From NCBI GenBank assembly GCA_021323735.1, contig JAJPKM010000025.1, positions 62,001 through 126,000 of the forward strand: a stretch of 64,000 nucleotides of DNA, given 5' to 3'. Under the pieces are notes generated by a model, which saw only the letters and a program-made list of their open reading frames with translations, ran no database searches and was not told where the DNA came from. The position numbers were made by a program, and so were the translations under genes. This DNA comes from Gammaproteobacteria bacterium. Its GTDB lineage: Bacteria > Pseudomonadota > Gammaproteobacteria > Steroidobacterales > Steroidobacteraceae. Within the stretch, counting starts at the first letter, position 1; each line of letters opens with the position of its first letter. Shown one piece after another: positions 1-64,000 of the stretch.

Positions 1-1013
1 TTGAACGCTTCCTTGCCCGAAATGAGCTTCGAATCGAGCAGCGTTTGGATGGCCATGTCCATGAGTTTCATGCCCGTGGCGGCACCGCTTTGCATGGCAT
101 TTTCCAATTGGTCCATTTTCCCCTGGCGAATCAGGTTGGCGACGGCCGGTGTATTGATGAGAATCTCCAGGGCCGCGACCCGCCCCTGCTTGTCGGCCTT
201 GGGGATGAGCTGCTGGGAGACGACCCCACGCAAGCTGGTGGACAGCATGGTGCGCACGTGCGGCTGCTTGTCGGCCGGGAACGCATTCACCAATCGGTCG
301 ACGGTCGCCGCCGCGCCGTTGGTGTGCAGCGTCGCCATGACCAGAATGCCCATTTCGGCCGCGGTTACCGCGATGCTCATGGTTTCCAAGTCGCGAAGCT
401 CGCCTACCAGAATCACGTCCGGATCCTCTCGCAATGCGGAGTGCAGGGCGGATGAGAAGGTCGCCGCATGCACGCCGATCTCGCGCTGGCTGATGAGACA
501 GTTCTTGCGCGGGTGCACGAACTCGATCGGGTCCTCGATGGTGAGGATGTGGCCCTTCTCGCGCCGATTGATGTCATCGATCATTGCGGCCAAGGTGGTG
601 GACTTGCCGGATCCGGTCTTGCCGGTCACCAGGATCAGTCCGCTGTTGATCTTGCACAGATCCATCACCGCCGCGGGCAGTTTCAGTTCTTCGGCGGTTT
701 TGGCGCTGGAGGGAATCGCCCTGAACACCGCGCCCATGCCGTTGAGCTGGCGCATCACGTTCACGCGAAAGCGCGCAACCCCCGGTATGGCGTACGCGAA
801 ATCGGTGCCGTCTTTGGCCTCGAACCGCTCCACGGCGAGCTTCGGCATGATTTCGTACAGCGTGGCTTTGACCGACTCGGCCGTCAGTGGCTGATCGCTC
901 AAGGCCTTGAGTTCGCCGTACTGGCGGACGCGCGCCGGGTCGCCGGCCAGGAAATGCAGATCCGAGCCGTTACGCTCGAGTACCTGCGTCAAGTATTGAT
1001 CGATGGCAGGCAC
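1..1013 (-). CDS. PilT-family type IV pilus retraction ATPase (3' end cut by window)
   Basis: Hexameric AAA-like motor ATPase expected to power retraction of type IV pili at the inner-membrane base. The 337 visible residues carry the N-terminal PAS-like part (NGSDLHFLAG), Walker A GKTGSGKST, an Asp-box region (TIEDPIEFVH), Walker B in DPDVILVGELRD and the His box TLHT, in PilT order. The GTG start lies 3 nt after the stop of the preceding PilT homologue, so the two are probably co-translated; no clear Shine-Dalgarno is seen. The protein runs off the window at its C-terminal AIRNL-like region. It looks closer to PilT than to PilU, which has a diverged Walker B (VRSRET-type). Family assignment is sure; which paralogue it is remains open. 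Confidence 0.93.
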   Translation of the reverse strand, partial: MPAIDQYLTQVLERNGSDLHFLAGDPARVRQYGELKALSDQPLTAESVKATLYEIMPKLAVERFEAKDGTDFAYAIPGVARFRVNVMRQLNGMGAVFRAIPSSAKTAEELKLPAAVMDLCKINSGLILVTGKTGSGKSTTLAAMIDDINRREKGHILTIEDPIEFVHPRKNCLISQREIGVHAATFSSALHSALREDPDVILVGELRDLETMSIAVTAAEMGILVMATLHTNGAAATVDRLVNAFPADKQPHVRTMLSTSLRGVVSQQLIPKADKQGRVAALEILINTPAVANLIRQGKMDQLENAMQSGAATGMKLMDMAIQTLLDSKLISGKEAF

Positions 1014-1016
1014 GAC

Positions 1017-2114
1017 TTAAGGAGGAGTGGCCGGCTCCGCAACCGGCATGCCCGACATGTCGGTGACGAAGCGCTGGAATTGGCGTTTGTCGGATGCGTA
1101 AGTGTAGGCATGCTCAGGATCCACTTCCTTCGCATTGATGGCCGCGAGCAACGCCTGATCCATGAGCTGCATGCCGTATTCCTTGCCCATCTGCAGCTGG
1201 CTGGGGATCTGGTGGCTTTGATCGGTCATGATGAGCTTGCCGATGGCCTTGGTCAGCACCATGACTTCGCAAACCGCGCGGCGCGCGCGCTGATCCGGGG
1301 TTTTCAGCAGGATCTGCGTGACGACGGCGATGAGGCTGTTGGACAGGAAGCTCTTGGTCTGTTCCCGTTCGTCCGTCGGCAAGGCATCGATGATGCGATC
1401 GATGGTCTTCGTGGCGCTGGTGGTGTGCAGAGTGCCGAGCACCAGATGCCCCGTTTCAGCGGCGGTCATTGCCATGGAAATGGTTTCGGCATCGCGCAAC
1501 TCGCCGACCAAAATCACATCCGGATCCTCGCGCATCGCCGCGCGCACACCCTCGGCGAATGAAGGTAGGTGGGTGCCCAGCTCGCGCTGGATGACCTGGC
1601 TGCTCTTGCTGCGGTGGACGAATTCGATGGGGTCCTCGAGGCTGATGATGTTGAGCGAGCGCGTGGAGTTCAGGTGATCGATCATCGAGGCCAAGGTGGT
1701 GGTTTTGCCCGTGCCGGTCGAACCGGTCACCAGAATCATGCCTTGATGGTAATCGCACAGCTTCTTGACGATCGGCGGCAGGCCGAGCTGATCCATCGAG
1801 GGCATGGTGGTGGGAATGGCCCGGAAGGCCGCACCGATGCCTGTTTCCTTGCGAAATACATTGACCCGAAAGCGGCCGCCCTCCGAGGACACGTAGGAAA
1901 AGTCGAGATCGTTGCCCTCGCGCAGCACTTTCATCTGCGATTGGGTCAATACCTCGGTGATGTACGCTTCCAGTTCGGTGTCGGCCAGATTGCGGAACTT
2001 GATCGGCATCAAATCCCCATGCATGCGCAGCATGGGCGGCACGCCGACCGCCAGATGCAGATCCGAGCAGCCCTGAGCCACTCCCAATTTGAGGAATGCA
2101 TCGATTCTTGCCAT
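1017..2114 (-). CDS. PilT-family type IV pilus retraction ATPase
   Basis: A complete 365-residue second PilT-type motor, upstream of and co-oriented with the truncated one. Visible elements are GCSDLHLAVG (N-terminal domain), Walker A GSTGTGKTT, ISLEDPIEFVH, Walker B DPDVILVGELRDAET and the His box GTLHTT; a Pro-rich tail ends the protein. Length fits the PilT family (about 345-380). Its stop is 3 nt from the next start. The gene follows a HEAT-repeat kinase after about 120 nt, which suggests kinase-linked control of pilus retraction or surface motility (inference). Two adjacent PilT-like genes, rather than PilT plus a typical PilU, is noteworthy. Confidence 0.93.
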   Translation of the reverse strand: MARIDAFLKLGVAQGCSDLHLAVGVPPMLRMHGDLMPIKFRNLADTELEAYITEVLTQSQMKVLREGNDLDFSYVSSEGGRFRVNVFRKETGIGAAFRAIPTTMPSMDQLGLPPIVKKLCDYHQGMILVTGSTGTGKTTTLASMIDHLNSTRSLNIISLEDPIEFVHRSKSSQVIQRELGTHLPSFAEGVRAAMREDPDVILVGELRDAETISMAMTAAETGHLVLGTLHTTSATKTIDRIIDALPTDEREQTKSFLSNSLIAVVTQILLKTPDQRARRAVCEVMVLTKAIGKLIMTDQSHQIPSQLQMGKEYGMQLMDQALLAAINAKEVDPEHAYTYASDKRQFQRFVTDMSGMPVAEPATPP

Positions 2115-2234
2115 AACGTGTAAGGCTACCCGTAAGCAATTGGTTTTTCGAGTGTTTAGGGCCGAATTTGGCCGTAAACGTGAGCTGCGTCTAGCTCGGA
2201 AGGGAGGAGAAGCCGGTTTGAGGTTCCCGCGGTC

Positions 2235-4625
2235 CTAAAGGAATTTCTCGAGCGATAGGCGCAGTTCATCCATGGTCTGCGCCCTTTTGGCCTTGTCCAG
2301 CGACATGCACTTCATCACCAGGCTGTTCAAATCCGCCGGCAAATCTTTGTTGATTTCGATGGGCGGACGCGCCTTGCCCTGCACATGCTGATACATGACC
2401 GACATGTGATCGCCGCGGGAATAGGGCGGAACACCCGTGAACATCTCGTACAAGATGACCCCTAGGCTGTAGATATCCGCGCGCTCGTCGACTTTCTTGC
2501 CCAGAATCTGCTCCGGCGCCATGTATTTCGGCGAGCCGATGACATACCCGGTCTTGGTCAATTGCGTATCGCCCTGGCTCTGGGCCGCCGCCACACCGAA
2601 GTCGACGATCTTGAGCAGACCGTCGTTGTCGATCAGCACGTTGGCCGGCTTCAAGTCGCGGTGCACGATGCCTGCCTGATGAGCCACCGCCATCCCGGTC
2701 GCGATATCGATGCCGAATTTTACGGCGCGCTTGAGCGCCACCGGCTTCTCGTTGACGATCTCTCCGCCCAGCGTGTGCGACGGGAAGTACTCCATGGAGA
2801 TCGCATAATTGCCGCGGATGTACAGAAAGTCATAGATGCGGATGACATTCTTGTGGGTGATCTTGCGGCTGTAGCGCAGCTCATGCACGAAGCGCTTCAT
2901 CATCTCCTCGTCGGAGGAGACGTTCGGGTTCAAGAATTTCAAGATCAAACGCTCTTCCACCACGGTGTCTTCCATGAGCAATACCGTGCCGAAGGCACCC
3001 TTGCCTATCTTCTCGATGAACTTGTAGCGGCCCTCGATGACATCTCCCGGCTTCAGGGTCGCAATGTCGAGCTTTGCGGTCGCCGCGGAATCCTCGCTGC
3101 GCTTGATGGCATTGGTCAGCGCTGCGTTGTCGATGAGCAGCGTCTTGGCGGGTTCCTGCATCTTTTCCGCGCGCTGGTTCGCCGCGACTTGCTGCGTCGA
3201 GAAACGATTGTCCAGTTCCTGGATCGCGCGTGCGACCGCCTGGCTCAGCGTGCCGTCCGCGGTCGTCGAGACTGCCTGTAAACGCACCCGTACGGTATCG
3301 GCGCGCCGCTCGTCCGCGAGCTTGGCCAACGCGGCGATGGCCTCGACTTTGATCTCGTTTTCCGGCCGCGCCAACATGGGCAGCAGGCTCTCGAGGCTCT
3401 TTTGATCGCCGATTTTCCCGATGGCACGGATCACGGTGGGCAGGGACTTTGCCTCGCCCGACAGCATGTCGAGGAATCGCGGCAGCGCCTTGGAGCTGCC
3501 GATCTCCGCCAGCGCATCCACCGCGCGCTCGCTGACCCACCAATCCGGGTCGCGGGTGGCCTCGATGAGCTGGGCCACGGCGCGCTCGTCCTTGGTCTGG
3601 TTGAGGATTTCGATGGCGGCGCGGCGAATGTCCTGATTCTCGTCCTTGATCAACGCCAGCACCGCATCGACCACGCGCGGACCGCCGATCTTGCCCAGCG
3701 CATCGGCGGCACGGGTGCGTACCCACCAGTCGCTATCGGCAATGACCTCCAACAAATACTTGACCGACTTCGATGTGCCCACGACGTTCAGCACTTCCAC
3801 TGCGGCGCGCCGGGCATACTCATTCTCATCCTTGAGCACATCCACCAGATACTTGATGGTGTCGGGGTGGTTGACCTTCACGACCACATCGACCGCTTTG
3901 TTTTGCACCTCGATCTCAGGATCGCGCAGCATGCCGATGAGCAGCGCGATGTCGAAGCTCCCATCCATCTTGACGAGCGCCGACAACGCCGCCGAGCGGA
4001 TGAATTTGCTGCCGTCCTTGAGCTGTTTCTGTATGGCTTGCTGAACCGCAGGGAGGTTGAAGCGCGCCAACACGTTGATGATGTGCAAGCGCGCGACCGG
4101 GTCCTTGCCTTCGATCCGGGCCAGCAAGTCATCCACCGAGGATTCGTCGGCGACTTCGCCGATGACCTTGAACAACCCGTTTCTCTCGCTGGGCTCCTGG
4201 GCGTAGGCGGCATTCAACAGCTCGCGCACGGTATAGCGGGCCTTCTGAGCGGCGATGACGTCCAACAGCGCTTGCTTGGGCATGCCCGGCTTGTTCAACG
4301 CCTCGAGAATCGCTTGGGCCGGGTAATTGCGGCTGGTGGACAACGCCCAGGCGATTCCGGACATGGCGCGGCCGTTGGCCTCCGACATGGTTTTCAGCAG
4401 CGTCGGCAGGGTTTTCGAATCGATGAGACGGGAAAGGGCTTCGACGTAGGCCGTCGTCTCGCGCTTTTCCGAGGTGGCCAGCGCATCGACGATGGGGTCG
4501 ATGGCGTCGGATCCCAAGGCAACCAGTTTTTGCAGCGCCTGCTGCGCCAGCGGGCTGCTCGGATTCCCACTGGATTTGACTTCGGCAATCAGCCGATCGG
4601 CACGGTAATTGGCGAATAGACTCAT
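2235..4625 (-). CDS. HEAT-repeat Ser/Thr protein kinase
   Basis: A 796-residue fusion. Roughly residues 1-430 are tandem HEAT/PBS-type helical repeats (recurring motifs such as DPDWWVSERAVDALAEIG and EYARRAAVEVL), which normally form a protein-binding solenoid. A linker follows, then a Hanks-type kinase domain from about residue 527: Gly loop GKGAFGTV, probable ATP-binding Lys563 (LILKF), catalytic HRDLKPAN around 655-662, DFG at 675 and APE in the activation segment. All catalytic residues look intact. There is no membrane segment, so it is probably cytoplasmic. It sits directly upstream of two PilT ATPases, making the pilus machinery a plausible target; that link is inference from position only. 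Confidence 0.9.
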   Translation of the reverse strand: MSLFANYRADRLIAEVKSSGNPSSPLAQQALQKLVALGSDAIDPIVDALATSEKRETTAYVEALSRLIDSKTLPTLLKTMSEANGRAMSGIAWALSTSRNYPAQAILEALNKPGMPKQALLDVIAAQKARYTVRELLNAAYAQEPSERNGLFKVIGEVADESSVDDLLARIEGKDPVARLHIINVLARFNLPAVQQAIQKQLKDGSKFIRSAALSALVKMDGSFDIALLIGMLRDPEIEVQNKAVDVVVKVNHPDTIKYLVDVLKDENEYARRAAVEVLNVVGTSKSVKYLLEVIADSDWWVRTRAADALGKIGGPRVVDAVLALIKDENQDIRRAAIEILNQTKDERAVAQLIEATRDPDWWVSERAVDALAEIGSSKALPRFLDMLSGEAKSLPTVIRAIGKIGDQKSLESLLPMLARPENEIKVEAIAALAKLADERRADTVRVRLQAVSTTADGTLSQAVARAIQELDNRFSTQQVAANQRAEKMQEPAKTLLIDNAALTNAIKRSEDSAATAKLDIATLKPGDVIEGRYKFIEKIGKGAFGTVLLMEDTVVEERLILKFLNPNVSSDEEMMKRFVHELRYSRKITHKNVIRIYDFLYIRGNYAISMEYFPSHTLGGEIVNEKPVALKRAVKFGIDIATGMAVAHQAGIVHRDLKPANVLIDNDGLLKIVDFGVAAAQSQGDTQLTKTGYVIGSPKYMAPEQILGKKVDERADIYSLGVILYEMFTGVPPYSRGDHMSVMYQHVQGKARPPIEINKDLPADLNSLVMKCMSLDKAKRAQTMDELRLSLEKFL

Positions 4626-4748
4626 TCGGCGCCTAAGTTAAACGGTCCGCGGAAGTTTTGCCCATTGTTACCCTAATTCAGGCGCGATCCATGGTCTTGA
4701 ATCTCAATCTAGAATTATGCCATACGTCACGCTTTTATCCGCGTGCGG

Positions 4749-4754
4749 TACAAT
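4749..4754 (+). promoter_or_regulatory. putative -10 box of mrp-dcd
   Basis: TACAAT lies 11 nt before the chosen mrp ATG, which would give a leader of about 5 nt. No good -35 hexamer is seen at 16-18 nt upstream. Tentative. Confidence 0.35.
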
Positions 4755-4765
4755 CGCCGTCCCTT

Positions 4766-5866
4766 ATGAATCACCTCCCTGCCGCGGAAAGTGCCATCCG
4801 CGAGAAATTAAGCGCCTATACGGATCCCTACCTGGGCCAGTCCCTGGGGGATGCCAAGGCTGTCGGCCCGATCAAATGCCATGGCGGCGTCGTATCCCTG
4901 GAATTGGTGCTGGGGTTTCCGTGTAACGACTATGTAATGGAATTGCAGGCCGCCCTCGAAGAGCACCTCAAGTCCGTGCTGGGCGGCGCGCGGCTGGAGC
5001 TGAATTTGCGCGCTCAGATCACCGCGCACGCGGTCCAGCGCACGCTCAAACCCCTGACGAACGTCAAGAATGTGGTGGCGGTCGCCTCGGGCAAGGGAGG
5101 CGTCGGCAAGTCGACGACCGCGGCCAATCTTGCCCTGGCCTGGGCGGCGCAGGGTGCCAAGGTGGGGTTGCTGGATGCGGACATCTACGGCCCCAGCCAG
5201 CCGCTGATGATGGGTTTGAGCGGCTTAAAGCCGGTGAGTACCGACGGCAAGCACATGGCCCCTCTGAAGGCACATGGGGTCGAAGTGATGTCCATCGGCT
5301 TCATGATCGATCAGGAACAGCCGATGGCCTGGCGCGGACCGATGGTCACCCAGGCGCTGACCCAGCTGCTCGGCGATACCACCTGGGGTGATCTGGACTA
5401 TCTGGTGGTGGACATGCCGCCCGGAACCGGCGATATCCAGCTCACGCTGGCGCAACGGGTTCCGGTGAGCGGCGCGGTCATCGTGACTACCCCGCAGGAC
5501 ATTGCCCTGCTGGACGCCCGCAAGGGCCTCAAGATGTTCGAAAAGGTTGAAGTGCGGGTACTCGGGGTGGTCGAGAACATGAGCATGCATGTGTGCACCC
5601 GGTGCGGCCACGTGGAGCATGTTTTCGGCAGCGGCGGCGGGGCGCGCATGGCGGCCCAATACGGCGTGCAACTGCTGGGCGAGCTGCCCTTGGACACCCG
5701 CATTCGGGAAGATGCGGACGGTGGGTCCCCGACCGTGGTGTCCGAACCCGGGAGCGAACGCGCCCGCGCTTATTTCCTGATGGCGCGCCGCACGGCGGCG
5801 CGCTTGGCCACGCTGAACAAAGACTACAGCCGTGCGTTTCCGAAGATCACGGTCGAAGCAACCTAA
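4766..5866 (+). CDS. mrp: Mrp/ApbC-type iron-sulfur cluster carrier ATPase
   Basis: P-loop ATPase of the Mrp/NBP35 family, a cytosolic scaffold that carries Fe-S clusters to apoproteins. From the N-terminus it has a MIP18/DUF59-like domain (about residues 1-95), the deviant Walker [21 protein letters not shown], Walker B-like DMPPGTGD and a C-terminal CTRCG pair that should bridge the cluster in a dimer. The chosen ATG (MNHLPAAES) gives 366 residues, normal for the family; an in-frame start 36 codons upstream would add a non-conserved extension across the putative -10 box. Its TAA stop shares one base with the dcd start (TAATG), so the two are co-translated. mrp next to dcd is common in gammaproteobacteria. 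Confidence 0.95.
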
Positions 5867-8253
5867 TGAGCATAAAAAGCGATCGTTGGATCCGGCGCAT
5901 GTCCGCCGAACACGGCATGATCGAACCGTTCTCCGCGCAGCAGGTCCGTGTCGCGGACGGCCACAAAATCGTCTCCTACGGTACGTCGAGCTACGGCTAT
6001 GACGTGCGCTGCGCCGAAGACTTCAAGATATTCACCAACATCAACTCGACCATCGTCGATCCGAAGGCCTTCGACGAGAAATCCTTCGTCGACTTCAAGG
6101 GGCCGGTGTGCATCATTCCGCCGAACTCCTTCGCGCTCGCCAGCACGGTGGAATATTTTCGGATTCCGCGCAGCGTTTTGACCGTATGTTTGGGAAAGTG
6201 CGTCACAGGCGACACCCGAGTGGTTGACGCCGATACCGGCGCGTACCTGCCGATTACGGAAATGCGTTGGGGTAAATCGACGCTAGCGCTCGATGGTTCC
6301 TGGCGGCTCAAAGCGGCAAAAGTGTCGGCATTCGTGCCACAGGGCAAGAAAGAGGTCTTTGAACTGCGAACCCGCGCCGGTTTGCGTATTCGCGCCACGG
6401 CCAATCACCCCTTCCTCAAGCTAAAGGGATGGGTGCCGCTCAGCGACTTGCGCCCGGGCGATCGGATCGCGGCCGCTCGCGATATTCCGGTCTTCGGCAA
6501 GACGTCGATTCCCGATTGGGAAGCGAGCTTGCTGGGATTGATGATCTCGGAAGGGCAATGCGACACTCCCGGGCACAGCCCGACTTACACCACGGCCGAT
6601 CCGGCAATGGTTGATTTGTTGAAAAGGTGCATGGCGGATTCCGGTATGGGGGTCGTCACGTTCAATGGACGCTACGGCTACCGTCTCGTCAATAGGCGAG
6701 GCCGAGGCGGCGTACCCGAACGCAATCGAGCGCACTCATGGCTGCAGAAATACCAATTGAATATTGGAGCGGGTGAGAAGTTTGTTCCGCAGAGCGTATT
6801 CACCGCGCCTGAAAGCTCGGTTCGATTGTTCCTTCAATCGCTATTCAGCGGCGACGGCAGCGTGTACAGCTCTGAAGCCGGGGTGTTTCTCGAGTACTAC
6901 TCGAAATCCCGAAGGCTGATCGAGGATGTGCACCATCTATTGCTTCGATTCGGCGTGTTCTCGCTGATTCGCGAGAAAATCACAGCCATCGGAACGCGTG
7001 CTTGCAAAATCCAAATTACCGATAAGGATCAGATCCGGCGCTTTGCAGAGAGGATCGGCTTCACTCCGGGCTCCCTGAAGCAACAACGGCTTGACGTTGA
7101 AGTGCTGCCGATGATTCGAGCCCGGCCGAGGCGTCGAAGCAACTTCGACACGCTGCCCGCGGAGGCCTGGCCCATGATCGGCATGGCGGCACGCGTGGGC
7201 GGTGTGTCGTTGAGCTCGCTCAATATTCATACGCAGCCAGGCCAGTCGGTGCCCTTCTATGCGGCAACCCAGGTGGCGCTGGCAACAGGGGATATGTACG
7301 TCAGTCCTCTTGTCGACGGGCCGATGTGGGACGTCGTCGAGAGCATTGAGCCGGCGGGCGAAGAAGAGGTGTTCGATATCTCTGTGCCGAAGCTGCACAA
7401 CTTCGTGGCCAATGATCTCATTGTGCATAATTCGACCTACGCAAGATGCTTTTCAGGCAACACCCGCGTCGCGTTGGTCGATGGAACATCGCCGACTCTC
7501 GAGGAAATGGCCAGAAGGCACGACTCGGGCGAACTGTTCTGGGGATATAGCATGGGCGAGAACCGTCGCCTGATCGTCAGCCTTTTGGATGCGCCTCGAT
7601 TTATCGGTCGAGATTCACTGCTTGAAATTGAACTGGATAACGGCGAACGGATCCGGGCGACGCCCGATCATTTGTTCATGAAGCGAGACGGGCGGATGGC
7701 GGCAGCACACACGCTTCGCCCCGAAGATGCACTGATGCCGTTATATCGCGACCTGTTCCGCGGCTATGAACACGTTTACCAGCCGATTGATGGAGATCTT
7801 TACCCCACCTGCGCGCTTGCCAATGAATGGAACGTCAGGCACAAGATCTACGATGACGTTCCACGGAAGCATCGCCACATTCCAGAGGTAATCAAGCAGT
7901 TCAAGGGAATGTCCGCTTATCGCAATCACAAAGTCGCGGCGGTGCGCGAGATTGCCGGTGACCACGATGTGTATTGTCTGACGGTCCCCGAAGCGGGCAA
8001 TTTTGCTTTGCAGGCCGGCGTGTTCGTTAAGAATTGCGGAATTATAGTCAACGTAACGCCTTTGGAGCCCGAATGGGAAGGGCACGTGACGCTGGAATTC
8101 TCCAATACCACGCCGCTGCCCGCGAAAATCTATGCCAACGAAGGCGTGGCGCAAATGCTGTTCTTCGAATCCGATGAGGTCTGCGAGACCTCATACCGCG
8201 ATCGCGGCGGCAAATACCAGGGCCAGCGCGGCGTCACTCTGCCGAAGACTTAA
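5866..8253 (+). CDS. dcd: dCTP deaminase precursor with two inteins
   Basis: Makes dUTP from dCTP, feeding dTTP synthesis. The 795-residue precursor consists of N-extein 1-111, intein 1 (112-522), a five-residue extein STYAR (523-527), intein 2 (528-723) and C-extein 724-795. Joining the exteins gives a 188-residue protein with continuous Pseudomonas-type Dcd sequence: [23 protein letters not shown], then the Glu-containing HVTLEF and a C-terminal [12 protein letters not shown]. The small extein holds the counterparts of E. coli Dcd Ser111 and Arg115, so no active site exists until both inteins are removed. The ATG overlaps the mrp stop; the open frame continues upstream but only inside mrp. 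The stop overlaps the convergent DUF3108 stop within TTAA. Confidence 0.96.
6199..7431 (+). mobile_element. Dcd intein 1 with LAGLIDADG homing endonuclease
   Basis: A 411-residue, apparently complete intein between Lys111 of Dcd and the next extein Ser. Block A starts [10 protein letters not shown] (nucleophile Cys1), block B holds TANHPF (intein residues 67-72), block F is [12 protein letters not shown] (391-402) and block G ends LIVHN followed by +1 Ser, so the F-block His, penultimate His and terminal Asn are all present. Two LAGLIDADG-like helices, [10 protein letters not shown] (about 110-119) and LQSLFSGDG (about 212-220), each end in an acidic residue, as needed for a homing endonuclease. 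Both splicing and homing activity look plausible. Confidence 0.93.
7432..7446 (+). other. dcd: five-codon extein island between the two inteins
   Basis: Fifteen bases encoding Ser-Thr-Tyr-Ala-Arg are the only Dcd sequence between intein 1 and intein 2. The peptide is required to complete the conserved GKSTYARCG segment; Ser and Arg correspond to the nucleotide-binding/catalytic residues of the family. It must be ligated on both sides to make enzyme. Confidence 0.92.
7447..8034 (+). mobile_element. Dcd intein 2, mini-intein with decayed endonuclease region
   Basis: A 196-residue intein between Arg of STYAR and the native Cys of CGIIVN. Block [11 protein letters not shown] and block B ATPDHLFM (71-78) are clear; block F reads [14 protein letters not shown] and block G GVFVKN followed by +1 Cys. 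The usual F-block His (as in HNF) is Gly and the penultimate His is Lys, while the terminal Asn is kept. Residues about 107-147 ([26 protein letters not shown]) resemble the start of HNH endonuclease inserts of other inteins, but the rest of such a domain is missing, suggesting deletion. Splicing rate is uncertain; homing is probably lost. Confidence 0.88.
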
Positions 8254-9092
8254 GGCCGCGGCTCCGGCGGCGTGATGTCGGCCGGGCGATCGACGCTCTT
8301 GATGCGCATGGCGATCTCGATCTTGCCGTCCCGGCTGCGCTCCGCCTGCACCGGTACGAATCCCAGCGATGGAGCGAACCACATGCGCAGCAGGCGATTG
8401 TTGCCCGCGCGCTGGCTGGCGACGATGACGGTGTCCAGTTCGCCGATCGCAGTCCTGAGTTTCGCCTTGCCTTCCTGGGTGTAATTGAATTCCTTGAGCT
8501 GGTCCTTGTCGATGATTTGGAAGGTCCTGGGTAGGTTGCCGCGCTTCAGGTCGAGCATCACCTCGACTTGAATCGACATGACATCCTGGGTGCCTTCTTG
8601 GAGCTTCAAGTCGACCGGCTTCGTTTCCGATACGCCCGTGGCGCGCTTGTTCGGCCAGTCAAAATCGATCGCCACGCTCGATGCGCCTTCCCTGCCAGAG
8701 TACCTATCCGGTCGCACATGGTCCCCGACTATGCTCAGCCAGCTCTTTTGTACGAGGTCATCGTGGTACGCGAGGCGAAAAACGCCGTGCGCGGTAATGG
8801 TCCAGGTGTATTGATAGCTGCCCGGCTTATCGCCCCGTATCAGCTGTATATCGCTGGTGCCGACGCTGATGCCCTTCCAGGCTGCCTCATAGTGCGCGAC
8901 AAACGGTGCGATACCCGGTTCATCCGCCGACGCCGCCGGCGATGCGGCGGCAGATGCGGCGAGTGCTACGCTGGCGAGCGCCGCGGCTGCGGGTGCCCTG
9001 GCAGATGCGGCGAGTGCGACGCCGACGAGTGCCACCGCAGCAGATACCGGAAGGGCGATCGGTTTCAAGTTCATCGGCGATATCGGCATCAT
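8250..9092 (-). CDS. DUF3108 periplasmic protein
   Basis: A 280-residue protein with an Ala-rich, unusually long N-terminal region (about residues 1-57) that looks like a signal peptide plus linker, followed by the DUF3108 beta-rich fold ([30 protein letters not shown], near-C-terminal [18 protein letters not shown]). DUF3108 proteins are exported proteins of unknown role, commonly found beside purN in gammaproteobacteria. The start overlaps the purN stop by 4 nt, so it is the last gene of purM-purN-DUF3108. Several in-frame ATGs (codons 1, 2, 7) leave the exact start open. The 3' end overlaps dcd convergently by 3 nt. Confidence 0.88.
8950..9033 (-). repeat. imperfect 51-bp-offset duplication in the signal region
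   Basis: Two 33-nt segments, at 8950-8982 and 9001-9033, share most bases (each begins GCAGATGCGGCGAGTGC on the plus strand) with an offset of 51 bp, i.e. 17 codons. The duplication yields two VALAASA motifs and explains why the Ala-rich leader is longer than usual. Confidence 0.7.
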
Positions 9093-9766
9093 TGAATCCT
9101 CTCTCGTCCGACGTCGGTCACTTGCCTAGGCTCGCTCAAGATGTTTCCGTCCAACACGGCTTGGCCTGCTGCGTAGCGCAATCGGCCGGTGCAGAACCAA
9201 TCGACGGCCAGCGGGTAGATGACATGTTCCTGTGCCAGTACCCGCAGGCTCAATGTCGCTTCCGTATCACCGCTTTCGATGGGAACGCGGGCCTGGATCA
9301 CGCGCGGTCCGCCATCGAGCTGCTCGGTGACGAAGTGCACCGTCACGCCATGCTCGGCGTCCCCGGCTTCGAGGGCACGCCGGTGCGTGTGCAAGCCTGC
9401 ATATTTGGGCAACAAGGAAGGGTGAATGTTCAACATCTTTCCTCGGTACCGGTCGACGAAGGGTGCGGACAAAATGCGCATGAATCCGGCGAGTGCGATC
9501 AGAGCCGGGGAGTACTCGTCGATGGCGGCGGCCAGAATGCCGTCGTAGGTGGCGCGGTCCATGCCCTTCGCGGGCTCCAAGGCGCGCGCGGTAATCCCGA
9601 ACTGCCGGGCCGTCTCGAGGCCCCCTGCATCGGCACGGTCGGCAAGGACTGCGCGTACCTCGAAGGCGGCGGCGGGCGAGCGGCTGTGTGCGATGAGCGC
9701 GCGCATGTTGCTGCCGCGTCCCGAAATGAGGACGACGATCGGCGGCCGCGGCGCCATCCCGTTCAA
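9089..9766 (-). CDS. purN: phosphoribosylglycinamide formyltransferase
   Basis: Transfers a formyl group from 10-formyl-THF to GAR, step 3 of purine synthesis, in the cytosol. The 225-residue protein has the GART signature: [14 protein letters not shown] near the N-terminus, [10 protein letters not shown], the catalytic region [26 protein letters not shown] with the Asn-His pair, and [14 protein letters not shown] with the catalytic Asp. It overlaps purM by 4 nt upstream and DUF3108 by 4 nt downstream. The first ATG (MNGMAPRP) overlaps the purM stop; a start at codon 4 is also possible. Confidence 0.96.
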
Positions 9767-10806
9767 GCGATGACGACGCCTCGGGTTCCGCTGCGTATCG
9801 AGCCGATCACCAGCGCCTCTTGGCCCGCGTCACGCAGGATGCCGATGGCACGCTGCGCGTCGTGCGCTGCTACGTGTACCGTCATGCCGATACCGCAATT
9901 GAACACCCGATACATCTCAGCGTCTGCGATATTGCCCTGCCGCTGCAGCCATTCGAATACCGGCTCGCGGCGCCAGGAACCGCCCTGCAGAATCACTTCC
10001 AGTCCGTCCGGCAATACGCGCGGGATGTTGTCGACCAATCCCCCGCCCGTGATGTGCGATAGACCGTGGACCGAGACTTCGCGGATCAGTTTGAGCAGCG
10101 GCTTGACGTAAATCCGCGTCGGCGCCATGAGGCGGTCGATGAGGCTGATCCCTTGGAGATCGGCCGAAGTGTCCGCATGGGACAGCTCGAGAATCTTGCG
10201 GATCAAGGAAAAGCCATTGGAATGGGGGCCTGAGGAGGGCAGCCCCAAGACCACATCGCCGGCCGTTGTTTTCGAGCCGTCGATGATTGCGTCCTTCTCC
10301 ACCACGCCGACGCAAAAACCCGCCAGATCGTAGTCGGCGCCGTGGTACATGCCCGGCATCTCCGCGGTCTCGCCGCCGACCAGCGCGCAGCCGGCCTGGA
10401 CGCAGCCCTCGACGATGCCGGCAATGACTCGCTCGCCGACATCGACGTCGAGCTTGCCGCTGGCAAAGTAATCCAGAAAGAACAGCGGCTCGGCACCTTG
10501 GACCACCACGTCATTGGCGCACATGGCCACCAGATCGATTCCCACTCCGTCATGCCGGCGGGTGTCGATGGCGAGCCGCAGCTTGGTACCGACGCCGTCG
10601 GTTCCCGACACCAGCACCGGTCTGCGGTACCGGTCCATGGGCAGCTCGACCAGCGCGCCAAAGCCGCCGATCCCGCCCAGCACTTCGGGGCGCATCGAGC
10701 GGCGCACCCGCGGCTTGATGCGCTCGACAAGTTCGTCGCCGGCGTCAATATCGACTCCGGCGTCGCGATAAGTTACCGGCGCTCGCTCAGTCATCTGATT
10801 CCTCAT
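9763..10806 (-). CDS. purM: phosphoribosylformylglycinamidine cyclo-ligase (AIR synthetase)
   Basis: ATP-dependent ring closure of FGAM to AIR, step 5 of purine synthesis. The 347-residue protein shows [64 protein letters not shown] and the C-terminal [16 protein letters not shown]. First gene of the purM-purN-DUF3108 operon, diverging from the DUF2066 gene across about 51 nt. An ATG four codons in ([13 protein letters not shown]) is an alternative start nearer typical family length. Confidence 0.97.
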
Positions 10807-10840
10807 GTAGGAAGGGCCAACGCGGTGGGCGTGGCAGCTG

Positions 10841-10849
10841 TGGTATTTT
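10841..10849 (+). promoter_or_regulatory. putative extended -10 promoter of the DUF2066 gene
   Basis: TGG followed by TATTTT ends 8 nt before the ATG, so transcription would begin at or next to the start codon (leaderless). No strong -35 is apparent, which is usual for extended -10 promoters. Confidence 0.4.
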
Positions 10850-10857
10850 ACAACACC

Positions 10858-11886
10858 ATGGCACGATACTTATGGCGCTTTTCGGGACTAGACCTGCGGT
10901 TCGCCGCTGTCTTTTTGGGTTGCATCGCCGGGCTTGGCTTTGGCGTGCCGGCTTTTGCGCTGACGCGCGCCGAGATGTATCAAGTCGCGGCGCCGATTCC
11001 CGACCGTTCGGAGGCGTCGCAGGCGGCGGCCTTCCAGAGCGCGATGAAGGCAGTTCTGGTGCGCGTCACCGGCCGGCGTTCGGTGGATGAAGACCCCGCC
11101 TTCGGTCCCCTGATTGCCAACGCGCGGCGCTATGTGCAGCAGTACCGGGCCGCGCCGGACAGTCAGCTATGGGTGGTTTTCGACGGCTCTGCCATCGAGC
11201 GCTGGCTCACGCAGAACGGCCAGCCTCTTTGGGGCCATGAGCGGCCGAACACGTTGGTGCTCCTGGCGGTGCAAACCGGGCCCCAGACCGGCAGCATCGT
11301 CACCACGGAAGAGGTATCCGAGTTGAAGACGGCCATCGATGCGGCTGCGAGCGCGCGCGGGTTGCCCTTGGTGTGGCCGAGCGGCGCGGAACTGCAGAAG
11401 TATCACATCGACTTTGCCGCGGTGAATAACGGTTCGCCCGGCGGCTTTGCCGATATCGGGCGGCGCATGGGAAGCGACGGGATTTTGGTGGGGCGCGCCG
11501 TCGGCGGCACGGCGAGTGCGTCAATCCGTTGGACGCATCTTTTTCAGGACCAAAGTAGTGAGTTTTCCGGTACGTTGGAGGGGGTCAACCGCGCCGCCGA
11601 TCTGTACGCGAGCATTTTTGCGACCAGCGGCAGCCTCGCGCCCGTGGAAATCGAGGTCGTGGGCATCAACGATCTTCGCGACTATGCCAGCCTGACGACC
11701 TATCTGGAATCGCTCACCTTCATCTCCCATGTGAGCGTGGAATCCCTGGTCGGGGATACCGTCCGATTTCGCTTGGCGACACGCGGGGGAGTCGCCTCGC
11801 TGCAGCGTGCGTTGACCTTGAATGGGCGATTGCAGCCGGCCGCCGCCGGCGAGAACGGAATTCAGCGCTTCCAATTGCATCGCTAA
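10858..11886 (+). CDS. DUF2066 exported protein
   Basis: A 342-residue protein with a basic N-terminus and hydrophobic stretch (about residues 11-33) ending near FGVPAFA-L, a good signal peptide. The rest fits DUF2066: [38 protein letters not shown], then a middle stretch with [18 protein letters not shown]2066 has no proven function; it regularly sits between purM/purN and hda in gammaproteobacteria, as here. The chosen ATG gives the signal peptide; the open frame extends further upstream but only as the antisense of purM. Confidence 0.88.
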
Positions 11887-11947
11887 CCTGCGCTATTCAG
11901 GAAAGATCGGTGTATGCATGCATGTTGGCTTCGAGCCCTCCCGTTGC

Positions 11948-11966
11948 TCATGAATAGTTCCGGCTA
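11948..11966 (+). repeat. dispersed TCATGAAT motif, copy 1
   Basis: 19-nt intergenic motif TCATGAATAGTTCCGGCTA between the DUF2066 gene and the phosphatidyltransferase gene. Three similar sequences occur in this window, all outside genes; function unknown. Confidence 0.45.
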
Positions 11967-11977
11967 GTGACCCATCC

Positions 11978-12514
11978 GTGCGCCATATACCCAACCTCAT
12001 CAGCATGATCAGAATTGCGCTGGCCGTGCCGATTTCATTGGCGCTCAAGGATGGACGGCTGGCGCTTTCCATCGGGTTGTTCGCCGTCGCCGCCGTATCG
12101 GATGCCGCCGACGGCTTTCTCGCCCGGCGTTTCGGCTGGAGGAGCGAACTGGGCGCCATGCTCGATCCGATCGCGGACAAGGCGCTGCTTGCCGCGGTCT
12201 TCGTCACGTTGGGCGTCATCAAGCTGGTGCCGCTCTGGCTCATGGCCGCGGCGGTGGCGCGGGATGTCATCATCGTGTTCGGGGCGGCGGCCTACCGCGT
12301 GGTCCGCGGCGCGTTGACGGCACAGCCATCCCTCGTCAGCAAGATCAATACGGTGTGCCAGGCTGCCTTCATCCTGGCAGTGGTGAGCCGGGCCAAATTC
12401 GCGGTGCCGTCCGATTGGGTGGTGACCTGGCTCGGCGCGCTGATGTTCGCGACGGTGGTGGTGAGCGGCATCGACTATGTGCTGGTGTATGGCAAGCGGG
12501 CAGCGGCGGCATGA
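11978..12514 (+). CDS. CDP-alcohol phosphatidyltransferase family protein
   Basis: A 178-residue integral membrane enzyme of the CDP-alcohol phosphatidyltransferase family, which transfers a phosphatidyl group from CDP-diacylglycerol to an alcohol. The family motif D-x2-DG-x2-AR-x8-G-x3-D-x3-D is present as DAADGFLARRF...GAMLDPIADK, and about five hydrophobic segments follow. The acceptor cannot be read from sequence: PgsA-like (glycerol phosphate) or cardiolipin-synthase-like are both possible. A GTG start is used because the Met-Arg-His-Ile-Pro-Asn-Leu opening is typical of the family. Its stop overlaps the hda start (ATGA). Confidence 0.88.
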   Translation: MRHIPNLISMIRIALAVPISLALKDGRLALSIGLFAVAAVSDAADGFLARRFGWRSELGAMLDPIADKALLAAVFVTLGVIKLVPLWLMAAAVARDVIIVFGAAAYRVVRGALTAQPSLVSKINTVCQAAFILAVVSRAKFAVPSDWVVTWLGALMFATVVVSGIDYVLVYGKRAAAA

Positions 12515-13153
12515 AGCAACTCGCGCTGGGCATGCGGCTGCGCGCCGAGGCGGTGTTCGACAGCTTTGCCCCGGGTCAGAATGCAGAGGTGCTCACGGCG
12601 CTGCGCTCGGCGAACACGGCGCCGCTGTGGCTGTGGGGTGGCCGCGGCAGCGGCAAGACGCATTTGCTGCAGGCCGTGTGCGCCGCAGCCGGGGAGGCGG
12701 GAGCGTACTTCCCCTTGGATAGATCGATTGCCTTGCCGCCCGAGGCCCTGCTTGGGTTCGAACGCAGCCAGGTCTTGGGTCTCGACGATGTGGATGCCGT
12801 CGCCGGCGATCAGGCCTGGGAGCGGGCACTGTTCAGGCTGTTCAACGAGGCCGCTGAACTGCGCACACGTTTGATATTTGCAGCCGCGGTGGCGCCTCGG
12901 CAGGCGGCTTGGGTGCTGCACGACTGGGCCTCCAGAGCCGGTTCCTGCGTGGTGTACCAGCTACGTGAGCTAGACGATGCGGGCCGCATCGAAGCATTGC
13001 GGCTGCGTGCGGCACAGCGCGGTTTGCAGCTGCCCTACGAGACCTCCGAGTATTTGCTGAAGCGCATGCCGCGTGATTTGCCGACGCTGTTCCAGATACT
13101 GGACGCGCTCGATGAGGCCTCGCTGGTGGAGCAGCGCCGCCTCACCATTCCCT

Positions 13154-14199
<1,046 letters not shown>

Positions 14200-14224
14200 C
14201 TATTGCTAGTGTCGCTGCAAGCCT

Positions 14225-14527
14225 ATGTCGCGGATCATTCTCGTTCTGGTCGGTGTTGCCTGTCTGCTGGGTTGCAGAACGGCGCCGCCTGTACAGGAAA
14301 TGAGCGATGCGCGCCAGGCCATCGTTGCCGCGGCGGCGGCGGGAGCCACCCGCGGCGGCTCCCCGGAATACGATGCAGCACAGGCGGCGATCGCCCGGGC
14401 GGAAGCGCACCTGCAGGCGCAGGAGTACGGCCGCGCCCGGCTGGCCGCGCTGCAAGCCAAACACCACGCGGCGGCGGCGCTCGCCAACGCCCAACACGCA
14501 GAGGCGCCGGCGGCGGCTCCGCATTAG
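14225..14527 (+). CDS. small DUF4398-like lipoprotein
   Basis: A 100-residue protein with a lipoprotein signal: hydrophobic residues 4-15 and lipobox LLGC, so Cys17 would be lipidated. The mature part is helical and Ala-rich with MSDARQAIVAAAAAGA, PEYDAAQAAIARAEAHL and QEYGRARLAALQA, matching DUF4398, a family of short periplasmic lipoproteins of unknown function. It lies alone on this strand between minus-strand genes; its 3' end is 3 nt from the convergent lytic transglycosylase stop. Confidence 0.82.
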   Translation: MSRIILVLVGVACLLGCRTAPPVQEMSDARQAIVAAAAAGATRGGSPEYDAAQAAIARAEAHLQAQEYGRARLAALQAKHHAAAALANAQHAEAPAAAPH

Positions 14528-14530
14528 ACC

Positions 14531-15106
14531 CTAGAAGCGCCATGCGCGCTGCCAGCGCTGCATGACCAGGGCGGGATACTTATTGCGGCCCACGCTGCCG
14601 TTGTATCGGGCCAGCGCCAGGGACCAATTGCGATGCTCCGCACGCAGGTAGTAGCGCAGGATCTCGCAGCCCATGCGGATATTGGGCGCGACCTTGACGA
14701 GCTGGTTCTGAACTCCCAGCTCTCGCGGCCAGAATGGCATGACTTGCATCAAGCCCACGGCGCCGGCGGACGAGACCGCGCAGCGATCGAAGCGGCTCTC
14801 GACCTCCATCAGCGCCAGCACCAGGTCCGGCGGGATCTGCAGTGTCGGATCGCGCTTGGCCTCGCAGTACACATGATCCAGTATTTCTATCCGCGCCTCG
14901 TGCGTCGGCACGAATTGGGCCAGGCGCGGTTCCATCGACTTGTGCCAGACCTCGGATTCGTACTTGTCGGCGAAACAATCGGCACTGCCCATGATCTTTT
15001 GCAGCAGCTCCTTAAGTTCCGGGTCTCGCTGTTGATCCGCATGCGCCCCGCCGGGAACGGCCGATGCGAGGATCAGCGCGGCCAGCACCGCCAAGGCATA
15101 GCGCAT
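14531..15106 (-). CDS. lytic transglycosylase (SLT domain)
   Basis: A 191-residue secreted murein hydrolase that would cleave MurNAc-GlcNAc bonds non-hydrolytically in the periplasm. Signal peptide residues 1-23 (ending GGAHA). The SLT/GEWL core is present: LVLALMEVESRFDRCAVSSAGAVGLMQVMPFW, with the catalytic Glu in MEVESRFD and the GLMQ motif, plus ALARYNGSVG near the end. Short for the family, with only the catalytic domain. Encoded 9 nt after proS, so likely in one transcript. Confidence 0.93.
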   Translation of the reverse strand: MRYALAVLAALILASAVPGGAHADQQRDPELKELLQKIMGSADCFADKYESEVWHKSMEPRLAQFVPTHEARIEILDHVYCEAKRDPTLQIPPDLVLALMEVESRFDRCAVSSAGAVGLMQVMPFWPRELGVQNQLVKVAPNIRMGCEILRYYLRAEHRNWSLALARYNGSVGRNKYPALVMQRWQRAWRF

Positions 15107-15115
15107 AGGGCGAAC

Positions 15116-16825
15116 TCAGCCATTTAACTTATGTCGAATATAGCCTACCGGATCGGCGGCGGAAATTTCCGTCGACTCCGTCGCGCGCCGGTGACGATAT
15201 TCGAGATTTCCCGCGGCCAAGGTGCGCTCGCCGATGACGATGCGGTGCGGAATGCCCAGAAGCTCCGAATCGGCGAACTTGACGCCCGGACGAGCGTCGC
15301 GATCGTCCAGCAACACATCGATGCCGGCGGCATTGAAGTCCCGGTACAGCGCGTCGGCGGTCTCCTGTACGCGCGCCGATTTTTGATAGTTGATCGGCAC
15401 CAGGATCACCTGGAAGGGGGCGATGGCCTCGGGCCACAGGATCCCATTGGCATCGTGATTCTGTTCGATCGCCGCGGCGACCACGCGCGTGACGCCGATG
15501 CCGTAGCAACCCATGAACATGGTCAGCGCCTTCCCCTGTTCGTCCAGGACACTGGCATTCATCGCCGCGCTGTAAAGCTGCCCGAGCTGGAATATGTGTC
15601 CCACCTCGATGCCGCGCGCAATCCTCAGGGTGCCGCGCCCCGTGGGGCTCGGGTCCCCGGGCCGGGCATTGCGGATGTCGACCGACGAATGATCGGGGAG
15701 ATCGCGGCCCCAGTTCACGCCGCGATAGTGCACGTCTTTTTCATTCGCCCCGCAGACGAAATCGGCCAGATGGGCCGCGGCATGGTCGACATAGACCTTA
15801 CCTTTGAAGCCGACGGGACCGATGAATCCCGGTTCGGCGCCTGCCGCCGCTCGGATGCGCTCGGCACCGGCCATGCGCAGCGGACGCGCGACACCGTCCA
15901 GTTTTTGGGATTTCACGGCGTTGAGCTCGTGATCGCCGCGGATGACCAGCGCGACGACATCGCCGTCGGTACCGTCCACCAGCAGAGTTTTGACGCATTG
16001 CGCGGGGCTCACGCCGAGCAGCGTGCAGATCTCGGCGATGGTGCGCGCGTTCGGCGTCGGCACCTTGGTCAGCGGCTGGGCGGCGGGTGCGCGCGCCGCG
16101 GCAGGCGGCTGAACGGCGGCGGTTTCTAGATTGGCGGCGTAATCGTCCGCGTCGGAGAACGCGATGGCGTCCTCGCCTGATTCCGCCAGGACGTGAAACT
16201 CCTGCGATGTATCGCCGCCGATACTGCCCCCATCGGCTTGTACCGCCCGGAATTTGAGTCCCATCCTGGTGAAAATGCGTGTGTACGCTTCGTACATGAG
16301 CCGGTAGCCCTCTGCCAGGCTGGCTTCGTCCGTATGGAACGAATACGCGTCCTTCATCAGGAATTCGCGCGCGCGCATGACGCCGAAACGCGGGCGAATT
16401 TCGTCGCGGAACTTGAACTGAATCTGGTAAAAATTCACCGGCAGCTGCTTGTAGCTGCGCAGTTCGCGCCGCGCGATGTCCGTGATGACCTCCTCATGGG
16501 TGGGTCCATACGCGAATTCGCGGTCATGGCGGTCCTTGAAGCGCAGCAGCTCCGGGCCGTACTTGCTCCAGCGCCCCGATTCCACCCAGAGTTCGGCCGG
16601 TTGGATGGTCGGCATGCACAGCTCCAAGGCGCCGGCACGATTCATCTCCTCGCGGATGATGTGTTCCACCTTCTTCAGGATCCGAAGCCCCATGGGCAGC
16701 CAGACGTAAAGACCGGCCGCCAGGCGGCGGATCAGCCCGGCGCGCAGCATCAACTGATGACTGACGACTTCTGCGTCGCCGGGAACCTCTTTGAGGGTGG
16801 AAATGGGGTATTGGGATAAGCGCAT
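15116..16825 (-). CDS. proS: prolyl-tRNA synthetase (bacterial type)
   Basis: Class II aminoacyl-tRNA synthetase of 569 residues charging tRNA-Pro. The N-terminal catalytic motifs ([49 protein letters not shown]) are followed by the YbaK-like editing insert (about residues 240-380) of bacterial-type ProRS, motif 3 region [17 protein letters not shown] and an anticodon-binding domain. Full length. A possible -10 (TAAGAT) lies 8 nt before the ATG and would give a leaderless mRNA. Divergent from pssA. Confidence 0.97.
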
Positions 16826-16833
16826 AGCCGCAT

Positions 16834-16860
16834 ATCTTACATCAGCCCCCCTGGTATTAT
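16834..16860. promoter_or_regulatory. divergent proS/pssA promoter region
   Basis: On the minus strand TAAGAT (16839-16834) sits 8 nt before the proS ATG. On the plus strand TGG plus TATTAT (16855-16860), an extended -10, sits 8 nt before the pssA ATG. The spacing places both transcription starts at or beside the start codons. The 43-nt gap leaves no room for Shine-Dalgarno leaders. Confidence 0.45.
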
Positions 16861-16868
16861 GCGTGGCA

Positions 16869-17645
16869 ATGAGCGACGTCGACGACTCTCCAGCACGACC
16901 GCGCGGAGTTTATTGGCTGCCCAATCTACTCACGACGGGCGCCATTTTTGCCGGCTTTTACGCCATCGTGGCCGCCATCGACTTGCGGTTCGAATACGCG
17001 GGCATCGCCGTATTCGTCGCCATGATCTTCGACGGATTGGACGGACGCGTGGCGCGCTGGACTCAAACCGCGAGCGCCTTCGGCAAGGAGTACGACAGTC
17101 TTTCGGACATGGTGTCCTTCGGTGTCGCCCCGGCAATCGTCACCTACCAATGGGGCGTGGCGCGTATTGCCGAGTACGGACCGCTGTGGCGCCGGATCGG
17201 GTGGTTGGTATGCTTTTTCTACGCGGCGGCGGCGGCTTTGCGCCTGGCCCGCTTCAACTCCCGATCGGCGACGCAGGACAAGCATTATTTCGAGGGCCTG
17301 CCCAGCCCGTCGGCCGCGGCCATCGTGGCGGCCCTGGTCTGGCTGGCCAGCGATCAAACCCACATCGGCCTGCCGGGACTGATCCTTGCGTTCTGCGTGA
17401 CGGCCATCGCCGGCGCATTGATGATCAGCCGCTTCGCATTCAATAGTTTCAAGTATGTCAATGCCGGTGCGAAGGTGCGCTTCACCTACATTGTGCTGGT
17501 GCCGCTCGCCTTTATTTTCATTTTTCTGCATCTGCCCACCAGCTTGTTGGTGATTTTCGGCCTGTACGCCCTATCTGCACCGACGGTATGGGTATATCGC
17601 AAATTGCGACGGCGAAATCGCTCCGTAACACCGACCCATGAATAG
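16869..17645 (+). CDS. pssA: CDP-diacylglycerol-serine O-phosphatidyltransferase
   Basis: Membrane enzyme making phosphatidylserine, precursor of phosphatidylethanolamine. The 258-residue protein carries the CDP-alcohol transferase motif as [32 protein letters not shown] (D-G-x2-A-R ... G-x3-D-x3-D), after [19 protein letters not shown], with about seven hydrophobic helices. This size and motif spacing fit the integral PssA subclass II. The ATG at MSDVDDSPA is chosen from the promoter position and typical N-terminus. Its 3' end overlaps the glycosylase gene by 8 nt. Confidence 0.94.
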
Positions 17646-18363
17646 CGACCTGCGCCGGGAATATCTTGCCGGCTTAGGGTTGGTGAGTTGGACGCTGCGC
17701 GCCGCCGAGGCTGAGGTAGCCAATTCACCCGAGCCCAATCCGGCGAGCGCAGTGCCGGCGATCGTTCCGGCGACGGAACTCGCCGACACGCCGGCGCGTG
17801 AGGCAGGCGCGGATTGGACCGAGTTGCGCGCGCGGGTGGCGGCCTGCGTTCGCTGCGGCCTGTGCGCGACGCGTACACAGACCGTGTTCGGCGTGGGCAA
17901 TCTCAACGCGGAATGGCTCATCGTCGGTGAGGCGCCCGGCGCGGAGGAGGACCGTCAGGGCGAGCCCTTCGTCGGACGGGCGGGCCAGTTGTTGAATGCC
18001 ATGCTGCATGCAGTGGGATTGGCCCGCGAACAGGTATACATTGCGAATGTCTTGAAGTGTCGCCCACCGGGCAACCGCGACCCCGGAGTCAGCGAAGCCG
18101 CGGAGTGTTTGCCCTATCTGGAACGGCAGATTGCACTATTGAAACCGAAGATCATGTTGGCTGTCGGGCGCATCGCGGCGCAAAACCTGCTTCGCACCGA
18201 CAAGACGCTGGGCAGCCTGCGCCAGCGAGTGCATCGCTTCGGCGCGACGCAGGTACCGATGGTCGTCACCTACCATCCCGCTTATTTATTGCGCACTCCT
18301 ACCGACAAGCGCAAAGCCTGGGAGGATTTGAAATTCGCGCGCGAGGTCTGTTTCCGTGTCTAG
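17638..18363 (+). CDS. family 4 uracil-DNA glycosylase
   Basis: Removes uracil from DNA to start base-excision repair. The 241-residue protein has the Fe-S-binding CVRCGLC (4Fe-4S, family 4), catalytic motif GEAPGAEEDRQGEPFVG, NVLKCRPPGNRDP with a further cluster Cys, CLPYLERQI and the second motif HPAYLLR. The N-terminal about 60 residues are a variable linker. The ATG overlaps the pssA stop by 8 nt, and the stop overlaps the rimI GTG by 8 nt, so pssA, udg and rimI are translationally linked. Confidence 0.94.
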   Translation: MNSDLRREYLAGLGLVSWTLRAAEAEVANSPEPNPASAVPAIVPATELADTPAREAGADWTELRARVAACVRCGLCATRTQTVFGVGNLNAEWLIVGEAPGAEEDRQGEPFVGRAGQLLNAMLHAVGLAREQVYIANVLKCRPPGNRDPGVSEAAECLPYLERQIALLKPKIMLAVGRIAAQNLLRTDKTLGSLRQRVHRFGATQVPMVVTYHPAYLLRTPTDKRKAWEDLKFAREVCFRV

Positions 18364-18841
18364 CGTCAAGCTGGACATGGAGCCGGCGAGGGTCGACGTC
18401 AGGCCCATGCATGAATTCGACATTCCCGTCATTGCCGCCATCGAGAAGTCCGCGTATCAATTTCCCTGGAGCGAGGGAATCTTCCGCGACTGTCTGCGCG
18501 TCGGCTATGTGTGCCGCGTCATCGACGTGGCCGGTGATTTGGGGGGCTACGGCATCATGTCGGTCGGCGCAGGCGAGGCGCACATACTGAATGTATGCGT
18601 CAGGGATGAATATCGTGCTCGTGGGTTTGCCCGCAAGGTCATGTTGTACCTGCTCGATCGAGCCCGCGCCGCGGGCATGAGCGAAGCGTTTCTGGAGGTC
18701 AGGCCCTCCAATGTGGCAGCGGCCCGGCTGTATCACTCCTTGGGGTTCGAGCAAGTGGGCATCCGCCGCGGATACTACCAGGCCACCGTCGGACGCGAAG
18801 ACGCCGCGGTGTTGCGCCGGGTGCTGACGCAGCCGAAATGA
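18356..18841 (+). CDS. rimI: ribosomal protein S18-alanine N-acetyltransferase
   Basis: GNAT acetyltransferase of 161 residues that modifies the N-terminal Ala of S18. Visible: AIEKSAYQFPWSEGIFRDCL, acetyl-CoA loop RDEYRARGFARKVM (Q/RxxGxG/A type), FLEVRPSNVAAARLYHSLGFEQVGIRRGYY and EDAAVLRR, which match RimI closely. GTG start, within the glycosylase 3' end. Followed in a 4-nt ATGA overlap by a small membrane protein. Confidence 0.93.
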   Translation: MSSVKLDMEPARVDVRPMHEFDIPVIAAIEKSAYQFPWSEGIFRDCLRVGYVCRVIDVAGDLGGYGIMSVGAGEAHILNVCVRDEYRARGFARKVMLYLLDRARAAGMSEAFLEVRPSNVAAARLYHSLGFEQVGIRRGYYQATVGREDAAVLRRVLTQPK

Positions 18842-19122
18842 AGCGAAAACTTCTGCTGTGGGCAGCGATCGTCGGCAGCCCCTTGTGTGTGTTGGTGGTC
18901 TATCTTTGGGTGTTTGGCCGTGCAGCAGGTCCGTGGTCTACCACTAGATTTTCGATCCTTGTCGGGCTCGCGGCGTTGCCCGGCCTCTATGGCATAGCGC
19001 TTTCGGTTCGCGCTCACTTGCCGCGGGTCGCGGCCATGATGGCTTACCTTGTGGCGATTACAGTCGTTTTTATCTTTGCCGGCCTCATCTATTCCTGCGA
19101 CGTGCTTCAAGACTGTCTTTAG
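18838..19122 (+). CDS. small hypothetical membrane protein
   Basis: A 94-residue protein with three likely membrane helices (about residues 5-27, 38-57 and 66-86) and a short tail CDVLQDCL. I recognise no family. The ATGA overlap with the rimI stop and the lack of stops support a real gene; there is no other in-frame evidence. The tail Cys pair might be chance. Confidence 0.55.
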   Translation: MKRKLLLWAAIVGSPLCVLVVYLWVFGRAAGPWSTTRFSILVGLAALPGLYGIALSVRAHLPRVAAMMAYLVAITVVFIFAGLIYSCDVLQDCL

Positions 19123-19258
19123 GTCTTGATTTCCTTGATTTCGTGAACCGGGACGGTGCTCCAAGCCTTACAATAGGCGGCTTAGTTGCCCGTGGCCGCT
19201 CGCCGGGCACTCCTTGGAATCTTGTACAAGAAATTGTACGAAGTCGGAATTTCAACTC

Positions 19259-20854
19259 ATGTCGAACACTGAATTACTCGAGGAAATAGGCAAAAGAAGA
19301 ACCTTTGCCATCATCTCCCACCCCGACGCGGGCAAGACCACGCTGACCGAAAAGCTGCTGTTGTTCGGGGGTGCCATCCAAATGGCGGGTACCGTCAAGG
19401 GCCGCAAGGCCACGCGTCATGCCACGTCCGACTGGATGCGTCTGGAGCAGCAGCGCGGTATCTCGGTCACCTCATCGGTGATGCAATTCCCGTTCGACGA
19501 TTGCATCGTCAATCTGTTGGACACGCCGGGTCACGAGGATTTCTCGGAGGATACGTATCGCACACTGACCGCGGTGGACTCCGCCTTGATGGTCATCGAC
19601 TGCGCCAAGGGCGTCGAGGAGCGCACCATCAAGCTCATGGACGTGTGCCGGCTGCGCGACACGCCCATCATGACCTTCGTCAATAAACTGGACCGTGACG
19701 GGCGGGCGCCCATCGAACTGCTCGACGAGATCGAGAGCGTCCTCAAGATCCAATGCGCGCCCATCACCTGGCCCATCGGCATGGGCCGCGATCTGCTGGG
19801 CGTCTATCATCTGATCGAAGACAAGATCTATGTGTACGTGCCGGTGGAGAAGGGGCGGGTGGGAACCCACGAGACCATCGTCGGCATCGCGAGCGATGAG
19901 GCACGCGAATTCCTTGGCGACCGCTACGACAAGTTCCTCGACGAGGTCGAGCTGGTGCGGGGCGCCAGCCCACAGTTCGATTTGCAGCGCTACCGGGCGG
20001 CGAAGCAGACGCCGGTTTTCTTCGGTTCCGCGGTCAACAATTTCGGCGTGCGAGAGTTGCTCTCGTCCTTTGTCGCCCACTCGCCGGCGCCGTTGCCCCG
20101 TCCCACCTTGCAGCGTCCTGTGCAAGCGGACGAGCCCAAGCTCACCGGCTTCGTCTTCAAGATTCAAGCCAATATGGATCCCGGACACCGCGATCGCATC
20201 GCCTTCATGCGGCTGTGCTCGGGGCGCTATGCACGCGGCATGCGCCTGTACCATGTGCGGCTCGACAAGGATGTTCGCATCGCCGATGCGCTCACCTTTC
20301 TGGCGGCGGATCGCAGTCAGGCCGAAGAGGCCTACGCAGGGGACATCATCGGTTTGCACAATCACGGCACGATCAATATCGGCGATACCTTCAGCGAGGG
20401 CGAGAACCTCACCTTCACCGGTGTGCCGAATTTCGCACCGGAAATATTCAGGCGTGCAGTGCTCAAAGATCCGCTGCGCATGAAGGCGTTGCAGAAGGGC
20501 CTGTCGCAGCTCTGTGAGGAGGGCGCGACGCAGTTGTTCAAGCCGCTGCGCAACAATGACCTGATCTTAGGCGCAATCGGCCAGCTGCAATTCGAGGTGG
20601 TGGCCTTTCGCCTACAGGACGAGTACAGCGTGCAATGCGTGTTCGAGCCCATCAACGTGGCGGTGGCACGTTGGGTGAACATCCAAGACGAGAAGCGCCT
20701 GGCCGAGTTTCGCACCAAGGCCCACGACAATCTCGCCGTCGATCACGCCGGCGAACTGGTGTATCTCGCCCCGACCCGGGTGAATCTCGGGCTGACCGAG
20801 GAGCGCTGGCCGGAAATCAAATTTCTGAAGACGCGGGAGAATCTGGCGGCCTAG
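19259..20854 (+). CDS. prfC: peptide chain release factor 3
   Basis: GTPase that recycles RF1/RF2 from the ribosome after termination. The 531-residue protein has G1 [13 protein letters not shown], switch [24 protein letters not shown]3 [14 protein letters not shown] and G4 NKLDRDGR, then the RF3 domains ([51 protein letters not shown]). The start at [10 protein letters not shown] matches usual RF3 length; an upstream in-frame ATG adds 15 unconserved residues. The leader has two TTGTAC hexamers (19222-19245), significance unknown. Confidence 0.97.
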
Positions 20855-20891
20855 TTCGAAGCGAGGGATCGGACTCCGCACACCCTCGCGC

Positions 20892-20920
20892 GGCGGGCAA
20901 AGAGCGTCGTTTTGCCCGCC
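20892..20920. terminator. hairpin between prfC and the MBL gene
   Basis: A perfect 10-bp inverted repeat, GGCGGGCAAA (20892-20901) and TTTGCCCGCC (20911-20920), with a 9-nt loop, lies between two convergent stops. No long T tract follows on either strand, so it may act as a bidirectional barrier rather than a classic intrinsic terminator. Confidence 0.5.
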
Positions 20921-20956
20921 TGCCGCCGACTGCAGCGGCTCACGGGGATGATCAGC

Positions 20957-21889
20957 TCAGGGCATCGGAACGCGCTTGCGGCCTGCCAATTCATCCGCCG
21001 TCTGCTCGATGTTGCGCTGGGCGAAGTGATCGAAATAATTCCACCCGCCGTAGACCGGCTTCAATTGCGGCAGTACCGACTTCACCACGGCGGCGGACCC
21101 CTCGGTACCGCGTGCGGCCGCGACTGCGGTGCGCAGCGCCGCCAGGTAGTCCCTGAAGGCCTGTACGTCGGCAGCCTTGCCGACCTCGCCGTGCCCCGGC
21201 ACGAAGGAAGCCTTGAAGTAATCTTTGAGGAAGGTATCGTTGCTGGCGATTTGCGCCTGAGTATCGGCATCGATTAGGTTCGGCAGGGAGTGGTTCCAGA
21301 ACATGTCGCCGGTGAACACCACGTCTGCATCCGGCACGACCACGACCGAGTCGCCGCCGGTATGCCCGGGGAGTACGCGCACGACGACTTTGCGGTCGCC
21401 CAAGAAAAGCTCAACGCCGTCGCGGTAGACGGCCGAGGGCAGCACCAGCGTTTCGACCAGCTGCTTCTGCTGAGGTGTGATCTTGTCGCCGAAGAACTTC
21501 AGGTTCTCGGTATGTTCCCAGGTCCGCACATTGGCCTGCGCGAGGATCAGCGCCCCGGAATCCTTGAACACGCCATTCCCGGCGACATGATCCAGGTGAT
21601 AGTGGGTATTGACCACGTATCGCACCGGGAGCTTCGTCTTGGCATGGATCTCATCCAGCAATGCCTGCGCGGCCGCCGGATCCACGAAGGAATCCACCAC
21701 CAGGACCCCGTCCGATCCGATGACGAACCCGGCATTGCTGCCCGCCTTGCCCCTGGCAGGCGAGATCGCCGCCCATACCCCGGTGCCGATGGGACGCAGG
21801 GTGAAGAATGGCGTCGGCTCCTCCGCCATGAGGGGTCCGCAGGTGGCGCTCAGCAGACATGCGGCGTAGATCATTGTTCTTATCGACAT
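20957..21889 (-). CDS. exported MBL-fold metallo-hydrolase
   Basis: A 310-residue metallo-beta-lactamase-fold protein with a signal peptide (residues 1-23, ending PLMA). Metal ligands are visible in THYHLDHVAGN (HxHxDH), GHTGGDSVVV, FTGDMFWN and PGHGE, so a two-metal hydrolase site is intact. The substrate is unknown; periplasmic members include lactonases, hydrolases and quinoprotein-relay proteins, and nothing here separates these. The start at MSIRTMIYAA gives a normal signal peptide. It follows the tgpA stop by 58 nt on the same strand, so may be transcribed with it. Confidence 0.87.
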   Translation of the reverse strand: MSIRTMIYAACLLSATCGPLMAEEPTPFFTLRPIGTGVWAAISPARGKAGSNAGFVIGSDGVLVVDSFVDPAAAQALLDEIHAKTKLPVRYVVNTHYHLDHVAGNGVFKDSGALILAQANVRTWEHTENLKFFGDKITPQQKQLVETLVLPSAVYRDGVELFLGDRKVVVRVLPGHTGGDSVVVVPDADVVFTGDMFWNHSLPNLIDADTQAQIASNDTFLKDYFKASFVPGHGEVGKAADVQAFRDYLAALRTAVAAARGTEGSAAVVKSVLPQLKPVYGGWNYFDHFAQRNIEQTADELAGRKRVPMP

Positions 21890-21947
21890 GAGTTCTCCCC
21901 AGGGGCGGTGCTTGAAGCCCGGCATCCTAACGTCATCGGTGATCGGA

Positions 21948-23927
21948 TCAAAGTGTCCGCATCGCTCGCTTGGGTCTGAAGGCGCGCACGCTCGCCTGGA
22001 ACTGGCCCAAAGTAATGCTTCTCGAGGGGGTGGCGTAGCGCAAGGCGGAGTAGTGGCGGCACAGGGCGGTTACCGTTTTCGCAAGATCCGGGCGCTCATG
22101 CGCCACGCGAATCGCGTAGGCCTCCGCGCCTTCGTGGGGCTTGCGTGCGACCCCCGCAGCGGCCAGTTTCGCGCACAGCCGCGCGTACGTGCGGCCCGCG
22201 ACATCTTTGGAAGGAGGGGCGAGTTCGCGATGCACCTGCCAGGTGAGCCAGACGAGCACTAGTGCCATGGCGGTGCCCATGACCAACACCAGTTTCTGGC
22301 CATCCGGTTCCGGGATCTTGAGGAATTCGAGCAATTTGCGCTGTGAGTCCTGATTGAAATCCAAGATGCGTTCGCGCCACATTTCGCGCAGCAGATCGAG
22401 TCGCAGCCGCGCGCCCGCGAACCACGGCGTCTTTCGTTGCCAGCGGCTGGCCAGGGAGTCATCGGCGCCGGCGGCGTTGGACAGCCCCTTCTCGACGCGT
22501 TCCGGGGCGATGGCGGCCGTGGGGTCGACGCGTACCCAGCCGCGTCCTTCGATCCAGATTTCCGTCCAGGCGTGGGCATCGCTCTGCCTCAAGATCCAGT
22601 AGTCGCCGTAGGGATTGAGCATTCCGCCGTGGTAGCCCGTGACCACTCGGGCGGGAATACCGGCGGCGCGCATCAATGCGGCGAAGGCGGAGGCGTAGTG
22701 GCCGCAGAATCCGCGTTTGGTGTCGAACAGGAATTCGTCCACCGAGTTGTCGGCGAGCTTCGGTGGTGTGAGCGTGTAGTAAAACGGTTGCTGGTGAAAC
22801 ATGCCGAGCACGGCGCTCACCAGATCCATGTCATCGGGATGCGCGCCGCGCATTTCCTGCGCCAGCTGCTGCGTGCGCGGGTTGCGGTCCGCCGGTTGAC
22901 GCAGATCGCGGCGGCGCGTTCCCGGCTTCAAGGGTTCCGAGTACTGAACCCGGGTATACGACGTGCCGACCACATCGATGGGCCGCGATAGCGGATCCCG
23001 TTGCATCAGAGTGTAGTCATTGGAGAGCTCAGCGCGCGGTTGATCCCAGGTGGAGGGCCAATCGAGCATGAAAATCCAACGATGTTGATGAGGTTCCATC
23101 ATCACGGTGTAGTGATACGCGGGCCCTTGCGGCTCCTGCGGCGGTGGTGCGCCGCCCGTGCCGGAAGTGCCTCGCGTCCAGGTATGCCCATCGAAGGTGT
23201 CGAGCACCGGACCCCGCCAGTAGCGATCGGATGCCGGCGGGACTCCGGTGTCGAAGCGCACGCGGAAGGCGACTTCATCCGACAAGGCCAATTGGGTGAT
23301 GTCGCCGGGACTCATGGTGTCGCTCAGGCCCGAGGCGGCCGTTCTCGAGTCACTCGGGATTTGCCACAGGGGCGATGCCAACCGCGGGAACAGCAGCCAC
23401 AGGACCAGTGTCAGGGGCAGCGCTTGGGCCAGTACCCGCCCGCCATAGCGCAGGCTGCGCTGCCAACCATGCGCCGAGCCGCTGCTCGTGGCGCGCAGCA
23501 GGGTGGCCGTGGTGAGCCAGCAGACGCCGATCAGATACCCCAGCAGCCAGAAGGAATCGCCTTCCAGCAGCGCGGCCAAGCTCACGAAGTAAATGATCAG
23601 GGTGATGATGTAGATATCGCGCTGGGTTTTCGTCTCCAGCAGCTTCAGGCCCGCGGTTACGCTGAGCAGCGCCGTCCCCGCCGCCAGACCGTTGAAAGTG
23701 TGGAAGCGCAGAAACAGCAGCGGCATCGCCAGGGCGGCGAGCGCGATGAGAATGCCGCGCGGCGGCGCGCCGCTGCCCCTGCGTGCCAACAGCAGGCGAA
23801 TCACGCCGCAGACAACGACGATGGCCAGTACCCAGAGGGGCAGCGCCGTCACATGCGCCAGTAGCGCCAACCCCAAGCAGCCGGATATGCCCAGCAGCTG
23901 TTCGTAGGAAACCCGATCGGTAATCAT
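21948..23927 (-). CDS. tgpA: TgpA-type membrane transglutaminase-like protein
   Basis: A 659-residue inner-membrane protein: about six N-terminal helices (DUF3488), a periplasmic transglutaminase core and one C-terminal helix (VMGTAMALVLVWLTWQV) with a cytosolic tail. The catalytic triad is visible as Cys in KRGFCGHYASAFAALMRAAGIPARVVTGY, His in SDAHAWTEIWIEGRGW and Asp in VRVDPTAA. In Pseudomonas the homologue TgpA is essential; its substrate is not known. The ATG overlaps the DUF58 stop (ATGA), completing moxR-DUF58-tgpA. Confidence 0.92.
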   Translation of the reverse strand: MITDRVSYEQLLGISGCLGLALLAHVTALPLWVLAIVVVCGVIRLLLARRGSGAPPRGILIALAALAMPLLFLRFHTFNGLAAGTALLSVTAGLKLLETKTQRDIYIITLIIYFVSLAALLEGDSFWLLGYLIGVCWLTTATLLRATSSGSAHGWQRSLRYGGRVLAQALPLTLVLWLLFPRLASPLWQIPSDSRTAASGLSDTMSPGDITQLALSDEVAFRVRFDTGVPPASDRYWRGPVLDTFDGHTWTRGTSGTGGAPPPQEPQGPAYHYTVMMEPHQHRWIFMLDWPSTWDQPRAELSNDYTLMQRDPLSRPIDVVGTSYTRVQYSEPLKPGTRRRDLRQPADRNPRTQQLAQEMRGAHPDDMDLVSAVLGMFHQQPFYYTLTPPKLADNSVDEFLFDTKRGFCGHYASAFAALMRAAGIPARVVTGYHGGMLNPYGDYWILRQSDAHAWTEIWIEGRGWVRVDPTAAIAPERVEKGLSNAAGADDSLASRWQRKTPWFAGARLRLDLLREMWRERILDFNQDSQRKLLEFLKIPEPDGQKLVLVMGTAMALVLVWLTWQVHRELAPPSKDVAGRTYARLCAKLAAAGVARKPHEGAEAYAIRVAHERPDLAKTVTALCRHYSALRYATPSRSITLGQFQASVRAFRPKRAMRTL

Positions 23928-24898
23928 CGCCCAGGCTCCGCGGCGTGATCGGACCCGAAGGCAGCAAGTGCTCGCAAGCAGGCGAAGCGATGGGCGGCAC
24001 CGCCCGAAGGTGCGATCTCGCGGCCGGGGATGCGCAGACCATAAGGCCTTTGCGCGGCATCGCTTTCCAGCACCCAGAGGCAGAGCTGCGACAGGCGCGC
24101 CTCCTGCTCCATGCCGTCGAGCGCGGACCATTCGAGCCACTCAGGCTGTGCCGCCAAGCTCGAATAGCTGCGCACCGCGGCCTCGCCGCCGCGCGCCAGC
24201 ACCTTCCAAGCCATGTATTTCAAAGGCACGCCCGGCTCGTAGGCGCGCAGGCCGGAGAAATCCTCATCGCCTCGCGCGTCCGAGTGGGAGCCGCCGCCCT
24301 TGGCGCCCGCGGAAGGTAGAGTTTTGGTTCCGGCGGGTGCGGGCGCCACGTAAATGGTGATGAGCCCCTGCACATAGGTCCAGGAAAAGAACCACCCAAA
24401 GGGATAGCGGGTGCGCAGCTCGAATTGACGAACGACGGTCACGCCGCGCCGTGCGACCGGGGCGATGACCTCGATGGTTCCGCTCTCCCGCGCCGGGATA
24501 CTCCCCATGCCGCTGCCCGCATGACAGCGAGCTTCGACATCGCATCGATCCACATTCGAGGCGTTGCGCAGCGCAAACTCGAAGGTGGCCTCGTGCCCGG
24601 CGAACGCATCGACCTCCGTGGTCACATCCACCGACAGGCGCTGCAGGTTGCGATTGCAGTGATGCATGATGACGAACGCCACGCTCGACATCAAGAACGC
24701 AAACCCCAGCGCGAGGTTGCTGTTGTAGTTGAGGCCGGCGATCAGCATCGCGACGAGTATCGCGCCCAGCATGAACCCGAAGCGCGTCGGCATGAGATAG
24801 ATGCGGCGCCGATGGATGTTGATGGGCAAGCTGTCGCGGCCGTGGCGGCGCATGGCCCAGGCTCGCAATCGCTCGGTAACTGCCCGGCGCACGTTCAC
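23924..24898 (-). CDS. DUF58 domain membrane protein
   Basis: A 324-residue protein with two hydrophobic helices (about residues 38-82) followed by a beta-rich region and the DUF58 signature LRAYEPGVPLKYMAWKVLARGGEAAVRSY, a von Willebrand A-like module typical of MoxR operons. The GTG start is preceded by GGAGG with about 6 nt spacing, which decides the start over in-frame codons upstream. Thought to work with the MoxR ATPase and TgpA in assembling or activating envelope complexes; that role is inferred from family context. Confidence 0.9.
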   Translation of the reverse strand: MNVRRAVTERLRAWAMRRHGRDSLPINIHRRRIYLMPTRFGFMLGAILVAMLIAGLNYNSNLALGFAFLMSSVAFVIMHHCNRNLQRLSVDVTTEVDAFAGHEATFEFALRNASNVDRCDVEARCHAGSGMGSIPARESGTIEVIAPVARRGVTVVRQFELRTRYPFGWFFSWTYVQGLITIYVAPAPAGTKTLPSAGAKGGGSHSDARGDEDFSGLRAYEPGVPLKYMAWKVLARGGEAAVRSYSSLAAQPEWLEWSALDGMEQEARLSQLCLWVLESDAAQRPYGLRIPGREIAPSGGAAHRFACLRALAAFGSDHAAEPGR

Positions 24899-24968
24899 GG
24901 GACCTCCGCGCTCTAGCTGATAAAATTCATGAACAACGGAGAAACTCGCGCATGAATGTACCGATCCT

Positions 24969-24987
24969 TCATGAATTGTCCGGATTA
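24969..24987 (+). repeat. dispersed TCATGAAT motif, copy 2
   Basis: TCATGAATTGTCCGGATTA overlaps the end of the moxR gene. A looser reverse-oriented copy (24914-24934, minus strand TTCATGAATTTTATCAGCTAG with one base inserted) lies about 35 nt away, so the two could pair. Confidence 0.4.
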
Positions 24988-25896
24988 CGGGACGGGAACG
25001 GCCTCGAGCAGCCGGGTCACCGCGACTGCGTCGCTGCCGCGCTGGCGCACGCGATGTTCCACCACCGCCGGAAATATCGCTTGCACATGTTCGGGAATGA
25101 CCGCATTGCGCCCACATATCAAGGCCCAGGCACGGGCGGCACGCAATAACCCGATGCCGGCACGCGGCGAGAGGCCCGCGTTCAAACCCGGTGCGCGCCG
25201 TGTATGGGCGATGAGCGCCTGGACGTAGTCGAGCAGCGCGGGGGCGACATGCACCTCGAGCACGCTCTGCTGCAGCCGGCGAAGGCTATCGGTGGTGGTG
25301 ATGGTCTTGAGCGTTTTCACCAGATCGCGCCGGTCGACGCCGCTCAACAATTCGCGCTCCGCGGCCGCGGCCGGATAACCTAAGTGCACTCGCATCAGGA
25401 ATCGATCCAGTTGCGATTCCGGCAGCGGAAACGTGCCCACCTGGTCCTGCGGGTTTTGCGTGGCGATGACGAAGAACGGTTCCGGCAGGGCCATCGACAC
25501 GCCGTCGAGCGTTACCTGATGTTCTTCCATGGCCTCCAGCAGTGCGCTCTGCGCCTTCGGCGAGGCGCGATTGATTTCATCGGCGAGCACCAACTGGGCA
25601 AAGATCGGGCCGCGCTGGAAGCGGAATTTCCCGGTTTCCCGATCGAAGATCGAGACGCCGAGCACGTCGGCGGGGAGAAGATCGCTGGTGAACTGCACGC
25701 GCTGGAAAGACAGTCCGAGGGTCTGTGCAATACCGTGCGCCAGCGTGGTCTTGCCCACGCCGGGGATATCCTCGATCAGCAGATGGCCGCGCGCCAGGAG
25801 GCAGGCCAGGCACAGCCGGATCTGCGCATCCTTGCCGAGGACGACCTGGTTTAGCTGGGCAAGGATGGCATCGATCTGCGAGTGCAGCGGATTCAT
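24985..25896 (-). CDS. MoxR-family AAA+ ATPase
   Basis: Chaperone-like AAA+ ATPase of 303 residues. Walker [14 protein letters not shown], Walker [25 protein letters not shown], sensor IATQNP and [12 protein letters not shown] are all present, typical of the MRP subfamily that pairs with DUF58 and TgpA. Start overlaps the valS stop by 4 nt, so the set is transcribed after valS or from within it. 86 nt separate it from the DUF58 gene. Confidence 0.94.
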
Positions 25897-28682
25897 GGGT
25901 GTTTAAGCTGAGTCACCCGCGCAGTCTGGGCCGATAATTGACCGATTTCCGTGCGCAATTCCTCAAGGCGCTGCTGATCTTTGGCCACGATATCGGGCGG
26001 CGCATTTTGGGCGAATTGGCTGTTGCCGAGCTTGGCCTCCAATTTGCTCATGTCAATCTCTGCTTTGCGCAGGCGTTTCGCCAGGCGGTCGAGTTCCGCC
26101 GTCGGATCGATCAAGCCCTTCATGGGCACCAGGATTTCCAGATTTCCCAACAGCGCCACCGATGCAATGGGCGCCGCTTCGCCGGCTGCCAGCACGCGCG
26201 GCGGCTCGATGCCGGCGAGCCGCATCAAGTAGTGCACATTGCGCTCGAGATACTCTACATCCCGCGGTCCCGCATTCTGCAGCAGCACGGCCACCTTGCG
26301 GCTCAGTGCAATATCCATTTCGCCCTTGATCTGGCGCACGCCGAGGATGAAATCCATCACCCAGCGCATTTCCGGCTCCGCCAAGGTGTCGGCGGATACG
26401 GCCGCGGCGGTGGGGAATTCCGCACGCATGAGGGTCTCGCCCTGGACCCCGGCACTCACCCGCACCCGTTGCCAGATCTCTTCCGAAATGAAGGGCGCGA
26501 GCGGATGCAGGGCGCGCAGCAAGGTCTCGAGCGTGTGAATCAGCGTAAAGCGCGTGCCGCGCTTGGCCGCCGGGGAGGCGGAATCTGACTGCAGTACCGC
26601 TTTCGACAGTTCCACGTACCAGTCGCAGAATTCATGCCAGGTGAATTCGTACAGCGCATTGGCGACATTGTCGAGCCGATAGTCGGCGAAGCCGGACTCG
26701 ACCCGCGCCAGCATGGCAGCCAGCCGCGAACGAATCCACCTGTCGGCCAGGCTGTACTCGGCGCCTTGGGGGTTCAGATCCTGACCCTCGGCGTTCATCA
26801 GCACGTAGCGCGCCGCATTCCACAGCTTGTTGCAGAAATTTCGATACTCTTCGACTTTTGCCATGTCGAAGCGCAAGTCACGGCTCTGGGTTGCGAGTCG
26901 CGCGAAGCACAGGCGCAGCGCGTCCGTGCCGTAGGCCGCGATGCCCTCGGGAAATTGCTTGCGCGTGGCCTTTTCGATGCCCGATTTCATCTGCGGCTGC
27001 ATCAGACCCGTGGTGCGCTTCTCAAGCAACGCCTCGAGGGAAATGCCGTCGACGATGTCCAACGGGTCGATGACATTGCCCTTGGATTTGGACATCTTTT
27101 GGCCGTCTTGGTCGCGTATCAGTCCATGGATGTACACGGTGCGAAACGGCACGTCATCGGTGAATTTGAGCCCCATCATGATCATGCGGGCGACCCAGAA
27201 GAAAATGATGTCGAATCCGGTCACCAGCACGGCGGTGGGATAGTAGGCTTGCAGCGCCGGGGTTCGTGCCGGCCAGCCCTGCGTGGAGAACGGCCACAGT
27301 GCGGAGGAGAACCAGGTGTCCAGCACATCCTCGTCCTGGCGCAGCGGGACCGACGCATCGATGCCGTGCACGCTGCGGGCTTCCGCCTCGCTGCGCGCGA
27401 CATAGCAGCGGCCATCCGGGTCGTACCAGGCCGGAATTCGATGACCCCACCACAGTTGCCGGCTGATGCACCAATCGCGGATCTTGTGCATCCACTCGTA
27501 GTAGACGCCGGTCCAGGTCTCGGGCACGAATCGCACGCGACCTTGTTCGACCGCCCGGATCGCGGGCCCGGCCAACGGCTTGATGTCCACGAACCATTGG
27601 TCGGTCAGCAGCGGTTCGAGCACCGCGTTGCTGCGATCCCCACGCGGTACCGTGAGTTTGTGCGGCTCGATGCGCTCCACCAGGCCCATGGCATCGAGGT
27701 CGGCGATAATCTTTGTGCGGGCGGCGAAACGTTCGAGACCGCGGTAGCCATGCGGCACGCTGTCATTGAGCGCGGCATCCAGGGTCATGATGTTGATCAG
27801 GGGCAGAGCATGCCTCTGGCCGACCTCGTAGTCGTTGAAATCATGCGCCGGGGTGATTTTGACGCAGCCGCTGCCGAATTTAGGGTCCACGTAGGCATCG
27901 CCGATGATGGGCAATTCGCGATCCGCCAGGGGTAGGCGCACCTTGCGGCCGATCAAATGCCGATAGCGCTCATCGTCCGGGTGCACGGCGACCGCGGCAT
28001 CGCCCAGCATGGTCTCGGGCCGCGTGGTAGCGACCACGAGATACCCCGGACCCTCGCTCAATGGGTAGCGCAGGTGCCAGAGGCTGCCATCTTCTTCCTC
28101 GGCAACCACTTCCAGATCGGACAGCGCAGTCTTCAGTACCGGGTCCCAATTCACCAGGCGCTTGCCGCGATAGATCAGACCTTCCTGGTGCAGCCGCACG
28201 AACACTTCGGTGACCGTCTGCGACAGAGCGGGGTCCAGCGTGAACATGTCGCGCTGCCAATCGACCGATGCGCCCAAGCGTCGCATTTGCTTCGCGATCA
28301 TGCCGCCGGAAGTTTTCTTCCATTGCCAGACGCGCTCGATGAAGGCTTCGCGGCCCAGGTCCACCCGGCTTTGCCCCGCGGCGTTCAGCTGGCGCTCGAC
28401 CACCATCTGTGTCGCGATGCCGGCGTGATCGGTGCCCGGCTGCCACAGCGTGTCAAAGCCGCGCATGCGATGAAAGCGGATGAGTGCATCCATGATGGTG
28501 TCTTGGAATGCATGCCCCATGTGCAGCGTGCCGGTGACGTTCGGCGGCGGGATGACGATGGAATAGGCGGGCCCGGAGCCGCTGGGCGCGAAATATCCGC
28601 AAGCTTCCCAGTGAGCGTATAGGCGCGTTTCGATATCGGCAGGTGAGTAGGACTTGTCCATGATGTCGGCGTCGGTGGTCAA
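25893..28682 (-). CDS. valS: valyl-tRNA synthetase
   Basis: Class I aminoacyl-tRNA synthetase of 929 residues. HIGH motif as [13 protein letters not shown], the editing domain ([44 protein letters not shown]), KMSKS motif in [17 protein letters not shown], an anticodon-binding domain and a C-terminal coiled coil ([11 protein letters not shown]...) that binds the tRNA. Full length for the family. Overlaps holC by 4 nt upstream and moxR downstream. An internal start at codon 8 ([11 protein letters not shown]) is a good alternative. Confidence 0.98.
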
Positions 28683-29131
28683 ACGTTCGCCGTTTCGTCG
28701 ATCTGATGCGTCTCCAGTGTGAGCTTCAGATCCCGATACGCCTTGAAGCGCTCGCGCCCCAAGCGCCGGCGTTCCTCATCGGCGTCGACGATCTCGGCGA
28801 CGCGCGCGCAGTGCTGCAGCTGCGCGGGCAGCCGAGGCGCGAGATTCACCAGCAAATCCGCCTCGAGGATATCGGTGGACTCCAGCACCAAGTGCACCGG
28901 TGTCGCCGGATCGAATGACTGCCCGGCCGCGCACACCTTGTGCGGGATGAACGAGCGTTCGTTGAATGTCCACAGCAAATCGTCGAGTGCCTGCGCATCC
29001 GCCGGCGTGTCGTTGACGATGACGATGTTCAGATCTTTGAGATAGGCCTTTTCGATCAGGCGGCAGGCAAAGGCCCGGCGTTGTGCTGCGGCCGAGCTCT
29101 TCAAGACGTAAAAGTCGACGCGCTCGGTCAT
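28679..29131 (-). CDS. holC: DNA polymerase III chi subunit
   Basis: 150-residue chi subunit, which links the clamp loader (through psi) to SSB. The opening [45 protein letters not shown] and VHLVLESTD fit HolC. Located between pepA and valS, the standard gammaproteobacterial order, with 4-nt overlaps on both sides. Start ATG at MTERVDFYV. Confidence 0.94.
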
Positions 29132-30624
29132 GCTGCCTTGGTTCGATGGATCAGGAAATCGACGAGCAGGGGAACCGGCCGGCCGGTGCCGCTCTTTTGA
29201 GCCCCGCTCACCCACGCAGTTCCAGCCACGTCCAGATGGGCCCATGCCAGATCCTTGGCGAACTTGCCGAGGAACGACCCGGCGGTGCAGGCGCCGCCCT
29301 CGCGGCCGCCGACATTGGCCAAGTCCGCGAAGTTGCTCTTGAGTTGATCGACGTATTCCTCGCCAACCGGCAGACGCCAGGCGCGGTCGTCGGCGCGCAG
29401 ACCGGCCGACTCCAGCTCCTGGGCCAACGTGGGGGTGTTGCTCATCAGGCCGCTGATATGGTTGCCCAGGGCGACGATGCAGGCACCGGTAAGGGTGGCG
29501 ACGTCGATCACCGCCGCCGGCTTGTAGCGGCGGCTGTAGGTGATGGCATCGCACAATACCAATCGGCCTTCGGCGTCGGTGTTGAGGATCTCCACGGTCT
29601 GTCCCGACATGGTGGTGACGATGTCGGCAGGCTTCACGGCGGTGCCGCTCGGCAAGTTCTCGCAGGCCGCGACGATCGCCACCACATTGACCGGCAGCTT
29701 GAGCTCCGCAATTGCACGCAAAGTGCCCAATACCGCAGCGCCGCCGCTCATGTCGAATTTCATCTCGTCCATGGCCGGCGGGTCCTTCAGCGAGATGCCG
29801 CCCGAGTCGAAGGTGATGCCCTTGCCTATGAGACAAATGGGCGCCACGGCTTTCCTCGTTCCCCGGTACTCGCATACGATGAGGCGCGGAGGCTCCTCCG
29901 AACCTTGCGCCACGGCGAGGAATGCCCCCATCTTCAGGGCTTTGATGGCGCCGGCATCCAGCACCTTGGTCTTGATGCTCGGGAACTCCTTGGCCAACTG
30001 CAGTGCGCGATTCCCCATGTAAGTCGGCGTGCAGACATTGGGCGGAAGGTTCGCCAGGTCGCGCGCGAAGGCAAGACCGCTGCCGATGGCGGCGCCGACG
30101 CGCAACCCCTCCGCCGCCGCTTTCTCGCCCCGAGCATCCGCGGTCGCCACATGCACCGTCGAGAGTCGCCGCGCCTTGGGTTTCGGCGAGGTCTTCAGAT
30201 CCGGAATCTTGTAGGCATGCGAGGTGAAGATTTCGGACACCATGCGCGCGCGATACTGCACGTCGAGTTCAGGCACCGGTTCCAGGGCGAGGTAGATCAT
30301 CGCATCGCCGGCGCCGGTCTTGGCCAGCGCCTGGGCGCTGGCCTGCAACGCCTTGCGGTATTGTCTGCGTCCGAAGGTCGCGCGCGGTCCCAACCCGACC
30401 AGCAACAGCCGCGAGGCGGTCGATCCGTCGGCCAAGGGCAGCATGAGCGTGTCGCCCAGCTTGGCCGTGAAATCGCCGCTGCCGAGCAGACCGGCGATCA
30501 GGCCGGCCAATTGCTTGTCGATTTGCCTGGCTGCGGTGCTCAGTTCCTCGCTCTCGTAGATGCCAACAACCGCGCACCCGGCCGGGGTGCGCGCCTTTGC
30601 ATCGACAATTGCCATGAATTCCAT
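29128..30624 (-). CDS. pepA: leucyl aminopeptidase (cytosol aminopeptidase)
   Basis: M17 aminopeptidase of 498 residues; the E. coli homologue also binds DNA at cer sites. Two-metal active site motifs are visible: GKGITFDSGGISLKD, DMSGGAAVLG and the signature NTDAEGRLVLCDAI, followed by TLTGACIVALG. The ATG is preceded by GGAG with about 8 nt spacing. First gene of pepA-holC-valS, divergent from lptF across 87 nt, a conserved gammaproteobacterial arrangement. Confidence 0.97.
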   Translation of the reverse strand: MEFMAIVDAKARTPAGCAVVGIYESEELSTAARQIDKQLAGLIAGLLGSGDFTAKLGDTLMLPLADGSTASRLLLVGLGPRATFGRRQYRKALQASAQALAKTGAGDAMIYLALEPVPELDVQYRARMVSEIFTSHAYKIPDLKTSPKPKARRLSTVHVATADARGEKAAAEGLRVGAAIGSGLAFARDLANLPPNVCTPTYMGNRALQLAKEFPSIKTKVLDAGAIKALKMGAFLAVAQGSEEPPRLIVCEYRGTRKAVAPICLIGKGITFDSGGISLKDPPAMDEMKFDMSGGAAVLGTLRAIAELKLPVNVVAIVAACENLPSGTAVKPADIVTTMSGQTVEILNTDAEGRLVLCDAITYSRRYKPAAVIDVATLTGACIVALGNHISGLMSNTPTLAQELESAGLRADDRAWRLPVGEEYVDQLKSNFADLANVGGREGGACTAGSFLGKFAKDLAWAHLDVAGTAWVSGAQKSGTGRPVPLLVDFLIHRTKAA

Positions 30625-30711
30625 ATCGCAAGCTCCGTTTTGTCTAAAAATCGTGGTGCATGGTATTACAAATAGTTTACTAGATTATTGGGAAGGCTCT
30701 AAGCTCAGAGC

Positions 30712-31776
30712 ATGAAATGGACAGTGCAAAGATATGTGCTGCGTGAGGTGGTGCAGACCTGGCTTGCCGTGACCGGCGTGCTGGTCGCCATCCTGGTATC
30801 GAACCAACTTTCCCGGGTTCTCGGCCAAGCGGCCGACAATCAGTACGGCAGGGGCGTGGTATTCGACTTGATCGCGCTCGGTGCCATCATGAACCTGTCG
30901 GTGATCGTACCGGTCGGCCTGTTGCTCTCCGTGGTATTGACGCTGGGCCGGATGTACCACGACAGCGAGATGGCCGCCCTGCAGGCCTGCGGCTTCGGCC
31001 CGGCGCGACTGCTCGCGCCGCTGTTTGGCTTCGCGCTGCTCATTGCCTTAGGGTTGGGCTGGCTCGCCTTCGTGCAGGTGCCGCGTGCCGACAGCCAGGT
31101 ACAGCTGCTGCGCCAATCGGCGATCAAAGAGGCTCAATTCGGCCAGCTGGATGCCGGCAGATTCCGCGCCTTCAGCGGCGGCGACGCCGTGTTCTACGCG
31201 GAACGCGTCGACCAGGAAGGAGTGCTGCACAATGTCTTCGTGCAGCGCGAAGCGGCGGGCCGCATCGAAGTCGCACTGGCGGACACCGCCACATACTCCA
31301 AGACAAGCTCCGGCGCCATGCACCTGGTGACGCTGTTCAATGGCCGGCGTTACGAGGGAGTCCCCGGCCAGGGGGATTTCCGCATCATCGAATTTCGGGA
31401 ACACGGTATTCCCATCGCGACGCCGGAGGATGTTCGCGGGCCCTTGGATCCGGATACCAAGCCGACGCATCTGCTGTGGGGATCTCAGGATCCGTCCGAC
31501 ATTGCCCAGCTGGAATTCAGGGCATCCACGCCGCTGATGGCCCTGATACTGACCTTGGTGGCCGTGCCCCTGAGCAAGCTGCGACCGCGGCAAGGCCGGT
31601 ACGCCCGAGTGGGTTTCGCCATTGTGGTGTACTTCGTGTATTCAAATTTATTGTCTGCCTCCAAGATCTGGGTCGAGAAGGGCGAGTTGACGCCCGCGAT
31701 CGGGGTGTGGTGGGTGCATGCGGCCGCACTGGCGCTGGGACTTTATTTGGTGATGCGCGAAGCGAGGACGACGTGA
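30712..31776 (+). CDS. lptF: LPS export ABC transporter permease LptF
   Basis: Permease of 354 residues that, with LptG and LptB2, extracts lipopolysaccharide from the inner membrane and feeds the LptC-A-D bridge. It shows the YjgP/YjgQ family layout: N-terminal helices (residues about 12-30, 55-78, 100-122), a central periplasmic beta-jellyroll (about 140-260) and three C-terminal helices from ASTPLMALILTLVAVPLSKLRPRQGRYARVG. Overlaps lptG by 4 nt (GTGA). Confidence 0.96.
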   Translation: MKWTVQRYVLREVVQTWLAVTGVLVAILVSNQLSRVLGQAADNQYGRGVVFDLIALGAIMNLSVIVPVGLLLSVVLTLGRMYHDSEMAALQACGFGPARLLAPLFGFALLIALGLGWLAFVQVPRADSQVQLLRQSAIKEAQFGQLDAGRFRAFSGGDAVFYAERVDQEGVLHNVFVQREAAGRIEVALADTATYSKTSSGAMHLVTLFNGRRYEGVPGQGDFRIIEFREHGIPIATPEDVRGPLDPDTKPTHLLWGSQDPSDIAQLEFRASTPLMALILTLVAVPLSKLRPRQGRYARVGFAIVVYFVYSNLLSASKIWVEKGELTPAIGVWWVHAAALALGLYLVMREARTT

Positions 31777-32840
31777 ATATCCTCGATCGCTATCTGTATC
31801 GCACCGTGCTGGTCTACACGGCCATGGCGTTGGCGGTGCTGCTGGTGCTGGGCGCGCTGGTGCTGTTCATCAGCGAACAAGGCGACATCGGCGTCGGTCG
31901 CTATAACGCGGGCGATGCGTTTTTGTTCACGCTGTTCAACATGCCGCAGCAGGCCTTCGAGCTGTTGCCCATCGCTGCGTTGATCGGCGCATTGATGGGC
32001 CTGGGCAATCTGGCCTCGGGCAGCGAATTGGTGGTCACGCGAGCATCGGGAGTCTCGGTTTGGCGCATCGCCTGGCCTGTGGGTCTCGCCGGCCTCACGC
32101 TGGCGCTCATCATGTTCGGCATCGGTGACTACGCCGCGCCCTCGATGGCGCAGTTCGCAAAGCGCCAAAAGACCACTCTGAAATTGGCCAATGTCAGTTT
32201 CGCCGGTACCAGCAGCGCCTGGGTCAAAGACGGCAACCGAATCTTGCGCGTGCAGACCGGCGAGGTGAATCGAGTGTTCGGCGGCGTCTCGGTGTTCGAG
32301 CTGGATGGGCCGACGCGCCTGCGCTCCATCCAGCGGGCCGCGAGAATATCGGTGGCCGATCCTGGGCAATGGAGCCTGCACAATGTCGCGACATCGCGGT
32401 TCGAGAAGGACCGGATCGAGGGGGACACCACCGGCGAACTGATCCTCCGTTCGAGCGTGAGCCGCGAATTCCTGGGGTTGGCGGCCACGGATCCGCAGAT
32501 GTTGACCCTGAGTGGCCTCGCGTCCTACATCGATCATCTACGGCGCAACAGTCTCGATACCGCGGCGTACGAAATCGGCTACTGGTCGAGGATTGCGCGG
32601 CTGTTTGCCGTGATCGTCGTGACCTTGCTGGCGCTGCCCTTCGTGTTCGGGCCGTTGCGGACCACGGGCGCCGGCACGCGCACCGTGATCGGTGTGTTGC
32701 TGGGCGTCATCTTTTTCCTCATTACGGGCACGGTGGAGAAGGGCGGGCAGCTCTTTAATCTCAATCCCGCCTTGGTTGGCTGGTTGCCGACGGCCGTGGT
32801 CGGCTTCTGCACCCTAATTGCGATTTCACGAACGCGCTAG
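31773..32840 (+). CDS. lptG: LPS export ABC transporter permease LptG
   Basis: 355-residue partner of LptF with the same layout: MNILDRYLYRTVL at the N-terminus, helices flanking a periplasmic jellyroll and a C-terminal helix bundle (LFAVIVVTLLALPFVFG...). GTG start in the overlap with the lptF stop. It ends about 108 nt before the convergent RDD gene. Confidence 0.96.
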   Translation: MNILDRYLYRTVLVYTAMALAVLLVLGALVLFISEQGDIGVGRYNAGDAFLFTLFNMPQQAFELLPIAALIGALMGLGNLASGSELVVTRASGVSVWRIAWPVGLAGLTLALIMFGIGDYAAPSMAQFAKRQKTTLKLANVSFAGTSSAWVKDGNRILRVQTGEVNRVFGGVSVFELDGPTRLRSIQRAARISVADPGQWSLHNVATSRFEKDRIEGDTTGELILRSSVSREFLGLAATDPQMLTLSGLASYIDHLRRNSLDTAAYEIGYWSRIARLFAVIVVTLLALPFVFGPLRTTGAGTRTVIGVLLGVIFFLITGTVEKGGQLFNLNPALVGWLPTAVVGFCTLIAISRTR

Positions 32841-32937
32841 GCTGAGGAAGAGCGGCGCGATGCCATCCATGCGTCATGGCCGCATCATTGCCGCTTCCGT
32901 GCGCCCCATGGCCACCCGCTCTTCTCGGACGCCCGTT

Positions 32938-32956
32938 TCATGAATTCTTCAGGCTA
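32938..32956 (+). repeat. dispersed TCATGAAT motif, copy 3
   Basis: TCATGAATTCTTCAGGCTA at the 3' end of the RDD gene, in the gap downstream of lptG. Closest in sequence to copy 4. Confidence 0.45.
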
Positions 32957-33380
32957 AGCGGATCACCCGCGTTTTGGACCACCGGTCGTGCAACGCCAAG
33001 TGATCGCGATCGACGTACAACCACAGCACGCCCAAAGCCGCGGGCACCCACGCCGGCGCGCCCAGCAGCACCCGCAGCAGTGCGGCTTTGAAGTGGAGCG
33101 GTTGGCCCGCGTCGCTCACCACGCGCAGGCGCCACGCGCGCATCCCCAACGTCTGGCCACTGCGCAGCCAGTTGATCAGGTAGTAGCCGCCGATCACCGC
33201 AATGAGTCCGGCGCGATAGGCATAGACCCAGGCACCGGCGGTGTCGGGCACGACCGCAGCGCCGTGGGTGAAGAACAGCGCGCCGCCGGTGAATATCATC
33301 AGCAGCGCGGCCAGCAGCAGGAGGTCGTATACCAGCGCCGCCACGCGGCGCCCGAATCCGACACTCGCACCGCCGATCAC
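32949..33380 (-). CDS. RDD-family membrane protein
   Basis: 143-residue protein with three to four hydrophobic helices and the RDD layout (Arg in FGRRVAALVYDLLLL; WLRSGQTLGMRAWRLRVV; DRDHLALHDRWSKTRVI). Function of RDD proteins is mostly unknown. Start overlaps the DUF4340 stop (4 nt), so it is the last gene of the exporter operon. Confidence 0.85.
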   Translation of the reverse strand: MIGGASVGFGRRVAALVYDLLLLAALLMIFTGGALFFTHGAAVVPDTAGAWVYAYRAGLIAVIGGYYLINWLRSGQTLGMRAWRLRVVSDAGQPLHFKAALLRVLLGAPAWVPAALGVLWLYVDRDHLALHDRWSKTRVIRLA

Positions 33381-34558
33381 GGCTTCGGCGCGGGCAGGGA
33401 CTTCTTCGCGGCGGGCGGCTGGGGCTTCGGCACCAGCAATTGCTCCAAGGGCCTGAAAATCGCATCGAAGCGATAGGAAGCAATTTCGAAGGCGCGTCCC
33501 TGAGTCTTCGCACTCAACGAGGCATCTTTCGGCGCAGCGACTTGGATCCAGCGCTTGTCGCCGACCACGGTGCCGGTCAAGGTGAGCGCGCTGCCATCGG
33601 CCAGGGTCATCGTGATCATCGAGGGCTTGCTGAAATCGATGTCGCCGGCCGGGGCCACGTCCTCGGCCGTGAGGCCGCCGAGCATGGTGGGCGAGGGCGC
33701 CAAGGTTTGCGAATCGGCGGGTTGGCGTCCACTCGGTGCGCCCTCCAGCACGAACTTAAGGGAGGGCGGTGCGGTGCTTGCCGCAGTGGCCGCGCCCGCG
33801 CCCGCACTCGTGCCCGTGGTGGGCGCCGCCGAGGCAGGGGTTGCAGCCGGGGTGGCCGCGGCTGATGCGGTCGTTGTCGGCGCGGCTGGGGTTGCGGTGG
33901 CGCTCGGGCCGGCGGCCTTAGGCTGGGGCTTGGGTTCGATGACCCGGCGCACGGCATACGCGGGACCGCCCGCCGGCTTGGCTTCGATGCTCTGAATTTT
34001 GTCGGCGGCGACGTCCAGCAGATGCGTGTCGATCCAGTAGCGGGGCTCGGCTTCGAATGAAATACCCGGTTCGACGGCGTAGCTGGCCTTCTCGCCGGCG
34101 CGCCGGACGAAATTGCCCGCTCCGGCGGACTTGCCGACGATCACGTCATGCTTGCCATCCTGCGCGGTCAGCTCGATTTGCGCACCGGTGGCGCCGGGCT
34201 GCGCCGGATCCTCAACGCCGAGGATGGGATAGCTCTCGGGATTCGAGGTCTTTTCTTCGCGGATCTTGGCATCGCTCAAGGCCAGCAGCAGTTTGCGCAG
34301 CTTAGGTAAATCCGCCGGATACTCGCCGCGCTCCGCCACGGTCCACTGTTCGCCCTGCTTGTGGAGGGTGACGGTGGGATTGGCGCCGCCCTTGCGCACG
34401 GTCAAAGAGGTCACCGAATTCAACTCAGTCGCCAGCGAGGGCAACAGCGGCAGCCCGTGCGGGTCGCGGGGCAGATTGCGCTGGGTGCTGACATACAACG
34501 CGCCGCAGATGGCCACCAGCGCCGCTGCCATCAGAACAAGGAATCGTTGCCGGTTCAT
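33377..34558 (-). CDS. DUF4340 domain protein
   Basis: 393-residue protein with one N-terminal helix (FLVLMAAALVAICGALYVS) and a periplasmic DUF4340 domain (LNSVTSLTVRKG, LRKLLLALSDAKIREEKTS). Residues about 211-275 are an extreme Ala/Thr/Pro-rich linker that splits the domain-like halves. DUF4340 proteins usually accompany GldA/F/G-type exporters, as here: the ATGA overlap joins it to the GldG-like gene. Substrate unknown. Confidence 0.88.
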   Translation of the reverse strand: MNRQRFLVLMAAALVAICGALYVSTQRNLPRDPHGLPLLPSLATELNSVTSLTVRKGGANPTVTLHKQGEQWTVAERGEYPADLPKLRKLLLALSDAKIREEKTSNPESYPILGVEDPAQPGATGAQIELTAQDGKHDVIVGKSAGAGNFVRRAGEKASYAVEPGISFEAEPRYWIDTHLLDVAADKIQSIEAKPAGGPAYAVRRVIEPKPQPKAAGPSATATPAAPTTTASAAATPAATPASAAPTTGTSAGAGAATAASTAPPSLKFVLEGAPSGRQPADSQTLAPSPTMLGGLTAEDVAPAGDIDFSKPSMITMTLADGSALTLTGTVVGDKRWIQVAAPKDASLSAKTQGRAFEIASYRFDAIFRPLEQLLVPKPQPPAAKKSLPAPKP

Positions 34559-36477
34559 AGGGTACCCGCCGCGGCCGCCTTCGCGTCCTTCCGGCGACGC
34601 CGTCGCATGGACAGAATGAGCACTCCAGCCACGGCGACGAGCAGCGGCGCAATGGCGATGTTGATCGCTTTCAGCCAAGCACCCAAGCGATTGATATCCA
34701 CATCCAGGCCGCGCTCCGTTTCGCGTAGCTCCTTCCGCACGCGGGTCTTTTCCGCGGTGAAGCGCTTCAGCTCCGCTTCCTGTTCAGGCGAGAGCATCAG
34801 GGAACTCTGATCGTTGCGCTTCGCCTGCAGCTCGGTGAGCTTGCTCTCGGTTTGCTGCAATTCCGATTGCAGTTCCAGGGCCTTGGCACGCAGCCGATCG
34901 TCCGCCTGACGCTTCAGCGCCTCTATCCTCTCGAAGGGCCGCGAGAACGATGCGCGGCCGCGCACGCTGATGAGTGCGCTGCTGCCGCTCAAATTGTCCA
35001 GAACGTTGGCAATGAAGTCGCCGTTGTTGGCGAAGGGCTGCGCGATCCGTTGACCGAACAATTCGCGGGTTTGCACCCACAGATAATCCATCAAAAAGTC
35101 CGTATCGGCGATCACCACGATATTGGCAGGTGCCGTCGACTTGGCCAGGTGCGGGATCGGCGGACCCGGGGTGGGCTTCTGCTCTCCCGGCGCTCCATTC
35201 GGATAGGCCGAATCCACGGGGCCCGTGATGCGCGCCGCGATGGTGTAGCGCACGCCCGTCGATTTGAAGCCGTCGCGCAGCATCGCAGGATCGATGAGCG
35301 CGCTGAAGCGCTGCGCGGGCAGGGGCTCGGCGCTCGCGGAACTCTGCAGCAGGGGTTCGAAGGTGGTCTTGGCGCCGGCGTGCGGCGCGAGCGAACCCAC
35401 GGTGGCGAGATTGATGGACTCCAGGGAGGAGGTCACCACGTCCTTCTGGTTCATGTCATCGTGACGCAATCCCAAGATGCCGATGTGGCGCACCGGCGCC
35501 GAGGAGGCATTGGTACGTACTTCCAGTCCGCGGCCCAGATCGCCGATGACCTTGGTGGGATCGTAGTCGATGCCCCATGCGGCGAGCAGCGGCTGCAAAT
35601 CCGAGGAGTGATTGGCCATCGCGGCCGCCAGCGGATTCGACGGGTCCTGTCCGCTCAAGTCCGCACCCGCACTCGGATCCACCATCAGCAGCACTCGGCC
35701 GCCGCGCATGACGAATTGATCGATGGCGTACAGGGTCTTGGGCGCCAGCTGCTTTGGATGAACCAGCATGAGCACATCGACATCTTTGTCGATATGGTCC
35801 ACATCCGGCGTGAGTGTGCGCAAGGTGAACAGTTGCTGAATCTGGGTGTAGATCGGCCAAGGATCTCCCATCTGCCCGTTCTGGGGATTGAACTGTCCCT
35901 GCAGGCCGATGGAACTCAACAGGCCGACCACGGGTTTCTTCGGCGTCCCCAATTCCTGGATGAGCTTCGCGACGTCGTATTCCAGGAACTCCTCGCGGTC
36001 CGGCGTAAAGACCGGAAGCGCAGAGCGGCCGTCGGTCGAATTGGTGCCGGCCAAACCGAAATACAGCGGCTCGCCGGCACCGCCGTGTTGCAAGGACTGC
36101 AGGCCGAACTCGGCGGCACGATCCTCATCGTCCGAGAAGGGCTGCGGATCGATGACCTGCAAATGCACCTTGCCGCCGGCACGTGCGCTGATTTCCTCCA
36201 GGAATTCGCGCACTCGAGCTGCATACGGCATGATCAGCGGCGACTGCTTCGCCGCGGCATCGCGCGAGAAGTAGAAGTACAGATTGACCGGCTCCTTCAG
36301 TTCCCGCAGCACCTGCTGGGTGCCCTTGCTCAAGGTATAGAGTTTGTTCTGCGTCAGGTCCGCCCGCATACCGCGCAGACCCACGTTCGAGAGCATCACC
36401 ACGGCCAAAAACAGCACCGCCAATGCGGCTAACCCGCCGACCCCGAAGCCGACTCTTCGCCAACGATTACCGTTCAC
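34555..36477 (-). CDS. GldG-like auxiliary component of ABC exporter
   Basis: 640-residue protein with an N-terminal membrane helix (FGVGGLAALAVLFLAVVMLS), then the intein-free GldG/ABC_transp_aux extracellular domain (LYTLSKGTQQVLRELKEPVNLYFYFS; VVGLLSSIG; MRGGRVLLMVDPSA), a long coiled coil (about residues 530-600, Leu/Gln/Glu-rich) and a final helix with a poly-basic tail. Homologues in Bacteroidota act in gliding; in Proteobacteria the role is unknown. GTG start immediately after the permease stop (TAG then GTG). Confidence 0.9.
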   Translation of the reverse strand: MNGNRWRRVGFGVGGLAALAVLFLAVVMLSNVGLRGMRADLTQNKLYTLSKGTQQVLRELKEPVNLYFYFSRDAAAKQSPLIMPYAARVREFLEEISARAGGKVHLQVIDPQPFSDDEDRAAEFGLQSLQHGGAGEPLYFGLAGTNSTDGRSALPVFTPDREEFLEYDVAKLIQELGTPKKPVVGLLSSIGLQGQFNPQNGQMGDPWPIYTQIQQLFTLRTLTPDVDHIDKDVDVLMLVHPKQLAPKTLYAIDQFVMRGGRVLLMVDPSAGADLSGQDPSNPLAAAMANHSSDLQPLLAAWGIDYDPTKVIGDLGRGLEVRTNASSAPVRHIGILGLRHDDMNQKDVVTSSLESINLATVGSLAPHAGAKTTFEPLLQSSASAEPLPAQRFSALIDPAMLRDGFKSTGVRYTIAARITGPVDSAYPNGAPGEQKPTPGPPIPHLAKSTAPANIVVIADTDFLMDYLWVQTRELFGQRIAQPFANNGDFIANVLDNLSGSSALISVRGRASFSRPFERIEALKRQADDRLRAKALELQSELQQTESKLTELQAKRNDQSSLMLSPEQEAELKRFTAEKTRVRKELRETERGLDVDINRLGAWLKAINIAIAPLLVAVAGVLILSMRRRRRKDAKAAAAGTL

Positions 36478-37212
36478 CTATTCCGCCTTCTTCATGTCGA
36501 GTACCAAGGCCGTGGCGGCCAACCAAAAGCCGATGAGAGCGGCGAAGTACGTCAGATCGCGTAAATCGATCACGCCCTTGGAGATCGCATCGAAGTGAGT
36601 GAAAAAGCTCAAGGATGCAATCGCATCGACGATCGCCTGCGGCAACACGCCGCGCACGAAATCCAGCACCAGCGGAAAGCCCGCCAAGAGGAAGATGAAG
36701 CCCACGAGGGCAGCGGTGATGAAGGCCACCACCTGATTGCGCGTGGCCGCGGAAAGACACATGCCGATGGACAGGAATCCGCCGGCCATCAAGAAGCTGC
36801 CCACGTAGGCCGCAACGATGGCGCCGTTATCCGGAGAACCCAGGTAGTTCACCGTGATCCACACCGGAAATGTCAGTGCCAGCGCAATGCCCGCGAAACA
36901 CCAAGCGGCGAGGAACTTGCCGGCCACCGCCTGCCACAGGGTGATCGGAAACGTCATGAGCAATTCGATGCTGCCGCTGTTGCGCTCCTCCGCCCACAGC
37001 CGCATCGAAATCGCCGGTATCAATACCAGGTATAGCCAGGGATGCCACCGAAAGAAGGACTGCAGGTCCGCCTGATTGCGCTCCAGGAAACCGCCCACCT
37101 GGAAAGTGAAGACGGCGGCCAACACCAGGAAGATGACGATGAACACATACGCCAGGGGCGTGGCGAAATAGCTGCGCAGTTCGCGCCGGAATACCACCAA
37201 TACTTTATCCAT
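36478..37212 (-). CDS. GldF-like ABC exporter permease
   Basis: 244-residue ABC-2 type permease with about six helices and the family hallmark PAISMRLWAEERNSGSIELLMTFPITLWQAVAGKFLAAW. Placed between the ATPase (3 nt gap) and the GldG-like gene. Confidence 0.92.
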   Translation of the reverse strand: MDKVLVVFRRELRSYFATPLAYVFIVIFLVLAAVFTFQVGGFLERNQADLQSFFRWHPWLYLVLIPAISMRLWAEERNSGSIELLMTFPITLWQAVAGKFLAAWCFAGIALALTFPVWITVNYLGSPDNGAIVAAYVGSFLMAGGFLSIGMCLSAATRNQVVAFITAALVGFIFLLAGFPLVLDFVRGVLPQAIVDAIASLSFFTHFDAISKGVIDLRDLTYFAALIGFWLAATALVLDMKKAE

Positions 37213-37215
37213 GTT

Positions 37216-38184
37216 CTAAAGCTCCGCCGCCGCCGATTGCTCGATGCCCTTTCCCACGCTCGGTTCCGTCAAGGAACGGAACACCTCATCCAACCGCCCG
37301 GATTCCAAGTGCAGTTCGGGTACATCCCAATCGAACTTGGCGATGATGGCGCCTACGGCGGACAGCACGTTGGCCCCGGCCTTGGGGATTGCCGTCAGCC
37401 GCAGCTCCCGCTCATTCGACTCGATGGCAGCGACTTCCGCCAGCAGGGTGATTTCCCGGCGCGCCGCCGCCAGTTCATCCGCCTTTTCGAAGCGCAGGCT
37501 CACCGCGTGGTGATAGCGCGAGCGGGCTTCCAGTGCCGTCGGAGTTTCATCGGCGACGATTCGGCCATTGGCGATGATGATGGCGCGGGTGCAGACCTCG
37601 TGCACCTCTTCCAGAATATGGGTCGAGACGATTACCAGCTTGTCCTTGCTGAGTTCATTGATGAGCCGGCGCACCTCGTGCTTCTGGTTCGGATCCAGTC
37701 CATCGGTGGGTTCATCCAGAATCAGCACCTGGGGGTCGTGAATCAAGGCTTGAGCCAGTCCCACACGGCGGCGAAATCCCTTCGATAGGGTCTCGACGAC
37801 TTGGTCGACCACGGGTGCCAGCCCCAGCCGGTCGATGACTACCGCGCGCCGTTGCCGGCGCAGCTCGCCGCTCAGTCCGCGCACATCGGACACGAAATCC
37901 AGAAACTCACCCACCGTCATTTCGCCGTAGCACGGCGCACCCTCGGGCAGATACCCCATGCAGGATTTCGCCTGTACCGGCGCCTTCTCGATATCGTGTC
38001 CGCACACCGAAACCTGCCCGGCCGAAGGCGAAATAAAGCCGGCAATCATGCGCATGGTGGTGGATTTGCCGGCACCGTTGGCGCCCAAGAAACCGAGCAC
38101 CTCGCCCGGTGCCACCGAAAATGTCAGGTCGTTGACGGCCAGCTTGTCGCCATACCGCTTGGATAAATTCTTGATCGTAATCAT
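37216..38184 (-). CDS. GldA-like ABC exporter ATPase
   Basis: 322-residue ABC ATPase: Walker A GANGAGKST, signature LSKGFRRRVGLAQALIH, Walker B VLILDEPTDGLDP and H-loop STHI, followed by a C-terminal extension of about 90 residues typical of ABC-2 exporters. First gene of a five-gene operon (ATPase, permease, GldG-like, DUF4340, RDD). AT-rich DNA upstream (38221-38235) could hold its promoter. Confidence 0.95.
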   Translation of the reverse strand: MITIKNLSKRYGDKLAVNDLTFSVAPGEVLGFLGANGAGKSTTMRMIAGFISPSAGQVSVCGHDIEKAPVQAKSCMGYLPEGAPCYGEMTVGEFLDFVSDVRGLSGELRRQRRAVVIDRLGLAPVVDQVVETLSKGFRRRVGLAQALIHDPQVLILDEPTDGLDPNQKHEVRRLINELSKDKLVIVSTHILEEVHEVCTRAIIIANGRIVADETPTALEARSRYHHAVSLRFEKADELAAARREITLLAEVAAIESNERELRLTAIPKAGANVLSAVGAIIAKFDWDVPELHLESGRLDEVFRSLTEPSVGKGIEQSAAAEL

Positions 38185-38280
38185 GAGCGCCTTTGAGCGT
38201 TGATCTTCGCAGGGGTTCCCTAAATATTATTATGCGTGGAGCGGCGATGCACGCCTTAGCCCGGCTTGGGCTAGGAGAGT

Positions 38281-38311
38281 CTTAAGTATTCCGTGCCCAC
38301 GGAACTTTAAG
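38281..38311. terminator. hairpin in the gap before the ABC operon
   Basis: Stem TTCCGTG/CACGGAA around a 2-nt loop, with outer arms CTTAA/TTAAG after a small internal bulge. It lies 15 nt past the stop of the 247-residue gene and upstream of the ABC operon. No T run follows, so terminator versus protein-binding site is open. Confidence 0.4.
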
Positions 38312-38326
38312 AATGTTCAGACAGGC

Positions 38327-39070
38327 TTAGCTCCCGACCTTCTTTTCGATGGCTGCTTTATGCTCCTTCAGTATACGCCGAACATCGGGCAGAGAGGGAC
38401 GGTCGGCCATGCGCGCGATGAGCTCGGGAAGCTCGAACCATTTCCTGCCCCATTGCACCAGGCGGGCGGCATCGGCAATGACCTGATCCTTCGCGGCCTC
38501 CGAAGGTCCGGCGCGCTCGGGTTGTGCCGCGGGTTTCCTGGGCGGCGGCTTGACCGGCGCCTTCACCGCCGGTTTCGCCGCTGCCGCGGATTTACGTTCG
38601 TTGCGCGCAACCTGCACCGTGCCGGCCGGCGGAGTCACGCGCTTGGTGCCTAGGAATTTCGGCATCTCCCGGGTCGCGGTGATGCTCGCCGTGGGTTGTT
38701 GGGAGGTATTGGCGGTGGCAAGTTCCGCGGTTCTTGACGTAAGGTCGCGCTCGTTGCTCGCATCCGCCACCGGAATGTAGCGTTCGATATGTTCGGCGCC
38801 GACCAGGTTGGCCAGGAAGGCCATCAACTCGAGCGCGTCGGAGAACTGCGTGTCGCCGGTTTTGGCGCGCTGCTCGACTTGGGCGCGCAAGGCCAGCGTC
38901 TTTTGCCGGGCCAAGTCGATGATCCAGCGGGTGGGCCGCTGGTGCTCGGACCAGGGTTGAACCTTCCAATAACTGTCGTCGTCCAGCGACGAATACTTGG
39001 TATGTAGATCGAGACTCTCGATCCATCTACCCAGCAGTTCCAGCATGCGTTGATCGGCGGATGTGGCCAT
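38327..39070 (-). CDS. hypothetical protein, 247 residues
   Basis: I do not recognise a family. Residues 1-100 form a helical domain (LLGRWIESLDLHTKYSSLDDDSYWKVQPW; TRWIIDLARQKTLALRAQV); about 105-190 are a Thr, then Lys/Pro/Ala-rich linker; 195-247 form a second helical domain (DAARLVQWGRKWFELPELIARMADRPSLPDVRRILKEHKAAI). Soluble, probably cytoplasmic. The ATG has GGAG about 10 nt upstream. It stands alone on this strand, divergent from asnB. Confidence 0.7.
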   Translation of the reverse strand: MATSADQRMLELLGRWIESLDLHTKYSSLDDDSYWKVQPWSEHQRPTRWIIDLARQKTLALRAQVEQRAKTGDTQFSDALELMAFLANLVGAEHIERYIPVADASNERDLTSRTAELATANTSQQPTASITATREMPKFLGTKRVTPPAGTVQVARNERKSAAAAKPAVKAPVKPPPRKPAAQPERAGPSEAAKDQVIADAARLVQWGRKWFELPELIARMADRPSLPDVRRILKEHKAAIEKKVGS

Positions 39071-39148
39071 GTGATATCAGCTCCGACGTGCACCCTAAAC
39101 GAAGCCTCGCTCAATGGCTAGCGGACATTGTGCGTTAGACTTGCGGCC

Positions 39149-40885
39149 ATGTGTGGTATCGCTGGAATCGTCGGACCGCTGGCAAGTGCGGAAGTTGCGC
39201 AGAGCATGGCGCAGCGCTTGCGGCATCGGGGACCGGATGGGGACGGGGTGTGTAGCCAGCCCGGCGTAGCCCTGTCGCACCGCCGGCTGGCCATTCAAGA
39301 TTTGACGGCCGCCGGCCGCATGCCCATGCTTTTCGGTCCGCACGTGCTCACGTACAACGGCGAGCTCTACAACCATGTGCGACTGCGCGAGGGGCTGCCG
39401 GGACCCTGGGCGTCCAGCGGCGACAGCGAGGTGCTGCTGCGGCTGCTCGCCACCGAGGGCCGCGCCGGTTTGAGCCGGGTGGTCGGCATGTTTGCATTTG
39501 CCCTTTGGGACACCCAGGCCAAACGGCTATTGTTGGCGCGCGATCGGCTGGGCATCAAACCGCTGTACTACCGTGTCTTGCCGGACGGCATCGCCTTCGC
39601 TTCGGAACTCAAAGCCCTCCTGCCATTGGGCACGCCCGACATCGACCAAAGCGCGGTACGCGACTTTTTATTTCATGGCTATGTACCGGCGCCGAAGAGC
39701 ATTTACCGGGGCATTTGCAAATTGCCGGCGGGACATATGCTCGAGTGGCAGGCGGGCCGCCTGACGGTGCAGCGCTACTGGCATCCCTCGACCGACCGGG
39801 TCGAGCGCAGTGCCGAGGAAACCGTGCAGGAACTCGATGCGCTGCTGCGGGAGGTGGTTCCACAGCACACCGTGTCGGACGTGCCGGTGGGGGTTTTCTT
39901 GAGCGGCGGCGTCGACTCGGCGGTAACGGCCTACTACCTGGACAGCCCGCACACTTACACCTTGGGGTTCGAGGCCGGCGCCCGCTCCGAAGCGGAGGCG
40001 GCGCGCCGTGTTGCGGCGCATCTGGGTACCGAACATCTGGAGATGATGGCACCCCAGGCGGACTTTGCCGGTGCCCTCGATCTGATGCCCGAGCTGTTCG
40101 ATGAACCTTTCGGCGACAGCGCCGCATGGTCGAACTACTTGATCGCCCAGTTTGCGCGCCGCGAAGTCACGGTTGCCTTGAGCGGCGAGGGAGGCGATGA
40201 GATTTTTTGCGGCTACCCGCGATATTGGTCGCGCATCGGCGCGCGCTCGAATCTGCTGAATCGATCGTTGGCCCGCTACCTGCCGCCGCTGTCGCGGCTG
40301 GCCTCCTCCATGCAGCGCCACGGCTATGTGGGGCTTGCGGCTTTTGCCGCGGCCTTGGGCGGCATGACGGCACAACAGATCGATGCCGTGCTCGGATCCG
40401 ACTGGAAGGAATCCCAGTACGACTACCTATGGTTTTATCGGCAATTCTGGCGCGAAGATCTCACGCCGCTCGCGCAACTGCGCTGGCTGGATTTGAACAC
40501 CGATCTGGCGGAAGGCTTGTTGACCAAGGTCGACAGAACCAGCATGGCGCATTCCCTGGAAGTGCGACCGCCGCTCCTGGATCATCGCCTGGTCGAATTC
40601 ATGCTGAGCGTGGAGCCGCGGCTGCTGGTCGACGAACGGCGCCGGCGTGGAAAATTGCTGGTGCGCCGGCTGATGGAGCCGCGTTTGCCGCCCGATCATT
40701 TGAACCGGCCCAAGTCGGGTTTTGGTCTGCCCGTGCACCGTTGGCTGAGGCAAAACCCCAAGTTGCTGCAGGACGCGGTGCGGCGGCTGATGGATCGGGG
40801 TGTGCTGCGGCGAGCGGTGGGCACGGAGTTCAGGCGCGCTTGGTACTTGCTGGTGCTGGACCGCTGGTTCACCGCCTTTGGTTGA
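39149..40885 (+). CDS. asnB: asparagine synthetase (glutamine-hydrolysing) family protein
   Basis: 578 residues. N-terminal Ntn glutaminase domain with nucleophile Cys2 (MCGIAGIVG), RHRGPDG and NGELYNH; C-terminal ATP-pyrophosphatase with FLSGGVDSA, ALSGEGGDEIFCGYPRY and VDRTSMAHSLEVRPPLLDH. In polysaccharide clusters such proteins often amidate sugars or act on aminosugar acids rather than make asparagine; either is possible here. Start fixed by the need for Cys2. A TAGACT box 7 nt before the ATG could give a leaderless mRNA. Confidence 0.92.
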   Translation: MCGIAGIVGPLASAEVAQSMAQRLRHRGPDGDGVCSQPGVALSHRRLAIQDLTAAGRMPMLFGPHVLTYNGELYNHVRLREGLPGPWASSGDSEVLLRLLATEGRAGLSRVVGMFAFALWDTQAKRLLLARDRLGIKPLYYRVLPDGIAFASELKALLPLGTPDIDQSAVRDFLFHGYVPAPKSIYRGICKLPAGHMLEWQAGRLTVQRYWHPSTDRVERSAEETVQELDALLREVVPQHTVSDVPVGVFLSGGVDSAVTAYYLDSPHTYTLGFEAGARSEAEAARRVAAHLGTEHLEMMAPQADFAGALDLMPELFDEPFGDSAAWSNYLIAQFARREVTVALSGEGGDEIFCGYPRYWSRIGARSNLLNRSLARYLPPLSRLASSMQRHGYVGLAAFAAALGGMTAQQIDAVLGSDWKESQYDYLWFYRQFWREDLTPLAQLRWLDLNTDLAEGLLTKVDRTSMAHSLEVRPPLLDHRLVEFMLSVEPRLLVDERRRRGKLLVRRLMEPRLPPDHLNRPKSGFGLPVHRWLRQNPKLLQDAVRRLMDRGVLRRAVGTEFRRAWYLLVLDRWFTAFG

Positions 40886-41954
40886 GGCGCCGCGAATACT
40901 GTTCGTGCCCGTGTCCGGCCCCTTCGGTATGGGCGAGTACGCGCGCAGCTTGAGCATTGCGCAGGGCGCGCAGAACCGCTGGCCGCAAGCCCAGATACAT
41001 TTCCTCTTGAGCCGCCGGGCCCCGTATGCCGCCGCCGTGCCGTTTCCCGCCACCTGGCTGGATTCATCGCCCACGTTTCACTCCGCGGCGGTCATCGCGT
41101 CGATTCAGGAGTTCAAACCCCACGTCGTGATCTTCGACAATGCCGGCCGCACCGCGCAGCTGCGTGCGGCAAGCAACGCCGGCGCGCGCCTGGTGTTCAT
41201 CAGCTCGCGCCCCCGGCAAAGACGCAAGGCGTTTCGGTGGCGATGGATGCGGCTGATCGATGAGCACTGGATCGCCTACCCGCAATTCATCGCCGGGCGC
41301 TTCAGTATCCTCGAACAATTCAAGCTCGGCAGGCTGCGGCGGCCGGTGGTGCGCTATCTGGACATGATCTTGTCGCGAGCCGGTACGAGCGAGTCGTTCC
41401 TGGCGCGTTCCGGATTGACCCCGCAGAGCTATGTGCTCGTGGTTCCAGGCGGCGGCACGGGTCATCCGGGCGCCGGCGACGCGAGCACGAAATTTCTCGC
41501 GGCGGCCAACACGCTGGCGGACGGCGGCACCCCCACGGTATTCGTGGGTCCCATGGGCAACGGTTCACCCAGTGCATCGCTGCACGGTTTCAACGCACTG
41601 CCGCAGTCGGATCTCGCTGCCCTGATGAGCGGTGCGCGGCTCGTCATTACCAACGGCGGTTCAACGCTGCTGCAGGCGATTGCCTGCGGCTGCGCCTGTC
41701 TTGGCGTGCCCATCGCGCAAGATCAGCCTAGGCGCATCGAACGCTGTGTCGAGGCTCGGGTGGCGCTCGCGGCGGCGCTCGATATCCCGAGCATGGTGCA
41801 GGCGGCCCAAGAGCTGCTGAGCGACGAGGCCAAGCGCGCCGCCCTGGCGCAGCGGGCCTCCGATCTTCGGCTGGCCGACGGCATCGACGTCGCACTGGCG
41901 GCGTTGACGAGTCTGCTGAGAACGAGGCAAGGCGAAGGGAGCCTGTCTGAATGA
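40878..41954 (+). CDS. GT-B glycosyltransferase (MurG/GT28-like C-terminal half)
   Basis: About 358 residues. N-terminal FVPVSGPFGMGEYARSLSIAQGA, and a C-terminal nucleotide-sugar-binding half: YVLVVPGGGTGHPGAGD, LPQSDLAALMSGARLVITNGGSTLLQAIACGCACLGVPIAQDQPRRIERC, which is the GT28/PseG type fold. Donor and acceptor are unknown. A TTG start overlapping the asnB stop by 8 nt is proposed; no ATG lies near the conserved N-terminus. A GTG a few codons in is the alternative. Confidence 0.82.
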   Translation: MVEAPRILFVPVSGPFGMGEYARSLSIAQGAQNRWPQAQIHFLLSRRAPYAAAVPFPATWLDSSPTFHSAAVIASIQEFKPHVVIFDNAGRTAQLRAASNAGARLVFISSRPRQRRKAFRWRWMRLIDEHWIAYPQFIAGRFSILEQFKLGRLRRPVVRYLDMILSRAGTSESFLARSGLTPQSYVLVVPGGGTGHPGAGDASTKFLAAANTLADGGTPTVFVGPMGNGSPSASLHGFNALPQSDLAALMSGARLVITNGGSTLLQAIACGCACLGVPIAQDQPRRIERCVEARVALAAALDIPSMVQAAQELLSDEAKRAALAQRASDLRLADGIDVALAALTSLLRTRQGEGSLSE

Positions 41955-41964
41955 GGAGGCGACG

Positions 41965-42060
41965 ATGAAAGAAGGCAAGTCAGTCCGCTTCGCAGAACCG
42001 ACGCGACACGAGGCTCCGGACCGCGCGGTTCAAGGCCGCTCAGGCAAGCTCATAATATGA
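41965..42060 (+). CDS. 31-residue small ORF between glycosyltransferase genes
   Basis: ATG preceded by a perfect AGGAGG with 5 nt spacing; 31 codons, ending in TGA that overlaps another ATG (ATGA). The peptide begins MKEGKSVRFAEPTRHEAP and is basic, with no membrane segment. The strong ribosome site and coupled stop suggest it is translated, perhaps as a leader that delivers ribosomes to the GT4 gene. No family recognised; conservation is untested. Confidence 0.5.
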   Translation: MKEGKSVRFAEPTRHEAPDRAVQGRSGKLII

Positions 42061-42084
42061 CGAACATCATATGACGAACATCGT
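42057..42084 (+). repeat. 14-bp tandem duplication of a start codon region
   Basis: ATGACGAACATCAT is followed directly by ATGACGAACATCGT. The first copy's ATG overlaps the stop of the 31-codon ORF and reads MTNII then stop; that TGA overlaps the second ATG, which starts the GT4 gene with MTNIV. The result is two ATGA junctions in a row. Confidence 0.85.
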
Positions 42085-43093
42085 ACTGCTGGGATACGGT
42101 CTCGATCAGCCCTCCTATCGGCACCGCATGCGCAGCTTGGTCGAACCGTTGCGGGAGGCAGGCTGGCAGGTACGCACCGAGCAATTCCCCGGCGGTCGCT
42201 ACGGCCTGCGCACCTGGGAGCGGCGCGAGCTGTTTCGTTGGGCGCACGTCACGGTGCTGCATCAGATCAAATTGAGCGCCATCGAAGCGCGCCTATTCGC
42301 CTCTTACAGCCGGCGCAGCATATTCGACGTGGACGATGCCATCTACGTGCGCAAACCGCGGCGGCTTGGCGATGCACCGGACGAATCGGCATGGCGTAAA
42401 AGAAAATTCGCAGCGACCTGCCGCTGGGTCGATGCGGTCGCAGCCGGCAACGACGTGCTAGCCGGTGTCGCCGGCGCCACGGCTGAGCAAGTCGCCGTCC
42501 TACCCACCTCCCTCGATACGGGGTGCTACATCACCAGCACGGCGGGACCCGACGATCCTCCGACCATTGCTTGGATCGGCAGTCCCGAAAATCTCATCTA
42601 CCTGGACATGATCAGGCCGGCGTTGGCGCGCCTCACCCAGCGGCATCCCACCTTGAAGCTGCGTGTGATCTGCTCGGAGTTTCCCGATTGGAGCGACGTC
42701 AGCGTCGAGCGGGTGCCCTGGAGCTCGGCCACCGAGGCGCAATCCCTGGCCGGCGCACACATCGGGGTCATGCCATTGACCGACGATGCCTGGTCGCGCG
42801 GCAAGTGCGCGTTCAAGCTGCTGCAGTACATGGCGGCGTCGCTGCCCTGCGTGGCCTCTCCCGTGGGCGCGAACACCGAAGCCGTGATCGACGGCGTCAA
42901 TGGTTTTCATGCCACCGATGTGGATCAGTGGGAACGCGGCTTGGAGCGGCTGATCGTCTCGCCGCAGCTGCGAGCGAGCTTGGGTAAGAACGGCCGCGCG
43001 CACGTAGAACAGCGCTATTCCCTCCGCAGCTATCGCGAGAATTATCTGGCGCTGCTCACCCGGATGGCCGCGATCTCGCCGCAGCGGCGTTAA
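42071..43093 (+). CDS. GT4-like glycosyltransferase
   Basis: 340-residue GT-B protein. N-terminal region IVLLGYGLDQPSYRHRM and FDVDDAIY (the DDAI motif common in GT4 relatives); C-terminal donor-binding half with IAWIGSPENLIYLDMIRPAL, GVMPLTDDAWSRGKCAFKLLQYMAASLPCVASPVGANTEAVIDGVNGF. Likely adds a sugar to a lipid-linked surface glycan in the cytosol; specificity unknown. Of two tandem ATGs, the second is in frame. Confidence 0.88.
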   Translation: MTNIVLLGYGLDQPSYRHRMRSLVEPLREAGWQVRTEQFPGGRYGLRTWERRELFRWAHVTVLHQIKLSAIEARLFASYSRRSIFDVDDAIYVRKPRRLGDAPDESAWRKRKFAATCRWVDAVAAGNDVLAGVAGATAEQVAVLPTSLDTGCYITSTAGPDDPPTIAWIGSPENLIYLDMIRPALARLTQRHPTLKLRVICSEFPDWSDVSVERVPWSSATEAQSLAGAHIGVMPLTDDAWSRGKCAFKLLQYMAASLPCVASPVGANTEAVIDGVNGFHATDVDQWERGLERLIVSPQLRASLGKNGRAHVEQRYSLRSYRENYLALLTRMAAISPQRR

Positions 43094-43110
43094 ATCGGTA
43101 TCCTTCCGCC

Positions 43111-44178
43111 GTGACACAGCTGACGCGGGAATTCTGGCGGGATCGCCGGGTGTTTTTGACCGGCCACACGGGCTTCAAAGGCGCGTGGATGAGCCTTTGG
43201 CTGCGGCAGATGGGCGCAGAGGTCACCGGTTATGCGTTGGCACCGCACACCGAGCCTAATTTGTTCGAGCTCGTGAACGGCAAGTCAGCCTCGCACTTGG
43301 CCGACATCCGCGACCCGGCCAGGCTCGAGCAGGCGCTCGCCGCCTCGGATCCGCAGATCATCGTTCACATGGCGGCCCAGGCATTGGTTCGCGAGTCGTA
43401 CCGCGATCCGCTCGCCACGTACGCCACCAACCTCATGGGTACGGGAATCTTGCTGCAGGCGTGCCGGACGCTCGAGCACCTGGAATGCGTGCTCATCGTG
43501 ACCAGCGACAAGGTGTACGAAAATCACGAGGCAGGGCATCCGTTCATCGAGAGCGATCGATTGGGCGGCCATGACCCCTATAGCAACAGCAAGGCTTGCG
43601 CCGAATTGTTGACGGCAAGCTTCCGCGACAGCTTTTTCAAGGACGGACCGCCGATCGCCTCGGTGCGCGCCGGCAATGTCATCGGCGGCGGCGACTGGTC
43701 GCAAGAGCGTCTCATTCCCGACTGCATCCGCGCGCTCGAGGCCGGCGAGCCGGTGACACTTCGATATCCCGATGCGGTGAGGCCCTGGCAGCATGTGCTC
43801 GAGCCGCTCTGCGGCTATCTGACGCTGGCGCAGGCATTGGTGAGCGCGCCGGCCGCCGCGCCGCGCGCTGTCAATTTTGGCCCAAACCCGTCATCCTTTT
43901 GTACGGTGCATGAGGTGGTGGACGCCTTCAGCGCAAGGTTTGCAGGCCGCCCCGGGTGGCGGCGCGATGGCGGCGTGAACCCTAAGGAGGCGGGCGCGCT
44001 GACCCTCTCCTCGTCGCTGGCACATGGTTCATTGCACTGGTATCCACGGCTCGACATGAAGGAAACGCTGGCGTGGACGGCGGATTGGTACAAAGCCCAC
44101 GCGGCAGGGGAGGATATGGTGAAGTATTCCGAAGCGCAGATCCTGCGTTATCAATCGCTGCCGGCATTGCCCGCGTGA
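43111..44178 (+). CDS. rfbG: CDP-glucose 4,6-dehydratase
   Basis: NAD-dependent SDR of 355 residues converting CDP-glucose to CDP-4-keto-6-deoxyglucose. The N-terminus FWRDRRVFLTGHTGFKGAWMSLWL is diagnostic; catalytic HDPYSNSKACAELL (YxxxK), IASVRAGNVIGGGDWSQERLIPDCIRA and RPWQHVLEPLCGYL complete it. GTG start. Its TGA overlaps the rfbF GTG (GTGA); the pair makes the common precursor of CDP-deoxysugars. Confidence 0.95.
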   Translation: MTQLTREFWRDRRVFLTGHTGFKGAWMSLWLRQMGAEVTGYALAPHTEPNLFELVNGKSASHLADIRDPARLEQALAASDPQIIVHMAAQALVRESYRDPLATYATNLMGTGILLQACRTLEHLECVLIVTSDKVYENHEAGHPFIESDRLGGHDPYSNSKACAELLTASFRDSFFKDGPPIASVRAGNVIGGGDWSQERLIPDCIRALEAGEPVTLRYPDAVRPWQHVLEPLCGYLTLAQALVSAPAAAPRAVNFGPNPSSFCTVHEVVDAFSARFAGRPGWRRDGGVNPKEAGALTLSSSLAHGSLHWYPRLDMKETLAWTADWYKAHAAGEDMVKYSEAQILRYQSLPALPA

Positions 44179-44951
44179 AGTGCGTCATTTTGGCCGGCGG
44201 CAAGGGAACGCGCATCGCTGAGGAATCCAATACGCGCCCGAAGCCCATGGTGGAGATCGGTACGCGCCCCATCCTCTGGCACATCATGAAGCTGTATGCC
44301 TCCTTCGGCGTGAAGGAATTCATCGTGTGCTTGGGCTACAAGAGCTACATGATCAAGGAGTATTTCGCGAATTATTTCTTGCATCAGGCCGACGTGACCT
44401 TCGATATGGCCGAGAATCGCGTCGAGTACCACGACTGCCGCGTGGAACCTTGGAAGGTCACGCTGGTGGATACGGGCGATGACAGCATGACCGGCGGCAG
44501 GCTGCTGCAAGTCGGCAAGTACTTGACCCCCGGCGAGTCCTTCTGCATGACGTATGGAGACGGCCTGTCGAATATCGATATCGGAGCGGAAATTGCGTTT
44601 CACGCCGCGCACGGCCGCCGGGCCACGGTCGCCTGCGTCCGGCCCCCTGCGCGTTTCGGCCGAATCGTGACTCAGGATGCGCGAGTCATGTCCTTCGAGG
44701 AGAAACCTTCGGCCGAAGGAGGGCTCATCAACGGCGGGTTTTTCATTCTGGAACCGAGCGTGCTGGAACTCATCGACGGCGAGGACACCGTTTGGGAAAA
44801 GGAGCCCATGGAAAATCTGGCTCAGGACGGTCAACTGGCCGCGTGGGTACATCACGGTTTCTGGCAGCCCATGGATACGCTGCGCGATAAGCAGCATTTG
44901 AATTCATTGTGGGAGAGCGGCGCGGCGCCGTGGAAACTGTGGCAGGGATAG
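44175..44951 (+). CDS. rfbF: glucose-1-phosphate cytidylyltransferase
   Basis: 258-residue nucleotidyltransferase making CDP-glucose. Visible: KCVILAGGKGTRIAEESNTRPKPMVEIG, LWHIMKLYASFGVKEFIVCLGYKSYMIKEYFANY, TGDDSMTGGRL, CMTYGDGLSNIDI and VWEKEPMENLAQDGQLAAWVHHGFWQPMDTLRD, close to RfbF/DdhA. GTG start in the overlap with rfbG. A run of 18-bp repeats follows the stop. Confidence 0.96.
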   Translation: MKCVILAGGKGTRIAEESNTRPKPMVEIGTRPILWHIMKLYASFGVKEFIVCLGYKSYMIKEYFANYFLHQADVTFDMAENRVEYHDCRVEPWKVTLVDTGDDSMTGGRLLQVGKYLTPGESFCMTYGDGLSNIDIGAEIAFHAAHGRRATVACVRPPARFGRIVTQDARVMSFEEKPSAEGGLINGGFFILEPSVLELIDGEDTVWEKEPMENLAQDGQLAAWVHHGFWQPMDTLRDKQHLNSLWESGAAPWKLWQG

Positions 44952-44960
44952 CGAGGCGTT

Positions 44961-45050
44961 CCGGGATGGCGATGCGCTGCAGGACCGAGATGGGTAGCGG
45001 GACCGACATGAATTGTGGGATCGAGATGAATTGCGGGACGGCGGCGCAAT
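44961..45050 (+). repeat. five imperfect 18-bp tandem repeats
   Basis: Units begin at 44961, 44979, 44997, 45015 and 45033; the best units read GCGGGACCGACATGAATT and GTGGGATCGAGATGAATT. The last unit ends on the first two bases of the methyltransferase ATG. Period 18 keeps reading frame, and most units carry a GGGA plus ATG pair, i.e. repeated ribosome-site-like sequences. Confidence 0.8.
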
Positions 45051-46290
45051 GGTAGGGCCGGTCGCCGGCTGCCGCTCATGCGGTGGCCGCCTCGCCGTGA
45101 CCATGGCGGATTTGGGATTGCAACCCGCCTCCAATGCGTTCATCGATTCGCCGGCCGCGATGAACCAAGAGAAGCGTTATCCGCTGCGCGCCAAGGTTTG
45201 CGAAGATTGCAAACTGGTGCAGCTGGATTACGACGTGGCGCCGCAAGAGCTATTCGGCAATTACGTCTATTTCTCCTCGTACTCGGACCAATGGCTGTCC
45301 CACGCCAAGGCCTACTGCGACATGGCACGGGAGCGCTTTGCGTTGAACTCCGCCAGCCTCGTGGTCGAGCTGGCCAGCAACGACGGCTACTTGCTGAAGA
45401 ATTTCTTGGCCATGGGGATTCCGGTCCTGGGTATCGATCCCTCCGATACCGTTGCGGCCGCAGCGGGAAAAATCGGCGTTCCCACCCTGGTGCGATTCTT
45501 TGGCGAAACGGTGGCCAGGGAGTTGGTGCAGGAGGGTCGACAAGCCGACCTGATCGTCGCCAACAACGTGCTGGCGCATGTGCCCAAGCTCAATGAATTC
45601 GTGGCCGGCATTGCATTGCTGCTGCGCGCGGACGGCACCGTGACCATCGAGTTCCCGCATTTGCTGGAACTCATCGAACACGCGGAGTTCGATACCATTT
45701 ATCATGAGCACTACTCGTACTTCTCTCTGTACGCCATCGAACAGGTGTTCCGCCGCCATCGCTTGCGCATCTACGATTTGCAGCGGTTGTCCACGCACGG
45801 CGGATCGCTGAGAATATTCGCCGCCCACGTGGCACGGACGGATCTTTCGGACAGTGCGACGCTGCGCGAGGTGCGTGCGCAGGAAGCGGCGGCGGGACTT
45901 GCCGATCTACAGACCTACCGGCAATTCTCGAAACGCGTCGAGGAGTGCCGCGATGCCTTGCACGCGTTCCTCGCCGAAGCTAAGCGTGAGGACAGGCGCG
46001 TGGTGGCCTATGGCGCCGCGGCCAAGGGCAATACGCTGCTCAATTTTTGCGGCATCACGCCCCAGGACATCACCTTCGTTGCGGATCGAAGTCCGCACAA
46101 GCAGAACAAATGGCTGCCGGGAACCCATATTCCGGTGGTGTCGCCGGAGGAGCTGATGGCCGCGAAGCCGGACTATGTGCTGATCCTGCCGTGGAATCTC
46201 AAGGACGAGATCCAGCTGCAACTCGCCGGTATAAAGTCCTGGGGCGGACGATTCGTAACGCCCGTGCCCGTAGTGCGTATCCTCAGTTGA
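45049..46290 (+). CDS. NDP-sugar C-methyltransferase
   Basis: 413 residues in the three-part sugar C-methyltransferase architecture: N-terminal Zn-binding CRSCGG ... CEDCKLVQLDY, central SAM domain (LVVELASNDGYLLKNFLAMGIPVLGIDPSD, NNVLAHVPKLNEFV), EFPHLLELIEHAEFDTIYHEHYSYFSL, and a C-terminal domain (VVAYGAAAKGNTLLNFCGI) as in TylC3. These methylate 4-keto-6-deoxy sugars at C3. Beside rfbFG the substrate is probably CDP-4-keto-6-deoxyglucose. ATG at MVGPVAGCRSCGG chosen; an in-frame TTG 12 codons earlier falls in the repeats. Confidence 0.92.
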   Translation: MVGPVAGCRSCGGRLAVTMADLGLQPASNAFIDSPAAMNQEKRYPLRAKVCEDCKLVQLDYDVAPQELFGNYVYFSSYSDQWLSHAKAYCDMARERFALNSASLVVELASNDGYLLKNFLAMGIPVLGIDPSDTVAAAAGKIGVPTLVRFFGETVARELVQEGRQADLIVANNVLAHVPKLNEFVAGIALLLRADGTVTIEFPHLLELIEHAEFDTIYHEHYSYFSLYAIEQVFRRHRLRIYDLQRLSTHGGSLRIFAAHVARTDLSDSATLREVRAQEAAAGLADLQTYRQFSKRVEECRDALHAFLAEAKREDRRVVAYGAAAKGNTLLNFCGITPQDITFVADRSPHKQNKWLPGTHIPVVSPEELMAAKPDYVLILPWNLKDEIQLQLAGIKSWGGRFVTPVPVVRILS

Positions 46291-46291
46291 T

Positions 46292-46310
46292 TCATGAATC
46301 GTTCAGGCCA
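46292..46310 (+). repeat. dispersed TCATGAAT motif, copy 4
   Basis: TCATGAATCGTTCAGGCCA directly after the methyltransferase stop and before the RmlC-like gene. Confidence 0.45.
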
Positions 46311-46316
46311 TAGGTC

Positions 46317-46859
46317 ATGATTTTCACCGAATCGCCGTTGCCGGGCGCATTTATCGTCGACTTGGCGCCCGTCGCGGATGAGCGGGGATTTTTTGCGCGC
46401 GCCTACTGTCCCGAGGAGTTCGCCGCAAATGGATTGGCGATGGAACTGCGCCAGTGCAGCGTGTCTTACAACACCCGCAAAGGCACGTTGCGCGGCCTGC
46501 ACTATCAACGTGCGCCGCACGAGGAACACAAGCTGGTGCGCTGTACCGCGGGAGCGATTTTCGACGTCGTCGTGGATATCCGCCCGCACTCGGCACACTA
46601 TCGGCGGTGGTTTGCCACGGCATTGACGGCACAGAACCGCCGTTCCCTGTTCATTCCACCCGGATTTGCCCATGGCTTCATGACCATGAGCGATGAGGCC
46701 GAGGTCTACTACATGATGTCGACTATCCACGCGCCGGCGTCTGCGCAGGGCTTTCGCTGGAGCGACCCTGCATTCGCCATCGAATGGCCGATGGCGCCCA
46801 CGATGATCTCGCCGCGCGACGCCGCCTATCCGTTGCTGGACGTGCCGGCAGCCCCGTGA
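46317..46859 (+). CDS. rfbC: RmlC-like NDP-4-keto-6-deoxysugar epimerase
   Basis: 180-residue cupin of the dTDP-4-dehydrorhamnose 3,5-epimerase family: DERGFFARAYCPEEF, SVSYNTRKGTLRGLHYQ with the catalytic His, KLVRCTAGAIFDVVVDIRPHS, LFIPPGFAHGFMTMSDEAEVYYM, then IHAPASAQGFRWSDPAFAIEWP. The Tyr-rich YYxP stretch usual before the GxxWxDP part is IHAP here, so 5-epimerisation stereochemistry may differ. In this context it likely acts on the C-methylated CDP-4-keto sugar. Overlaps the SDR gene by 4 nt. Confidence 0.9.
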   Translation: MIFTESPLPGAFIVDLAPVADERGFFARAYCPEEFAANGLAMELRQCSVSYNTRKGTLRGLHYQRAPHEEHKLVRCTAGAIFDVVVDIRPHSAHYRRWFATALTAQNRRSLFIPPGFAHGFMTMSDEAEVYYMMSTIHAPASAQGFRWSDPAFAIEWPMAPTMISPRDAAYPLLDVPAAP

Positions 46860-47806
46860 CCTTGCGCAAACGCGTGCTGATCACCGGCGCCTGCGGCTTC
46901 ATCGGCCGCTGGAGCGTGGCGCCGTTGCTTCGCAAGGGCTACGAGGTGCACACCGTGCTGTCCGGTGCCGGGACCGCTCCCGTCGAGCTGCACGGCGCAA
47001 CGCCGCACGTGGCCGATTTGCTCGATGAGCTTCAGGTCGAGGCCTTGTTGGCGCGTGTGTTGCCCACGCATCTGCTGCATTTTGCGTGGATTGCGACGCC
47101 CGGCGTGTACTGGCAGAGCGCCGACAATTTTCGCTGGCGTGCGGCGAGCGAGCATCTCTTGCGACGCTTCCGCTCTCTTGGCGGCATTCGCGCCGTGATG
47201 GCGGGCAGCTGCGCCGAGTATGATTGGTCCACCGGCGGCGTGTTCGACGAGCAGTCGGCTCCGGCCGATGCGGCGGCTGTTCCCTTGAGCCCTTATGCCG
47301 CCAGCAAAATCGCTTTATCTCGGTACGTGGCGGAATTTGCGCGGCAGGAACAGCTCTCGGCGGCTTGGGGCCGTATCTTTTTTCAATATGGACCCCACGA
47401 GCACCCGGACCGTCTGGTGGCCTCGGTGATTCGGCATTTGCTCCTCGATCAAGAGGCCTTGTGTACACATGGCGGGCAAATTCGCAGTTTTCTGCATGTC
47501 GCCGATGTGGGTGCGGCGTTTGCCGGCTTGCTCGACAGCGGCTGCGAGGGAGCAGTCAATATCGGTTCGGCGGAAGGCATCGCCCTCAAGGATCTGATCG
47601 AGCATATCGCGCGCGATATCGGACGGCCGCATCGGGTGCGCTTGGGCGCCCGCAGCGCGCCCACCGGCGAGCCGCATACCTTGGTGCCGGATATCCGCCG
47701 CCTGCGCGATGAAGTGCAGTGGCAGCCGCATTATTCGCTGAGTGCGGGAATTGCCGACACCATTGCCTGGTGGCGCTCCCGGCTGTCCTTGCCGAGCGGC
47801 ACATGA
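46856..47806 (+). CDS. NAD-dependent epimerase/dehydratase (probable CDP-sugar 4-reductase)
   Basis: Extended SDR of 316 residues: Rossmann loop VLITGACGFIGRW, catalytic SPYAASK (YxxxK) and IRSFLHVADVGAAFAGLLDSG. The last gene of the CDP-sugar block; by position it could reduce the 4-keto group to finish the sugar, though sugar epimerase activity is equally possible from sequence. GTG start in an overlap with the RmlC-like gene; stop overlaps the DUF2231 ATG (ATGA). Confidence 0.88.
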   Translation: MTLRKRVLITGACGFIGRWSVAPLLRKGYEVHTVLSGAGTAPVELHGATPHVADLLDELQVEALLARVLPTHLLHFAWIATPGVYWQSADNFRWRAASEHLLRRFRSLGGIRAVMAGSCAEYDWSTGGVFDEQSAPADAAAVPLSPYAASKIALSRYVAEFARQEQLSAAWGRIFFQYGPHEHPDRLVASVIRHLLLDQEALCTHGGQIRSFLHVADVGAAFAGLLDSGCEGAVNIGSAEGIALKDLIEHIARDIGRPHRVRLGARSAPTGEPHTLVPDIRRLRDEVQWQPHYSLSAGIADTIAWWRSRLSLPSGT

Positions 47807-48333
47807 ACCCCTGGCCGGGATGGCATCCCCTGGTGGTGCACTTTCCATTGGCATTGGTCTTGACCGCGGTGCCGCTGTTGCTCGCGGCACGTCTGTTGCG
47901 CAGTGACGCGTTGGCATCGACCGCTGCCGTGGTGGGGACCTGGAACTTATGTCTCGGTACCGTAGCCGCTGTCTTCGCCTTGGCCACGGGGTTGGGCGCC
48001 GTGCTCGACTTGCGAGTGGGTGAGACCGCGCGCCAGGCGATTTCGCTGCACATGAAATGGGCGATGTTCACCAGCCTGGTGCTGGTTCTGTTGGCCGTTT
48101 GGCGCGGGGCCGGCACGGCGCCCCGCTCACGGCCGTCCTGGATTTTTATTATCGTGCTCTTGATGGCGGCGGCGGCGCTGGTGGTGACCGGCTACCGCGG
48201 TGGGGAGAACGTGTACGAGTTCGGCGTGGGTGTGAAAAAAATCGCCGTGCGGGCCGAGCCGCACGGCGATCGTCCTTCGATGCGAGTCGCTTATTGCCCG
48301 GGCAGTTCTCCGGTGAAGTACGCCATCACGTAG
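47803..48333 (+). CDS. DUF2231 membrane protein
   Basis: 176 residues with four hydrophobic helices, matching DUF2231: WPGWHPLVVHFPLALVLTAVPLLL at the N-terminus (HP..VHFP motif), ISLHMKWAMFTSLVLVLL, and VVTGYRGGENVYEFGVGV at the family's usual end. The last about 25 codons pass through a terminator and then run antisense to the DUF4382 gene, so this tail is probably not functionally conserved. Role of DUF2231 unknown. Confidence 0.85.
   Translation: MNPWPGWHPLVVHFPLALVLTAVPLLLAARLLRSDALASTAAVVGTWNLCLGTVAAVFALATGLGAVLDLRVGETARQAISLHMKWAMFTSLVLVLLAVWRGAGTAPRSRPSWIFIIVLLMAAAALVVTGYRGGENVYEFGVGVKKIAVRAEPHGDRPSMRVAYCPGSSPVKYAIT
48235..48270 (-). terminator. intrinsic terminator of the DUF4382 gene
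   Basis: Perfect 12-bp stem (ATCGCCGTGCGG at 48241-48252 with CCGCACGGCGAT at 48259-48270) and a 6-nt loop. On the minus strand it is followed by about seven T residues (A run at 48235-48241). It starts 21 nt beyond the DUF4382 stop and lies inside the convergent DUF2231 reading frame. Confidence 0.88.
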
Positions 48334-50240
48334 GCCTTGAGCGATCCGTCCGCCTGCGGCACGCCGTATACCTTGACGGGTGCGCCCGCGGTGAGTCCGC
48401 TGGTGAGCGTCGCCAGACCGCCGGCGGTGGTGATGTCGACCGGGCTCACCGTCAGCACACCATTGGTCATGTCCACTTGATAGACCAGGGTGGCGCTGCC
48501 GGCGGTCGAGCTGACATCGATGGCCGGCGCGTTGGCACCGCCGGGAACGGTCATGGTGAATGAATTGGCGGTAAGGCCGGTGGCGACGAAGCCCAGCGGC
48601 AGCAACGAGGGCGTCAAGATGGTCGCCGAGGCTGACCAGCCGTTGGCATTGGCCGGGTCGTTCCACTTCGCGAAGCTGATGCCGCGCGAAGGCACGGCAC
48701 CAACCGTGCCGCCGAAGTTGACACTGCCATCGGTGGCGGCGATGAATTGGCTGATGGCATTTGTGCCGCTGGTTACCACGGTGGGGTAGGCGAAGTTCCA
48801 CCACTGGTAGCCGGTGATGGGGTTGCCCATGGGATCGGTGCCGTTCGCCGTGGTGCCGTCGATGTAGTTCAGCGTGATCGTATAGTCGTCCGACGCGGTC
48901 CGGAACGCACGGGTGTAGGTGAATCCCGTCATACCGGGCGCCGAGATGGCGCCGTCGTACTGCGCCACTTCGATATCGATGGTCTGTGCAACCAAGGGCG
49001 TGGCGAGCGGATCCACCACGCTGGCATGGACCTTGAAGCCGCGCACCAGGTCATGGTTGGCGAGGAACGCGGTTCCGGTGGCAATCGGCGTGGCGTCGGC
49101 CAGGCCGTTTTCCGGCTGCCTGAAGAAGAATTGCGTGTTGCCGTCGACCACCAGATCGACGCCTCGGCCGGACTCGTTTTCCACCGTGATGACGTTGGTG
49201 CCGGTGTTCACGTGCAATACATGGCCTTCGGGACTCAGCCATACGTTGTTGAACTGGCTGCTGGACCAGATCCGGGTTGCGACCAGCGTGCCATTGTCCT
49301 GATAACGCGCCGCGATGCGCACGAACTTGCCCACCAGCGAGCTTTGCGCCGAGAAGTCCTTGATGACGTTGCGTGTCTTGGCATCCACATCGTAGAAAAT
49401 CGTGCCGTTGGTGCCGTCCGCCAAAATTTGCAGCGACTGGGCGGTCGCGACGGCGGTTTCGGGACTCACGACAGGTTCCGTCGGCAATTCCTTCGTGATG
49501 GTGATGCTGGTGTTGTCGCTCGCGACCGCGGTGACATCGCCGTAGCTGTGACGCAGCACCAGGCGCGACAAAGCACGCAGCGGATGGTGGCGCACCGGAC
49601 CGCTGAAATTCACTGCCCACTGCGTCGTGCCGGCACCCGGCGGCACGTGGCCGACGATGAACGCCGGATGCGCCAGGTCGAATTCCAGGTCCAACGCATT
49701 GCTCTGCGTGGCGCTCACCACCAGCGGCGAGACGAAGTCGACCTTGACCGGCGCGGTCAGATTGGGCGCGCTACCCTGCGCGTGCTGGATTTGAATTTGC
49801 GATGCCGGAATCGTCGCGCCAGGGGCTGCGGCAAAGCCGGCTTCAGGATCCGCCGCCGCGGTCAACAGAATGTCGCCGGAATTCGCGCTGATGGTCAGCA
49901 CCGCGGCGCTGTAGGTACCGGTCGGGACGGTGACATTGCCGAGAATTTCGGCTATCTGGTCGAGTTGCGCCAGATTGACCACCGGTGCGGGCGAGGGCGC
50001 CGTGTAGACGGTGACGTTGCTGCCGCCGCCCTGGGGTACGAGGGCAATGGACAGAATTTTCACGCCGATCGTGGCCCAGTCCTCGGTGGACGCATCACTG
50101 ATCACCAGGGGCATCGATGTGCTTTGGGGCGCGGGATTGGGCTGGTTTGTCAGGCTTGCACCGGAGCCTCCGCCGCCACATGCGGCAAGCGCCGCAGCGG
50201 CCAGGCCAATGCCCAGCAAGCGTGTTTTGTTCGAGACCAT
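48291..50240 (-). CDS. DUF4382 lipoprotein
   Basis: 649-residue exported lipoprotein: lipobox LAAC followed by a Gly/Ser-rich linker (GGGGSGAS). The first part fits DUF4382 (MPLVISDASTEDWATIGVKILSIALVPQGG ... YSAAVLTISA), and the later parts hold repeated DUF5666-like beta modules (FVRIAARYQDNGTLVATRIW; FKVHASVVDP). Probably on the cell surface or periplasmic face; role unknown. The start at MVSNKTRLL has GGAG about 10 nt upstream. Followed by a strong terminator. The 288 nt upstream hold no gene I can support. Confidence 0.86.
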   Translation of the reverse strand: MVSNKTRLLGIGLAAAALAACGGGGSGASLTNQPNPAPQSTSMPLVISDASTEDWATIGVKILSIALVPQGGGSNVTVYTAPSPAPVVNLAQLDQIAEILGNVTVPTGTYSAAVLTISANSGDILLTAAADPEAGFAAAPGATIPASQIQIQHAQGSAPNLTAPVKVDFVSPLVVSATQSNALDLEFDLAHPAFIVGHVPPGAGTTQWAVNFSGPVRHHPLRALSRLVLRHSYGDVTAVASDNTSITITKELPTEPVVSPETAVATAQSLQILADGTNGTIFYDVDAKTRNVIKDFSAQSSLVGKFVRIAARYQDNGTLVATRIWSSSQFNNVWLSPEGHVLHVNTGTNVITVENESGRGVDLVVDGNTQFFFRQPENGLADATPIATGTAFLANHDLVRGFKVHASVVDPLATPLVAQTIDIEVAQYDGAISAPGMTGFTYTRAFRTASDDYTITLNYIDGTTANGTDPMGNPITGYQWWNFAYPTVVTSGTNAISQFIAATDGSVNFGGTVGAVPSRGISFAKWNDPANANGWSASATILTPSLLPLGFVATGLTANSFTMTVPGGANAPAIDVSSTAGSATLVYQVDMTNGVLTVSPVDITTAGGLATLTSGLTAGAPVKVYGVPQADGSLKAYVMAYFTGELPGQ

Positions 50241-50528
50241 ATCGGCTTCTCCTCTTAATTTAACGATAAGCAATTGAGTAATTCAGGTCGCGTGCCGCTC
50301 ATGCAGTCACGTCTCGTTGTTGCATGCATCAACGGCGAATTGAGACACGCGTTGACAAACGATGCGGCGGTGGCACGCGCGGAATGTCCAGGCAGCTCAT
50401 GCGGGCCGGGCCGCCGGCGTCGCTCGTCGCGTGATGGCGACAGGGTCGAGTGCTTCGAATCGTGCGCGGCATCACGAACACACCGGCGGACGCTGCGCTA
50501 TGGTACGGAGCGACTTCAAGGAGCTCAT

Positions 50529-50885
50529 ATGGCAGTGCGTAAATCGCCGTGGATGTTGGGAATCTTGGCATCCGGAGCGTTGACCGCCGGCTGCGCGACG
50601 GCTCCCACCGCCGTTGTCCCGGCCGGGCAGGATGCTTATCGCGTGAGCGTGTTCGGTGCGCGCTACGAGACTCAGGCCGATACGAATCTCAAGGCGCTGC
50701 GCGTCGCGGGCGAATACTGCGACAACATGGCCAAGCACGTCATGTTCCGCCAATCGCGCGAGACCAGCGAGCATACTTGGTCGCCGAAGGAGGAAGACTT
50801 GACCTTCGTGTGCATGGACGCCAAGGACCCCGCCTACATGCGTTCCGCCGCGGAACACAACTCGACGGTGGTTGCGCAGCAGTAG
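50529..50885 (+). CDS. small lipoprotein, unknown function
   Basis: 118 residues with a lipoprotein signal (LASGALTAGC) and a mature part with two Cys (EYCDNMAKHVMFRQS, FVCMDAKDPAY), which may form a disulfide. AAGGAG lies 6-7 nt before the ATG. The fold is not one I recognise. Convergent with the CAP-domain gene 22 nt away. Confidence 0.75.
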   Translation: MAVRKSPWMLGILASGALTAGCATAPTAVVPAGQDAYRVSVFGARYETQADTNLKALRVAGEYCDNMAKHVMFRQSRETSEHTWSPKEEDLTFVCMDAKDPAYMRSAAEHNSTVVAQQ

Positions 50886-50907
50886 CGGCGCGCGCGGACG
50901 GCTCTGG

Positions 50908-51756
50908 TCAAACCTTGGGCGCCGCCAGCAATTGAACCCAGTACAGACCGCGCTTGGAGGAGTGGCCGGGCGCAAACGCAATGCCCATCTCGGCGAATCT
51001 TGGGTCCATGATGTTTTCGCAGTGCCCCGGGCTGTCGAGCCAGCCTTGTACGACTTCATCCGCGGACTTGGGTCCGTAGGCGATGTTCTCGCCGACCAAT
51101 TTCTCCTGGTAGCCTACGGCACGCACGCGATCCGCCGGTGAGTGGCCGGTGAGATCTTGATGTTCGAAATAATTGTGCCGCGCCATGTCATCGGCGTGTC
51201 CCAAGGCGACACCGTCCAGAGTGTTCGATAACTTCACCGGCGGCGCGGGTGCGAACGAGCGCTCACCGCAGCGCGCACCGCGTGCGCGAACTTGGTTCAC
51301 CAATTCCAATGCGCGCGCCGCGAGAACGGGCGCTTGTGATGCGGGTGGAGTGACATACGCTGCCGCCAGTACCAACCAGGTATCCGAACCGCGCTGATAC
51401 ACCCCGATGTCGTTCATCGCCGGATTCGTCACGGTGCGGCAGCCGGCCTGCTTGAGTAGCTGCACGGTGGCGGAACTCGGTCCGCTGATGTGCAATCCTG
51501 CCGCGGCTTGCGGCCCGTAGCCGCTGCGTTCGGCGGCATCATTGAGCGAGCGCCCGCCGGCCCACTGTTCGGCCGCCCGATCCAGTGCGGCAAGCCGATG
51601 CAGCGGCCTTGCGGGTGGAAGAGTCCCACCGCATCCTCCTTCGCGCAGCAATTGCATCGCGGCGATGGGATCAGCGTACGACAGGCGGGTGGTTGCGATG
51701 CCGCTGAACAGCAGGACAAGGCACAAAAACAGCTTGGGCGACAAGATCTTCACCAT
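50908..51756 (-). CDS. secreted CAP-domain (SCP/PR1-like) protein
   Basis: 282 residues with a signal peptide (residues 1-28). The C-terminal CAP domain has LELVNQVRARGARCGERSF, LDGVALGHADDMARHNYFEHQDLTGHSPADRVRAVGY, VGENIAYG and VVQGWLDSPGHCENIMDPRFAEMGIAF, all hallmark positions (His, Glu, His). The N-terminal half (about 30-150) is a separate region with paired Cys. Function of bacterial CAP proteins is mostly unknown. Confidence 0.9.
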   Translation of the reverse strand: MVKILSPKLFLCLVLLFSGIATTRLSYADPIAAMQLLREGGCGGTLPPARPLHRLAALDRAAEQWAGGRSLNDAAERSGYGPQAAAGLHISGPSSATVQLLKQAGCRTVTNPAMNDIGVYQRGSDTWLVLAAAYVTPPASQAPVLAARALELVNQVRARGARCGERSFAPAPPVKLSNTLDGVALGHADDMARHNYFEHQDLTGHSPADRVRAVGYQEKLVGENIAYGPKSADEVVQGWLDSPGHCENIMDPRFAEMGIAFAPGHSSKRGLYWVQLLAAPKV

Positions 51757-51830
51757 ACGACCAACAACGCGAGTGTCGCGTATTGGATGACCGCCGAGGC
51801 TGGAAGCAGGTCACAGAATGGGTGACGGCC

Positions 51831-52067
51831 TCAAGGAAACTTCTGTAGGTCGCCGTCCGAGTCTTCGACCCAGTACAGGATCATTGTGGTATCTGGAAAA
51901 TGTAGCTCCCAACGGCCGTTGTCGAGCATACCGGCTGATCCGCCGGCGTCGCGCGCCTTCTTGATGTTGGCCTCGAGAAGTCCCATCGCGATCTCCCGGG
52001 AGTCACACTCGGTTTTGCGGGGTGGGCGTGTACGGCAGAGGCTGAACTGGAGAGCTTCGGTGGCCAT
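51831..52067 (-). CDS. small hypothetical protein, 78 residues
   Basis: Soluble 78-residue protein; residues 28-78 (MGLLEANIKKARDAGGSAGM, WELHFPDTTMILYWVEDSDG) look folded. I recognise no family. GAGGAA lies about 7 nt before the ATG. A second possible start is the internal Met at residue 28. It is downstream of the nine-heme cytochrome on the same strand, separated by 149 nt and a possible terminator. Confidence 0.6.
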   Translation of the reverse strand: MATEALQFSLCRTRPPRKTECDSREIAMGLLEANIKKARDAGGSAGMLDNGRWELHFPDTTMILYWVEDSDGDLQKFP

Positions 52068-52160
52068 GGGTGAGTTCCTCGGGGTGGGTGCCGGGAAGCG
52101 ATTGGCCGAGTAAGTATAGCGCCTGCGCCGCGCGCGAAGCCGAAGAAACGCTGCGCGACC

Positions 52161-52179
52161 AAAAAGCCTGCCGGGCAGG
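52161..52179 (-). terminator. possible short-stem terminator after the cytochrome gene
   Basis: On the minus strand CCTGC...GCAGG forms a short GC stem followed by C and five T. It is about 37 nt past the cytochrome stop. The stem is short, so this is tentative. Confidence 0.35.
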
Positions 52180-52216
52180 AGACGCGGGGCGGCGGGCAAT
52201 GCTGCGAAGGCTGCGG

Positions 52217-53890
52217 CTACCTGGGCGTTTGCTGCGCCACGCGCCAGGGCGAGCGATCCTGCCAGCCCTTCAATGCCTGGGCGGCCCAATCGGTGGTCTT
52301 GTCTGCGTGGCACAGATTGCAGGCGTTGGGGATCTTGAGTGAATCGCTCTCGGCCGGTGTAATGAACCGGAAGGTATGCGCTCTGACATTGACGTCAGTG
52401 ATGGTTTGCTCGATTTTGGGCATGTGACAGGCAATGCACTCGCTGCCCGCGCTGCCGGGGGCGTGGTGGGTATGCTCTTCGAGGGTGGGCGCATGTGGGC
52501 CGTTCTGGGTGTTCGGTCCGTGACAGGTCGCGCAAATCTCCTTGGCCGGCTTGATCAGCATCGCATCGTTGTCGGAGCCATGGGCATCGTGGCAGCTGAA
52601 ACAAGTGACGCCGCGGGTGTACATCAGGCTCTGCACGAAATCATTGCCCTGCATGCGATTCTTGTGTGCCGTGCCGTCGGGAAAATGGGTGAACGACATC
52701 TCGCCGAGCTTGTGATCTTCGAGCTTCCAGAAGTCAACGAGCTTGCGGCCCATGTGAAAGCCCACCGGCCAATCGTAGTACTTGCCCTTGATCGGGTTGC
52801 TCCGGGGTTGACCCTGCGAATGGCATTGAATGCATGTATCGCTGGCATCCACGAACCCCAGCTTCGCCGGATTGACGATGTTGAGTTTTCCCGGGTGTTC
52901 GACGTGCTCGCTGCCCGGTCCGTGGCAGCGCTCGCAACCGACGTTCCACTCCGTGACTTTCTTCGTGTCGATGTCGTAATTCACCGAGTGGCAACCATCG
53001 CACAATGGTCCGGTGGGGCGCTGCATGTTGTCGGGCGGGTAGAGCGGCGCCCACCAGTCCGTTCCGTTCTTTACGAAGTACGGCCGCCACAGGCTGTGGA
53101 TGACATCCCATTGCGCCGGAAAGACAAAGTAATCATCGCCGACCCGTTTGAAGTAGCGCTGCTTCCATTTGCTGCCGTAGGTGAGGGCGATATCGTCCTT
53201 GGTAAATGTCAGCAGGGGATCGGGTTTTGAAAGATCCGGAATGATGGCCTGCGGATGCGCATGTGGGTCCTGCACCACGTTGGCCATGCGCGTTTTGGTC
53301 CATCGCCCGAAGATTTCCGTATGGCAATCCTTGCAGGCGGCAGACCCCACGTAGTGCGCGGTAACGCCGGCCGGCAGCTCCGCGGCGGCCATCTGCGGCG
53401 ATAACGCGGCAACCCGCGGCAGATGGCGCAGATACGCACTGACCTGCCAGAGTTTTCGATCCGGCAGCGTCCAGGCCGGCATGCCGGTGTGCCGAATCCC
53501 ATTCTTGAGGTGATAGAACAACTCGCCGTCGCTCATGCGCTGTACGTCGGCGCCGCGTAAATCCGGCGGCCGGGGATACTGGCCGCTGCCGATCTCGCTC
53601 TTGCCGCCGCCGTCGTAGGCATGGCAGATCTCGCACTTCTGCGTATACACAGCATGACCCGCTTCTACGTCGGCGCTGTTCGGCGCGACATCCAGGGGAT
53701 TCTTCATTGCCCTCACGCTGGCCGGCACCGTGTAGTGCAGCAGCCATTGCGCGGCGGCCGCCTCGAGCTTCGGCGCATCTTCCCGGGCACTGGAGCCCTC
53801 CCAAAGCACCAGCGATACCAAGCCGGCGATTGCAACGGCAATGACTGCGGTGGTTGCCGCGGTGATTTTCAATGCCCGCTTGGAAATCAT
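52217..53890 (-). CDS. membrane-anchored nine-heme c-type cytochrome
   Basis: 557 residues with an N-terminal helix (about 8-30) facing the periplasm. Nine CxxCH haem sites are seen in order: CEICH, CKDCH, CDGCH, CERCH, CIQCH, CFSCH, CATCH, CIACH, CNLCH. The first lies in a separate monohaem cytochrome c domain (about 75-160, with GMPAW as possible Met ligand); the other eight form a multihaem region resembling the c554/NapC-NrfA-like families. Periplasmic electron transfer is certain in kind; the redox partner is not. No cytochrome maturation genes lie nearby. AAGGAC lies about 10 nt before the ATG. Confidence 0.92.
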   Translation of the reverse strand: MISKRALKITAATTAVIAVAIAGLVSLVLWEGSSAREDAPKLEAAAAQWLLHYTVPASVRAMKNPLDVAPNSADVEAGHAVYTQKCEICHAYDGGGKSEIGSGQYPRPPDLRGADVQRMSDGELFYHLKNGIRHTGMPAWTLPDRKLWQVSAYLRHLPRVAALSPQMAAAELPAGVTAHYVGSAACKDCHTEIFGRWTKTRMANVVQDPHAHPQAIIPDLSKPDPLLTFTKDDIALTYGSKWKQRYFKRVGDDYFVFPAQWDVIHSLWRPYFVKNGTDWWAPLYPPDNMQRPTGPLCDGCHSVNYDIDTKKVTEWNVGCERCHGPGSEHVEHPGKLNIVNPAKLGFVDASDTCIQCHSQGQPRSNPIKGKYYDWPVGFHMGRKLVDFWKLEDHKLGEMSFTHFPDGTAHKNRMQGNDFVQSLMYTRGVTCFSCHDAHGSDNDAMLIKPAKEICATCHGPNTQNGPHAPTLEEHTHHAPGSAGSECIACHMPKIEQTITDVNVRAHTFRFITPAESDSLKIPNACNLCHADKTTDWAAQALKGWQDRSPWRVAQQTPR

Positions 53891-54161
53891 TCGCCGGTGT
53901 CCTTTCTTTGCATTGGCGAATCTTAGCGCATCAATCTTGGGGGACGGCATCCGGACTTTATTTGTGTGGTCAATGGGCGCGCCTTCGCCTTGAGCGTGTT
54001 GTATGCCCACTGGTTGGAGAAATTCCGGGGCGTAATGGCGCCCATCGTGGGCCACGATGTCAGCGACGGGGTGGAGTTAGGCTCGTCACTCTTGTGGGTC
54101 GGGGCGGTGTCTTAGGTTTTGGATGCCAGCGGAAGCGCCGGGCTCCTTAAGAGCAGGTTGT
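53891..54161. other. intergenic gap, nothing recognised
   Basis: 271 nt between the divergent cytochrome and antitoxin genes. I see no RNA gene, repeat or supported ORF apart from the antitoxin promoter at its right edge; the cytochrome promoter should lie at the left. Confidence 0.5.
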
Positions 54162-54190
54162 TTGACAATGTAGCCTCATGAGGCTACATT
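54162..54190 (+). promoter_or_regulatory. toxin-antitoxin promoter with palindromic operator
   Basis: TTGACA (54162-54167), 17 nt spacer and TACATT (54185-54190) form a near-consensus sigma-70 promoter. A perfect 24-bp palindrome (half-site AATGTAGCCTCA, 54167-54190) fills the spacer and the -10. Typical of TA autoregulation, where the antitoxin or complex binds here. The -10 ends 8 nt before the antitoxin ATG, implying a leaderless mRNA. Confidence 0.9.
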
Positions 54191-54198
54191 CATGCTCT

Positions 54199-54495
54199 AT
54201 GAAGACAGTAGGTATCCGCGAGCTGAAAAACCGATTGAGCGAGTATCTTCGCCAAGTGCGTTCCGGCGAGAGCATGCTGGTGACGGATCGGGGAGAGGTG
54301 GTTGCTGAATTCTCGCCGCCAGGGCGCGCGTTGGCTGATGCCTCCGTGCCGGCCGGCCTGCTTGGGCTTGCGAGACGAGGCCTCCTGACTCTCGGTTCTC
54401 CTGCTGATGCCAGTGTGTACGTGGCGCTGCCGCGCGTTCGCCGCGGCAAGCGCAGTGCCGCTGAGCTTCTCGACGAAGAGCGCGGCGCGCGGTGA
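54199..54495 (+). CDS. Phd/YefM-type (VapB) antitoxin
   Basis: 98 residues. The N-terminus MKTVGIRELKNRLSEYLRQV is the Phd/YefM DNA-binding fold, with LVTDRGEVVAEFSPP; the C-terminal part is the disordered toxin-binding arm (ending LLDEERGAR). Acts as antitoxin and autorepressor. The ATG follows the promoter -10 by 8 nt; an ATG 7 codons upstream would lie in the operator and is rejected. Overlaps the toxin by 4 nt (GTGA). Confidence 0.88.
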   Translation: MKTVGIRELKNRLSEYLRQVRSGESMLVTDRGEVVAEFSPPGRALADASVPAGLLGLARRGLLTLGSPADASVYVALPRVRRGKRSAAELLDEERGAR

Positions 54496-54917
54496 ACCTG
54501 TACGCCGAGTCGAGCGCAGTCCTGGCTTGGCTCCTGGATGAAAACTCGGCCGCCGATGTGCGTCGATCACTCGCTGCTGCGGAAATCATCGTTGCCTCGG
54601 ATTTGACGCTCATCGAGTGTGATCGCGTCATCATTCGAGCGGCGGTACTCGGGGAGCTGACGGAGGTTGAGGCGGCCGATCGGCGCGCACACTTGACCGC
54701 CGCGGCATCTCACTGGCAGATCCTGCGTATGGCGCCAGAGATCGTGGAGCGCGCCCGGCAACCGTTTCCCGGCGAACCGATTCGAACGCTGGATGCGATC
54801 CATCTTGCCTCCGCGCTCACTGCCAGGACGGCGATCGCGGGACTGAAGCTCCTCAGCCTCGATGACCGTGTCCGCAAGGCCGCGAAGAAACTCGGGCTGG
54901 ATGTCATTCCGGAGTAG
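54492..54917 (+). CDS. PIN-domain (VapC-type) toxin
   Basis: 141-residue PIN-domain ribonuclease toxin. Acidic residues are visible: Glu in MNLYAESSAVLAWLLDE (position 6, where Asp is usual), Glu42 in LTLIECDRV, Asp in IRTLDAIHLASAL and Asp in LSLDDRVRKAAKKLGL. GTG start in the antitoxin overlap; synthesis is therefore coupled. RNA target unknown. Metal site is complete apart from the conservative first Glu. Confidence 0.87.
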   Translation: MNLYAESSAVLAWLLDENSAADVRRSLAAAEIIVASDLTLIECDRVIIRAAVLGELTEVEAADRRAHLTAAASHWQILRMAPEIVERARQPFPGEPIRTLDAIHLASALTARTAIAGLKLLSLDDRVRKAAKKLGLDVIPE

Positions 54918-54963
54918 GCACCTTGCCAAAAAATACGTCCGGCTCGATCGAAACGGAACTGCC

Positions 54964-55183
54964 CGTCGGCAAGGCCTCCGGCGTTCCAATCGCCCGGACG
55001 GTCGATTGGTCGAACCCTTAGTATCTGAGAGCAATAATGGCGCTCCCTATGGGATTACTCGGCCTTCGGCCTCGCCCCTTCGGGGCCGCCGTCGGCAAGG
55101 CCTCCGGCGTTCCAATCGCCCGGACGGTCGATTGGTCGAACCCTTGGTGCCTAAGAGCAATAATGGCGCTCCCTACGAGATTC
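54964..55183. repeat. 94-bp direct repeat with 126-bp offset, including a tRNA 3' end
   Basis: Copy 1 (54964-55057) and copy 2 (55090-55183) share a 56-bp identical block, then 4 mismatches, then an identical 22-bp block. Copy 2 runs into tRNA-Glu; copy 1 includes the same acceptor 3' strand plus CCA with a different T-stem, then stops. Each copy holds a hairpin CCAATCG/CGATTGG. Between them are two GC hairpins (GGCC-TTC-GGCC and GCCCC-TTC-GGGGC, 55061-55086). This looks like a broken tandem tRNA copy or an integration scar. Confidence 0.8.
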
Positions 55184-55239
55184 GAACTCGTGTTACAGCC
55201 TTGAGAGGGCCGTGTCCTAGGCCTCTAGACGAAGGGAGC
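55164..55239 (-). tRNA. tRNA-Glu (anticodon CUC), CCA encoded
   Basis: Cloverleaf on the minus strand: acceptor GCTCCCT/AGGGAGC, D-arm CGTCTAGAGGCCTAGGAC, anticodon loop CTCTCAA (anticodon CTC) closed by CGGCC/GGCTG with one G-U, T-arm ACGAG-TTCGAAT-CTCGT, discriminator G and encoded CCA. It closely follows the E. coli tRNA-Glu consensus. Promoter just upstream; a partial second copy of the 3' end lies downstream. Confidence 0.96.
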
Positions 55240-55282
55240 GGACTGGCGGATCTTTGGGCTTTGGGGACCCAAGAGGGCTGGT

Positions 55283-55310
55283 AGTATACGGGCCAATTTT
55301 TTGGACTCAA
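55283..55310 (-). promoter_or_regulatory. tRNA-Glu promoter
   Basis: On the minus strand TTGAGT (55310-55305), 16-nt spacer, TATACT (55288-55283). Transcription would begin about 36 nt before the mature tRNA 5' end. On the plus strand the same AT-rich stretch could serve pcnB. Confidence 0.6.
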
Positions 55311-55325
55311 GCGGAACCCTCCTTT

Positions 55326-56798
55326 TTGAACGTATCGTCGACTCTACTTGCCCCGTTAGTGATTCCCCGGTCTGAGCACTCGATCTCGCGTGCGGCGATC
55401 TCGCCAAATGCGTTGAAGGTGCTGTATCGGCTGAAAGAAGCGGGTTATCAGGGCTTTTTGGTGGGGGGTGCGGTGCGGGATTTGCTGCTGGGGCAGCGTC
55501 CCAAGGACTTCGACGTCGCCACCAATGCGCTCCCCGAAGACGTGCGGCGTCTGTTCCGCAATTGCCGGCTCATCGGGCGGCGTTTTCGCCTGGCGCATGT
55601 CTTTTTCGGCAACGAAATCATCGAGGTGGCCACTTTTCGGGCCACTGCGGCGCCTGAGCGCGAGGATGCGGAGGATGGGGACGCGGACGCAGAGGCAGCC
55701 GGGGGAGGCGACGAGGTTCGAGGTGGCGATGAGGGTGAGGCCGAAGGCCGCCATGAGCCGGACGTTGATGACGCGGCTGAATTCTCGCCGCCCAGCGATT
55801 CGGAGCATCGCGCCTTCGACCCGCGGGGGCGGATTCTGCGCGACAACATCTACGGCACCATCGAAGAAGATGTGTGGCGGCGCGATTTTGCCGCCAACGG
55901 TTTGTACTACAACATCGAAGACTTTTCGATCTGGGACTTCGTCGATGGCGTAAGGGACATCAAGGAGCGCCGCCTCAGGTTGATCGGCGATCCGGAAACG
56001 CGTTACCGCGAAGATCCGGTGCGCATGTTGCGGGCGGTGCGGTTTGCGGCAAAGCTGGATTTCTCCATCGAACCCAACACCGAGCAGCCGATCAAACGGC
56101 TGGCGTACCTGCTCGACGGCGTGCCGCCGGCACGTCTGTTCGATGAGGTCTTGAAGTTATTCCTGTCCGGATTCGGCGCGAAAGCCTACCGGTTGCTGCA
56201 ACAGTACGGTCTTTTCGAGCATCTGTTTCCACAGTCCGCAGCGGCCTTTGCCCTGGCGCCCTATGCCTATGCCGGCGAGATGCTCGAGCGGGGCCTCGAG
56301 AACACCGATGAGCGCATCGCGGCGGATAAGCCGGTGACGCCCACCTTCCTGTTCGCGGTGTTGCTGTGGAGCGCGGTGCTGCGCGAGCTGAATGAAAGGC
56401 AGGCGGGTCCGAGTCCGGATCTTGCGCTTCTCATGCAGGCGTGCGATACGGTGCTGCGCACGCAGCAGTCGCGCGTGGCGATTCCGCGGCGCTTTGCCAT
56501 TCCCATGCGGGAGTTGCTGATGCTGCAGCCGAAGTTCAATCGGCGCAGCGGCGTGAAATCCTTGAGTCTGCTGCAACATCCGCGCTTTCGCGCCGCCTTC
56601 GACTTCCTGCTGCTGCGGGCACAGGTCGGCGTCGCGGATCCCGAACTTGCGAAGTGGTGGACCGATATTCAGGTGCTGCCGCAAGAGGAGCGGGTGGCGC
56701 TGGTGCAGGCGCGTCCCGCCGAGCCAGCGGCCGAAGGGTCTGCGGCACCCGGCCGCCGTCGCCGCCGTCGGCGGCGCGGCGGAGCGGCGCGCAGTTAG
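55326..56798 (+). CDS. pcnB: poly(A) polymerase I
   Basis: About 490 residues; adds poly(A) tails that target RNA for decay. Nucleotidyltransferase motif FLVGGAVRDLLLGQRPKDFDVATNA, RNCRLIGRRFRLAHVFFG and RDNIYGTIEEDVWRRDFAANGLYY, then PETRYREDPVRMLRAVRFAAKL, with a basic Arg-rich tail; all are PcnB rather than CCA-transferase like (EHSISRAAISPNALKVLYRL). A stretch of about 60 residues (about 109-168) is unusually acidic and longer than the E. coli loop. Starts are uncertain: TTG (used) or a GTG 11 codons later; no good Shine-Dalgarno. Confidence 0.92.
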   Translation: MNVSSTLLAPLVIPRSEHSISRAAISPNALKVLYRLKEAGYQGFLVGGAVRDLLLGQRPKDFDVATNALPEDVRRLFRNCRLIGRRFRLAHVFFGNEIIEVATFRATAAPEREDAEDGDADAEAAGGGDEVRGGDEGEAEGRHEPDVDDAAEFSPPSDSEHRAFDPRGRILRDNIYGTIEEDVWRRDFAANGLYYNIEDFSIWDFVDGVRDIKERRLRLIGDPETRYREDPVRMLRAVRFAAKLDFSIEPNTEQPIKRLAYLLDGVPPARLFDEVLKLFLSGFGAKAYRLLQQYGLFEHLFPQSAAAFALAPYAYAGEMLERGLENTDERIAADKPVTPTFLFAVLLWSAVLRELNERQAGPSPDLALLMQACDTVLRTQQSRVAIPRRFAIPMRELLMLQPKFNRRSGVKSLSLLQHPRFRAAFDFLLLRAQVGVADPELAKWWTDIQVLPQEERVALVQARPAEPAAEGSAAPGRRRRRRRRGGAARS

Positions 56799-56969
56799 GA
56801 GCCTGTCTGTTACCTCTGTGGCCGCGAGCAAGGGGATTGGTATCGTCGAGGTGGAACCGACGAAGTCGGGCACGCTCCTCATGAGGATGCGACAACGACG
56901 GGTGAAGGTAAATCCGTCCGCTCTGCCGCCAATGCGGCTCACGCGGAATATTTACACAGGTTGCCGGCG

Positions 56970-57461
56970 ATGAGTCTGCTCTGGCGTCCCGCGTATGTGG
57001 GCATTGGCAGCAATCTTGATTCTCCGCGCGAACGCGTGCTCGAGGCCATCGAGCGCATGAAGGCGCTGGCAGCGACGCGCCTGGAAATACGCTCGCCTCT
57101 GTATCTCACGCGTCCCCTAGGTCCCCAGGATCAGCCGGACTTCGTCAACGCCGTCGCCGGTCTGCTCACGCAGCTTTCCGCGCGGGATTTGCTCGGCGGA
57201 TTGCTCGGCATCGAACAAAACATGGGTCGGGACCGGCGCGAGCGTTGGGGGCCGCGCATCATCGATCTGGATCTCCTGTGGATGGTCGGTGCGGCGATCG
57301 ACGAGCCGGGGTTGACGGTGCCGCACCCCGGAGTGTCGACGCGCAATTTCGTCCTGTATCCTTTGGCTGACATCGCCCCCCTCATCAAGATCCCAGGGCT
57401 TGGGGCCCTGCTCGACCTCAAGCGGGACGCCGGCGGTGACGGTATTTCCGTCCTCGAGTAA
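56970..57461 (+). CDS. folK: 6-hydroxymethyl-dihydropterin pyrophosphokinase
   Basis: HPPK of folate synthesis, 163 residues. VGIGSNLDSPRERVLEAIERM, SPLYLTRPLGPQDQPDFVNAV and the signature RERWGPRIIDLDLLW (pterin/ATP-binding Asp pair), plus VPHPGVSTRNFVLYPLADI. ATG chosen over a TTG three codons earlier. Followed 13 nt later by a deoxynucleoside kinase. Confidence 0.95.
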   Translation: MSLLWRPAYVGIGSNLDSPRERVLEAIERMKALAATRLEIRSPLYLTRPLGPQDQPDFVNAVAGLLTQLSARDLLGGLLGIEQNMGRDRRERWGPRIIDLDLLWMVGAAIDEPGLTVPHPGVSTRNFVLYPLADIAPLIKIPGLGALLDLKRDAGGDGISVLE

Positions 57462-57474
57462 GAAGAAGAGTTCA

Positions 57475-58140
57475 ATGACCGTGGCAGCAGCGCATCGATT
57501 CATAGTCGTGGAAGGGCCGATCGGCGTGGGCAAGACCAGTTTGGCGCGCCGTCTGAGTCAGTCGCTCGGCGGCCAGTTGGTGCTGGAACAGGCGGACCAA
57601 AATCCATTCCTCGAGCGCTTCTACAAGAATCCGCGTGCGGCGGCATTCCAGACGCAATTGTTTTTTCTGTTTCAGCGGGCACGTCAACTCGAGGATGTTC
57701 GCCAGGAGGATTTATTCGGCGCCGTGCGCGTGGCGGATTATCTCTTGGAAAAGGATCGGCTGTTTGCGCGCGTCACGCTGGACGATGCGGAATACGGGCT
57801 ATACGAGCGTGTCTATGAGCGCGCCGTGGTGGACGCGCCCCAGCCTGACCTGGTCGTGTACCTCCAGGCGCCCGTCGATGTGTTGATGGATCGCATCGCC
57901 AAGCGCGGCATCCGCTATGAACAGCATATCGAACGCGCCTATTTGGAGAAACTTACCCAGGCGTATGCGCGTTTCTTCCACAGCTATGATGCCTCGCCGC
58001 TGCTCATCGTCAATTCGGCGTCCATCGATCCGGTCAACAACGAAAGCGACTACGCGCAATTGTTCGCGGAAATCACCAAGGTCCGGCGCGGCCGGCATTT
58101 CTTCAATCCCGCCGGCAGCAGTTTGTTGCCGGCCGGCTGA
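57475..58140 (+). CDS. deoxynucleoside kinase family protein
   Basis: 221 residues. P-loop EGPIGVGKTSLARRL, LVLEQADQNPFLERFYKNPRAAAFQTQLFFLFQRARQ and RVADYLLEKDRLFARVTL (DRS-like segment), LVVYLQAPVDVLMDRIAKRGIRYEQHIERAYLEKL: the dGK/dCK-like fold. Phosphorylates a deoxynucleoside for salvage; which one is unclear. AGAAGAAGAG just before the ATG serves as ribosome site. The folK-kinase pair recurs in gammaproteobacteria. Confidence 0.91.
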   Translation: MTVAAAHRFIVVEGPIGVGKTSLARRLSQSLGGQLVLEQADQNPFLERFYKNPRAAAFQTQLFFLFQRARQLEDVRQEDLFGAVRVADYLLEKDRLFARVTLDDAEYGLYERVYERAVVDAPQPDLVVYLQAPVDVLMDRIAKRGIRYEQHIERAYLEKLTQAYARFFHSYDASPLLIVNSASIDPVNNESDYAQLFAEITKVRRGRHFFNPAGSSLLPAG

Positions 58141-58275
58141 GCGATCACCAGACCACCTCGCTCGCGGCCATGAGGGAAGGGCGTCTCATCCCGTCGTCGG
58201 CCGTCGCGACGCCGACCGGTGACGCTGGCTTGCGGCACCGACAGGCGCATCGATGCGGCAGGGCGGCTGCGGCGC

Positions 58276-59367
58276 TCAACGTGCCGCCGTACTCGGAGCG
58301 TGCTGCGCCAGCGCCCACCGCACATGTTCGCGCACCAGGGCGGAGGGATGCCGGGCTCGGGCTTCAAGTGCGGCAACGATGACCTGCGAGCTGGGCGCGT
58401 TCCCCAGCGCCACGGCGATATTGCGCAGCCAGCGCTCGTAGCCGATGCGCCGGATGGCACTCCCTTGGGTCTTTTCCAGGAACTCTTGCTCGCTCCAGGC
58501 AAACAGCTGCGCAAGCTGCGAGTGGTCCAATCCATGGCGAACGTCAAAATCCTTCTCGCGCGTAGGACGGGCAAACTTGTTCCAGGGACAGACGAGTTGA
58601 CAGTCGTCGCAACCATAGATGCGATTGCCGATGGCGCGGCGAAATTCCACCGGGATACTGCCGGTCAGCTCGATGGTGAGATAGGAAATACAGCGCCTTG
58701 CATCGAGACGGTAGGGTGCGACGATGGCGCCGGTGGGGCAGGCCGGCATGCAGGCGGCGCAGGTGCCGCAGTGCGCGGTACTGGGCTCGTCGACCGGCAA
58801 TGGAAGGTCGAGGTAAATCTCCCCCAGGAAAAAATACGAGCCGCTGTGGCGATCGATCAGGTTCGTATGCTTGCCGATCCAGCCCAAGCGGGCGTTGCGC
58901 GCCAAGGCCTTCTCCAACACCGGCGCTGAGTCGGTGAACACGCGGTGCCCGAACGGACCGACCTCGGCCTCGATGCGCTCGCAGAGCTTTTGCAGCCGTG
59001 AGCGTAGTACTTTGTGGTAGTCGCGACCCAGGGCATAGCGCGACACGTAGCCCATGTTACCGTCGGCGAGCGTGGCGGCCGCGTCGGCCGATTCCTGCGG
59101 CCAGTAGTCCATGCGGACGCTGATGCAGCTGACGGTGCCCGGTATCAGTTCTGTCGGTCGGCTGCGCTTGCGGCCATGGCGCGCCATGTAGCCCATCTCG
59201 CCGTGGAAGCCGGCGTGCAGCCAGTCCAGAAAATGGGTCTCATCCTCGGGCAGATCGATGGTGGCCACGCCGATGCCGGAAAATCCCAACTCCGCGGCCC
59301 AAGCATCCAAGGAAGCCCTGAGGGCGGCAGGATCGAGGGGTGAGGCAGGTAATGCGGAGGCAGTCAT
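58276..59367 (-). CDS. queG: epoxyqueuosine reductase
   Basis: Cobalamin- and Fe-S-dependent enzyme making queuosine in tRNA, 363 residues. FSGIGVATIDLPEDETHFLDWL, HGEMGYMARH, the first 4Fe-4S set HCGTCAACMPACPTGAI, the second GCDDCQLVCPWNKFA and a C-terminal HEAT-like helical tail (SSQVIVAALEARARHPSALVREHVRWAL). The start at MTASALPASP is supported by a divergent promoter. Divergent from tsaE by 21 nt. Confidence 0.95.
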   Translation of the reverse strand: MTASALPASPLDPAALRASLDAWAAELGFSGIGVATIDLPEDETHFLDWLHAGFHGEMGYMARHGRKRSRPTELIPGTVSCISVRMDYWPQESADAAATLADGNMGYVSRYALGRDYHKVLRSRLQKLCERIEAEVGPFGHRVFTDSAPVLEKALARNARLGWIGKHTNLIDRHSGSYFFLGEIYLDLPLPVDEPSTAHCGTCAACMPACPTGAIVAPYRLDARRCISYLTIELTGSIPVEFRRAIGNRIYGCDDCQLVCPWNKFARPTREKDFDVRHGLDHSQLAQLFAWSEQEFLEKTQGSAIRRIGYERWLRNIAVALGNAPSSQVIVAALEARARHPSALVREHVRWALAQHAPSTAAR

Positions 59368-59376
59368 GGGCGTCCG

Positions 59377-59383
59377 TATAATA
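59377..59383. promoter_or_regulatory. bidirectional -10 for queG and tsaE
   Basis: TATAAT (59377-59382) on the plus strand is 6 nt before the tsaE ATG; the reverse complement gives TATTAT (59383-59378), 10 nt before the queG ATG. In a 21-nt gap one TATAATA sequence can serve both directions. No clear -35 on the plus strand. Both transcripts would be leaderless or nearly so. Confidence 0.6.
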
Positions 59384-59388
59384 AACCG

Positions 59389-59907
59389 ATGCCGACGGCT
59401 TCCCTGGAATTCGCCTTGCCCGACAGCAGCGCCACGGAAGCGCTGGGCGCCGCATTGGCGCGCGCCTTCTGCGTGCCCAGCCGGGGCGCCGTAGTGCACC
59501 TGCGCGGCGAATTGGGCAGCGGCAAGACCACCTGCGCCCGCAGCCTGCTGCATGCCCTCGGCGTCACGGCGACGGTGCGCAGTCCCACCTATACCCTGGT
59601 CGATACCTACAGCTCGCCCGAGCTCAAATTCGTGCACGTGGATCTGTACCGCCTGCGCTCCAGCGCCGAGGTCGAGGAGTTGGGGTTGCGCGACCTGACG
59701 GGACCTAAGTCCCTGATGCTGATCGAGTGGCCCGAGCAGGGCGGTGCCGCCGTGCCGGCCGCTGACTTGGATGTGCAGCTTCGCTATGTGGATGTCGGTG
59801 AGTCGCGAGCGGCATCGCTTCGTGCCGGCAGCGAGTCAGGAGCAAGCTGGCTCGCGAAGCTGGGACTTGACCATAGCTTAATGCCCTATGTATCTAATTT
59901 AACTTGA
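59389..59907 (+). CDS. tsaE: tRNA t6A biosynthesis ATPase TsaE
   Basis: 172-residue ATPase that drives the TsaB/TsaD complex in t6A37 synthesis. Walker A LRGELGSGKTTCARSLL, SPTYTLVDTY and HVDLYRLRSSAEVEELGLRD are diagnostic, followed by LMLIEWPEQGG. The C-terminal tail (about 140-172) is extra-long and unconserved in type. First of tsaE-amiC-mutL-miaA. Confidence 0.95.
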   Translation: MPTASLEFALPDSSATEALGAALARAFCVPSRGAVVHLRGELGSGKTTCARSLLHALGVTATVRSPTYTLVDTYSSPELKFVHVDLYRLRSSAEVEELGLRDLTGPKSLMLIEWPEQGGAAVPAADLDVQLRYVDVGESRAASLRAGSESGASWLAKLGLDHSLMPYVSNLT

Positions 59908-59940
59908 AAAAGGATCGTAAACGGCGTTAACTTAATCGCC

Positions 59941-61161
59941 ATGAACCGTCTATGGCTGCAGTGCTGCCTCGGGTCGTTGCTGGCAACGGCGTTCTGGCAG
60001 CCTGCCTTCGCGGTGGATGTGCGCGCAGTTCGCCTCTGGGCGGGCCCGGACAGTACGCGGGTGGTGGTGGATTTATCCGGTAGCGCGCAACACAGTTTGC
60101 TGATTCTGCACAACCCGGAGCGGGTCGTGCTGGACGTGTCCGGAGCCCGGCTTGGACCCCGGGCGGGCAGGCCGCCGGCCGGCGCCGGCGCGGTGAAGCA
60201 GGTGCGCATGTCGCGCAATGCGGCGGGAAATCTGCGTTTGGTGCTCGATCTGGCGCACCCCATCGAAGCCAAAAGCTTCTTGTCGAAGCCAAATGCGCAC
60301 TATGGCTACCGGTTGGTCGTCGATCTCGGCGTCACCGCTCGCGCCGATCAGCATGCCGATCAGCCCGTCAGGGTGAAGCACGCGCCGGCCGATGCGCGCG
60401 ATCTCATCATTGCCATCGACGCCGGGCATGGCGGTGAGGATCCGGGAGCGATCGGCAAGAACGGCACGCGTGAGAAGGACGTGGTCTTGAAGATCGCCCA
60501 AGATCTCGCGGTCAAGATCAACGCCGAGCCCGGCATGCGGGCCATGCTCACCCGCGGCGGCGATTACTTCGTCCCCTTGCGCGACCGGATGCGCCGCGCA
60601 CGGGCGCAGCAAGCGGATCTATTCGTGTCCATTCACGCCGATTCTGCCCGCGACCGCAGTGTCGACGGCTCGTCGGTGTACATCCTGTCCCAGCGTGGCG
60701 CCACCGACGAAGCATCGCGCTGGCTTGCGGAACGGGAAAATGCCTCGGACTTGATCGGCGGCGTTTCCTTGGACGACAAGGACGATGTGCTTGCCTCGGT
60801 GCTGCTCGATCTGTCGCAATCGGCCTCGCTGAATGCAAGTCAGGTCGCTGCCGAGCGGGTATTGCAGCGGCTCACCCAAGCCGGCGAGGTGCGCAAGCGC
60901 GAGGTACAGCAGGCGCGGTTCATGGTGTTAAAGTCGCCCGACATCCCCTCCATGCTGGTCGAGACGGCCTATATTTCTAATCCGCAGGAAGAGCTGCGGC
61001 TGCGCACGTCGGCGCATCAAGCGAAGCTCGCCGATGCCATCCGCCGCGGCGTGCATGACTATTTCTATGCCAATCCGCCCATGGGCACCCGCATCGCGCA
61101 ACTGGCCGGCAACGCCGCGCATCCGGTGTTGGCGGCCGGTGCCGGCGGAACGGGCGAGTAG
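59941..61161 (+). CDS. amiC: N-acetylmuramoyl-L-alanine amidase (AmiC/AmiB type)
   Basis: 406-residue secreted amidase that splits septal peptidoglycan. Signal peptide residues 1-24 (ending PAFA), AMIN targeting domain about 25-130 (VRLWAGPDSTRVVVDLS), and amidase_3 domain from about 155: IIAIDAGHGGEDPGAIG (Zn His and Glu), LFVSIHADSA, MLVETAYISNPQEE (Glu). No LysM module follows, unlike AmiB of E. coli; the short C-tail is Ala/Gly-rich. Possible TTGAAA ... TTAACT promoter just before the ATG. Confidence 0.94.
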   Translation: MNRLWLQCCLGSLLATAFWQPAFAVDVRAVRLWAGPDSTRVVVDLSGSAQHSLLILHNPERVVLDVSGARLGPRAGRPPAGAGAVKQVRMSRNAAGNLRLVLDLAHPIEAKSFLSKPNAHYGYRLVVDLGVTARADQHADQPVRVKHAPADARDLIIAIDAGHGGEDPGAIGKNGTREKDVVLKIAQDLAVKINAEPGMRAMLTRGGDYFVPLRDRMRRARAQQADLFVSIHADSARDRSVDGSSVYILSQRGATDEASRWLAERENASDLIGGVSLDDKDDVLASVLLDLSQSASLNASQVAAERVLQRLTQAGEVRKREVQQARFMVLKSPDIPSMLVETAYISNPQEELRLRTSAHQAKLADAIRRGVHDYFYANPPMGTRIAQLAGNAAHPVLAAGAGGTGE

Positions 61162-61358
61162 GCCACGGGATCGGCCACGGCCCGGGGCTTGATGCCTCGC
61201 GCGCGCCTGACGGCCCGACCGGTGTCGCCAGGGGCTTGGAGCCTTCTTAAGTATCCCCGTGGTCGCGAGTGAGACCAAACACCCACGCGCGGCGAGCGCA
61301 CGCTTGATGACACTCACCTGACGGCACCCGCCCCTCAAGACCCCAGGCTTGTGCGAAA

Positions 61359-63290
61359 ATGCACCTGCCGAGGTTGCCATTGCCCATTCAACTCCTATCC
61401 GACTCCCTCATCAGTCAAATCGCTGCCGGCGAGGTCATCGAACGGCCGGCTTCCGTGGTCAAGGAGCTGGTGGAGAACGCCTTGGACGCCGGCGCGCGAC
61501 GCATCGATGTCGAGATCGAACGCGGCGGCTGCGGCTCGATGCGGGTGCGCGACGATGGCGCAGGCATCGATCCGGCGGAGATCGCCCTGGCGTTGGCGCG
61601 GCATGCCACCAGCAAGATCGCCTCGCTACAGGACCTGGAGAATGTTTGCAGTCTCGGGTTTCGCGGTGAAGCGCTGCCCAGCATCGCCTCGGTATCGCGA
61701 CTGTCGCTGATCTCGCGCTCGGCGGGAGGAACCCATGCCTGGGGGATTGAAGCGCGCGACGGCGAACTGAGCGCGCCGGCGCCGGCCTCGCATGCCTTGG
61801 GAACCAGCGTCGAGGTGCGGGATTTATTTTTCAATGTTCCGGCGCGGCGCAAATTCTTGCGCGCCGACAACACGGAATATCAGCATATCCTGCGCATGCT
61901 GGAACGCCTGGCCCTGTCGCGTTTCGACGTGGCGTTCAGCCTCGTGCACAACGGCAAGAGCATCTGGGCCCTGCCCGCGGCGGCCGGCGAGGCGGAGCGG
62001 CTGGCACGGGTGGCGCGGATCTGCGGCGAGGAATTCGCCGCCCATGTGATCGAGCTGCGCCATGACACCGAATCGTTGCGCCTGTCCGGATGGCTGGCAT
62101 TACCCACGTTCTCGCGCAGCCAGCCGGACCTGCAATTCACCTTCTTGAACGGGCGCTTCGTGCGCGACAAGGTGCTGGTGGGTGCGGCACGCCAGGCCTA
62201 CCGGGACGTGCTGTTTCATGGCCGCTTCTGCGCGTACCTGTTGTACTTGGAGATGGATCCACGCTGGGTGGATGTCAACGCGCATCCGCAAAAATTGGAA
62301 GTACGCTTTCGCGATTCGCGCCGCGTGCATGACTTCCTGTTTAGGACTCTGGAGAAGGCACTCGCGGCGACGCGCCCCTCGTCGCAGTCGCCGGGCAGCG
62401 CGCCCTCGGATTGGCTGACAGGCGCATCGCGCTTCGCCGCTGGCGCCGGTGCAGGAACCGATGCCGGTGCCGCAGCTACCAACGGAGACGCCGCTACCAA
62501 CGGTGCTGCCGTTTCCACGGGTGCCGCCGGCGGTGCCCGTCCTGCGCAAGCGCGTTTCGCGCTGCCGGAGGTGCCGGCGAGGCCATCCGCGGATGCCTAC
62601 CGCAGCTATGTCACGCCGGGTCTCACCGCCGTGCACGATCACGGCCCCGCCATGGATGGAAGCGCAACGAACGCGGACATGGGGGTGGCCTTGGCTTCGG
62701 GCGAGGCTGCCGCACCCTTGGGGTATGCCATCGCCCAGCTGCACGGCGTCTATATCTTGGCTCAGTCCGCCGACGGCATGGTGTTGGTGGACATGCACGC
62801 GGCGCACGAACGGATCATGTACGAAGGCATGAAGAAATTGCTGTCGGGGCAGACCGCGCAGCAGCAGCTGTTGATGCCACAAGTGCTGCACGTGAGCCCG
62901 GCGCAGGCCGACATGGCGGAAGGGCATCGACAGGAATTCGCGGCCTTGGGATTTGACGTCACACGCCTAGGTCCCGATCAATTGGCGCTGCGCGCGGTTC
63001 CCATCCTGCTGGCCGGACATGACCCGGCCGGCATCGTGCGCGATGTGCTCTCGGATTTGCTCGAGGCAGGCCATTCGCGGCGCGTTGAGGAATCCATCAA
63101 TCACCTGCTCGCCACCATGGCCTGTCACGCGGCCGTGCGCGCGCGGCGCGTGCTGAGCTTGACGGAAATGAATGCCTTGCTGCGCGAAATGGAGGGCACC
63201 GAACGCGCAGACCAATGTAATCACGGGCGTCCGACCTGGGTGCGTTTGTCCATGAGCGAGCTGGATCGGCTGTTCTTGCGCGGACGCTGA
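61359..63290 (+). CDS. mutL: DNA mismatch repair protein MutL
   Basis: 643 residues. GHKL ATPase at the N-terminus: IAAGEVIERPASVVKELVENALDAG, DDGAGI, GFRGEALPSIASVS and HPQKLEVRF. A long Ala/Gly/Thr-rich linker (about 340-440) precedes the dimerisation domain, which keeps a DMHAAHERIMYE motif (D-x-H-A-x2-E-x4-E), ACHAAVRA and CNHGRPTW. These fit the metal-dependent nicking type of MutL found in species without MutH (inference). Its TGA shares one base with the miaA ATG. Confidence 0.96.
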   Translation: MHLPRLPLPIQLLSDSLISQIAAGEVIERPASVVKELVENALDAGARRIDVEIERGGCGSMRVRDDGAGIDPAEIALALARHATSKIASLQDLENVCSLGFRGEALPSIASVSRLSLISRSAGGTHAWGIEARDGELSAPAPASHALGTSVEVRDLFFNVPARRKFLRADNTEYQHILRMLERLALSRFDVAFSLVHNGKSIWALPAAAGEAERLARVARICGEEFAAHVIELRHDTESLRLSGWLALPTFSRSQPDLQFTFLNGRFVRDKVLVGAARQAYRDVLFHGRFCAYLLYLEMDPRWVDVNAHPQKLEVRFRDSRRVHDFLFRTLEKALAATRPSSQSPGSAPSDWLTGASRFAAGAGAGTDAGAAATNGDAATNGAAVSTGAAGGARPAQARFALPEVPARPSADAYRSYVTPGLTAVHDHGPAMDGSATNADMGVALASGEAAAPLGYAIAQLHGVYILAQSADGMVLVDMHAAHERIMYEGMKKLLSGQTAQQQLLMPQVLHVSPAQADMAEGHRQEFAALGFDVTRLGPDQLALRAVPILLAGHDPAGIVRDVLSDLLEAGHSRRVEESINHLLATMACHAAVRARRVLSLTEMNALLREMEGTERADQCNHGRPTWVRLSMSELDRLFLRGR

Positions 63291-64000
63291 TGCCGAACTC
63301 GCAGGAGCGCCGCTCGGCCGTGCTGCTGATGGGACCGACCGGCTCGGGCAAATCCGAGCTGGCCCTGCGGCTCGCCGAACGGCTGCCCTTGGAAATCATC
63401 AGCGTGGATTCGGCGCAGGTGTACCGCGGCATGGACATCGGTACCGCCAAGCCGACATTGGCCACCCGAGCCCAGGTCCCCCACCATCTCATCGATATCC
63501 GCGATGCGGCGATGGGTTATTCGGTGGGGGAATTCACCCAGGATGTGCTCGGCGCCATGCAGGGCATCTGGTCGCGCGGCCGGCTGCCCTTGTTGGTCGG
63601 CGGGACCATGATGTATTTCCATGCCCTGACGGCGGGCATCGCGGAGCTTCCGGAGGCAGATGCGGACGTGCGCGCGGGTATCGACGCCAGAGCGGCGAAG
63701 CACGGCTGGGCCGCGGTCCACAGGGAACTCGCCGAGGTCGATCCGCTGGCCGCGGCGCGCATCCACAGCAACGATCCGCAGCGCATTCAACGCGCGCTCG
63801 AAGTTCACCGCCTCACCGGCCGGCCCATCACCGAGCTGCAACAGGCGCGCATGTCGCCGATTGCCGACGTCAATCTCATGGAATTTGCACTTGCCCCCCT
63901 TGAACGCGGCGAGTTGCACGCCAAGATCGAAACTCGGTTCAAGGCAATGCTCGACGCCGGTTTTGTAGAGGAAGTCAGAAGCTTGTACGAAAGAGGCGAT
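63290..64000 (+). CDS. miaA: tRNA dimethylallyltransferase (5' part)
   Basis: Prenylates A37 of tRNAs reading U-starting codons. The first 237 residues are present: LLMGPTGSGKSELALRLAERLPLEIISVDSAQVYRGMDIGTAKP, VPHHLIDIRDA, LLVGGTMMYFHALTAGIA and NDPQRIQRALEVHRLTGRPI. The window ends within the gene. mutL-miaA (then usually hfq) is the normal gammaproteobacterial order. Confidence 0.97.
   Translation, partial: MPNSQERRSAVLLMGPTGSGKSELALRLAERLPLEIISVDSAQVYRGMDIGTAKPTLATRAQVPHHLIDIRDAAMGYSVGEFTQDVLGAMQGIWSRGRLPLLVGGTMMYFHALTAGIAELPEADADVRAGIDARAAKHGWAAVHRELAEVDPLAAARIHSNDPQRIQRALEVHRLTGRPITELQQARMSPIADVNLMEFALAPLERGELHAKIETRFKAMLDAGFVEEVRSLYERGD

Follow-up and report, generated by a model that had tools for sequence, protein, structure and literature searches.

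The dcd gene in the window, by which we mean the whole stretch of 64,000 nucleotides of gammaproteobacterial DNA that was analysed, is interrupted by two inteins that lie only five residues of the host protein apart. We conclude that these are very probably two independently acquired inteins, a and b, that were stacked by sequential homing and that both splice autocatalytically. Most likely, one intein joined an allele that already held the other, rather than the two arriving by transfer of a fixed pair. Each Hint domain would excise itself after translation by ordinary Cys-initiated splicing, where a would splice onto a +1 Ser and b onto a +1 Cys, perhaps in either order. The end product of both splicings would be a normal Dcd of 188 aa.

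The precursor is encoded in one open frame on the plus strand (5866..8253, ATG at 5866, stop codon at 8251-8253) that translates into 795 aa and is supported by model matches. All of its parts are encoded on the plus strand. It begins with the Dcd N-extein of 111 aa (5866..6198), which ends in VCLGK and matches TIGR02274; precursor residues 1-112 have 85-95% identity to Dcds of the same genus. Intein a (6199..7431, 411 aa) combines a Hint domain with a LAGLIDADG endonuclease and has Cys1, a block B reading TANH and an HN/S end (junction VHN/S; a slash marks a splice junction throughout). It is followed by the five codons of the linker STYAR (7432..7446), which is the C-extein of a and the N-extein of b. 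Intein b (7447..8034) is a mini-intein of 196 aa with Cys1, a block B reading TPDH and a KN/C end (junction VKN/C). The Dcd C-extein and stop codon (8035..8253) again match TIGR02274, and residues 723-795 have 95-99% identity to Dcds of the same genus. Lys111 directly precedes site a (GK/S), and Arg116 precedes site b (YAR/C). Immediately upstream, a plus-strand ORF (4658..5866) resembles an Mrp/ApbC-type ATPase by eye (GKGGVGKST), judging from its sequence alone; the last base of its TAA stop codon doubles as the A of the dcd ATG. A minus-strand frame of 796 aa (window 2235-4625) appears by eye to combine HEAT-like repeats with a Ser/Thr protein kinase domain.

Searches of the precursor with protein models agree with this layout. 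In Pfam, Intein_splicing matches in two stretches (E 9.3e-40), in addition to DCD (1.5e-23) and LAGLIDADG_3 (6e-19), and the endonuclease model PF14528 scores 68.5 bits on intein a (cut-off 22.5). In NCBIfam, the dCTP_deam model TIGR02274 scores 123.6 bits (cut-off 92.8), and both intein_Nterm (TIGR01445) and intein_Cterm (TIGR01443) match in two stretches each. A first-pass annotation had placed two inteins in dcd, and frame reading, Pfam and NCBIfam agree with its junctions, lengths and STYAR linker to the base. The protein search that it proposed as a check finds both intein end models twice plus DCD, and the layout recurs in other species. Joining the flanks and the linker gives a Dcd of 188 aa, as that annotation had claimed; the 13 Dcds from the same genus that were read directly as intein-free (L013-L025) all have this length as well, each with an uninterrupted GKSTYARCG.

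This motif is present in the window's protein after joining, and its conservation around both sites, also claimed earlier, is borne out: G110, K111, S523, T524, Y525, A526, R527, C724 and G725 do not vary among the 63 aligned rows, and one relative outside this alignment (L182) has STFAR in place of STYAR. The solved Dcd 4dhk aligns to one of the intein-free same-genus Dcds without gaps across GKSTYARCG. We take the Ser and Arg of the linker to be active-site residues of Dcd, matching E. coli Ser111 and Arg115. An AlphaFold2 model of the full precursor, based on the 63 rows, has a mean pLDDT of 82.2 and a pTM of 0.62. Both Hint domains are predicted with good confidence, with ten-residue blocks mostly at pLDDT 76-95; the HNH remnant of b (661-690) has pLDDT 43-66, and linker residues 524-526 lie below 50. 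In Foldseek, the model matches the TliVMA intein 7qss, PI-PfuI 1dq3, the intein endonuclease 2cw7 and Dcd 4dhk. Such matches to solved inteins and to Dcd fit two inteins in one Dcd.

To what extent the layout recurs can be seen from a DNA pattern search for the b-site in genome_contigs, which yielded at least 117 stretches. Of the 117 matches listed, 116 are inteins at the b-site of Dcd, and the remaining one (L048) matches by chance. Among the matches listed, the hosts belong to Pseudomonadota, Chloroflexota, Cyanobacteriota, Acidobacteriota, Planctomycetota, Gemmatimonadota, Elusimicrobiota and Bipolaricaulota. At least five further doubles with the STYAR linker are found among the 116: L030 (a Thermoflexales MAG), L072 (Gammaproteobacteria SJ706), L076 (Chromatium okenii DSM 169, a stretch without the start of dcd), L110 (SZAS-89) and L142 (GL140_5_concoct_220_sub). 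Together with the window's genome (G000), doubles occur in at least six species. As the same two junctions are present in other species, the layout in the window is therefore not due to chance. The dcd of L030 probably contains a third intein of 341 aa (L030:2929-3951), 12 residues after b (VTPFEP/C...GN/CWEG), whose models stay below their cut-offs (Hint 27.1 bits, cut-off 29.7; intein_Nterm 18.8, cut-off 24.5).

In viral_contigs, we found no double inteins of phages: the pattern for the C-junction of a has 0 matches, and no relative of intein a was confirmed there. All seven viral b-site matches have GKS upstream and hence lack intein a; the C-junction of b is seen in four of the seven. One viral contig (L005:17-892, IMGVR_UViG_3300009529_001716) has 36% identity to residues 28-196 of intein b.

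The two inteins represent distinct lineages, each with its own site, and they are distributed separately. Across 40 genomes (the window's own and 39 others), a occurs alone in two (G013, G017), b alone in four (G008, G016, G020, G023) and both in one (G000). The pieces of Dcd abut in the other 33, of which 13 were read directly as empty. Single-intein and empty alleles are thus found within the same genus, which speaks for sequential homing. In the family (217 genomes), a is present in 15, b in 32 and both in three (G000, G496, G636), where the latter two are the doubles L110 and L142. The count for a comprises 14 genomes at E 1e-80 or better and G667 from the pattern search; for b, all 27 genomes read at the DNA level have the intein at the Dcd b-site, and G773, G777, G780, G784 and G788 are counted unread. 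Independence predicts 2.21 doubles in the family, and three were observed (P(>=3) = 0.385). The frequency of the double in the family is close to that expected if a and b co-reside by chance. Across the order (396 genomes, with 13 carriers of a, 27 of b and three of both), 0.89 doubles are expected, which gives a weak excess (P 0.051). This excess arises because both inteins are found in one family only, with every carrier within it, and it disappears when only the 171 family members (hand count) are used (P 0.337). These tests ignore phylogeny and rest on three doubles. A class-wide survey of 369 genomes with an empty Dcd as query was kept out of the counts.

An alternative to sequential homing is that a and b travel together as one unit, so that the double is a single mobile cassette. 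The weak order-wide excess points in this direction and against separate arrival, as does the grouping of L030 with L076: they fall in the same clade of 13 rows in the tree of 108 b inteins (support 96/89) and pair in the tree of 18 a inteins (94/84), so that the two inteins may have been transferred as a pair in that case. Against co-homing, a-only and b-only alleles outnumber doubles in both the 40-genome and the family set, and the b inteins of four doubles are closest to b-only rows. In the b tree, L076 pairs with the b-only L088 (100/99), and b-only rows are also the partners of L142 (three proteobacterial rows, 97/98), of L072 (four rows, 89/93) and of the window's row L006 (rows of its own genus, 88/90); L110 joins another long branch and its placement is unsure. 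In the a tree, L142 pairs with the a-only L159 (100/99) and L006 falls among six rows with the a-only G013 and G017 (89/86); L110 (at a weak fork) and L072 are unplaced. Many inner branches of both trees are weak, and the bootstrap of the b tree had not settled. A study of haloarchaeal MCM inteins likewise found no support for co-homing (PMC10643990). A fixed a+b cassette is disfavoured by the family counts and by the trees, and we consider co-homing quite improbable.

Two strains of Chromatium okenii illustrate the difference between single and double alleles, as strain LaCa (L088) has b alone and DSM 169 (L076) has a and b. The LaCa intein is nearly the same b in the absence of a, which also speaks against joint transfer. 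The DNA of b is 97.3% identical between the strains, and identity is 89.5% over the 200 aligned bases that precede site a. Several of the differences are bunched in the last ~20 bases before site a, and the first codon of the linker differs. As a reading of sequence, this pattern fits flank conversion on the arrival of a; the same pattern would result if LaCa had lost a. For two MCM inteins, homing was reported to be better into alleles that hold one of them than into the empty allele (PMC10643990), which fits sequential stacking in dcd.

The first-pass annotation also suggested that splicing may act as a switch. The pair would then be a regulatory device, in which conditional, ordered splicing gates Dcd activity (dUTP/dTTP supply) in two steps. 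Both inserts lie amid invariant active-site residues, so that the unspliced precursor would be expected to be inactive, and b is a HEN-less mini-intein with a constrained splicing domain. Furthermore, the two DnaB inteins of Mycobacterium smegmatis are reported to differ in rate and in their response to stress (PMC6195587). Against a regulatory role stand the sporadic presence of the inteins, with abutting Dcd pieces in 33 of the 40 genomes, and the family doubles that are no commoner than chance. Moreover, E. coli does not strictly require dcd. Regulation by the double is possible, the distribution gives it no support, and we judge it very improbable.

The splicing domains of both inteins are under constraint. 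Between same-genus pairs, the Hint parts have dN 0.10-0.13, with dS above 1.3 or not estimable. Intein a shares 85% identity with the a-only intein of G013 (dN 0.10, dS 1.79; endonuclease part dN 0.09). The endonuclease part of a has dN 0.09-0.11 in the same-genus comparisons (G013, G017), and by these values the endonuclease still looks maintained; the intein a of G017 is 41 residues shorter than the window's, in the endonuclease region. Intein b and its b-only counterpart in G016 are 74% identical, and the Hint part of b has dN 0.11-0.13 against G008, G016 and G020. Residues 116-159 of b, the HNH remnant, have dN 0.36-0.86, with dS not estimable in several pairs. No HNH model of Pfam or NCBIfam matches the window's protein, and an HNH-like sequence is kept, by eye, in b of G008, L012 and CL131. 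The 108 distinct b inteins are between 152 and 422 aa long, with lengths peaking near 376, compared to 196 in the window. We infer that the window's b is a mini-intein that has lost its endonuclease and that derives from a widespread HNH-type family of Dcd inteins. A candidate excess of shortened b inteins in doubles was rejected, as b reaches at least 340 aa in one of six doubles compared to 48 of 102 b-only rows, which is no significant difference (Fisher P 0.22).

Class 1 inteins are characterised by Cys1, block A, a block B TxxH, a penultimate His, a terminal Asn and a +1 Cys, Ser or Thr. Intein a has all of the features tested, including the penultimate His and a restored extein. Intein b has Cys1, block A, the block B TxxH, the terminal Asn, the +1 nucleophile and a restored extein, but Lys in place of the penultimate His, which is usual and not obligatory. 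Its block A reads GNT; Asp is found there in 106 of the 108 distinct b inteins, and the exceptions are the window's b and one reading CFRGNT. Both deviations count against splicing of b, and it might be splicing-defective here, so that Dcd would be inactive or only partly made. We give this a very slim chance. Among the 108, the penultimate residue is His in 52, Ser in 23, Arg in 14, Lys in 12 and another residue in 7; the 56 without His stand in frames that run on into Dcd. This suggests that the penultimate His may be dispensable in about half of the b family. (For this tally, 30 rows were dropped as repeats, and 23 b and two a+b rows without a found b C-junction, most of these 25 taken as cut by stretch ends, were set aside with two unparsed rows.) For intein a, the penultimate His is present in 20 of 20 rows, two of which are repeats. 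The extein and the splicing domain are conserved, and the homologous b intein of phage CL131, which has the same KN/C end, splices in E. coli (PMC6293099). These observations argue for a functional intein b.

Lastly, although the window comes from an assembly of 58 contigs, an assembly or sequencing artefact has virtually no chance, given the same layout in five other species, including the named strain Chromatium okenii DSM 169, whose record is not marked as a MAG. The first-pass annotation had named such an artefact, and a Dcd paralogue that makes this copy dispensable, as outcomes that would speak against its reading; neither was found. In the window's genome, which is 95.94% complete, the search revealed no second dcd, and the only further PF22769 match is dut, a dUTP diphosphatase (205 bits, cut-off 103). 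Outside the window, the same genome has an intein N-terminal match in a frame that is DnaB-like by eye (C3:144225-144446, SDLRE/C...HN/SGAIE) and another at C35:59811-59945.

The two inteins also differ in their relatives. The nearest relatives of a that we saw outside Dcd are inteins of DnaE-type polymerases with 33-34% identity (G014, G023), and DnaB-like inteins of the same family have 28-32% identity to a over nearly the full length; in both cases the hosts were named by eye. As relatives of a, the DnaE-type and DnaB-like inteins L211-L218 carry the start motif CV.G[ED]T. They resemble a in being of LAGLIDADG type, with 28-34% identity over about the full length in the best matches, and differ in their host genes and sites (GFPE/C...HN/SHAAS or SHACS; SDLRE/C...HN/SGAIE). 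L211, L212, L215 and L216 have the intein in a DnaE-type polymerase at GFPE/C and belong to the same bacterial family. An RtcB-type intein model (whole-protein E 1.5e-34) fits best within b, at precursor residues 528-644. Aligned to each other, a and b reach at best 32% identity over 98 aa, and they have different types of endonuclease, which disfavours a tandem duplication of one intein.

When comparing the dcd pair to known systems, the closest match to b is the Dcd intein of the cyanophage vB_AphaS-CL131 (ORF069), which self-excises in E. coli; according to the same report, self-splicing dCTP deaminases were earlier found in two bacteria, from Proteobacteria and Chloroflexi (PMC6293099). 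It shares with b the insertion site STYAR/C, the homologous splicing domain and the KN/C end (PMC6293099), but is a single intein of 352 aa (our own reading) with an HNH endonuclease, in a phage and without a. The MCM-a and MCM-d inteins of Haloferax also are two inteins with separate homing sites and mixed single and double alleles, whereas the host is an archaeal helicase, both have LAGLIDADG and doubles are commoner there than expected (PMC10643990). DnaB of Mycobacterium smegmatis, likewise a bacterial protein, combines one HEN-less mini-intein with one HEN intein; however, its sites lie in different motifs (P-loop, H4) and the mini-intein is of class 3 (PMC6195587). Two inteins per protein are also present in the Thermococcus polymerase, 85 residues apart, and in Pyrococcus abyssi CDC21, 48 apart, as cited in PMC8966425, compared to 5 in dcd.

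The novelty claimed in the first-pass annotation stands in part. In the literature searched (titles and abstracts on Dcd, tandem, adjacent and multiple inteins), we found no report of a double Dcd intein, whereas an intein at the Dcd b-site was already known from CL131 (PMC6293099). The claim is weakened further, as b-site inteins are common and the family doubles are close to chance co-residence. Thus, the b-site intein of Dcd and both kinds of intein are known, and what we add is their close-packed, recurrent double insertion.

At five residues, the spacing is much tighter than in other double inteins, for which 48 and 85 are cited (PMC8966425). For this one housekeeping gene, a single bacterial family has all four kinds of allele, namely empty, a-only, b-only and a+b, and two strains of Chromatium okenii have the b-only and the a+b kind. 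The main value of this system is the test that it offers, with target overlap at 15 bp and a shared extein of five residues. It makes it possible to ask directly whether inteins with overlapping targets hinder or permit each other's homing, and down to what size an extein can be shared by two protein-splicing reactions on one chain. With the usual lengths of homing targets, each insertion at 15 bp would remove part of the other's target. We tentatively propose, as a rather doubtful reading, that the GKSTYARCG segment serves as a stacked homing zone, with cuts by endonucleases of two unrelated families within 15 bp. Residence of one intein should then block the site of the other, yet the family doubles are about as frequent as chance predicts; at least one of the endonucleases would therefore have a short or one-sided target. 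If this is true, splicing would also have to accommodate the STYAR pentapeptide as an extein of both reactions, which may force their order and form a two-step gate on Dcd.
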